Positions 1-36,865 of a stretch of DNA of 36,865 nt are shown one piece after another. Origin of the DNA: Planctomycetota bacterium (lineage in GTDB: Bacteria > Planctomycetota > Planctomycetia > Pirellulales > Pirellulaceae). The stretch spans positions 1-36,865 of the forward strand of contig JAQCHP010000040.1 of the NCBI GenBank assembly GCA_027619595.1, in the 5' to 3' direction. Position 1 is the first letter of the stretch; every line of letters starts with the position of its first letter. Made by a program: the position numbers and the translations under genes. Under the pieces are notes generated by a model. It was given only the letters and a program-made list of their open reading frames with translations. It was not told where the DNA came from and searched no databases.

Positions 1-66
1 TTCTTGTCACGCCGATTGACGGAACACGCTCGGATGCGACGCAATCACTCGCTCGCGCGTCGTGCT
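1..66 (+). repeat. ~66-bp dispersed direct repeat, copy A
   Basis: This copy matches 2828-2893 at 61 of 66 positions by eye, in the same orientation. It contains the stretch cgccgattgacggaacacgc followed by an alternating cg-rich tail (ctcgctcgcgcgtcgtgct). Its last bases reach the stop codon of the minus-strand sialidase-esterase gene. With copy B it brackets that gene almost exactly. The copy may continue left of the window. Confidence 0.85.
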
Positions 67-2728
67 AGTGACCGAGAAATCTCGGTGCAAGTTTGCTCTT
101 CACGAAATCCCCAATGCGTTGCACCGCTTCACGAGATTCGGGCAACCCCCGAACCTGAAAAACATGCACCATCCCCGGCCAGATCTCAAGCTTTACGCTG
201 GTGCCGTCGGCTCGAGCTTTTTTGGCCACCCGGATACTGTCGTCTCGCAGCATTTCGTGCTCGCCCGTCTGTATCAATAGTGGTGGCAAACCGCGAAAGT
301 CGCCAAACACCGGAGACGCGAATGGCTGCCGCGGGTCTGCGGATGCCAAATAGCGACTCCGAAATTCGGGCATCGTCCTGGAACTGACGATTGGATCGTC
401 GACCGACTTTAGAGATTGGCTCGATAAGGTGAGGTCCGTTGCCGGCGAGATCGCGATCGCCCCCGACGGAAGCGGGTGTTTGCGTTCCTTGAGCACAAGC
501 AGCGTTGCCAACGTTAGATTTCCCCCGGCAGAGTCACCGGCGACAAAGGTCGCTCTGGCGGCGGCAGGACCCGACGGCCCGTTGGCAACAAGCCATTGAT
601 GCGCGGCGACGCAGTCCTCAAGTCCCGCAGGGAACGGATGCTCCGGCGCGAGGCGATAATCCGCCAGCAACACGGCACAATTTGCGGCGCGTGAGATTTC
701 GGCAGCCAGAGGCAGATAATTGGCTCCCGATCCAGATACAAATCCACCTCCGTGCAGGTACAGAAGTCGTACGTCAGGATCAGCGTCAGGAGTCATGACC
801 CACTCACACGGTACGTCTCCCACGTGGACTTGACTCAAAGTGACTCCCGGAACAGTGGGTAATTGCCTCGCTGCCATACCCGATCGCAGGCCGTCGAGAT
901 CGAAACTCGATTCTCCAAAAGGTGGCGATTGACGGCGCTGTTCCAAGTAGTCAATACCCTCCTTCGAGACTTCGCGTTGCCAAACTTCGCGCGCTGTGTG
1001 CCTCCGTGTCGGCTCAAGCAGTTCAATCAACGGCAGTTTCTCGAACACGAGGTGCGCCTGACTCCCCTCATACACGATCCCGATATGATCGCGATCAACG
1101 CGAGTAAGACTCGGGTAACCCGCGCCCTTCCCTTCATCCAACAACCAATGATGCGAGTCGGGCCAAGTGAGTCCCTCGTCAAAGCTGACTTGAATGGTAT
1201 GATTCGTTCGTCCTGCCTGCGAATGCGGATTCGCAAACAACAGCACATGCTTCCGTTCGCCATTGCTTTCGTAGTCGCAGCTTAGCAGGCTTCCGTTACA
1301 ATTTGGCTCAATGATCGTGGTGCGACTGGTGACATGAGGTTGCCACGTCTGACCGAGATCTTTCGTTACGGAAACCGCCCGAAAACGTTCGTGGTCATTG
1401 CGAATATTGAGCATGATCGAACCATCGTCAAGCAGCGCTGCTTGGCATTCGTTCCCGCCGCTGTAAGCCGGCGCGCCGACGGTCCAACTCCGACCATGAT
1501 CACGACTGATCATGATCGTCGCAAATGAGGCCAGTCGATCGCGACCAGTACGGCCTTCCACCGGCATGACGAGCGTGCCATCCGGCAGACAAATTCCCGC
1601 CTGCGGCGCCGGCGCAAGCAGCCACCACGCTTCCTGTTTCAGCTGCCGCGTCAGGTTCTCGGGCGGCGACCATGTGACGCCGTCGTCCGTCGAACGTACC
1701 ATCATGAACTGAGCCGATTTGCCAATCTCGAAGCCCGGCTCCGAGCCATCGTCAACCCACTGGTGTTGGCCAGGTTTGCCGTTCATCCACAAGGCAAAGC
1801 AAAAGATCTCGCCTGTCTGCTGATCAACAATGATGCCAGGATCGCCGCATCCATTCTGCTCCTGTGGCAGACCGCCGAATTCGCCCGTGTCCATGATGAC
1901 TCGCGGCGCCTCCCAGGTCTGTCCGTGAGTGGTGCTGCGACTAAGACCAACATCAATGTCCCCCTGCAAGTCGCCCCCAGCGCGGCGCCGTATATCATAG
2001 ACGGCTAATAAAGTCCCCTTCGAGGAGGTCGTTAAGGCAGGTATTCGATAGGTATGAACCCCATCCTCGCGCCGCTTTCGTAAAGCAAATCCGATCCTTT
2101 GATGTGAGTTCGCCGTGTCCTCGCGCGGCGTGATGCTACCAACCGAAGTGGCAATCGACAAACACGTCGCCGCGAGTTGGTGGTGCAGAACAGCCGAGTC
2201 TTTGAGTCGGCACGATAACCAGAAGACATTCCGCCCCTCAATCAATTGCCGATCAATCGGCAGACTAATCCGCCGAGCCGGCGCTATGGCTTCTCCGATC
2301 GGAGCAGCTGGCGAAAAACTTTCTTGCTCCCCCGTACTCAACAACTGCACCGTATCGATGTCATTCAGGTCATCGGTGCCGTCAAGGGAGAATTCCATCG
2401 ACTTCAATCGAGCTGTTTGCCCCAGCGCCACGTCGATCATCACACACAGTAAGGGACCGTGCTCATTGCGAATCAAGATCGGGTGTTCGGGTCGCACGAC
2501 GTGGGCCGACAAATCTCGCTTCGGTTCCTGCGCGCGCCCGTTGGACAGTGAACCCAAGCATGCGAGAATGCATACTGCGAAAAGAAGAAACCATCGATTG
2601 GCGAGGCCGCTCAGAGGGCGCCATTTCCTGAACGTCGTCGGCGTAGTGACTCCTAACGATGGGACGGGCGCGGTGGCTCCATCGGCAGAAGCAATTTGAC
2701 AGTAAATCATTTTCAAAGAGTGGTTCAT
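65..2728 (-). CDS. Secreted sialidase fused to an HSL-family alpha/beta-hydrolase (esterase)
   Basis: A two-domain secreted enzyme of about 887 residues. After a hydrophobic signal segment (about residues 46-66), a sialidase N-terminal accessory region (about 70-205) leads into a six-bladed sialidase propeller. It carries the YRIP arginine motif (R228), Asp boxes near 265, 346, 408, 455 (TKDLGQTW) and 515 (SFDEGLTW), and a GYPSL segment holding the likely nucleophile Tyr538. From about residue 640 a hormone-sensitive-lipase-type esterase follows, with HGGGF (659-663), GDSAGG (Ser733), a likely acid at Glu825 and His855 in GMVHVF. Both catalytic sets look complete, so the protein should cleave terminal sialic-acid-like residues and hydrolyse an ester, perhaps an O-acetyl group on the same sugar (inference). 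The longest frame begins with TTG at 2770; I chose ATG at 2728, with ATG 2710 also possible. No Shine-Dalgarno sequence is convincing. The gene is bracketed by the copies of the 66-bp repeat. Confidence 0.85.
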   Translation of the reverse strand: MNHSLKMIYCQIASADGATAPVPSLGVTTPTTFRKWRPLSGLANRWFLLFAVCILACLGSLSNGRAQEPKRDLSAHVVRPEHPILIRNEHGPLLCVMIDVALGQTARLKSMEFSLDGTDDLNDIDTVQLLSTGEQESFSPAAPIGEAIAPARRISLPIDRQLIEGRNVFWLSCRLKDSAVLHHQLAATCLSIATSVGSITPREDTANSHQRIGFALRKRREDGVHTYRIPALTTSSKGTLLAVYDIRRRAGGDLQGDIDVGLSRSTTHGQTWEAPRVIMDTGEFGGLPQEQNGCGDPGIIVDQQTGEIFCFALWMNGKPGQHQWVDDGSEPGFEIGKSAQFMMVRSTDDGVTWSPPENLTRQLKQEAWWLLAPAPQAGICLPDGTLVMPVEGRTGRDRLASFATIMISRDHGRSWTVGAPAYSGGNECQAALLDDGSIMLNIRNDHERFRAVSVTKDLGQTWQPHVTSRTTIIEPNCNGSLLSCDYESNGERKHVLLFANPHSQAGRTNHTIQVSFDEGLTWPDSHHWLLDEGKGAGYPSLTRVDRDHIGIVYEGSQAHLVFEKLPLIELLEPTRRHTAREVWQREVSKEGIDYLEQRRQSPPFGESSFDLDGLRSGMAARQLPTVPGVTLSQVHVGDVPCEWVMTPDADPDVRLLYLHGGGFVSGSGANYLPLAAEISRAANCAVLLADYRLAPEHPFPAGLEDCVAAHQWLVANGPSGPAAARATFVAGDSAGGNLTLATLLVLKERKHPLPSGAIAISPATDLTLSSQSLKSVDDPIVSSRTMPEFRSRYLASADPRQPFASPVFGDFRGLPPLLIQTGEHEMLRDDSIRVAKKARADGTSVKLEIWPGMVHVFQVRGLPESREAVQRIGDFVKSKLAPRFLGH

Positions 2729-2827
2729 TGACTCGGTCCGCGCAGCGGGGCTACAAGGCTGAAAAAACAAGGACTGACTTCATCGTGATTTGCGATGCGT
2801 TGAGCCGCATTACGTGCCCGTCACACA

Positions 2828-2893
2828 TTCTCGTGACGCCGATTGACGGAACACGCTCGGGTGCGACCCAGTCACTCGCTCGCGCGTCGTGCT
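2828..2893 (+). repeat. ~66-bp dispersed direct repeat, copy B
   Basis: Same orientation as copy A at 1-66, with about five mismatches. It lies about 100 bp upstream of the sialidase-esterase start, in the 240-bp gap before the DUF1501 gene's stop. It is not transposase-like and has no obvious terminal inverted repeats. The rest of the 2729-2966 gap shows no gene. Confidence 0.85.
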
Positions 2894-2966
2894 TGTACCT
2901 GCGCAACCTCTGTGCGTGAATTTCCCGTTCTCTCGACTGAAACACAAAACGGACCCCGTCATCGTT

Positions 2967-4373
2967 CTAAAACATTTGCACCAAGGGCTGGCCATTCGCA
3001 AGGCGATGGGGTCGGTTGAGTGTGTCCCGCATCTCGGCCTGCGGATCGATGCCAAATCGCCAGTACAACGTGGCGGCGAGGTCGCCAGGAGTGACGGGTT
3101 CCGATGCGGGGTACGCGCCGTTCCGATCACTGGCACCAACGATCGTGCCTCCGGTCACCCCTCCCCCGGCCAATAACGCGGTGTAGCAATCGGGCCAATG
3201 GTCCCGTCCTGCGCTCGGGTTGATCTTCGGGGTGCGTCCAAATTCGCCGGTAGCCACAACCAGCGTCGATTCCAGCAATCCGCGTTCGTGAAGATCGTCG
3301 ATCAACGCGGCTAACGATCGATCTGCCAAGGGGAGTAAGTGGTTCTTGTGTTGATCGAAGTTATCGTCGTGGGCGTCCCAATTTTGACCCTGCTGTTGAA
3401 AGTCATAGACATTGACAAACGGGACCCCCGCTTCGACCAAGCGACGAGCGATGAGCAGGTTTTGGCCACGCATTTGCCGGGCGAATCCCAAAGCCGCGCG
3501 CGCACCTCCTCCTTCTCCGACCGCCTTCGCCGCTGCCTCGTAACCATACCGTTCTCGTACCGCGTCCGGTTCCCGCGACAGGTCCAATGCCTCCAGTATT
3601 TCTTTGGAGTCAAACAGTCGCTGGGCCCGTTCGAGCACGGACGCTTGTGCCTGGATCGCGGGACCTGTCAGCCAGTGGCGGGTATTGATGTCCGCCAGCA
3701 GGGCTTGACGTTGCGTTCGACGGTGGACCGACACGTCGGGGGGAAGCGCGAGTGAGCCGAGTCCATAAAGACGTTTTTCTGGATCGACCTGGATCAGAAG
3801 CGGATCAAAGTCAGCCCCCAAGAAACCAGCTCCTTGGCAGGGGACTGGGTGCACGTTTCGAAATGCAAACGGCAAGGCCGCGCCGGGTAAGCGATCGTCT
3901 TGCCGAAGCTCGTACGCCACCGCACTACCAAGACTAGGGTAGGCCTGCGGCGTCGGATCAAGGAGTTCTCGATCAGGACCGTCCAACGGTCGTCCGGTGA
4001 GTGCGTGGATGGAAGCCGAATCGTGCAACCGTGCCTCATGGTGCATACTGCGGATCAGGGCCACATGATGCATGCGTTGCGCCATGTGCGGCAGATGTTC
4101 GCTAATTCGAATGCCGGGTACCGACGTGGCAATCGTCTTGAACTCGCCCCGAACCTCGGCCGGCGCATCGGGCTTCGGATCGTACGTATCGATATGGCTC
4201 GGACCGCCATAGTAAAAGATGAAAATACAGGCCCGGATAGGTGGACGAGTGAACGAAGTGGTTGCGGGGACCGCCATGGCTTGCCCACGCCACAAGCTCG
4301 GAAGCCCGACGCTCAGAAAGCTGGCGAGCCCGCGCTGCAAGGCATATCGGCGGGGGATCGTTTGGCGACGCAT
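2967..4373 (-). CDS. DUF1501 family exported protein
   Basis: A 468-residue member of DUF1501, a sulfatase/alkaline-phosphatase-fold family greatly expanded in planctomycetes and of unknown reaction. The N-terminus has a twin-arginine-like start (RRYALQRG near residue 8) and a short hydrophobic stretch, which suggests Tat export. Family landmarks are IFYYGGPSHIDTYDPKP near residue 52, SMHHEARLHDSAS near 108, an Asn-Trp-Asp-Ala-His-Asp segment near 340 that would contribute metal ligands, and GEFGRTPKINPSAGRDHWP near 390. The ATG at 4373 follows a GAGAAAG purine run. In planctomycetes such genes usually sit beside DUF1549/DUF1553 cytochrome-like genes; none is seen here, so it is a solitary copy. 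The family call is firm; function is unknown. Confidence 0.93.
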   Translation of the reverse strand: MRRQTIPRRYALQRGLASFLSVGLPSLWRGQAMAVPATTSFTRPPIRACIFIFYYGGPSHIDTYDPKPDAPAEVRGEFKTIATSVPGIRISEHLPHMAQRMHHVALIRSMHHEARLHDSASIHALTGRPLDGPDRELLDPTPQAYPSLGSAVAYELRQDDRLPGAALPFAFRNVHPVPCQGAGFLGADFDPLLIQVDPEKRLYGLGSLALPPDVSVHRRTQRQALLADINTRHWLTGPAIQAQASVLERAQRLFDSKEILEALDLSREPDAVRERYGYEAAAKAVGEGGGARAALGFARQMRGQNLLIARRLVEAGVPFVNVYDFQQQGQNWDAHDDNFDQHKNHLLPLADRSLAALIDDLHERGLLESTLVVATGEFGRTPKINPSAGRDHWPDCYTALLAGGGVTGGTIVGASDRNGAYPASEPVTPGDLAATLYWRFGIDPQAEMRDTLNRPHRLANGQPLVQMF

Positions 4374-4529
4374 GCGTAAACTTTCTCGGAAGGCTGTTTG
4401 TACCGCCCGGACACCGACTCACCGTCGTATTGTAACAGGAATGGACCCAGGTTACCAATAAGCAGCACGCAGAGCATCCAGAATGAGTGACTTTGAAGGA
4501 GTGCACGAAACAAAAAGACAGTCTTTGTT

Positions 4530-5774
4530 TTAGTCACTTAGATCAGCGGTCTCGGCGCCCATGGAAGTCTCGAGCATGGGAGTGGTGAGCATTTGCTGAC
4601 GCAGTTCGGCGCACTGGTCCTCAAGTACTTGAAAGAATTTACTGCCGGACTGGTGAATCCACCGGAGCAGACTGCTCACAACCAGCTCCTTAAGGTACGC
4701 GAATGAAAACCCGTCCGTCCGAATGGCCAGTTGCTCGGCTTGGGATTTTACCCAGCCAGTTTCGGCAGCCAGACGAACTTGCCATAGACCAAGATACGCC
4801 GTTCGCTCGATAAGCTCCGGCAAGTTGAAATGGTACTTACGATCAAATCGGCTGGGACGGTTCAAAATCGCCGGGTCAATTCGCTCGGGATGATTCGTCG
4901 TCGCCAACACGATAAGGCCGACGTTTTTTTCGAAACCATCGAGTTGGTTCAAGAAAAATGATCGGTTTGCCTCGGTGACCAATGCATCCAAGTCCTCGAA
5001 GATCAGCACGCATGGTCGAAGTTGCCGGGCGCGATGGAAGACGCTCTTGAGCAAATCCTCGCTCGTAAAGTAGCTATGCGTTAGGCTTTGCACGTATAAG
5101 CTGGGAATTTGTAATTCCTTTACCAGCGCACGCACGCAGTGCGTCTTGCCGTTTCCCGGAGGTCCGATAAACAGTGCTCCGCGCCGCCACGCTACACCCA
5201 GGGATTCATATCGCGGGCGAGCATTGAGGAAGTGCTGGAAGTCGTTCCGGATCGCATCTTGCAGGGACCCCGAGAGAATCAGGTCATCGAAGGATGCTTT
5301 CTGAGTCGCCAGGTACAGTTCCCGACTGCGCTGCCAATGTCCTCCATGAAATACCAGAATCGATTCACCGGGAGTGTTCGTCTTGCGGTGCAAGTCCAGT
5401 ATGAAATCCGTCACCACGGCTGACGTCTCGCCAATCACCCAAAAACGCGAATCCATGCCGCATGACGTAGCCCAAGACGTCTTTAGCACATGTAGCTTTA
5501 TCCCGCGCCAACGAACCTCCCAAACTGCCTGCTCGTAGGATGCGACCAGATAATCAGCATCTTCGCCTCCCCAGTCCGCAACCGAAATGGGATGAGGCTG
5601 ATTCTTGAGCATGATCTCACAGTGTCCCAAGCGAACATACTCGTCGAGGTCCAGGGAAGACGTCGCTAAGAACTCATTGTCCCCGAGATTCGCCTGAAGT
5701 ATCTCTTCAATTCGAGGAACTAGCGACGAGTCGGTGGGGGTAAGGCAAGATGTGAAAATGTTGTCGGGAATCAT
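4530..5774 (-). CDS. BCS1-like AAA family ATPase
   Basis: A 414-residue single-ring AAA ATPase. The first ~185 residues are a family-specific domain without a recognised motif. The segment just before the ATPase core (a DDLIL turn near 163, then a DFQHFLNARPRYESLGV helix and a WRRGALFIGPPGNGKT stretch) has the layout of mitochondrial BCS1-like AAA proteins. Walker A is GPPGNGKT (204-211), Walker B is VLIFEDLD (256-263), sensor 1 lies in LATTNHPERID near 290, and the arginine-finger region is NRPSRFDR (305-312). The protein should be an ATP-driven unfoldase or translocase acting on an unknown client. No transmembrane segment is visible, unlike eukaryotic BCS1. It stands alone; the next gene downstream (DUF1501) is 156 bp away. 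Confidence 0.88.
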   Translation of the reverse strand: MIPDNIFTSCLTPTDSSLVPRIEEILQANLGDNEFLATSSLDLDEYVRLGHCEIMLKNQPHPISVADWGGEDADYLVASYEQAVWEVRWRGIKLHVLKTSWATSCGMDSRFWVIGETSAVVTDFILDLHRKTNTPGESILVFHGGHWQRSRELYLATQKASFDDLILSGSLQDAIRNDFQHFLNARPRYESLGVAWRRGALFIGPPGNGKTHCVRALVKELQIPSLYVQSLTHSYFTSEDLLKSVFHRARQLRPCVLIFEDLDALVTEANRSFFLNQLDGFEKNVGLIVLATTNHPERIDPAILNRPSRFDRKYHFNLPELIERTAYLGLWQVRLAAETGWVKSQAEQLAIRTDGFSFAYLKELVVSSLLRWIHQSGSKFFQVLEDQCAELRQQMLTTPMLETSMGAETADLSD

Positions 5775-6041
5775 CCCAAGAATTTAGTGGCTACAGAATG
5801 GTGGTACAACCCATTTACCACGTAGTTCGCTTCTTTTTGGTCTCACAGAGTCACGGAGAAGGAATTACAAATCGCTACTTCTTATGAGCTGGATGGACCT
5901 TTTCCACTGGTCTAAGTTCCACAATCAACTTCCCCTCTCCGTGACTCTGTGGCTCCGTGAGATTATCCGCCTGGAAGGCGAATGCATATCCAACTATCCC
6001 GAATTGGATGGAGAAATCTGTCACTGCGACACCAACTCTTC
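5775..6041. other. Intergenic region with a long-armed inverted repeat
   Basis: This 267-bp gap separates the start of the AAA ATPase gene from the end of the glycosidase gene. It contains the perfect 15-bp inverted repeat cacagagtcacggag (5844-5858) and its reverse complement at 5937-5951, about 78 bp apart. A plus-strand open frame of 118 codons begins here at 5884 but runs into the glycosidase gene antisense and has no family resemblance, so I do not call it. Confidence 0.6.
5844..5951. repeat. 15-bp perfect inverted repeat with 78-bp spacer
   Basis: Left arm 5844-5858 and right arm 5937-5951 are exact reverse complements (cacagagtcacggag). The match continues imperfectly inward (gaagga against gagggg). 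The outer context, ttttggtctcacagagtcac, resembles a sequence I recall as scattered through intergenic DNA of some planctomycete genomes; that recollection is unverified. No uridine tract follows, so it is not a standard intrinsic terminator. Confidence 0.7.
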
Positions 6042-7034
6042 TTACCTGACGCCAATTCCCAAATGGTTGCCGTTCGCTCGCTCGGTGGAAGTGAACTCAC
6101 CATCCGCAGCGTCACGGTCAAACTGTTGGCCATCTCCTACGGGTCGGTTCAATAATCTTGATTTATCTTCATCGGGCAACGTGACGTCCCAATGGGCCAT
6201 CGTCGTCGACCCACCGCCGTCCATGTTGATACCATTGTAGGCACCAAAATGGCGCAGCCATTGGCCCAACTCTTGTCGGGACGCTCCTTCACTGGCCGGT
6301 TGTCGACCATCGATCGTCAGGGCGACGAGGTACCGGCGATCCAAAGACAAACCCAATCCGGTGCGTGGATTAAGTTCTGGCGTAAGTGGCGGCAATTCCC
6401 CCTCGACAAGACACATTTCGAATCCGCTGACGGCCGTCTCGACCTCGGAAATGTCAGTTTCCGCATGCGTCGTACGGATCTCCAGGTCACCATTTTTCCG
6501 CACGATCAGTGACGGGGTGCCACTGCCTCGGGATATCAACACCCCTTGCGAGACGGCGAGCCCATTCAAGTTCGTGGGTGCCTCCTCCTGATACGGTGCG
6601 GGCCAAGGAGAAAAAGCATCTGCATTGATCGCGACAAGAATCTGCGGGCGTTCCGTGTCAGGCACCTGCACGTCGTTTCGGTGAAATCCGCGCAGAAACG
6701 CGCGGGTTGTTTGACGGAGCGTTTCGGCTTCTCCTTCCGTCCAGCCATCACAACGCGATGTCGTTACCAATTGGAGCCCAGGATAACGCGTGTCCACGTG
6801 CACCGCGGAAATGACCATGCGACGTGGGCTCTCGGTTTCAAGGCGTGCGTAGCGAATCCCCGCATGCAGTTGTCTCGCAAACGCCCAATCGTAGTTGGGT
6901 TCGGCCGCCGCTAGCTTCGCGCAAAAAAGACTGATCGCTAAACCAACCCGTAGTGCTCTTCGCCAGTCTCGAATAAAGCAAGTTCTGCACAAGATCGGTC
7001 GGACGCGGCGAAGCCCATCGAGCGAGAAACACAT
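6042..7034 (-). CDS. Exported phosphodiester glycosidase (NAGPA/DUF2233 domain) protein
   Basis: A 330-residue protein with a likely signal peptide (RALRVGLAISLFCAKLAAAE, about residues 26-45). The rest matches the phosphodiester glycosidase (NAGPA) domain found in mammalian uncovering enzyme and in bacterial exopolysaccharide proteins. Visible landmarks are the acidic pocket start VAINADAFSPW near 153, NGLAVSQGVLIS near 175, NPRTGLGLS near 240, the LTIDGR segment near 257, and the signature YNGINMDGGGSTTM near 288. It probably cleaves a sugar-phosphodiester in the envelope or outside the cell (inference). Its ATG overlaps the ribE stop codon by one base (TGATG at 7032-7036), so the two are translationally coupled, although no metabolic link is known. 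The residues expected at the active site (DGGGS) are present. Confidence 0.88.
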   Translation of the reverse strand: MCFSLDGLRRVRPILCRTCFIRDWRRALRVGLAISLFCAKLAAAEPNYDWAFARQLHAGIRYARLETESPRRMVISAVHVDTRYPGLQLVTTSRCDGWTEGEAETLRQTTRAFLRGFHRNDVQVPDTERPQILVAINADAFSPWPAPYQEEAPTNLNGLAVSQGVLISRGSGTPSLIVRKNGDLEIRTTHAETDISEVETAVSGFEMCLVEGELPPLTPELNPRTGLGLSLDRRYLVALTIDGRQPASEGASRQELGQWLRHFGAYNGINMDGGGSTTMAHWDVTLPDEDKSRLLNRPVGDGQQFDRDAADGEFTSTERANGNHLGIGVR

Positions 7035-7666
7035 CAGTCACTCGAGTCCCTTTGAATAGTCTGGATCGAATCGGCACGCAGTACGTACTTGGCGAGCAGG
7101 TCCGTTTCGATATTCACCGCATCACCCACGCATCGGCCACCAAGCGTTGTCTGCTGCAACGTGTGAGGAATGAGTGCCACACTGAATTGATCACCGGTTA
7201 CCTCCACAACCGTCAGACTGACTCCATCGACCGCAATACAACCTTTGGGAGCCAGGAATCGCGATAATACGCTCGGAACGCCGATCCAAAACGTCGACCA
7301 CTTGTCGTCGTCAATTCGACTCGTCACACGCCCGACGCCATCGATATGTCCAGTGACAAAATGGCCACCAAGGCGGTCGTTCAAACGCAAGGATCGTTCG
7401 AGGTTTACGACGTCGCTTGCTCCCAGGCTTCCCAAATTGGTGCAACGGAGTGTTTCGGTGCCCGCCTGAAACTCAAGTCGTTCCTGATCCTGCGCAACAA
7501 CTGTGAGGCAACAGCCATTGATCGCAATGCTATCTCCAAGTCGAACACCGCGTGGATCTTCGGTCGTCGGCAGCATGTGCGGCGCAGCGATTTCCAATCG
7601 GCAGGCGGCCCCTTCCGATACTCGCGCGGTGACATGACCGACACACTCGACCAAACCCGTGAACAT
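7034..7666 (-). CDS. ribE: Riboflavin synthase, alpha subunit
   Basis: A 210-residue protein, the usual length for riboflavin synthase, which dismutates two 6,7-dimethyl-8-ribityllumazine molecules into riboflavin and a pyrimidine. It starts with the invariant MFTGLVE. The two homologous lumazine-binding barrels are visible: GDSIAINGCCLTVV in the first, and RLGGHFVTGHIDGVG with GCIAVDGVSLTVVEV in the second. The open frame extends 48 codons upstream to 7810, but that part is repeat DNA, so the start is ATG at 7666. The adjacent repeat leaves little room for a promoter, and I see no FMN-riboswitch-like sequence upstream. It is co-directional and coupled with the NAGPA-domain gene. Other riboflavin genes are not in the window. 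Confidence 0.96.
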   Translation of the reverse strand: MFTGLVECVGHVTARVSEGAACRLEIAAPHMLPTTEDPRGVRLGDSIAINGCCLTVVAQDQERLEFQAGTETLRCTNLGSLGASDVVNLERSLRLNDRLGGHFVTGHIDGVGRVTSRIDDDKWSTFWIGVPSVLSRFLAPKGCIAVDGVSLTVVEVTGDQFSVALIPHTLQQTTLGGRCVGDAVNIETDLLAKYVLRADSIQTIQRDSSD

Positions 7667-7693
7667 ACGATCTCGACCCTGTCGCTCTGCCGG

Positions 7694-7910
7694 CAACGCC
7701 GTAGCTGATTTATAAAGTACAAAAACGCGGTTTTGTTGAAATTGCAACAACGAGAAAGGAGCATTCCAATAGCCCGGAGGGCGGAAGATTCCTGCCGGTG
7801 GCGTAAGCAACCGGATAGCGGACGCTCAATTCCTCGAGCCCGAAGGGCAACGCCGTAGCTGATTTATTTTGCGTTAAAAGTGCGGCCTTATTGACATTGC
7901 AAGAACGAGA
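7694..7910 (+). repeat. Two tandem ~62-bp units beginning caacgccgtagctgattt
   Basis: Units at 7694-7755 and 7848-7910 share an identical 18-bp start (caacgccgtagctgattt) and a similar end (ttgcaacaacgagaa against ttgcaagaacgagaa). The middles diverge and differ by one indel. The offset is 154 bp. The first unit begins only 28 bp upstream of the ribE start codon, so it forms part of the likely ribE leader on the minus strand. Confidence 0.75.
7771..7822 (+). repeat. 52-bp palindromic repeat, copy 1
   Basis: It begins agcccggagggcg and ends with a near-palindrome (ccggtggcgtaagcaaccgg) and tagcgga. One palindrome position is mutated compared with the other copies (aagcaacc instead of aagccacc). 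The inner arms ccggtggc and gccaccgg would form a hairpin in RNA or single-stranded DNA. Confidence 0.85.
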
Positions 7911-7955
7911 AGACCCAGGTAAATTTCGGGGAATATGCGTCTCGGTGTCTTTCTT

Positions 7956-8007
7956 AGCCCGGAGGGCGACAGATCCCTGCCGGTGGCGTAAGCCACCGGA
8001 TAGCGGA
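7956..8007 (+). repeat. 52-bp palindromic repeat, copy 2
   Basis: Same orientation as copy 1, with the intact palindrome ccggtggcgtaagccaccgg. A short partial copy (agcccggagggcgac) follows at 8022-8036, and another (agcccgaagggc) precedes it at 7837-7848. Confidence 0.88.
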
Positions 8008-8194
8008 CACAGAATCACTCTAGCCCGGAGGGCGACACAAGGCGATGCACTGCGAATTGGTGGCGACTTCAAGCACGCGCACTTCAGGATGAGTACTTGC
8101 AACTTCTTGCATACCATGACACTGCGTGTGACCTCAAGTATCAAATGGAATAACGCGATTCATGTGCCGCCCTCTGGGCTAATAAGTTTGAGTG

Positions 8195-8246
8195 TCTGCG
8201 GTCCGGTGGCTTACGCCACCGGCAAGGATATGCCGCCCTCCGGGCT
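8195..8246 (-). repeat. 52-bp palindromic repeat, copy 3, inverted
   Basis: The reverse complement of this segment matches copies 1 and 2: agcccggagggcggcatat, then the same ccggtggcgtaagccaccgg palindrome. A partial inverted copy (gccgccctctgggct) lies next to it at 8167-8181. The opposed orientation of copy 3 makes the whole cluster roughly symmetrical. Confidence 0.85.
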
Positions 8247-8274
8247 GTTGAAATTCACCCCGACTTAGAGTCCC

Positions 8275-8295
8275 CGACTAAAAGTCGATTTTTTT
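8275..8295 (+). terminator. Possible short intrinsic terminator on the plus strand
   Basis: Five base pairs (cgact/agtcg) close a three-base loop and are followed by a seven-T run. The stem is short and no plus-strand gene lies upstream, so a real terminator here would only stop transcription arising in the repeat cluster. Confidence 0.25.
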
Positions 8296-8364
8296 ACTTG
8301 AGAAATTTCGCTAAGACTCAATCTTTTTTTACTCAAAAATTAATTAGCCACAACAGACGACCCT

Positions 8365-9699
<1,335 letters not shown>

Positions 9700-9741
9700 T
9701 TAGGTGTTTGCCACAGAGTTGGGTAGCTGGGCGAACACGAA

Positions 9742-10197
9742 ATGGCCATGAAATGGGATGTCGCCTACGCGCCGCTCTTTATGAATGACACACCAAACGT
9801 CCCGGCGATCGGCCGTCTCACCGATACACCCTGGTTTTGGGTCTACGTTTTTGCCACGTCAGCCCTGGCAGCCCTACTCATCATCGGACCCAAGTACCAA
9901 CAACGACAGCCGCAACTGGAACGCCAGTACCGCGCCCGCGTCGCCTCCCAACAAACGACAGAGGTCCCGGGTGCGATTGAGGCAACTCAGTCTCCGGCCA
10001 ATCCATTCATTCGGCTATCCCCCCTGACAACTCTCTTGGGAATCGTTGCGTTCGGCTTCGGCGGTTATCTGGCACTGCAATTGGGGCGCCGCCAACGGGA
10101 ACGAAAACGATTGGCGTTCGTCGGCAACGCTCCGCTGGCAGCATGCCTTCCCGACGACCCACCCAAACTTGGCAAGTTCCCTGGTAGCCCTGACTAA
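9742..10197 (+). CDS. Small conserved-type membrane protein, function unknown
   Basis: A 151-residue protein with two hydrophobic segments, at about 31-48 (WFWVYVFATSALAALLIIG) and 94-113 (LTTLLGIVAFGFGGYLAL), joined by a hydrophilic Gln/Arg-rich linker. The C-terminal tail is Pro-rich and begins with a positively charged cluster (RRQRERKR), which would stay in the cytoplasm by the positive-inside rule. I do not recognise a family. ATG at 9748 is an alternative start. It lies 94 bp upstream of surE in the same direction, divergent from eno, and may be cotranscribed with surE. Confidence 0.65.
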   Translation: MAMKWDVAYAPLFMNDTPNVPAIGRLTDTPWFWVYVFATSALAALLIIGPKYQQRQPQLERQYRARVASQQTTEVPGAIEATQSPANPFIRLSPLTTLLGIVAFGFGGYLALQLGRRQRERKRLAFVGNAPLAACLPDDPPKLGKFPGSPD

Positions 10198-10214
10198 CAT
10201 TTTTTCGCAGCCGA

Positions 10215-10265
10215 CGTACCTGAAATAATCGTACCTGAAATAATCGTACCTGAAATAACCGTACC
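10215..10265 (+). repeat. 15-bp tandem repeat, three copies plus a partial
   Basis: Units cgtacctgaaataat at 10215-10229, 10230-10244 and 10245-10259 (the last ends in c) are followed by cgtacc. The array ends 26 bp before the surE start codon, so it lies in the surE leader or promoter region. Confidence 0.9.
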
Positions 10266-10291
10266 AAAAAAATGACTGGAGTCCTTGGACC

Positions 10292-11071
10292 GTGCAAATC
10301 TTGCTGACAAACGACGATGGAATCTATGCCCCGGGACTGGCGGCGTTGGAACGCGTACTGCAGCGACTAGGAGATGTCTGCGTCGCCGCTCCGGCGACCG
10401 AACAGAGTGGTGTGGGACACGCCATCACTTTCCTAACCCCATTGACGTGCAAAGAGGTCTTCGACGGTCCGCGACGACGCGGCTGGGCCGTCGATGGCAG
10501 TCCGGCCGACTGTGTCAAACTGGGAGTCTTTGAACTTTCGCCAAAACGCCCGGATCTGATTGTCAGCGGAATCAACGGAGGACTGAATGCTGGCATCAAT
10601 GTCCTCTATTCGGGCACGGTCGCCGCAGCGATTGAAGGAGCTTTCTTTGGCATTCGCAGCGTGGCCGTTTCACTCGAATACGATGAGCACGCTGACTTTA
10701 ATGCTGCGGCAGAACTCGCCATCCAAGTGATCCAACGACTCGTCAACAAACCACCATCGTCCGCGCATCTCTTCAATTTGAATATTCCCACACAAGCGGT
10801 CGCAGAGGGGGCCGACCTCAAAGTTGTTCCCATGGGACTGGCGCGCTGGGGAGAGCACTTCGTAAAGCGGATGGACCCCAAAGGACGACCCTATTATTGG
10901 GCGACGGGAAATCCCAGCCCGGAACCAACCGGTCGGATCACCGACCTCGAAGCGTTACGTGCCGGGTACCTTACGCTCACGCCACTCAGCTTCGATCTCA
11001 CGGCGCTTGATGCGATGCAAGAAATGAACGACTGGGGGATGCCCATTCGCCGCCCGGAGAAATTATCATGA
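10292..11071 (+). CDS. surE: 5'/3'-nucleotidase SurE
   Basis: A 259-residue survival protein E, a metal-dependent nucleotidase that dephosphorylates nucleoside 5'- and 3'-monophosphates and can act on polyphosphate. The N-terminus ILLTNDDGIYAPGL supplies the Asp pair (residues 8-9) that binds the metal. The EQSGVGHAITF segment gives the conserved Ser, and SGINGGLNAGINVLYSGTV near 90 carries the conserved Asn. The start is GTG at 10292, with ctggag 10-15 bases upstream; the nearby ATG at 10272 is out of frame. The stop overlaps the next gene's ATG (ATGA at 11068-11071), so the lipoprotein gene is probably coupled to it. Confidence 0.95.
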   Translation: MQILLTNDDGIYAPGLAALERVLQRLGDVCVAAPATEQSGVGHAITFLTPLTCKEVFDGPRRRGWAVDGSPADCVKLGVFELSPKRPDLIVSGINGGLNAGINVLYSGTVAAAIEGAFFGIRSVAVSLEYDEHADFNAAAELAIQVIQRLVNKPPSSAHLFNLNIPTQAVAEGADLKVVPMGLARWGEHFVKRMDPKGRPYYWATGNPSPEPTGRITDLEALRAGYLTLTPLSFDLTALDAMQEMNDWGMPIRRPEKLS

Positions 11072-11625
11072 GATTGGTATTCCACGCCGAGAGGCAACAT
11101 TCCCCTAACTTCAGGCAAAGCATTATGCGATTCCATCCCTTTCTTCTGCTGCGTCGACTTGCCTTGCTCGTGATTGTGGTTGGCCTGTCGGGCTGCGGTG
11201 AATACAACGAACAGGCGTATCGCCCCCCCCAGCCCGCCGCCGTGGAAGGTACGGTTGAAGGTACCGTCGACGCCGCGGCCGATGCACCGGTCGATGAACC
11301 ACAACCGGCACGAAATGCAACGGCCGATTCACCCGACGCGACCGAACGAACGCCGCTCGCCGAAGTTGGCGTGAAACGTGTCCCACTGACAAACGTCGTC
11401 GGCGTTTATCTCAATGCCAAAGCCTCCATCAATTCACGCCTTTTGGCCAATAATGCTTATAGCGTCGCTCAACAGTTCAAAGCAATCAATGACCGCTATC
11501 CGAACGATTATGCGGAACTAGAAATCGAACTCCAGAAAGAAGGCAAAGAACTTCCCGAATTGCAAGCGGGACATCGCTACGTATTCGACCCCAGCGATGG
11601 CCAAGTCTACGTCGAAAGCGATTGA
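11068..11625 (+). CDS. Predicted lipoprotein, function unknown
   Basis: A 185-residue protein with a lipoprotein signal (LLLRRLALLVIVVGLSGC, Cys at about residue 43), then a low-complexity Ala/Pro/Val/Glu linker with a GTVEGTVDA repeat, and a C-terminal globular part (about 100-185) that ends YVFDPSDGQVYVESD. The likely mature protein is tethered to a membrane. The start at 11068 has GGAGA seven bases upstream and overlaps the surE stop. ATG at 11125 would give a more compact 24-residue signal peptide and is a serious alternative. The C-terminal segment resembles planctomycete small extracytoplasmic proteins in general style, but I cannot name a family. Confidence 0.7.
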   Translation: MRLVFHAERQHSPNFRQSIMRFHPFLLLRRLALLVIVVGLSGCGEYNEQAYRPPQPAAVEGTVEGTVDAAADAPVDEPQPARNATADSPDATERTPLAEVGVKRVPLTNVVGVYLNAKASINSRLLANNAYSVAQQFKAINDRYPNDYAELEIELQKEGKELPELQAGHRYVFDPSDGQVYVESD

Positions 11626-11666
11626 TTTCGGTCCCGGGTTGAACCAATATCTTGCTGGGCAAACTG

Positions 11667-12206
11667 ATGGAATGGCTGTTCGAAAATCCGATCCCTGCAT
11701 TGGCCACCGGCAGCATATTAACCGCGCTGGCGGTCATTTCGTTATGGCAAACAGGGCGTAAGCTTTTTCTGGCGTTGGCCTTGCTTTGTGCCCTGGTGAC
11801 CGCGGGTCTTTGTATCATGGAAGCCATGATCGTCACGCCCGGAGAAGAGGTCGTGGACCGCGTTCATGCTTTGGCCGCTGATCTGGAACGCAATCTACCG
11901 GCGCCTATCTTGGCGTATATTTCCCGTCGTTCCCCAGACCTGCTTGATTATGCACAACGCGCGTTAAGTGAAGTGAAGATCCACGATGCCGTTGCGAAAC
12001 GCAACCTCAAGGTGGAAGTTTTTCCGGGTCGCGGGCTGGCCACGGCGACGTTTAATGCAGTAATCGTGCTCGATGCTCCTAATCATGACCTGACAAACTA
12101 TCGCCACGCCCGCGCCTACGTACTCAATTTTCGTTTTGAGGACGGCGCGTGGATGATCAGCGACTTCCGAGAAGACAGTCCGGTTGGACCGCGCAGATCG
12201 CCGTAA
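11667..12206 (+). CDS. Membrane protein of unknown function
   Basis: About 179 residues: two hydrophobic helices near residues 10-25 (ALATGSILTALAVISL) and 33-54 (LFLALALLCALVTAGLC), then a soluble C-terminal region (about 65-175). The late segment with YVLNFRFEDGAWMISDF is reminiscent of NTF2/SnoaL-type cone domains, but this is only an impression. The frame opens with TTG at 11652; I chose ATG at 11667 because no Shine-Dalgarno supports either. It follows the lipoprotein by 41 bp and may share its transcript. Downstream is the guaA leader. Confidence 0.7.
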   Translation: MEWLFENPIPALATGSILTALAVISLWQTGRKLFLALALLCALVTAGLCIMEAMIVTPGEEVVDRVHALAADLERNLPAPILAYISRRSPDLLDYAQRALSEVKIHDAVAKRNLKVEVFPGRGLATATFNAVIVLDAPNHDLTNYRHARAYVLNFRFEDGAWMISDFREDSPVGPRRSP

Positions 12207-12409
12207 CAAAAGCGACGCGGCGCGGACTTGTGGGTCGCGCCGTCTAGTCAGCCATGCCGATTGGCCGGGTTCAGCAATCCTTCCGTTTCGCGATCCAGAC
12301 GCCAGGTCAGTGCCTACTGTGCCTCGTTCCCTCCTATTACGAGGGCTTCACCCGGCCGCACTGACAACCCTATACTCTCCCTTTCCATTTAGCCCGCCGA
12401 GGAACCATC

Positions 12410-14020
12410 ATGTCAACTCCTGCGTCACGGCCACGCACCAGCTCGCCCGTAGACGAATTGCACACTCGTGAAAGAACGTTGACCGAACAACATGTTCTTG
12501 TGCTCGACTTCGGCTCACAATACGCACAACTGATTGCAAGACGAGTCCGGGAACAGCATGTCTACTGTGACATTGTCCGCTACGACATCCCATTGCAGCG
12601 AATTCGGGAACGGGCGCCGCGTGGGCTAATCCTGTCGGGCGGACCGGCAAGTGTTCACGAACCCGGCGCTCCCCACTGTGACCCAGCCATATTCCAGATG
12701 GGAATCCCCGTCTTGGGAATTTGCTACGGAATGCAATTGGCGTGTCATTCCTTAGGAGGCCACGTCGAACAAGCCGAATCGCGCGAATATGGACATGCGA
12801 GTTGCCAAACACTGAAAGAAGACCGATTGCTGGAAGGCCTGCCGAACTCATTTGATGTCTGGATGAGCCACGGCGACCAAGTTACCAACACCGGCACGGC
12901 CTTCGTACCCATTGCCCATACCGACACTTGCCCCGTAGCCGCCGTACGACACACCCAGCTCCCCGTCTACGGCCTGCAATTTCATCCCGAAGTTACGCAC
13001 ACACCCCTGGGTTCAACCATCCTACGAAATTTTTTGCTGGATGTATGTGGTTGTTCCGGCACTTGGAAGTTAGGAGACTTTGTGTCAGCCACCGTGGCCA
13101 GTCTGCGGGAGCGTATTGGCACGCAACGTGTGATCTGTGGGCTTTCCGGCGGTGTCGATTCGGCAGTCACCGCGGCTCTGTTGCATGAAGCGATCGGTGA
13201 ACAGTTATCGTGTATTCTGGTCAACAATGGCATGCTCCGGAAAGGCGAACGTGAGTCGATTGTGACGGAATTCACGCGTCATTTCCGGACCGACCTCCAC
13301 GTCGTGGAAGCCGAAGAGCGATTCCTAGAGGTTCTGGCCGGAGTCGAAGATCCGCAAGAAAAACGGCGACGCATTGGAGCGACGTTTATCGAGTGTTTTC
13401 AACAAGAAGCCAAGACGATCGAAGATGCGGCCTACTTGGCACAAGGTACCCTCTACCCCGACGTGATTGAAAGTGGAGCTGCCCCGGACGGACCGGCCGC
13501 GACCATTAAATTGCATCACAATGTCGGGGGATTGCCGGAACAGCTTGGATTCAAATTGGTCGAGCCGCTCCGCGATCTTTTCAAGGATGAGGTCCGCCGC
13601 CTGGGTGAAGAATTGGGGCTCCCACCCGATCTGATTTGGCGACATCCCTTCCCAGGACCGGGCTTGGCCGTTCGATGCCTGGGCGAGGTAACCCGCGAAC
13701 GGCTCGTAACGCTCCGTGAGGCTGACGCCATCGTGGTGCAGGAGATCAAGTCGGCGGGACTTTATCGCCAGACTTCACAGGCCTTCGCCGTGCTACTCCC
13801 CGTACGCAGCGTTGGTGTGATGGGAGACTCGAGAACCTACGAGAACGCAGTCGCCGTCCGATGCGTCAACACGGACGACTTTATGACAGCGGACTGGAGC
13901 CGCTTGCCCTACGACTTGCTAGCACGCATTTCCACACGCATTATCAATGAAGTAAAAGGTGTGAATCGAGTTACGTATGACATTAGTAGCAAGCCACCTG
14001 CTACAATTGAGTGGGAATGA
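12410..14020 (+). CDS. guaA: GMP synthase (glutamine-hydrolysing)
   Basis: A 536-residue GMP synthase, which converts XMP to GMP using glutamine and ATP. The class I glutamine amidotransferase domain starts near 28 with [20 protein letters not shown] and holds the catalytic Cys105 in GICYGMQL and the His-Pro-Glu of LQFHPEVTH. The ATP pyrophosphatase domain has the P-loop [10 protein letters not shown], and the C-terminal dimerisation domain ends IEWE, as in other GuaA proteins. The first ~25 residues are an extension, but ATG 12410 has a strong GAGGAA sequence about 12 bases upstream. An intrinsic terminator follows the gene. Confidence 0.97.
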
Positions 14021-14035
14021 CCGGCGCATAAAAAA

Positions 14036-14067
14036 AGCGATGCCATGGGGGGTGGCATCGCTCTTTT
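14036..14067 (+). terminator. Intrinsic terminator after guaA
   Basis: A perfect 10-bp stem (agcgatgcca at 14036-14045, tggcatcgct at 14053-14062) with a 7-base loop is followed by ctttt. Seven A residues precede the stem, so it could work in both directions. It lies 16 bp past the guaA stop. Confidence 0.9.
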
Positions 14068-14070
14068 CGG

Positions 14071-14373
14071 GGAAGGATGGGGTGCGTAGTACCTGAGATA
14101 CTGGTGCGGGGCAAGCCTGGGGTGGGCTTGAAGGATCTCGGGCGTACAACGCGGCGTGGCAGTCATTTGAGGCGGCCAGATCGCAACCATTTCCGTTGCT
14201 CTCCCCACCCAACCGTTTGACAATCGTCATCAACGGACACCCTGCACGAAAAAATCGCTCCGCACAGTTACAGGACTGAACTTCCACAGATTCCGCACAA
14301 CCGATAAGGTCACAGCAGAAGCCACCGTAGCGAACTGAAACGAAGACTTTGAAAAGAATCTTTAGGAACCATA
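14071..14373. other. Gene-free leader upstream of ettA with possible RNA structure
   Basis: About 300 bp with no protein-like frame on either strand. A nested stem could form near 14092-14141: outer arms around tgagat and atctcg, and an inner stem caagcc/ggcttg. This is a guess from inspection. A 9-codon-scale frame directly in front of ettA at 14349 overlaps its start and is not called. Confidence 0.35.
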
Positions 14374-16050
14374 ATGAATCGCCAGTATATCTACTCAATA
14401 TCCAACCTCACCAAAAAGCACGGCCCGCGCGAGGTACTGAAGGAAGTTTGGCTGTCGTTCTATCCGGGTGCAAAAATTGGAGTGCTCGGGCGCAACGGTG
14501 CCGGCAAAAGTACGCTGCTGCGCATTATGGCCGGGCTTGACCGGGAGTTTGACGGTGAAGCACGGCTCACCGACGGATTCACGGCGGATTACCTGCCGCA
14601 AGAGCCCAAGCTCAATCCCGATTTGACCGTCCGCGGCAACGTCGAGGAGGCTGTTTCCCAGCAGCGGGGCCTAATGGCGGAATTCGATCAGATCAATCAA
14701 AGGCTGAGCGAACCGATTGAACCTGCCGAAATGGAATCGTTGTGCGATCGGTTGGCGTTGGTCCAAGACAAGATCGACGCTGCCAATCTCTGGGAGTTGG
14801 ACCGGCACATAGAAATTGCCATGGATGCCATGAATCTTCCCCCCGGCGATTCCGCAGTGACGCACCTCTCCGGTGGCGAAATACGCCGCGTCGCCTTGTG
14901 CAAAATCCTGCTGGAACGTCCCGACCTGCTGCTGTTAGACGAACCCACGAACCATCTCGACGCCGATTCGGTCGCTTGGCTAGAACGCCACTTGGCAGAG
15001 TATTCCGGCACCGTCGTCGCAGTAACACACGATCGGTACTTTCTCGATAATGTGGCAGGATGGATCTTGGAACTCGACCGCGGCAAGGGTATTCCCTGGG
15101 AGGGAAATTACTCGTCATGGCTACAGCAGAAGGAACAACGACTCAAGAAAGAGCAAAAGGCCAGCGACGCTCGACAAAAATCGCTTAATCGCGAATTGGA
15201 ATGGATTCGCATGGCACCCCGCGCACGGCAAGCTAAGAACAAAGCGCGCATCAAGGCCTATGAACAGTTGGCCAATGAACGCTTCGAAGAGCGCCTGGAC
15301 GAATTCGAAATCCAAATTCCCCCCGGAAAAAACTTGGGGGATACCGTCCTTGTGGCGCAAGACCTATCGAAGGGCTTTGGCGATCGACTGCTGATCGAGA
15401 ATCTATCGTTTCACCTGCCACCCGGCGGAATCGTGGGGATCATCGGCCCAAATGGTGCGGGAAAGACGACTCTGTTCCGCATGATCGTGGGCCAAGAACA
15501 GCCCGATTCGGGTACGCTGAAACTGGGCGAAACGGTGGAATTGGGTTACGTTGATCAGTCGCGAGATTCGCTCACCCCTACCAACACTGTGTTCCAGGAA
15601 ATTTCAGGGGGAAATGAGACCTTTGAGATGGGAGGACGCAAAATCAACGCCCGCGCCTACGTGTCGCGATTCAACTTCAAAGGGACAGACCAGGAGAAAA
15701 AGGTCGGTGATCTTTCCGGTGGCGAACGGAATCGAATTCACCTGGCCAAACTCTTGCGACGTGGATCGAACGTGCTGTTACTCGACGAACCAACGAACGA
15801 CTTGGATATCGACACATTACGCGCACTGGAAGAAGCGATCCTTAACTACGCCGGGTGCGTGATTGTCACCAGCCACGATCGTTGGTTCTTGGACCGCATC
15901 GCCACCCATATCCTGGCCTTCGAAGGGGACGGATACGTGCATTGGTGCGAAGGAAACTACTACACCTACGAGTCCCAACGCCGAGAACGCTTGGGGCTCG
16001 CTCCCGACGAACAACGCCGGTTTCGCTACAAGAAACTCCAACACGGTTAA
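14374..16050 (+). CDS. ettA: ABC-F translation factor EttA
   Basis: A 558-residue soluble ABC-F protein, matching EttA in length and landmarks. EttA binds the ribosomal E site and gates entry of the 70S initiation complex into elongation according to ATP/ADP. Walker A motifs are GRNGAGKST (39-47) and GPNGAGKTT in the second domain. Signature motifs LSGGEIRR and LSGGERNR, and two Walker B blocks (LLLLDEPTNHLD, VLLLDEPTNDLD), are intact. The first domain has the EttA arm insertion near residue 95-140, and the interdomain linker carries RMAPRARQAKNKARIKAYEQL, the P-site tRNA-interaction motif. No membrane segments. It is convergent with efpL, whose stop is 78 bp from its own. Confidence 0.95.
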   Translation: MNRQYIYSISNLTKKHGPREVLKEVWLSFYPGAKIGVLGRNGAGKSTLLRIMAGLDREFDGEARLTDGFTADYLPQEPKLNPDLTVRGNVEEAVSQQRGLMAEFDQINQRLSEPIEPAEMESLCDRLALVQDKIDAANLWELDRHIEIAMDAMNLPPGDSAVTHLSGGEIRRVALCKILLERPDLLLLDEPTNHLDADSVAWLERHLAEYSGTVVAVTHDRYFLDNVAGWILELDRGKGIPWEGNYSSWLQQKEQRLKKEQKASDARQKSLNRELEWIRMAPRARQAKNKARIKAYEQLANERFEERLDEFEIQIPPGKNLGDTVLVAQDLSKGFGDRLLIENLSFHLPPGGIVGIIGPNGAGKTTLFRMIVGQEQPDSGTLKLGETVELGYVDQSRDSLTPTNTVFQEISGGNETFEMGGRKINARAYVSRFNFKGTDQEKKVGDLSGGERNRIHLAKLLRRGSNVLLLDEPTNDLDIDTLRALEEAILNYAGCVIVTSHDRWFLDRIATHILAFEGDGYVHWCEGNYYTYESQRRERLGLAPDEQRRFRYKKLQHG

Positions 16051-16054
16051 CCAC

Positions 16055-16069
16055 GGCACTCTAGGTGCC
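16055..16069. terminator. Weak hairpin between ettA and efpL
   Basis: Arms ggcac and gtgcc around a 5-base loop, symmetrical for both strands, in the short convergent gap. The stem is short and there is no uridine tract, so this is only a candidate bidirectional stop. Confidence 0.25.
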
Positions 16070-16128
16070 ATTTACAGGAACCAATTAGAAGCACCATTTG
16101 CCAGCACCGGACTTCTAGATTCTCGAAG

Positions 16129-16692
16129 CTACGCGCGAGAAACGAAATCGCCGGTCCGGGTATCGACGCGGATACGTTCTCCCTCCTTGAGGTATTCCGG
16201 AACGTGTACGACGAGCCCGGTTTCCAAGGTTGCCGGCTTGGTGCGTCCAGTGGCCGAGTTGCCTTTCACACTGGGATCGGTTTGCGCGATGGTGAGATCG
16301 ACCGCACTAGGCAACTGTAGCCCAATACACTCGTCGTTGTAGACGAGCGCTAATAGCCCTTCTAAGGATTCGGTGACGTAAGGCAATTCATCGGCAATAT
16401 CTTCCAGCGGAACCGAATACTGATTGAAGTCGACTTGATCTAACAGATGCATATGTGTCGGATCGTTGTACATTAACTTTACTTCACGGCGTTCGAAATC
16501 GGCCTCTTCAAGGCTATCCGCCCCCTTCAGGGTCAAGTCGACCTTGAGCTTCGTCAGTAGATTCCTGCAGCGATACTTATAAAGTGTCGCCGCACCGCGT
16601 GCCGATGGGGTCTGCACGGTGACACCCAGAATCAAAATAGGAGCACCGTCGTGGTTTACGACCATACCGGACTTGATTTCTTTCGCTAACAA
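16129..16692 (-). CDS. efpL: Elongation factor P-like protein (EfpL/YeiP subfamily)
   Basis: A 187-residue three-domain EF-P-like protein. The tip of domain I reads QTPSARGAATLYKY, the pattern of YeiP/EfpL, in which an arginine (R32 here) replaces the modified lysine of canonical EF-P; EF-P itself normally has a PGKG-type loop. The C-terminus PATLETGLVVHVPEYLKEGERIRVDT also follows YeiP. It should bind stalled ribosomes next to the P site and help peptide bond formation on difficult sequences. The start is TTG at 16692; the frame has a stop eight codons upstream, and no other start fits. MLAKEIK matches what I recall of planctomycete members. A canonical efp may lie elsewhere in the genome. 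Confidence 0.88.
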   Translation of the reverse strand: MLAKEIKSGMVVNHDGAPILILGVTVQTPSARGAATLYKYRCRNLLTKLKVDLTLKGADSLEEADFERREVKLMYNDPTHMHLLDQVDFNQYSVPLEDIADELPYVTESLEGLLALVYNDECIGLQLPSAVDLTIAQTDPSVKGNSATGRTKPATLETGLVVHVPEYLKEGERIRVDTRTGDFVSRA

Positions 16693-16768
16693 GCTGTCAC
16701 CGTGCCTTTGGATTCACTTCGAGTTCGATCGCGACGGTCGCACCCCGGAGGAAGTTATGTAGGTTCGA

Positions 16769-17050
16769 CTAACGTTTCTTCTTGGCCTTCTTTTTCGCTC
16801 CCTTGACCGCCGGTTTCACGCTTGGGGTGATCTTCGCCGCGGTTCCTCCTTTTTTCTTAGTTGCCTTCAGAGGTGCTGCCTTTTTGCTGCCGGAAGCGGA
16901 CTTGGACGTACGACTCGCGGACGACTTGCTTCCTTTGGCAGTAGAGCCACTGCTACTTGCCTTGGCGCCGCGACCTTTGGCCGCACCACTAAACACATTT
17001 TTCCAATTGTCTGAGTACTTGTCTGTTGATCCGGCACGCAGGATGGTCAT
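16769..17050 (-). CDS. Lysine/alanine/serine-rich histone-H1-like protein
   Basis: A 93-residue basic protein. The first ~28 residues are ordinary (MTILRAGSTDKYSDNWKNVF) and the rest is an almost uniform Lys/Ala/Ser/Gly tail with KKGG, KAAP and a final KGAKKKAKKKR. Such a tail resembles eukaryotic histone H1 and bacterial Hc1/AlgP-type DNA-compacting proteins, so a nucleoid-binding role is reasonable but inferred. The open frame extends 35 codons upstream through a hydrophobic stretch; I chose ATG at 17050 because the extension overlaps the next gene's end and is unlike the rest. Planctomycetes have other such short lysine-rich proteins. Confidence 0.7.
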   Translation of the reverse strand: MTILRAGSTDKYSDNWKNVFSGAAKGRGAKASSSGSTAKGSKSSASRTSKSASGSKKAAPLKATKKKGGTAAKITPSVKPAVKGAKKKAKKKR

Positions 17051-17142
17051 GGATGATTCTTGAACCTCACTATAAAACAGGAAAAAAAGCGTATTGGCTA
17101 CGATCGACTCGATCGAGCACAACCACAACAACACATAAATTT

Positions 17143-17637
17143 CTACATTACGCATCCCGACTGTGGATCAATGACCAAACCGTGACAGATTTGGCGTAAT
17201 CGCTCGAGCACCACGAGTAGTGCGCCGGGATCCAAGAATTCTTCGTCATCATGCCCAGCACCGGCTTCAGTAATTTGTTCAAAATGCAATACATCGAGCC
17301 GCGCATCGCAAGTTGCTAACAAGGCGGCCTGTTTCGCGTCCAACAGCGTATCGGACTTTTTGCCAGCGCGTGCTGATTTCAGCAAATCCTGAACCTGTTC
17401 TTGCACTTCATCGCCTTGCATATACGAAATATCCATGGCAGCAAAGTCATCGGGGGATTTCAGCGTCACGGATTCAAAATCAGCCTGGGGGCTCTGTTGC
17501 AACTCCGAGAGCCGGTACCGAGCGTCGAGTCTTTGCAGCGCCTCGTGCACCATCGCCGCAGTCGGACGTCGTGCTATCGGAAACAGAATAAAATAGGTCT
17601 CACGCCATTGAAACCCTGAATCTTCAAATAGTGACAT
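17143..17637 (-). CDS. Conserved-type hypothetical protein
   Basis: A 164-residue soluble acidic protein with no recognised domain. It starts MSLFEDSGFQWRETYFILF, and a later segment, DDFAAMDISYMQGDEVQEQVQDL, alternates acidic and hydrophobic residues. Cysteines occur only at about 109, 150 and 162. The start lies six bases after the stop of the 75-residue gene, so the two form an operon. The start ATG at 17637 is well placed for coupling. I cannot assign function; I recall similar proteins in other planctomycetes, but that is unchecked. Confidence 0.75.
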   Translation of the reverse strand: MSLFEDSGFQWRETYFILFPIARRPTAAMVHEALQRLDARYRLSELQQSPQADFESVTLKSPDDFAAMDISYMQGDEVQEQVQDLLKSARAGKKSDTLLDAKQAALLATCDARLDVLHFEQITEAGAGHDDEEFLDPGALLVVLERLRQICHGLVIDPQSGCVM

Positions 17638-17643
17638 GATGTA

Positions 17644-17871
17644 TTACCAGTCCGAGTCTTGTTGCATTCCACCTTGCCATTTTTCCAACGCGTGGAGCAT
17701 TTCGTCTCGCTCCTCCCGCGTACCCCACACTGATTCATCTTGCTCCAGCCGAATCTCGTACTGTCCTTCCCGCGTACAATCTTCTTCGCCACAGAAATGC
17801 GGCACGTCGGAGACCCACATGACACGGTAAAGGGGGATATGCTTGTCATCAATCAGGCAGAAGATGGACAT
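17644..17871 (-). CDS. Small conserved-type hypothetical protein, 75 aa
   Basis: A 75-residue protein with three cysteines (about positions 5, 27 and 32) in MSIFCLIDD and FCGEEDCTREG, followed by an acidic half with many Glu/Asp (EQDESVWGTREERDEMLHALEKW). A CxxxxC pair could bind a metal, but this is not shown. It is the first gene of a two-gene unit with the 164-residue protein. Its start ATG (17871) is clear; the 112-bp gap before proC's stop may hold its promoter. Confidence 0.75.
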   Translation of the reverse strand: MSIFCLIDDKHIPLYRVMWVSDVPHFCGEEDCTREGQYEIRLEQDESVWGTREERDEMLHALEKWQGGMQQDSDW

Positions 17872-17983
17872 CTTACAACAAATTGCTCAACCGGTGAAAT
17901 CTAGAGTAAAACGGAAAATTGTACACTCTGGCGTCGTCCCGACATAATACGCGAAACGCGATCGAAGCCCCACCCCGTCCCCT

Positions 17984-18835
17984 CTAGCCATCGCTCGATT
18001 CGAACGCTTGACCTAGTTCCTGGGACCTTTGTGTTGCCTTTTGGACAGCCTTCAGTAGGGCAGCTCGTACCTGATGCTCCTCAAGCGCCTGCAGTCCGTT
18101 CGCCGTCGTACCGCCTGGGCTCGTCACTCGGTCACGCAACTCGGCCGGATGAACTCGCGTCTCGAGTACCATTCGGGCAGACCCGAGCACCGTCTGTGCG
18201 GCAAGCTGTAGCGAAGTTGACCGCGGAAGCCCGGACAACACGCCGGCGTCGGCGAGAGCTTCGATAATCAAGAAAACATAGGCCGGTCCTGAACCGGAGA
18301 GTCCGGTGACGGCATCCATGAGTGACTCGGGTACGCTAACGACAGTCCCCACCGACTCGAGAAGCGATACGACGTGTCCTTCGTCTTCCGGGGCGACGCC
18401 CGAGCCGAGGCAATACGCCGAGGCCCCTGCGCCGACCAAACATGGCGTGTTTGGCATCACGCGCACCACGCGCTGCGTACCCAACCAGTTGGTCAGCATG
18501 CGGAGCGGCACTCCAGCCGCAATGGAGACAAATAGTGTGTCGGACAGTGGCGACGGACTGGCAGCGACCAGCGTTGCCTGACGCAACTCTTGGGCGGCAG
18601 ACGCGAGATGTTGGGGCTTGACCGCCAAAAATACCAAACCGCAGTGCTGTAGCACCATCGCGTTCGTCGACGCAGTATGGCTCCCCGGCACCGCCGTTCG
18701 AAACGCAGCACACGCGTCCGCCGAGACATCGGCCGCCCAAATATGATCGGGCTCCAGCAGTTTCGCGGCACAAACACCTTGTGCCAAAGCACGCGCCATT
18801 TGCCCTGCACCGATAAAACCGATCGACAACGGCAT
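17984..18835 (-). CDS. proC: Pyrroline-5-carboxylate reductase
   Basis: A 283-residue enzyme of the last proline step, reducing pyrroline-5-carboxylate with NAD(P)H. It has the Rossmann motif GFIGAGQMARALA at the start, VKPQ near 70, RVMPNTPCLVGAGASAY near 125, and the C-terminal DAVTGLSGSGPAYVFLIIEALADAGV with RDRVTSPGGTTANGL, all typical. I chose the second of two adjacent ATG codons, at 18835, because GGAGG lies six bases upstream. The frame also runs back to a TTG at 18856 that overlaps the selA stop. The short distance puts proC at the end of a selB-selA-proC transcript. Confidence 0.95.
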   Translation of the reverse strand: MPLSIGFIGAGQMARALAQGVCAAKLLEPDHIWAADVSADACAAFRTAVPGSHTASTNAMVLQHCGLVFLAVKPQHLASAAQELRQATLVAASPSPLSDTLFVSIAAGVPLRMLTNWLGTQRVVRVMPNTPCLVGAGASAYCLGSGVAPEDEGHVVSLLESVGTVVSVPESLMDAVTGLSGSGPAYVFLIIEALADAGVLSGLPRSTSLQLAAQTVLGSARMVLETRVHPAELRDRVTSPGGTTANGLQALEEHQVRAALLKAVQKATQRSQELGQAFESSDG

Positions 18836-18852
18836 CATGCCCCTCCAGAACG

Positions 18853-20274
18853 TCAAGGAGCCGGGTCGGTCGAACGAACGTTCGCTTCCGACAGCCCGGC
18901 GAATAACTGCGATATTTCCATGTCCTGATGTGGAAAAACCGTACGGAGATCTAGTCGTACGCGATCTTGTGCCACTCGGGTCATAAGAGACGGATCGGAC
19001 AACCGCAACCGTTGCGCTAATTGATCGCAGCGTTCGTCACGCGGTTCAATCGCCACACACCAAGTGGGGACATCCTCGTTTGGCAGCGATCCACCACCCA
19101 CAGGAGATTTATCCGCTACCACCTCGGCCGAGCGCACAACGCGGCTACTTGCAATCTGTGGCGCCAAACGATCTGCTCGATGCTTGATATTCTCTAGCTT
19201 CGTACTCAATAGCCCCCACAACGGTAAGTGTTGCGACAATTCGTCGGGTTTTTGATAGAGCCGCAACGTGGCGGCCAAAGCTGCCAGAGTGAGTTTCCCC
19301 ACGCGAAGTGCCCGGCTGAGCGGATGCCGGGCCAACATTTCGACATATTGTTTGCGTCCTACGATAATGCCGCACTGAGGACCACCTAGTAACTTATCGC
19401 CGCTAAATAACACTAAGTCCGCACCGGCGGCAATGCTCTCACGTGCCACCGGCTCACCGGGCGCTCGCAGCTCGTCCGAAGCCAGCAAGACCCCCGATCC
19501 AATATCATCCACCGCCACTAACCCACGATCATGGGCGATCCGGGCCATGGTACGAATGTCAACACTCTCGGTAAACCCAACGACCGCGTAGTTGCTGGGA
19601 TGCACACGCAACAGGACCCGCGTTTGATCGGTAATGGCCTTCTCGTAATCTTCACTGCAGGTTCGGTTCGTCGTACCAACCTCACGCAGATGACAGCCAC
19701 TCGCGTTCATCACTTCCGGGAGTCGATAACTACCGCCGATCTCCACCAACTGTCCGCGGGATACGATGACCTCTTGTCCGGCCGCCAATGCGGATAACGC
19801 CAAAACCGTCGCGGCCGCGTTGTTATTGACTACCAAGGCAGCCTCTGCCCCTGTCAAATCGATCAATTGCCGTTCCACGTGTGCACTGCGTCGTGAACGC
19901 TCGCCCGACCGAAGATCGATTTCCAAACTGCAGTAGCCTCGAGCCACCTGAACCATCTCCTGCAGCGCAACCTCGGACAAAGGAGCACGACCCAGCCCCG
20001 TGTGCAGTAGAGTCCCCGTACCGTTAATGACCGGACGCAATCCCGGCTGTTGATCGACGATAATCCAATCGGCAATTTTCCGAGCTAGATCGGTGGGAGT
20101 CGGAATGCGAATCTCAGCCGCCGCCGACTGAAAATCGTCCCGCAGTCCATCTAAGAACGAACGGACTCGTCCCACCACCAACCGATGACTGAACCGCTCA
20201 GTTAGCTGACGGATCAGCGGGTTCTCCAGTAATTCGTTTACCGACGGGATATGACGTAGCGGACTATCCGACAT
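18853..20274 (-). CDS. selA: L-seryl-tRNA(Sec) selenium transferase
   Basis: A 473-residue PLP enzyme that turns seryl-tRNA(Sec) into selenocysteinyl-tRNA(Sec) using selenophosphate. It matches E. coli SelA throughout: LRPVINGTGTLLHTGLGRA, VVNNNAAATVLAL, VSRGQLVEIGGSYRLPEVM, EVGTTNRT, and SGDKLLGGPQCGIIVG, where the lysine (residue 294) is the PLP lysine. I chose ATG at 20274. The frame stays open 46 codons further, to 20412, but those residues do not look like SelA. selB ends 199 bp upstream, and the proC start lies 18 bp downstream. Together with selB it implies that the organism makes selenoproteins. Confidence 0.96.
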   Translation of the reverse strand: MSDSPLRHIPSVNELLENPLIRQLTERFSHRLVVGRVRSFLDGLRDDFQSAAAEIRIPTPTDLARKIADWIIVDQQPGLRPVINGTGTLLHTGLGRAPLSEVALQEMVQVARGYCSLEIDLRSGERSRRSAHVERQLIDLTGAEAALVVNNNAAATVLALSALAAGQEVIVSRGQLVEIGGSYRLPEVMNASGCHLREVGTTNRTCSEDYEKAITDQTRVLLRVHPSNYAVVGFTESVDIRTMARIAHDRGLVAVDDIGSGVLLASDELRAPGEPVARESIAAGADLVLFSGDKLLGGPQCGIIVGRKQYVEMLARHPLSRALRVGKLTLAALAATLRLYQKPDELSQHLPLWGLLSTKLENIKHRADRLAPQIASSRVVRSAEVVADKSPVGGGSLPNEDVPTWCVAIEPRDERCDQLAQRLRLSDPSLMTRVAQDRVRLDLRTVFPHQDMEISQLFAGLSEANVRSTDPAP

Positions 20275-20473
20275 AATAATTCCGGCACCGTTCCTGCGTA
20301 TAAGACTCTGCCAGCCATTGTACGGTAGGTAGCACAGCGCTGCCATACGTCCACCGAGAATCGATGCTAGCGAGGCTTCCGCTTCGCCGAAAAATGTCGC
20401 CGAGAAACTCACCCGACTGTCCCATCAAATTCCCTCGCGCCACTTGTCCCGTTCAGCCACTCGAAACGATGGA

Positions 20474-22432
20474 TCAGCCGCCAGCAGGTCCCAGGACCCG
20501 CAGGTCTCCCGCCCGTACCGTAAATCCCGCTCGATCGAGATATTCACAGAACGGAACGGCATATCTCCGCGACGTCTGCAACAACTCACGGATCTGGCTA
20601 ACCGACATGCCGCCGCTACGTAACGGAGCACGCAGTAACTCACGTGCATCCCGCTCCACTTGGGCATGAAGGAGCATTTCTGCGCTGACCTGGATGAGGT
20701 CCCCCTCGGCCACGGCGAGCTTGAGCAGATCCTCAACCGCCTCACGATTGCGTGTGGTCGCGTCTCGACACTCTTGTACCGTAGGTGGCTGCAGTCCCGC
20801 GGTTTGAAAACGCTGTATGAGGACCTCATAAAGTTTCTTTTCGTTTGTAGAAATTCGCGGCGCGAATTCGGTCAGGCCGATCCCACTTCGCGTCCACCTA
20901 AGCCTCCCCTGGGTCACCAGACGAGCTACGATCTCCTGCAAGATTTCCGGATCTCCGTCAAACCGAAATCGATCCATGACGGCACTCCGATCAAGCAGTG
21001 AACTCCGTGGATGGTGCCGATGGGCGCGACGTAGATGCTGTTCGAAACGATCCCCAATATCCGCGAGCGTATCGACATGGAGCATGGAAGTACGGTTCGC
21101 ACTATGCACAATTTGCACGAGCGACTGCTCGGCACACATTTGGGACATCAGTGGTTCAATCTGTCGCCGGGGGACACCGGACAGCGACTCAAGTTCCTGA
21201 ACATCCCAGTGTTGCAGTCCCATCAGCTGAATGACGGCTGCCAACCGAATCTCTGGTTGTTCGCTACACAGGTTGTCGAGATGTTGGAGGCTTCGTGCAG
21301 TAAGTTTTCGCCAGGCTGGGACACTAGGCGACAGCACGCGTCCACCACCGATGGTGCACATCGGGGAGGACTGTCGAATTACCAGTGGCTGCCCCCACGC
21401 TACCAAAGCGCTTCTGGGGAGCATCATTTGCACCAAGGCAGTCTCCCCAGGCGACACTTCGGTGCGGTCCAGCAACTGAATACGCGTGATCCATTCGTCG
21501 GTGCCGAGATGCAATCGTACGGTGGCACGATGTTTGAGGGGGCGTGCGAGATGCGGCAGCAATTGGAGTTGCACCGTAAGCAACTGGGAAGCGCGAAAAC
21601 TGCCAACCTCGCACAATTCCTGTCCAGGGCGCACGGTTCGGTGGTGCACTCCTACAAGGTTGAAGGCCGCTCGTTGCCCGCGCCGTACTTCGTCGACCGG
21701 ACGATCGTGGTGATGAAGCCCTCGGACGCGTACTTCGCCACCGTCCGGTGCGAGCCAGAACGTATCTCCCACGTGTGCCCGCCCACTGCCAATACTTCCT
21801 GTCACAACCGTCCCGTGCCCTGCAACCGAAAAACTTCGATCAATGGGCATACGAAACGCCAACTTGTCGCGTTCAGAGTCTGCGTTGGCAGCCAATCGCT
21901 GAGCAGTTTCGACCAACACGCGACGCAGCGTATCCAGGCCGAGGCCCGTCTGGGAACTCGTACGGACCACGGGCGCATCGTGCAAGAACGTCCCGCGTAC
22001 CAGTTCACGCACTTCCCCCTCCACCAGGGTGATCCAATCGGGGTCGGCGGTATCACATTTGGTAAGCACCACGATACCGGCAGGAATTCGCAAAAACTGC
22101 AACACGTCAAGATGTTCTCGCGTCTGCTGCTTCACGGAATCATCCGCCGCCACGACCAGCATGACCATGTCCATTCCGGTCGCACCGGCCAACATCTGTC
22201 GCACGAATTTCTCATGTCCGGGCACATCGACAATGCCGAATTGAACGCTGCCCATGTCCAGCCACGCGTACCCCAGTTCGATCGTAATACCGCGTCGCTT
22301 TTCTTCCGGTAAACGATCGGTATCGGTTCCGGTAAGCGCGCGAATAAGAGACGTTTTTCCGTGATCGATATGCCCGGCCGTCCCCAGAATCAACTCCATC
22401 GGTCGTGACACAGTGGGAATGGTGTTGCTCAT
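20474..22432 (-). CDS. selB: Selenocysteine-specific elongation factor SelB
   Basis: A 652-residue translational GTPase that carries selenocysteinyl-tRNA to UGA codons next to a SECIS element. G motifs are GHIDHGKT (20-27), RRGITIELG (G2), DVPGHEKF (G3), TKCD (G4) and the SQTGLGLDTL turn (G5). Elongation-factor domains II and III follow, then about 280 C-terminal residues, the expected place for the winged-helix domains that bind SECIS RNA. The N-terminus opens with MSNTIPTVSRP before MELILGTAGHIDHGKT; a start at the second Met (22399) is possible, and neither has a clear Shine-Dalgarno. It is the first gene of the selB-selA-proC group. Confidence 0.96.
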   Translation of the reverse strand: MSNTIPTVSRPMELILGTAGHIDHGKTSLIRALTGTDTDRLPEEKRRGITIELGYAWLDMGSVQFGIVDVPGHEKFVRQMLAGATGMDMVMLVVAADDSVKQQTREHLDVLQFLRIPAGIVVLTKCDTADPDWITLVEGEVRELVRGTFLHDAPVVRTSSQTGLGLDTLRRVLVETAQRLAANADSERDKLAFRMPIDRSFSVAGHGTVVTGSIGSGRAHVGDTFWLAPDGGEVRVRGLHHHDRPVDEVRRGQRAAFNLVGVHHRTVRPGQELCEVGSFRASQLLTVQLQLLPHLARPLKHRATVRLHLGTDEWITRIQLLDRTEVSPGETALVQMMLPRSALVAWGQPLVIRQSSPMCTIGGGRVLSPSVPAWRKLTARSLQHLDNLCSEQPEIRLAAVIQLMGLQHWDVQELESLSGVPRRQIEPLMSQMCAEQSLVQIVHSANRTSMLHVDTLADIGDRFEQHLRRAHRHHPRSSLLDRSAVMDRFRFDGDPEILQEIVARLVTQGRLRWTRSGIGLTEFAPRISTNEKKLYEVLIQRFQTAGLQPPTVQECRDATTRNREAVEDLLKLAVAEGDLIQVSAEMLLHAQVERDARELLRAPLRSGGMSVSQIRELLQTSRRYAVPFCEYLDRAGFTVRAGDLRVLGPAGG

Positions 22433-22669
22433 GGAATTCGATTGGGCAAGAAATCGAGAAAGTTCGCGGTTTGCCGTGGCCCTAGCACCGGTTGCCGTGC
22501 CCCATGACCATCATACTCGCCACGGAGGGACCGAGGGACCCAAGAGTCGGGAACCGAACACAATCTTGACATCTCGTGACGAATGCGTTCTGCTTTGTCA
22601 AGTGAGTACGTCGATTTACGGATCGGTGACTCGCAGGAAAAAATACTACACCCGATATTGTGAATCGCT

Positions 22670-23647
22670 GTGCCCATTGCTTTGATCACTGGAATCGCTG
22701 GACAGGACGGATCCTACCTGGCGGAGTTGTTGCTCGACAAGGGCTACGAAGTCCACGGGATTGTACGTCGGACCAGTTCGCTAGCACGACCCCGCATCGA
22801 CGCACAACGTGACCACATTCACTTACATTACGGCGACATGACGGACGGGCCTTGCTTGTCACGCATCGTCAACTCCGTACAACCGGACGAAATCTATAAC
22901 CTCGCGGCGCAGAGTCACGTCGGCATCTCGTTCGAAAAACCGTCCTATACACTGCAAGCAAACGCCCAAGGTACCCTTTACCTACTGGAAGCGTTACGAG
23001 AACTCGCCAAACACAAAGTCGTACGTTTCTATCAAGCCTCCACCAGCGAAATGTTTGGCGGCCTGCCAGATAGCGCTCCTCAGAACGAAGAGACACCGTT
23101 CCATCCTCGTAGCCCCTACGCTTGTTCCAAGGTTTGTGCGCATCAGTTAACGGTCAATTTCCGTGAAGCTTACGATCTATTCGCTTGTTGTGGCATCATG
23201 TTCAATCATGAGTCGCCCCGTCGAGGCGAAAACTTTGTCTCCCGCAAAATAACGCGTACCGCCACCCGCATTAAACTCGGTCTGGCTACCGAACTACGTT
23301 TGGGAGACTTAAACGCCAAACGCGATTGGGGCTACGCCAAGGACTATGCCGAAGCAATGTGGAGGATGCTCCAGCTAGATAGCCCACGCGACTATGTGAT
23401 CGCCACGGGCCAGACGCACAGTGTCCGCGATTTTTTGCATCTGGTTTTCGCACAACTCGACCTCGACATTGACAAACACGTCGTCATTGACCCCAAATTC
23501 TTCCGTCCGTCCGAAGTCCGATTGCTCATGGGCGATCCCTCCCGCGCCATGCGAGAGATGAACTGGCAGGTCACAACATCGCTGGCCGAGTTGGTTCAAC
23601 TGATGGTGAATGCCGATTTGAAATTGGCTCAGACGGAGTGCAACTAG
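22670..23647 (+). CDS. gmd: GDP-mannose 4,6-dehydratase
   Basis: A 325-residue short-chain dehydrogenase/reductase enzyme converting GDP-mannose to GDP-4-keto-6-deoxymannose, the precursor of GDP-fucose and other 6-deoxysugars. It has the NAD(P) motif ITGIAGQDGSYLAELLLDKGY, the HLHYGDMTD segment, NLAAQSHVGISFE near 85, the catalytic Thr region STSEMFGG, and YACSK, the catalytic Tyr-Lys pair. The NHESPRRGENFVSRKITR segment and LRLGDLNAKRDWGYAKDYAEAMW are family signatures. It is slightly short (usual 340-370). Its start is GTG at 22670 with no good Shine-Dalgarno. The TAG stop overlaps the next gene's GTG (TAGTG). It is the first gene of a compact trio. Confidence 0.93.
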   Translation: MPIALITGIAGQDGSYLAELLLDKGYEVHGIVRRTSSLARPRIDAQRDHIHLHYGDMTDGPCLSRIVNSVQPDEIYNLAAQSHVGISFEKPSYTLQANAQGTLYLLEALRELAKHKVVRFYQASTSEMFGGLPDSAPQNEETPFHPRSPYACSKVCAHQLTVNFREAYDLFACCGIMFNHESPRRGENFVSRKITRTATRIKLGLATELRLGDLNAKRDWGYAKDYAEAMWRMLQLDSPRDYVIATGQTHSVRDFLHLVFAQLDLDIDKHVVIDPKFFRPSEVRLLMGDPSRAMREMNWQVTTSLAELVQLMVNADLKLAQTECN

Positions 23648-25338
23648 TGCCCCCTCAGCGAACCCAACCAACCATGTACTATCTACTACTCGCAGCAGTC
23701 GCAACTCTGGGCACATTCCTGAACATCGCCAACGCGGCCATCGCACCCGATGAAGTCGGGATCTTAGTCAACGGTCGCAACAAACAATCCCTGGAATTGG
23801 GAGCGTTTTACGCTGCTCAGCGCCACGTGCCCCAGGAAAATATCTGCACGGTGGACATCAGTGAGGAGGAAGTCCTCACACGTGAAGAATGGGATAAGAC
23901 CGTGCGCCCCGCGGTACGCAAATGGTTGAGTGAAAGCAAACGATCGACACGACTCAAATGCTTCGTCACGACTTGGGGTGTTCCGCTCAAGGTTGGCGGC
24001 ACAGGAAATGTTGATCGACAACAGCGACTCCGCCGAACGTTTCTCGAACGTGAGCGTGCGCAGGGAGCTCGCCGTGTTGTCGAAATGCTCAATTCGATTC
24101 GCAAACTCGCGACAACCGATGCTCCCCCACCCATCGCGGATGTCAACGAAAAGACTGACGCAAAAGCGTTCCAAGACCTTGCGGAAAAGGACTTGCAGGA
24201 AGCACAACAGCGGTTGTTTTCCGTCACCGACGCCGCTCAACGACAGACGGAAACACAGCAGTTCCAACAACAGATCTTAGCCGGCGGCGGCTTTTCGATG
24301 TTTGTGAATGTGCTGGGACAGGCGGCCAACCGCGCACCGGCAGACCAGCAACAAGCAATACAGTTGCAATTAGCACAAATCCAGGGCCGATTGACTGGTT
24401 TGACCGAGGCCAGAAACACGATGGAAGGAATGCCGCCCAACGTACAACGCGATGCTTCGATCCTCGGCGTTCTGAGCGCGACAACGGGCCGGCTGGGACA
24501 ACTCGGCTGGATCGATTCCCAGCTCGAACTGATCGCTAAGAATGAAACGGCTGCCAGCTTCGACAGCGAACTCTCCTTGATCCTTTGGCCCGAATACGAT
24601 CTGCTCCGTTGGCAACCGAACTTCCTCCATTTTCGCTACGACAACAGCGAACTGCGCAACGTCCTGCGGACGATCATGGTATCACGACTGGATGGGCCAA
24701 CCGTTGAGATTGCGCGGGGCTTAGTCGATAAGGCGATCGCCGCAGAGACAGCGGGAGTTCAAGGTAATATCTACCTCGATCCTCGCGGACTCGCTACACT
24801 CGAAAGCCCCGCACCGGCACCTGGCTCGTACGAAGAATACGATATTGCTTTGATCAAAGCAGAAAAGCTGCTCACGCAACAGACTGCCTTGCCAGTCCAT
24901 GTCAATCGCGATGCAGCTCTGTTCCAACCCGGCGAGTGCCCTGAATCGGTCTTTTACTGTGGTTGGTATTCGTTAGCCAACTATGTCGATGCGTTTGACT
25001 GGGCCCCGGGAGCGATCGGGTACCACCTCGCCAGCAGCGAAGCAGCAACGCTTCACGATGTAGAAAGCAACGTCTGGTGCAAGAAGATGCTGGAGGATGG
25101 AATCACTGCCACGATGGGACCCGTGTACGAACCCTATCTATCGGCGTTTCCACATCCCGATAACTTTTTTCCGCTGCTCATGACTGGGAAGTACAGTCTT
25201 GTGGAGTGTTACTACCGTACGCAGCCGTTGAATTCGTGGATGATGGTATTGATTGGTGACCCGCTTTACAATCCTTGCAAAAACAAGCCGTTGTTGGAAC
25301 CAGGGTCATTGCCCGCCGGGCTGGCTATTAGCGAGTAG
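23647..25338 (+). CDS. TIGR03790 family exported protein
   Basis: A 563-residue protein of the uncharacterised TIGR03790 family. A signal peptide (MYYLLLAAVATLGTFLNIANA, residues about 10-30) is followed by PDEVGILVNGRNKQSLELGAFYAAQRHVP and FVTTWGVPLKVGG. The later SELSLILWPEYDL, WYSLANYVDAFDWAPGAIGYHLAS and TMGPVYEPYLSAFPHPDNFFPLLMTGKYSLVECYY stretches are family landmarks as I recall them. Between about residues 120 and 290 lies a Gln/Ala/Leu-rich helical stretch with heptad-like content that seems inserted into the core. The start is GTG at 23647, eight bases after GGAG and overlapping the gmd stop; GTG 23638 and ATG 23674 are alternatives. No reaction is known. Confidence 0.85.
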   Translation: MPPQRTQPTMYYLLLAAVATLGTFLNIANAAIAPDEVGILVNGRNKQSLELGAFYAAQRHVPQENICTVDISEEEVLTREEWDKTVRPAVRKWLSESKRSTRLKCFVTTWGVPLKVGGTGNVDRQQRLRRTFLERERAQGARRVVEMLNSIRKLATTDAPPPIADVNEKTDAKAFQDLAEKDLQEAQQRLFSVTDAAQRQTETQQFQQQILAGGGFSMFVNVLGQAANRAPADQQQAIQLQLAQIQGRLTGLTEARNTMEGMPPNVQRDASILGVLSATTGRLGQLGWIDSQLELIAKNETAASFDSELSLILWPEYDLLRWQPNFLHFRYDNSELRNVLRTIMVSRLDGPTVEIARGLVDKAIAAETAGVQGNIYLDPRGLATLESPAPAPGSYEEYDIALIKAEKLLTQQTALPVHVNRDAALFQPGECPESVFYCGWYSLANYVDAFDWAPGAIGYHLASSEAATLHDVESNVWCKKMLEDGITATMGPVYEPYLSAFPHPDNFFPLLMTGKYSLVECYYRTQPLNSWMMVLIGDPLYNPCKNKPLLEPGSLPAGLAISE

Positions 25339-25347
25339 CACCCCCAA

Positions 25348-26619
25348 ATGTCGCTCTATATTTCACTCGGACACGCCGACGCCGACCTCTCGAACATCGA
25401 ATTAACGTGTGCCATGCAAGACGCGCTGCGGCAACTGGGGCCGCGTCGCAAAGTCATTGCAGTTCCCCCCGATCACACGCGGGGCAATAGTCGGGCCGGT
25501 ATCTTGACGCTCGCCGCCTACGAACATTACGGCGCGCATCTCACGGACGTGCTGCCGGCGGTCGGGACGCACTTCGCGATGACCGAAGAGCAACTGAACA
25601 AGATGTACCCGGGGCTGCCACACAGACTCGTACGGCATCACGACTGGCGAAATGACGCGATCACCATTGGCATGGTACCGGCCGATTTCGTCCACGAAGT
25701 CACCGAAGGAATCTACGCAAAGCCCTGGCCAGCGCAGCTCAGTCGACATATCTGGCAAGGGGGCCATGATCTGATCCTGTCCATTGGCCAGGTCGTGCCG
25801 CATGAAGTGATCGGTATGGCCAATCACAACAAGAATCTCTTCGTCGGTACCGGCGGAACACAAGGGATTAATGAAAGTCATTTCGTCGGCGCCGCCTATG
25901 GAATGGAACGCATGATGGGACAAGTCACGAACCCCCTGCGCAAGATCCTGAATTACGCCGAACTACATTTCTGCCAGCACCTGCCGATTGTGTATGCATT
26001 AACTGTCGTCGCGACCAACGAAGAGGGGCTACTCAAAACGCGAGGGCTGTTCATAGGCGACGATCTTGAGTGCTTCGAACGCGCTGCAGAACTGGCCGTC
26101 CAGGTCAATATCAAACTACTGGACGAACAGCCTCGCAAGGTCGTCGTGCATTTGCATGAAGAAGAATTCCATAGCACGTGGATAGGCAACAAGTCGATCT
26201 ACCGCACGCGGATGTTGATCGCCGATGGCGGCGAATTGATTGTACTTGCGCCAGGGGTCAAAACTTTTGGCGAAGATCACGACATCGACCGGCTGATTCG
26301 CAAATACGGCTACCGTACCACGCCCGAAATCATGCGGTTTGTCGCCGAGAATCAGGACCTACAGGACAACCTCTCGGCTGCCGCCCATCTGATCCATGGT
26401 TCCTCCGAAGGACGATTTTCTATTACCTATTGTCCGGGCAACTTATCCCGCGCGGAGATCGAATCCGTAGGTTACCAGTACGCTGACCTATCGCAGATGC
26501 TGGACCAATACGACCCGCAAAAGCTCCGCGACGGCTGGAACGTTGTCGCAGGTGAGCGGATCTTCTTCGTCCGCAATCCCGCCTTGGGTTTATGGGCGCA
26601 TCGAAGTCGGTTTGTTTAG
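25348..26619 (+). CDS. LarA-like (DUF2088) protein, nickel-pincer racemase/epimerase family
   Basis: A 423-residue member of the LarA superfamily. LarA proper is a lactate racemase using a nickel-pincer nucleotide covalently bound through a lysine; relatives racemise or epimerise other alpha-hydroxyacids. Here PDHTR (41-45), GTHFAMTEEQ (73 on), the His pair HHD at 97-99, and PHEVIGMANHNKN with His152 and Lys162 correspond to the LarA catalytic and cofactor-binding positions. The usual glycine-rich GGRK around the lysine reads NHNKN, so it is a diverged branch. Substrate unknown. ATG at 25348 lies nine bases past the TIGR03790 stop, so it belongs to the same transcript. No larB, larC or larE is in the window. 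Confidence 0.85.
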   Translation: MSLYISLGHADADLSNIELTCAMQDALRQLGPRRKVIAVPPDHTRGNSRAGILTLAAYEHYGAHLTDVLPAVGTHFAMTEEQLNKMYPGLPHRLVRHHDWRNDAITIGMVPADFVHEVTEGIYAKPWPAQLSRHIWQGGHDLILSIGQVVPHEVIGMANHNKNLFVGTGGTQGINESHFVGAAYGMERMMGQVTNPLRKILNYAELHFCQHLPIVYALTVVATNEEGLLKTRGLFIGDDLECFERAAELAVQVNIKLLDEQPRKVVVHLHEEEFHSTWIGNKSIYRTRMLIADGGELIVLAPGVKTFGEDHDIDRLIRKYGYRTTPEIMRFVAENQDLQDNLSAAAHLIHGSSEGRFSITYCPGNLSRAEIESVGYQYADLSQMLDQYDPQKLRDGWNVVAGERIFFVRNPALGLWAHRSRFV

Positions 26620-26954
26620 GCAGAATTCGACTCGTTTGGGTTCGTTGATCAGCACGACGGGTCTCCTGGCCCGTCGCCGAGTAAGTAGGACGGGTCTCCT
26701 GGCCCGTCGCCGAGTAAGTAGGACGGGTCTCCCGGCCCGTCGCCGAGTAAGTAGGACGGGTCTCCCGGCCCGTCGCCGAGTAAGTAGGACGGGTCTGTCA
26801 ATTTGTGGTGATGTGGTACGCGGTGGAGCGGTTTCCATTTCCCTCGTTGACTGGGGTTGACCTTGCTGATAGCTTCATTAGAACTCGAACGCCCAGTCCG
26901 TCGACGTACGGGGGTCTGGGAGAGTCGCAGACCGCAAAATATTGGAAGAAGCAT
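26620..26954. other. Intergenic region with 33-bp tandem hairpin repeats
   Basis: The region between the LarA-like stop and the oxidoreductase start holds the tandem repeat at 26656-26796. The remaining ~155 bp shows no gene. The frames that cross the array are artefacts of its length being a multiple of three. The Shine-Dalgarno for the next gene (ggaagaa) lies at its end. Confidence 0.75.
26656..26796 (+). repeat. 33-bp tandem repeat, four units plus a partial
   Basis: Units start at 26656, 26689, 26722 and 26755, then a partial unit gacgggtct at 26788-26796. Each contains the hairpin arms gacggg and cccgtc around tctcctgg or tctcccgg, followed by gccgagtaagtag. Units 1 and 2 have tctcctgg; units 3 and 4 have tctcccgg, a pattern suggesting expansion by duplication of unit pairs. 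There are no spacers, so this is not a CRISPR array. Confidence 0.95.
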
Positions 26955-28247
26955 ATGATCGATCTGCACAACCGCCGCGAGTTCTTGAGCAACGCTACGG
27001 TTGCTACTTTCGCCGCTGGAGTGAGCTTGTCGGGGACGCGATCGTACGCCGACACTTCGCCAAATAACCGTGTTATCGTCGGCGTCATGGGGCTGAGCCG
27101 CGGTCAGTATTTAGCCTCCGGATTTGCTCGGCAGCAAAATGTCGAAGTCAAGTACGTTTGCGACGTCGATTCGACCCGTATCGGTCCGATCGCGAAGAAG
27201 TTGGAGAGCGACACGGGCAAGGCGCCGCAGCAGGTAGGGGACTTCCGCCGTATCTTGGACGACCAGGAAGTGGATGTGCTGGTCTGTGCCGCACCGAATC
27301 ACTGGCACGCGCCCGCGACGATTCTAGCATGCGCGGCAGGCAAACACGTCTACGTCGAAAAACCTTGTAGCCATAACCCGCGCGAGGGGGAGCTGATGGT
27401 CGAGGCGGCGCGCAAATACAATCGTGCGGTGCAGATGGGATGTCAGCGGCGCAGTGCCGAAGGTTGGATCGAAGCCGTGCAACGATTGCACCAAGGGGTA
27501 ATCGGTCGCGTCTATTTGGCCCGCTCGTGGTTTGCGAAGCCACGCGGCTCGATTGGCATCGGCGTGCCAGGGGCCGTTCCTCCTCATATAGATTACGAAC
27601 TGTGGCAGGGGCCCGCTCCGCGACGCCCGTATCTCAGCAATGTCCTGCATTACAACTGGAATTGGCTGTGGCATTGGGGCAACGGTGAGTTGGGGAACAA
27701 CGGCGTCCATCGGCTCGATTTGTGCCGGTGGGCGATGGATGTCGACTTTCCGATTCGGGTTACCTCGAGCGGCGGGCGCTACGATTGGAAAGATGACCAG
27801 GAGACTCCTGACACGCACGCGGTCTGTTTCGAATTCCCGGAGAATCGCCAGATCACGTGGCAGGGTCTGAACGGAAGCCGGCACGGCAATAGCTCGTTCG
27901 CTGAATTCTACGGCGATAACGGTATGATGGAAGTCGACAGTAGCGGCTCATATATTCTCTTTGACAAAGCCGACAAGAAAATCGAAGAACGGAAATTCCC
28001 TGCTCTTGTCGATGACCCGCATTTTGACAACTTACTCGCGGCGATTCGCAACAACACGCCACTGGCGCTGAACGCAGAGATCGAGAAGGGGTACAAGAGT
28101 ACTCTCATGTGTCACCTGGGGAATATCGCGCACCGTACCGGCCGCACACTCAACTGCGATCCTACCAACGGTTACATTCGCGACGACGACGACGCAATGA
28201 AGCTTTGGTCGCGTGAGTATCAGCCGGGTTGGGAGCCCAAGGTGTAA
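26955..28247 (+). CDS. Tat-exported Gfo/Idh/MocA family oxidoreductase
   Basis: A 430-residue NAD(P)-dependent oxidoreductase of the Gfo/Idh/MocA family. The start carries a twin-arginine signal (NRREFLSNATVATFAAGVSL). The Rossmann region reads VGVMGLSRGQYLASGFA (42 on), the family motif EKP lies at 135-137 (VYVEKPCSH), and a later stretch with NNGVHRLDLCRWAMDVDFP is typical of large periplasmic members in planctomycetes. The substrate is probably a sugar or inositol derivative (inference). I chose ATG at 26955 because GGAAGAA lies just upstream; the frame extends 50 codons back to 26805, but over non-protein-like sequence. It is a single gene; convergent neighbour downstream. Confidence 0.92.
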   Translation: MIDLHNRREFLSNATVATFAAGVSLSGTRSYADTSPNNRVIVGVMGLSRGQYLASGFARQQNVEVKYVCDVDSTRIGPIAKKLESDTGKAPQQVGDFRRILDDQEVDVLVCAAPNHWHAPATILACAAGKHVYVEKPCSHNPREGELMVEAARKYNRAVQMGCQRRSAEGWIEAVQRLHQGVIGRVYLARSWFAKPRGSIGIGVPGAVPPHIDYELWQGPAPRRPYLSNVLHYNWNWLWHWGNGELGNNGVHRLDLCRWAMDVDFPIRVTSSGGRYDWKDDQETPDTHAVCFEFPENRQITWQGLNGSRHGNSSFAEFYGDNGMMEVDSSGSYILFDKADKKIEERKFPALVDDPHFDNLLAAIRNNTPLALNAEIEKGYKSTLMCHLGNIAHRTGRTLNCDPTNGYIRDDDDAMKLWSREYQPGWEPKV

Positions 28248-28348
28248 TACCAAGGGTGTCAAGGTTGGGCCGTTTACGACAACGCAAGACTTACCACAAG
28301 GGTGCCGCGTGCGTGGGATCTCTTCCTCTGGCTCCCCTCCCATGGCGA

Positions 28349-29446
28349 CTAATCGACCAGACCAGCGACAGCCATTCCGACGCCGGTCGCGCCCCCTCCG
28401 GCTCCGTTGTAGAAGAGTCGGATCTGGTCTTTTTCCCGTAACACACACGGATAGCCGATCATGCCACTGTCCCATGATGCGGGCTGGAGTGTCAGCGATA
28501 CATTGTCCGATCCGCTGCCGCGATCCCACGTCAATCCATCTCGACTAGCCGCCTCGGCCAGGGCATAGGTGTTGAACTTCGTCCCCAAACCGGTGTAGAC
28601 GCCGCGATATCCATTCCTCGACTTCCATACGTTCAGACCGACTACGCCGATGTCTTCTGTCGTCACATCGCGACGGCGTTCTAGCACAATTTGGCGGTCC
28701 GTCCACGTGATGCCGTCGTACGAATGGGCGGCCATACAGACTTTGTGTTCGACGACGTGCCACGTTCCGTTCGCTTGATAGTCCGGGTCCTTCAGGCCCG
28801 GCAGCAGCGTGTAGTAGATGCGGTAGAGAGTTCGCCCATCCGACTGCGGAAGATCGACAATATTGCCCAGTCCGACGAGCGCTCGGCAGTCGGGGTATGT
28901 TTCGACGCCGTCTCCCTGAAGGACCGGTTCTAGCGAATGTTTTTTCCAGTGGAGCAAGTCGTCGCTCTGCGCCAGCCCAATCCCCCAATAGTTCGAGAAG
29001 TACTGCTTTCCGTCGCGGTGACTGCGACCGGAGTAATAGAGATGCCACTTGTCACCAATTCGATAGACGCACGGATAGGTCGCCGAGCGTTCGTCAAACG
29101 CGTCTTTGCCCCCCAATTCAAGAATCGGACCATGCCGCTCCCATTCAGTTGGCGTCTCAGGACTCGCAGTCGCCAGGCAAATCCGCTGGACGCCATCCTT
29201 TCCGATCCCTGCATAGAACATCCACCACTGAAATTCATGGAGCACAACAAATGGGCTGTGAGCACCTTGGGCATCGAACTCGGATCGTGGCACGAAGATA
29301 GGATTGCGTTGATCCCGCTCCCAGGTATGCAGCAACAATTGGCCGTTCCGGCCAGTCGTTTCTTCGGAAACTGCATCGCTCAGCGTGAGCCCACCCCATG
29401 CGCAGACAGCTGACGTAACTAAGAAGTGACGGCGAGAAACGGGCAT
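28349..29446 (-). CDS. Tat-exported five-bladed beta-propeller (GH43/GH32-like) protein
   Basis: A 365-residue protein with a Tat signal (SRRHFLVTSAVCAWGG). The rest looks like a five-bladed propeller of the glycoside hydrolase 43/32/130 group: WMFYAGIG, WHLYYSGR, HSYDGITWTDRQIV, YRGVYTGLG and IRLFYNGAGGG repeat one per blade. The acid/base residues are not certain, so hydrolase activity is likely but unproven. ATG at 29446 has GGAG eight bases upstream; a GTG at 29455 is also in frame. Convergent with the oxidoreductase gene, about 100 bp apart. Probably involved in polysaccharide use. Confidence 0.8.
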   Translation of the reverse strand: MPVSRRHFLVTSAVCAWGGLTLSDAVSEETTGRNGQLLLHTWERDQRNPIFVPRSEFDAQGAHSPFVVLHEFQWWMFYAGIGKDGVQRICLATASPETPTEWERHGPILELGGKDAFDERSATYPCVYRIGDKWHLYYSGRSHRDGKQYFSNYWGIGLAQSDDLLHWKKHSLEPVLQGDGVETYPDCRALVGLGNIVDLPQSDGRTLYRIYYTLLPGLKDPDYQANGTWHVVEHKVCMAAHSYDGITWTDRQIVLERRRDVTTEDIGVVGLNVWKSRNGYRGVYTGLGTKFNTYALAEAASRDGLTWDRGSGSDNVSLTLQPASWDSGMIGYPCVLREKDQIRLFYNGAGGGATGVGMAVAGLVD

Positions 29447-29854
29447 GACACACACTCCGCTTTTGGGATTCGGTAGTTGTTAAGTCGCTGGCATGTGACG
29501 CATGTTTGGCCTGGTACGAGCAACTGCGATGCGCCCCACGCCGAAGCATGGACCGGTACCACTCATTCTGTCGCTCCCCGAAGGGTGTCATGGTAGAACA
29601 TGGTACACCCAATTCGCAACGGTACACAAAATCGTAGATGTGGATGCGAAGCGGCTGAACGGACGACCGTGCAACGTCGGTCCAGGAGCCCCCCCTAGAA
29701 TAGCGTGGTTCCCCCTGGTAGCTTCAGGCGGAGAAAAGTGAGTTTACTGTTCGTACGGTGGATTGAGTTGCGGCAGAGTTGGGTGCCTTTGCAACTGTGC
29801 GTGAAGTCTGTCGCTCTGCAACGGATGACTTGGTTCTCTAGGAGGCAAGGTTAC
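29447..29854. other. 408-bp divergent intergenic region
   Basis: The region between the propeller gene (minus) and the esterase gene (plus) probably carries two promoters. I see no protein-like frame and no repeat. A 79-codon frame at 29502-29741 has no signal peptide, domain or Shine-Dalgarno and is not called. Confidence 0.5.
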
Positions 29855-30748
29855 GTGAACGTAACTACGAAGATTTTGTTGACTTTGTGCGTTGCAGCGA
29901 CGTGCAAGCTGAACGTCGGGCGAGCTGCCGCACCGGTGCGCGAGCTGATCTACGCGCAGGTATCCGATGTGCCACTGGCGCTCGACCTGCATTTGCCGGA
30001 GGCGACAGCGCCAGATTCTGGCTATCCGACGATTATTTGGGTTCATGGCGGAGCGTGGCGTTCGGGTAGTAAGGAGAGCGTGCCTATTCAGGAACTCGTT
30101 GAACGCGGGTATGTTATCGCCAGTGTGAACTACCGCTTGAGTCCTGTCGCCAAGTTTCCCGCCCAAATCCATGACATCAAAGCGGCGATACGGTTTCTAC
30201 GCGCAAATGCTATCGATTTGAAATTAGACCAGCGAAAGATGATCGTGGCTGGGGTGTCGGCCGGCGCCCATTTGGCAGCGCTCGTTGGTGTAACCAACGG
30301 ACACGCGGAGCTAGAAGGGGCGGTCGGTGAGCATTTGCAAGTCGATTCGTCAGTCGCCGCCATCGTCTCTTTTTTTGGAGCCAGCAACTTACGGTCGATT
30401 CTTTCGCAGTCGACACCGTATGGCTTGAACATGCGGGTCCCTGCGCTTGAGTTGCTCTTGGGTGGGGATCCGGAAAGCCGAGCGGATCTGGCGCGATTGG
30501 CCAGCCCCGTCGAGCACGTCTCTGCCGACGATCCGCCGCTGCTACTGATTCATGGCGACCAAGATCCGCAGATGCCAATCCAACAATCGCACGAGCTTCA
30601 CGGAAAGTACAAGGGGGTTAAGCGGCCGGTGCAATTTGAAGTGGTTCACGGCGGCAAGCATGGCGGTGACGAGCATTACACTCCTGCAATGTTGGAATTG
30701 GTCGCTAAGTTTCTTGAACAGCACCTTGCCTCGGTACCACGCAAGTAG
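29855..30748 (+). CDS. Exported BD-FAE-type alpha/beta-hydrolase (esterase)
   Basis: A 297-residue esterase with a signal peptide (VNVTTKILLTLCVAATC). Landmarks are the oxyanion HGGAW (64-68), the nucleophile elbow GVSAGAHL (Ser135), a likely acid in HGDQDPQMPI (Asp237), and a His in VHGGKHGG (about 269). These define the BD-FAE/esterase-lipase branch, which acts on xylan- or pectin-linked esters. The start is GTG at 29855, with AGGAGG nine bases upstream; the frame extends to an ATG at 29705, but those residues look non-coding. It is a solitary gene, divergent from the propeller gene. Confidence 0.9.
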   Translation: MNVTTKILLTLCVAATCKLNVGRAAAPVRELIYAQVSDVPLALDLHLPEATAPDSGYPTIIWVHGGAWRSGSKESVPIQELVERGYVIASVNYRLSPVAKFPAQIHDIKAAIRFLRANAIDLKLDQRKMIVAGVSAGAHLAALVGVTNGHAELEGAVGEHLQVDSSVAAIVSFFGASNLRSILSQSTPYGLNMRVPALELLLGGDPESRADLARLASPVEHVSADDPPLLLIHGDQDPQMPIQQSHELHGKYKGVKRPVQFEVVHGGKHGGDEHYTPAMLELVAKFLEQHLASVPRK

Positions 30749-30982
30749 CGGTCCATGCCCTACTTGGTTACCCGGTGCAGGTAATTGTCTTCACGGACGC
30801 ATCATGACGATTTGCTCGATATCTACGGCGAACGATGGGGGCCCAACGCACAGACGGACAATCGCCAGCCTAAATAAAACCTATTCGTTTGGCAACTTCA
30901 ACTCTCTCGTAAGTGATCTAAGACGTTGCAACTTGAAACAACTGTGAGACATAGTGACATGGCAAGAATCGACGTGGTGAAT
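30749..30982. other. Gene-free stretch
   Basis: 234 bp after the esterase stop with no supported feature. Frames overlapping it start inside the esterase gene or have no protein-like composition. Confidence 0.5.
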
Positions 30983-31201
30983 ATGAGTATCTTTTGGGCG
31001 ACGATGACTCGCAAAGCGGCGATTTCAGTGACGTTACTCGGCGCCTGCTTTACCTATGGCTGCGGCAACGGAAGCAAGGTACAACAAATTCAACGTGGCG
31101 CTGAGAACGTGCATCGACACGCGAAGAATATCGAAGACGCCGCCGGAATACCGGAGGGAGATACGGTAGAGAACGCTGGGATGCAAAATCCTGATCCATG
31201 A
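30983..31201 (+). CDS. Small lipoprotein-like protein, 72 aa
   Basis: A 72-residue protein with a short hydrophobic segment (AAISVTLLGACFTYGC, about residues 12-27) ending in a cysteine. A canonical lipobox is not met (TYGC), so lipidation is uncertain. The rest is helical and charged (VQQIQRGAENVHRHAKNIEDAAG), like small planctomycete entericidin-style proteins, though this is only a resemblance. Start candidates are ATG 30959, 30983 and 31004; I give 30983 because ggtga precedes it closely. It lies alone in a gene-poor stretch. Confidence 0.45.
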   Translation: MSIFWATMTRKAAISVTLLGACFTYGCGNGSKVQQIQRGAENVHRHAKNIEDAAGIPEGDTVENAGMQNPDP

Positions 31202-31307
31202 GGTCCGCGGTGCGGGGGTGTCTAGCGTCAATTGCGGATCATGAGAATTCGAACGACTTGACTTGTCAGTGCTGGTCGGGGGGATTCAGTGCTCTTAACT
31301 CTCAAGT

Positions 31308-31700
31308 TCAGGTTTCAGCTTCGGTCCACGAGTGGTCCATTGATCTTTTAATGATCGCTTCAACGGCGCGCCTCTGCGCTGCAGTATCACGCAGCCTCAA
31401 TGTTTTGACAAACACTGCAATCTCAATGTCCGATGAGCTACGAACATAAGTGTTCAGGATCTCCGCGGGGCACATCGCGATTTCTGGCTGCGGGTGATGG
31501 GAGAATTCAAATGGGTACCCGAGCAAATTCCGACGAGTGCCCTCTACGAGCAACCCTTTTTTCATTGGCCACCGCGTTCTCGCCATCATGGCGACCCACC
31601 CACGCGGCCAATTCCTTTGAAGTGAATTCTTTACTGAACTCAAGTAAACACAGGAATTTCGTTTGGCTAGTCTTCTCGCGAGTGATCGAATTAATCGATG
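31308..31700 (-). pseudogene. Possible frameshifted minus-strand coding remnant
   Basis: Two successive minus-strand frames read as plausible protein. The right one (about 31500-31700) gives KFLCLLEFSKEFTSKELAA and WVGRHDGENAVANEKRVARR and ends in a stop near 31509. The left one (31308 to about 31510, another frame) continues with AMCPAEILNTYVRSSSDIEI and TAAQRRAVEAIIKRSMDH. A single frameshift near 31510 would join them. There is no credible start codon upstream (a stop lies near 31718). I do not recognise the protein, and composition alone is weak support. Confidence 0.3.
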
Positions 31701-31772
31701 GTGTATTGGTTCAGCGGGAGCCTTTGAACGACAACCGGTCAACGTCCATGTTCGCTGCGGTTGCTGCTTCAA

Positions 31773-31917
31773 GCATCAATGCTCGGCCACTATGACCCAC
31801 ACAAGCTGCGAGACGGCCGGAACAGCGTTGCGGGCGAACGGACCTTCTTCGGCCGCAATCCCGCCTTGGGTTTATGGGCCCATCGAAGTCGGTTCGCGGA
31901 TCAGTACGACCTTTAAC
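31773..31917 (+). pseudogene. Truncated copy of the LarA-like C-terminus
   Basis: The plus-strand frame here reads SMLGHYDPHKLRDGRNSVAG, then ERTFFGRNPALGLWAHRSRF, and stops at TAA. The intact gene ends SQMLDQYDPQKLRDGWNVVAG, ERIFFVRNPALGLWAHRSRFV. The DNA also matches just past the end (gatcagtacgac against gatcagcacgac), with about 31 bp of the intact gene's tail missing. Nothing recognisable precedes it, so it is a remnant of a duplicated or decayed LarA-like gene about 5.3 kb from the intact one. Confidence 0.8.
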
Positions 31918-32121
31918 CGCTAGCCCATAATCTGGGGAATTTGGAAAGATCCCTCGGCGGTTCACCGACCGCGGCGGTCGCGGCCTTTTCCTTCGCCAGC
32001 GCACAATCGGCTTGCTAGCTTAGTTTACAATCTCCCTTGCTAAGGCTCATAATTGAGTAGCGGTCGGAGTGCGATGGTCAGCACTCGAACCGAATGGACC
32101 AATAATAAGGACGCACCTGCA

Positions 32122-32955
32122 ATGGGAAAGACGGAACAACAACGACAACGAAAACTGGCAAAAAAGCAGGCCAAGGAAAAGAATAAGCGAAAAGAGATAG
32201 TTCGCGCAAAGCAAGCACTCTCTTCGTTAGCCGGGAAGATGCAAGCAGCGTCCCACGGACGAATTCTTCACTGTAGTGTTGGAGATTCCATTCGCCATTC
32301 GGGAATCGGATATGTGGCGTTCGCAAGACAATATCCAACGGGTGAAACTGCCATTGCCCACGTACTGTTGGATACCTACTGCTTGGGCGTGAAGGATATT
32401 GCCGCACAGGTATGCTCTCACGCCGACGCCCTGAGTCGCATCAAAATCTATGCGTCACGAGGCTCTCAAGATGTATCGCCCGGGTTAGCGCGTGGGCTCG
32501 TAGAAGCAGCCATCGATTACGCCGGTACGCTTGGGTTTTCGCCCCACCCAGACTACCGCAAGGTCGCCCCATTGTGGGGTGACACGCCCGCTGAATCCGT
32601 AACTGGACTGTATGAATTCGGCAAGAATGGTAGACCCTTTTATATCAATGGGCCGTTCGACGACTCGCCACGACAGCAGTCTATTCTTCGGACGCTGGAG
32701 CAAAACGTCGGGACCGGTAACTTTGACGTAATGATCCGCTTACCTACGATGGAAGATGAAATTGGCACCCCCTTCACCGACAGCGAAGAAGACCTGATCG
32801 AAGAAGGCCTGGAAGACGAGGAAGATGACGCGCGTTTCGACAACGACCATCTTCCCGGAGAAAATGAGTACCCAGCCGACCATCTGCTGGACGCCCACGG
32901 CAATGTGATCCGTCGCCTGGATGTGTCCGATGATTCGCGACCATTTCGTAGGTGA
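32122..32955 (+). CDS. Conserved-type hypothetical protein with basic N-terminus and acidic C-terminus
   Basis: A 277-residue soluble protein. The first ~45 residues are a very basic helix (KLAKKQAKEKNKRKE), a long Lys-rich coil that may bind nucleic acid. The middle has a folded region with YVAFARQYPTGETAIAHVLLD and YPTGETAIA. The tail near 215-260 is rich in Asp/Glu (DSEEDLIEEGLEDEEDD). ATG at 32122 is chosen because MGKTEQQRQRK is a natural start and aagga precedes it; frames extend to TTG 32053 and ATG 32074. I do not recognise the family. It stands alone between decayed DNA and a truncated gene. Confidence 0.7.
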   Translation: MGKTEQQRQRKLAKKQAKEKNKRKEIVRAKQALSSLAGKMQAASHGRILHCSVGDSIRHSGIGYVAFARQYPTGETAIAHVLLDTYCLGVKDIAAQVCSHADALSRIKIYASRGSQDVSPGLARGLVEAAIDYAGTLGFSPHPDYRKVAPLWGDTPAESVTGLYEFGKNGRPFYINGPFDDSPRQQSILRTLEQNVGTGNFDVMIRLPTMEDEIGTPFTDSEEDLIEEGLEDEEDDARFDNDHLPGENEYPADHLLDAHGNVIRRLDVSDDSRPFRR

Positions 32956-32987
32956 GTAGTTAATAACGGCCGATAAGACGCGAGCGA

Positions 32988-33712
32988 TCAGCGACGTTCG
33001 GAGCCCGGACGTCTATGAGTCGATCGCGCAAGGGTGATGAACAACACGAGTCCGGCCGTACCGAACACCGGCTCTGGAAGAGCCGATACCGAGTCGCCCG
33101 TCCAATTGCTGAACACAATTGCCAAATCGGCTGCATCCACGATACCGTCGCCACTCAGGTCACCTGCACCCGAACGTGCCCAGTTGCCGAAGATCACACT
33201 GAGGTCCGCCGCATCAATTCTTCCATCGCCAGTCAGATCGGCGGGAGACGTACCCCCACCCGCGATCACACTGGGAAACAGTCCATTCGGCGCGCCAGCA
33301 ATTGAAAACGGGCTTCCTCCGCTCGAACTGATCGCACGCAGGAACGCTGTGTTCTCTTGCCCGGCCGGCAGGAATGTCCCGCCACTTGACGATTGGTTGG
33401 CCATGGAAAACACAAGCTGACTGCCATCGGGGGTCCAAGAAAGGCCTAACGGAAAGAGGCCGCTGGCAAAATGAACAAGAGGAGTTCGGCCAGATCCGTT
33501 CGCATTGACAGTAAAGAGTGACGTTGTGGTAGGAGTCGTCATTAACGGATTCGGATACGTAACGGAGAAACACGCCAGCCTCTGCCCATTGGGAGAGTAG
33601 GCGGGGAACATGTGCGTCTCTTGGCTGATCGTCCCAAATCCGTCAACTACCTGGGGCGTCGTTACCTGTCCGACGCGTCCGTATCCGAACTGTGTGGGAC
33701 CGTAGGGAAAAA
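32988..33712 (-). pseudogene. 5'-truncated PD40/dockerin/PEP-CTERM protein gene
   Basis: The largest ATG frame (32988-33611, 207 residues) starts mid-domain. Upstream codons to about 33712 stay open and protein-like (LFPYGPTQFGYGRVGQVTTP), then run into the aaaaagacggggacagtcag repeat and a TGA. No signal peptide is present. The remaining part has a PD40/TolB-type blade (YSPNGQRLACFSV, SWTPDGSQLVF), two type I dockerin repeats (DLTGDGRIDAADLSVIFGNW and DLSGDGIVDAADLAIVFSNW), and a C-terminal PEP, a hydrophobic helix and an Arg-rich end (LPEPVFGTAGLVLFITLA...RR), the PEP-CTERM sorting signal. It would once have been exported and anchored by exosortase; now it is probably inactive. Confidence 0.75.
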
Positions 33713-33762
33713 GACGGGGACAGTCAGGGGAAAAAGACGGGGACAGTCAGTATTTGGGCATT
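33705..33762 (+). repeat. 23-bp tandem repeat pair (aaaaagacggggacagtca), site 1
   Basis: Two units at 33705-33726 and 33727-33749 are followed by gtatttgggcatt. The same units and trailer recur at 36523-36578. Such gggga-cag repeats are reminiscent of REP-like elements mobilised by REP-associated tyrosine transposases (RAYTs), but no transposase is present. The array sits where the dockerin gene is cut off. Confidence 0.85.
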
Positions 33763-33911
33763 CTCACGCCCGAGCAGCCGCCTTCGAGAGGATCAATTCT
33801 TAGCTTGTTGCCCTGTTGACGCAGCAAAGGCCAGCAGGGATCATCGGACCTTGGGGTTTGTCGGGGGCATTCCCCATTCGTTCCCATCTTCCCAGGGCAG
33901 GAAATCTCCAC

Positions 33912-34820
33912 ATGCAGCGTCCGACGTCGGTGACCGTCTTTGGGATCCTGAACATCGTATTGGGCCTTCTCGGGACAATTGCGTCAGCTGCTTTTCCATT
34001 TTTGCCACAAGCTGAAAACGGTGCAGTACCAGGCTTGAACGTGAATGTGCACCCGGCGGTCCAAATCTATCAGGATGTGTCGCTCAAACTGGGTTTTGTG
34101 GCGTCGATTGTGATGTTGGTCTCTGGTATTGGCTTGCTCATGCTTCAACCCTGGGCACGCAAACTGTGTCTTGTTTATGCAGCGTATGCGGTTGTAGCCA
34201 CGATCGTCGGCACGGTGGTGACCATATCGATCTTCTTGCCGCTTTTGCGACCGGCCCAAGAAGAAAACCCCGCAGTAGCCGCGGGGCTGGTCGGCGGGAT
34301 CATCGGTGCTGTGATTGGCTCCCTCATCGGCTGTATTTATCCCTTCCTGCTATGGCACTACATGAGACGGCCGCACGTGCTCGTTGCCACGGGAGAACTG
34401 CCAGCGGAGGTTGTTGATGATGCCACGCTGGTTCCGGCAGTCGCGGTTACAACAGGCGCGGCGCCATCGACCAATCCCTTTGCCCCTCCGGTTCGGGGTG
34501 GAAGCGCCGAAGGCAGTTCCGTTAGTGCGGTCGATCGGTTGATTCCTTCCAAGAATGGCGCGGCCCTTAGCTCTTACTACTTGGGTTTGTTTTCTCTGTT
34601 CCCGGTATTCGGTCTGCCCCTGGCCATTGCAGCCATCGTTCTCGCTCTGCGTGGCCTGAAAAAATACCGCGAAGACCCTAATGTGCACGGGAGCACCCAC
34701 GCCAAAGTCGGCCTGATTTGTGGCGTGGTGTTTGGGCTCTTCAACTTATTGTTAGTTTTTGCAATCTTGTTTACCATCATCGCGTCGCTTGTACCGTCGT
34801 CCGGGCAACCTGCGGCGTAG
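33912..34820 (+). CDS. Multi-pass membrane protein with C-terminal DUF4190-type domain
   Basis: A 302-residue integral membrane protein. Hydrophobic segments are at about 7-30, 58-79, 84-110, 121-148, 222-247 and 266-291, with a Pro/Ala-rich linker (about 155-215) between the first four and the last two. The last part (LGLFSLFPVFGLPLAIAAIVL, GLKKYREDPN, KVGLICGVVFGLFNLLLV) matches the layout of DUF4190 membrane domains. ATG at 33912 has AGGAAA nine bases upstream; the frame extends to 33816. It probably has no enzymatic role, but function is unknown. It is the first of two plus-strand genes between the two gggga-cag repeat sites. Confidence 0.8.
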   Translation: MQRPTSVTVFGILNIVLGLLGTIASAAFPFLPQAENGAVPGLNVNVHPAVQIYQDVSLKLGFVASIVMLVSGIGLLMLQPWARKLCLVYAAYAVVATIVGTVVTISIFLPLLRPAQEENPAVAAGLVGGIIGAVIGSLIGCIYPFLLWHYMRRPHVLVATGELPAEVVDDATLVPAVAVTTGAAPSTNPFAPPVRGGSAEGSSVSAVDRLIPSKNGAALSSYYLGLFSLFPVFGLPLAIAAIVLALRGLKKYREDPNVHGSTHAKVGLICGVVFGLFNLLLVFAILFTIIASLVPSSGQPAA

Positions 34821-34959
34821 GCCGGAGCGCGGGTAGACGGGATGGCGAGAGAAATTGCGGCCTGCCGAAGCACGAATTGCGTTTCGATGCAGGACAAATA
34901 GGCGTTGAAGCCCATGGGCGGCGTTCGGCAAGTCAGATTTTTTCTAGGGAGACTGCGTC

Positions 34960-36426
34960 ATGTTACCGTTTGGCCCCCAAGACCGCCGTCAGTTTATCAA
35001 ACAAACTGCGGCCACAACAATTCTTACATCGCTTGGACCGACTCACGCAATCGGGAAACTGCATAGATCGGACGATGCTCCCGAATGTTGTGATCGAACG
35101 TATGCAACGGTTGCCGCAGCGATTAAAGCGCCGCCTGAAACGATCGCTTATGTTCCAGCGATCTACGCGGGCTCGAATGTCAAACAACCCGATTACTTGG
35201 CTACCATTGACCTGGACAGTAGTTCGAAGACTTACGGTCAAGTGATCCACCGGTTGCCGATGCCCAATATCGGTGACGAGCTTCATCATTTCGGTTGGAA
35301 TTCCTGCAGCAGCTGTCACGGAAAGGACAAAGTCGGACGCCGATTTATCGTGCTGCCAGGAATCAGTTCCAGTCGCATTCACATTGTCGACACCATTGAT
35401 CCACGTGCTCCCAAAATGCACAAAGTCATTGAACCAGAAACCATAAAATTGAAAACGGGATTGTCTGCACCGCATACCGTACATTGCCTTTCAACTGGCG
35501 AAATCATGATTTCGATGCTCGGCAACGCGGACGGCGAAGGCCCCGGCGGATTCATGTTGCTGGATCAGAAATTTGATGTCAAAGGCCGATGGGAAAAAGA
35601 TGCGACGGGCATGCAATTCAATTACGACTTCTGGTACCAGCCCCGACTCAATTCGATGGTCAGCAGCGAGTGGGGAGCTCCAAACACCGTTTCCCAAGGA
35701 TTCAAACTCGAGCATGTGGCTGAAGGCAAATACGGTCGACGGCTGCATTTTTGGGATTGGGAAAACCGAAAGATCGTTCAGTCGATCGACTTGGGTGAAG
35801 AAGGTTTGATACCGCTGGAAGTGAGATTTCATCATGATCCTTCCAGCACCCATGGCTTTGTCGGAGCAGCTTTAAGCAGCACCATTTGGCATTGGCATAA
35901 GCCCGGAGACAAATGGGAAGCCAAGCAAATCATTGGAGTCGATTCCGTCCCAACCGACGGCTGGCCATTTCCGGTACCTGGTCTAATTACAGATGTCGTG
36001 CTCTCAATGGATGATCGTTTCCTGTACTTCTCCAATTGGTTGCACGGCGATCTGCGACAGTACAATGTCAGTGATCCAGTGAACCCGAAACTGACTGGAC
36101 AAGTCTGGTTAGGAGGCGTGATTGGCAAGGGCAGGGAACTGAACGGAAAAAATCTGACCGGCGGCCCGCAAATGTTGCAGTTGAGCTTGGATGGCAAACG
36201 CCTTTATCTGACGAATTCTCTCTATGGCCCCTGGGACAATCAGTTCTACCCGGATATGGCCCAGACCGGATCGTACTTTCTGAAGATTGACTGCGATACA
36301 GACAAAGGCGGAATGACGTTGGACGAAAAGTTCTTTGTCGATTTTGGCGTCGAACCCAATGGTCCAGCTCGTGCGCACGAGATCCGTTTTGCTACCGGCG
36401 ACAGCACATCCGATATCTGGAGTTAA
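34960..36426 (+). CDS. Tat-exported selenium-binding protein (SBP56)/methanethiol oxidase homologue
   Basis: A 488-residue member of the SBP56/SELENBP1/MtoX family. Bacterial and human members oxidise methanethiol to formaldehyde, hydrogen sulfide and hydrogen peroxide, using copper. A twin-arginine signal (DRRQFIKQTAATTILTSLG) suggests export. Family landmarks are ELHHFGWNSCSSCHG (107 on, a CxxC), APHTVHCLSTGEIMISMLG near 170, FNYDFWYQPRLNSMVSSEWG, HDPSSTHGFVG and the final HEIRFATGDSTSDIWS, which matches the TSDIW end of the family. Several His residues would bind metal. Despite the family name no selenocysteine is involved, and it is not an operon partner of selAB. The start is ATG 34960. 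It lies inside the repeat-bounded segment. Confidence 0.92.
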   Translation: MLPFGPQDRRQFIKQTAATTILTSLGPTHAIGKLHRSDDAPECCDRTYATVAAAIKAPPETIAYVPAIYAGSNVKQPDYLATIDLDSSSKTYGQVIHRLPMPNIGDELHHFGWNSCSSCHGKDKVGRRFIVLPGISSSRIHIVDTIDPRAPKMHKVIEPETIKLKTGLSAPHTVHCLSTGEIMISMLGNADGEGPGGFMLLDQKFDVKGRWEKDATGMQFNYDFWYQPRLNSMVSSEWGAPNTVSQGFKLEHVAEGKYGRRLHFWDWENRKIVQSIDLGEEGLIPLEVRFHHDPSSTHGFVGAALSSTIWHWHKPGDKWEAKQIIGVDSVPTDGWPFPVPGLITDVVLSMDDRFLYFSNWLHGDLRQYNVSDPVNPKLTGQVWLGGVIGKGRELNGKNLTGGPQMLQLSLDGKRLYLTNSLYGPWDNQFYPDMAQTGSYFLKIDCDTDKGGMTLDEKFFVDFGVEPNGPARAHEIRFATGDSTSDIWS

Positions 36427-36495
36427 CGGTCATTTCGCATAGATCTCGGTTCACGTACTGGTGCCGCGCGCCGGCGCAACGGCTGCCTTCTCTAG

Positions 36496-36578
36496 AAAAA
36501 CACGGAGACAGGCAGAAAAAAAGAGGAAAAAGACGAGGACAGGCAGAAAAAGACGGGGACAGGCAGTATCTGGGCATT
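36496..36578 (+). repeat. Tandem gggga-cag repeat, site 2
   Basis: Three diverged units: 36496-36514 (aaaaacacggagacaggca), 36523-36545 and 36546-36566, followed by tatctgggcatt, the same trailer as at site 1 (tatttgggcatt). Same orientation as 33705-33762. The units differ from site 1 mainly in caggcag versus cagtcag. Confidence 0.85.
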
Positions 36579-36630
36579 ATTAAGCTGGGATAGACGCGGT
36601 GTTTGCGGCGAGGGGTTCGGCGGTCGCCGG

Positions 36631-36768
36631 ATGGCTATTCGAGAAGAAATGCGTCGTCAGATGGCCGAATTCATTGAAATGACGGCAAGAAATGGTGCGT
36701 CATGGCGCAACGGGAGCGCAGAAGGTGGGGCGGTATTCAAAAAATCAGGCGATAAGACCGATCGCTAA
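36631..36768 (+). CDS. Possible small protein, 45 aa
   Basis: A frame with ATG at 36631 gives a 45-residue helical, charged product (REEMRRQMAEFIEMTARNG) ending at TAA 36766. No Shine-Dalgarno is clear, and the frame remains open upstream through the repeat. It may be a remnant or a non-coding coincidence. It is close to a minus-strand partial gene at the window edge. Confidence 0.3.
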   Translation: MAIREEMRRQMAEFIEMTARNGASWRNGSAEGGAVFKKSGDKTDR

Positions 36769-36865
36769 CCCGGTAGTTCCGGTGATTTGACCTTCGGTTC
36801 CACGAAGCGGGCTCGACTGGCGCGAATTCCTTTCACGTACTTTTGACGCAGGCGACGAGCGGTCG
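36765..36865 (-). CDS. Partial gene, C-terminal ~32 residues, runs off the window
   Basis: On the minus strand one frame is open from the window edge to a TAG at 36765-36767. It encodes a basic C-terminus (ARRLRQKYVKGIRASRARF, then VEPKVKSPELPG). The other two frames lack this character. Too short to identify. It overlaps the end of the small plus-strand frame by a few bases. Confidence 0.4.
   Translation of the reverse strand, partial: TARRLRQKYVKGIRASRARFVEPKVKSPELPG

Follow-up and report, generated by a model that had tools for sequence, protein, structure and literature searches.

O-acetylation generally protects Neu5Ac from sialidases, and NanS, EstA and the P. vulgatus SAE have been described as bacterial sialate deacetylases (PMC10017367, PMC7232152). 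Another arrangement is found in B. bifidum SiaBb1, an O-acetylesterase/GH33 sialidase fusion which removes 9-O-acetyl groups (PMC10017367, PMC7232152). The GH33 enzymes of C. perfringens accept 9-O-acetylation, while 4-O-acetylation blocks all three and 7-O-acetylation some of them (PMC11525138). In Planctomycetota, GH33 genes are abundant and some isolates carry a complete nan pathway; GH156 sialidases of environmental members probably target plant glycans (PMC11929135).

The window analyzed here is an entire 36,865-nucleotide contig from a planctomycete of the Pirellulaceae, and its left end lies just past the stop of a gene whose sialidase and esterase domains are predicted to share one secreted chain, as in SiaBb1-type proteins. 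Both SiaBb1 and the window protein hold GH33 and an esterase in a single polypeptide. However, SiaBb1 belongs to another bacterial phylum and its esterase is not stated to be of the hormone-sensitive lipase (HSL) type (PMC10017367, PMC7232152); the two are likened by description, not by sequence. NanS, EstA and P. vulgatus SAE share the proposed reaction, O-deacetylation ahead of a sialidase, but are separate enzymes of the SGNH fold, whereas the window protein carries an HSL domain and no SASA domain (PF03629) in a Pfam scan. None of the papers searched brought the terms "sialate O-acetylesterase" and "hormone-sensitive lipase" together, which is an absence only. The initial annotation held that such a fusion would be an unusual solution; this holds for the esterase type but not for the fusion itself, since SiaBb1 is already characterized. 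The bifunctional esterase-sialidase principle is thus known, and what is new is that the partner is of the HSL type and is conserved in Planctomycetota.

The most likely reading is that of the initial annotation, deacetylation followed by cleavage. In the form developed here, which has about an even chance of being correct, the protein would be a secreted bifunctional glycan-decapping enzyme. Its HSL half would use Ser733-Glu825-His855 to strip sialic acid, or a sugar close to it, of esters that are most likely O-acetyls, and the tethered GH33 domain would then free the unblocked sialic acid through a retaining Tyr538/Glu427 mechanism. The ester is presumed to be an O-acetyl on sialic acid, with both sites working on the same molecule. 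If true, the protein would offer a two-in-one reagent for O-acetylated sialoglycans and reveal how Planctomycetota in the environment gain access to carbon that is otherwise protected.

Domain layout and active sites

The fusion gene occupies positions 65-2728 on the minus strand and encodes 887 amino acids counted from the first ATG. The frame extends upstream to a TTG at 2770 (65-2770 open) with zero internal stops; a plus-strand reading of 65-2728 was rejected, as it contains stops throughout. The Pfam matches all lie above gathering cut-offs: PF14873 at residues 76-194, PF13088 (BNR_2) at 251-545 (3e-33) and PF07859 (Abhydrolase_3) at 655-858 (2.3e-58). They bear out the claim that one uninterrupted frame holds a full sialidase and an esterase, and every motif named in the initial annotation is present. 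The N-terminal region (2531-2728, minus strand) contains a probable Sec signal peptide, called by eye from a hydrophobic segment at about residues 46-61 and an A-x-A-like end (GRA/QEP); homologs also have hydrophobic N-terminal segments.

A beta-sandwich-like BNR_assoc_N domain (PF14873; 2147-2503, minus strand), with its strands seen in the predicted model, precedes the GH33-type propeller (1016-2095, minus strand; residues 212-571). The six-bladed propeller is matched by PF13088, PF13859 and PF02012 and contains five Asp-box-like motifs (265, 346, 408, 455 and 515). Its GH33 catalytic set is complete: the Arg triad R228 (in YRIP), R443 and R507, the acid/base D253, E427 and the nucleophile Y538. 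These six residues are invariant in an alignment of 24 fused and 26 unfused relatives, truncated rows excepted. In an AlphaFold2 model of the fusion protein (mean pLDDT 83, pTM 0.82; input, a 38-row alignment), residues 67-571 resemble Bacteroidales sialidases at 34-37% identity, such as that of B. caccae (4q6k, Z 49.7), and comparison with BTSA/Sialidase26-type sialidases gave Z 47-50 and 2.1-2.5 Å over 476-489 residues. BTSA (4bbw), Sialidase26 (6mrv) and T. forsythia NanH (7qy9), all from Bacteroidales, have a PF14873-like N-domain, a propeller and the same catalytic residues (Z about 49) but, unlike the window protein, no esterase domain. By predicted fold and aligned catalytic residues, the propeller is assigned as a GH33 exo-sialidase.

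A linker of about 20 residues (EPTRRH..REVWQREVS; 965-1015, minus strand, approximately residues 572-588 in the alignment) is kept across the fusions as EPTRRH..R..WQREVS in the 38-row alignment. It leads into an HSL/family IV esterase (80-964, minus strand; residues 589-883) with HGGGF at 659 (oxyanion HGGG 659-662), GDSAGG at 731-736 including the nucleophile Ser733 (codon 530-532, minus strand), E825-M-L and H855-V-F. The His beside the usual Asp position resembled a broken acid, but loss of the triad was rejected: the aligned acid is Glu825, accepted because Glu is also found across the whole esterase clade in the alignment and in the HSL esterase EstD04, which has E-x-L and H-x-F motifs and a Ser-Glu-His triad (PMC10385968). 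The Ser733-Glu825-His855 triad is thus intact. NCBIfam HSL subfamily models match the domain below their curated cut-offs. The C-terminal part of the model matches EstD11 and EstE5 at 39-44% identity with a target TM of 0.83-0.88 in Foldseek; the fold assignment uses Foldseek and phmmer, the VIA-align list being filled by the sialidase half. The metagenomic esterases EstD11 (7at0), EstE5 (3fak) and Est8 (6y9k) share HGGG, GDSAGG, E-x-L, HV[FW], the cap and the fold, but are single-domain proteins without a sialidase. Motifs, profile and predicted fold together place the C-terminal domain in the HSL/family IV esterases.

These assignments bear on a different pair of substrates. The esterase might remove lactones or non-acetyl esters of sialic acid, or the propeller might act on Kdn, Kdo, pseudaminic or legionaminic acid from environmental bacteria or algae. 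HSL esterases take many small esters, and the hosts of the fusion come from aquatic or environmental assemblies. The probable action of environmental GH156 sialidases on plant glycans points the same way (PMC11929135). However, the closest solved relatives of the propeller, at 34-37% identity, are sialidases for Neu5Ac/Neu5Gc and share its catalytic set, and such substrates are considered improbable.

Distribution of the fusion and origin of the esterase half

Another 24 species contigs (L037-L059 and L061), all from Planctomycetota, each encode the fusion in one open frame. Some are truncated at contig ends, and the best segments are 65-81% identical. With the window, the total is 25 species contigs, in which both active sites are intact. 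The initial annotation had named occurrence in one genome and a frameshift as outcomes that would speak against it; with the same architecture in 24 other assemblies the fusion is neither, and an assembly artifact was rejected. The distribution scan covered one genome per species with peptide patterns from close relatives, and the other genome search covered Planctomycetota. In a sample from the same order, 3 of 396 genomes, including that of the window, encode the fusion, and many have the sialidase only or the esterase only. A phylum-wide draw of 392 genomes returned the window's genome and G083 as its only fusions, both already in the order sample, together with stand-alone esterases (55-72% identical) in other orders and classes.

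Most of the fused proteins fall into a single supported group in the sialidase tree, and close unfused relatives surround this group. In the esterase tree, 23 fused domains and the stand-alone L065 form one clade (support 97/98). Outside it branch the secreted stand-alone esterases, and a deeper split (99/97) sets the whole assemblage apart from other HSLs. The fused protein L058 is an exception, its esterase falling among the stand-alone set, and a topology that unites every fused esterase with L065 in one clade is rejected (AU p 0.0006). The expectation that the esterase half would cluster with sialidase-linked homologs therefore survives for the inner clade but not for its nearest outer relatives, which are stand-alone and without a sialidase gene in their covered flanks. 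Because the older clade members are unfused, the esterase half appears to have been recruited from a distinct planctomycete clade. The simplest reading, subject to long branches and MAG sources, is that the domains were joined once in the main clade and rejoined or swapped in L058, and that the sialidase was lost in L065.

The absence of a flanking sialidase among the stand-alone members suggests that the older substrate of the clade may be another acetyl ester. It also favors a bifunctional glycan depolymerase whose esterase would leave sialic acid itself alone and target other esters of the sialylated or sulfated glycan on which the sialidase acts, such as acetyls on adjacent sugars or different acyl groups. 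In two neighborhoods an S9-type hydrolase lies directly upstream of a clade esterase, one fused (L037:3721-5799) and one stand-alone (L122:4748-6742), and the two hydrolases are 50% identical; this too has been counted toward a depolymerase, as have sulfatase domains in some sister sialidases, which could be general decapping assemblies. Set against it, the esterase stays tied to GH33 within the single fused clade, and the sister sialidases are most often partnered by SASA, whose name refers to a sialic-acid-specific acetylesterase. A depolymerase of this kind is judged unlikely, even with a member of the family (L051, below) that already has SASA for sialic acid.

Esterase partners of sister sialidases

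Sister sialidases from planctomycetes, which share the PF14873-GH33 core at about 45% identity, carry SASA in 14/14 scanned ORFs of more than 1000 amino acids, a count from deliberately chosen large ORFs; two scanned ORFs of about 700 amino acids had none. SASA was scored by Pfam scan, as a home-made SASA model caught only one SASA subtype. Examples such as L103, L108 and L111 come from the same taxonomic order as the window protein and share its core and an in-chain esterase, but their partner is an SGNH-fold SASA instead of an alpha/beta-hydrolase HSL, often with a sulfatase; sulfatase or GDSL domains are sometimes added. One 1840-amino-acid frame (L051:2917-8439) combines DUF2341, LamG, SASA, PF14873, GH33 and HSL in one chain. 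The SASA count and the L051 architecture indicate that planctomycete sialidases are repeatedly tied to esterases, usually of the sialate-specific kind, and no other evidence argues as strongly for a role of the HSL half in deacetylation as well. The HSL need not replace SASA, since the host has SASA proteins elsewhere in its genome and L051 has both; the presence of both in L051 suggests that the two may be complementary rather than interchangeable.

Larger assemblies occur in the same proteins. L103, L111, L113, L115, L117 and L119 are giant proteins with a sulfatase, a GH33 sialidase and SASA, and L111 and L115 have two sulfatase stretches; all-in-one desulfation, deacetylation and desialylation is a possible role. 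Additional domains sit at the C-terminus of two HSL fusions: a GHL10-like glycoside hydrolase in one (L040:4462-8739) and a second BNR propeller in the other (L046:5854-9600). Such linking of secreted catalytic domains is frequent in planctomycetes and is what would be expected if fusion merely secured the joint secretion of two scavenging enzymes with unrelated substrates. Random joining would not lead one to expect an esterase as the repeated partner of the sialidase (HSL in 25, SASA in 15), nor does it fit a linker that is short and conserved, and joint secretion is regarded as very improbable.

For the decapping of sialic acid, the evidence comprises the conserved fusion, the active sites and fold matches, the SASA sister fusions, L051, the recruitment of the esterase with a second joining indicated, the sialidase resistance of O-acetylated Neu5Ac, the SiaBb1 precedent and the NanA-like and epimerase-like genes of the host. 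Against it stand the clade's stand-alone esterases, 55-72% identical and without a sialidase in covered flanks, the host's other SASA proteins, the two esterases of L051, the lack of a NanE match, the sub-cut-off scores of the NanA-like and epimerase-like matches, and GH33 enzymes which cleave 9-O-acetylated sialosides unaided (PMC11525138). A narrower proposal is offered tentatively, at somewhat less than even confidence: the HSL domain would be a genuine sialate O-acetylesterase and the first that belongs to the HSL and not the SGNH type. It might serve acetyl positions that GH33 cannot tolerate, and would have been recruited more than once in parallel to SASA. Should the HSL half deacetylate sialic acid, two hydrolase superfamilies would have given rise to sialate O-acetylesterases, and sialidases would have gained such a partner on more than one occasion. 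With SASA and HSL fusions existing side by side, the deacetylation idea is directly open to test.

Host genome and neighborhood

No sialic-acid gene cluster surrounds the fusion gene; its neighbors encode DUF1501, AAA, NAGPA-like, riboflavin synthase and enolase proteins. The next gene upstream (2967-4373, minus strand; gap about 200-240 bp) encodes the DUF1501 protein, which is counted here only as a neighbor. DUF1501 occurs at 9/24 fused loci, where the density of the window's genome would predict about 2.5, but no role is claimed because that density may differ elsewhere and because DUF1501 genes are clustered. In the 5.2 Mb of the window's genome itself, DUF1501 is matched 77 times, and about 70 of these matches are close to full length. 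Elsewhere this genome encodes a NanA-like lyase, with 175 bits to its best NCBIfam match PRK04147 (cut-off 281), and an N-acylglucosamine 2-epimerase-like protein with 362 bits (cut-off 600; next family 65), both below cut-off; no match to NanE was found in this genome. Use of sialic acid by the host is plausible from these genes.

Two further features of the window were recorded. Adjoining homologs of selA and selB lie on the minus strand at 18853-22432, with a gene for a 56 kDa selenium-binding protein (SBP56) further on at 34960-36426, and no tRNA-Sec was found in the window. The fusion and DUF1501 genes, which are consecutive on the minus strand, each have an 88-nt direct repeat just 3′ of them (1-88 and 2828-2915). 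The folding of this repeat is not above that of shuffled sequence and it has no Rfam match. Further copies of its core are present in the genome on C112 and C156, with weaker ones on C248 and C281.
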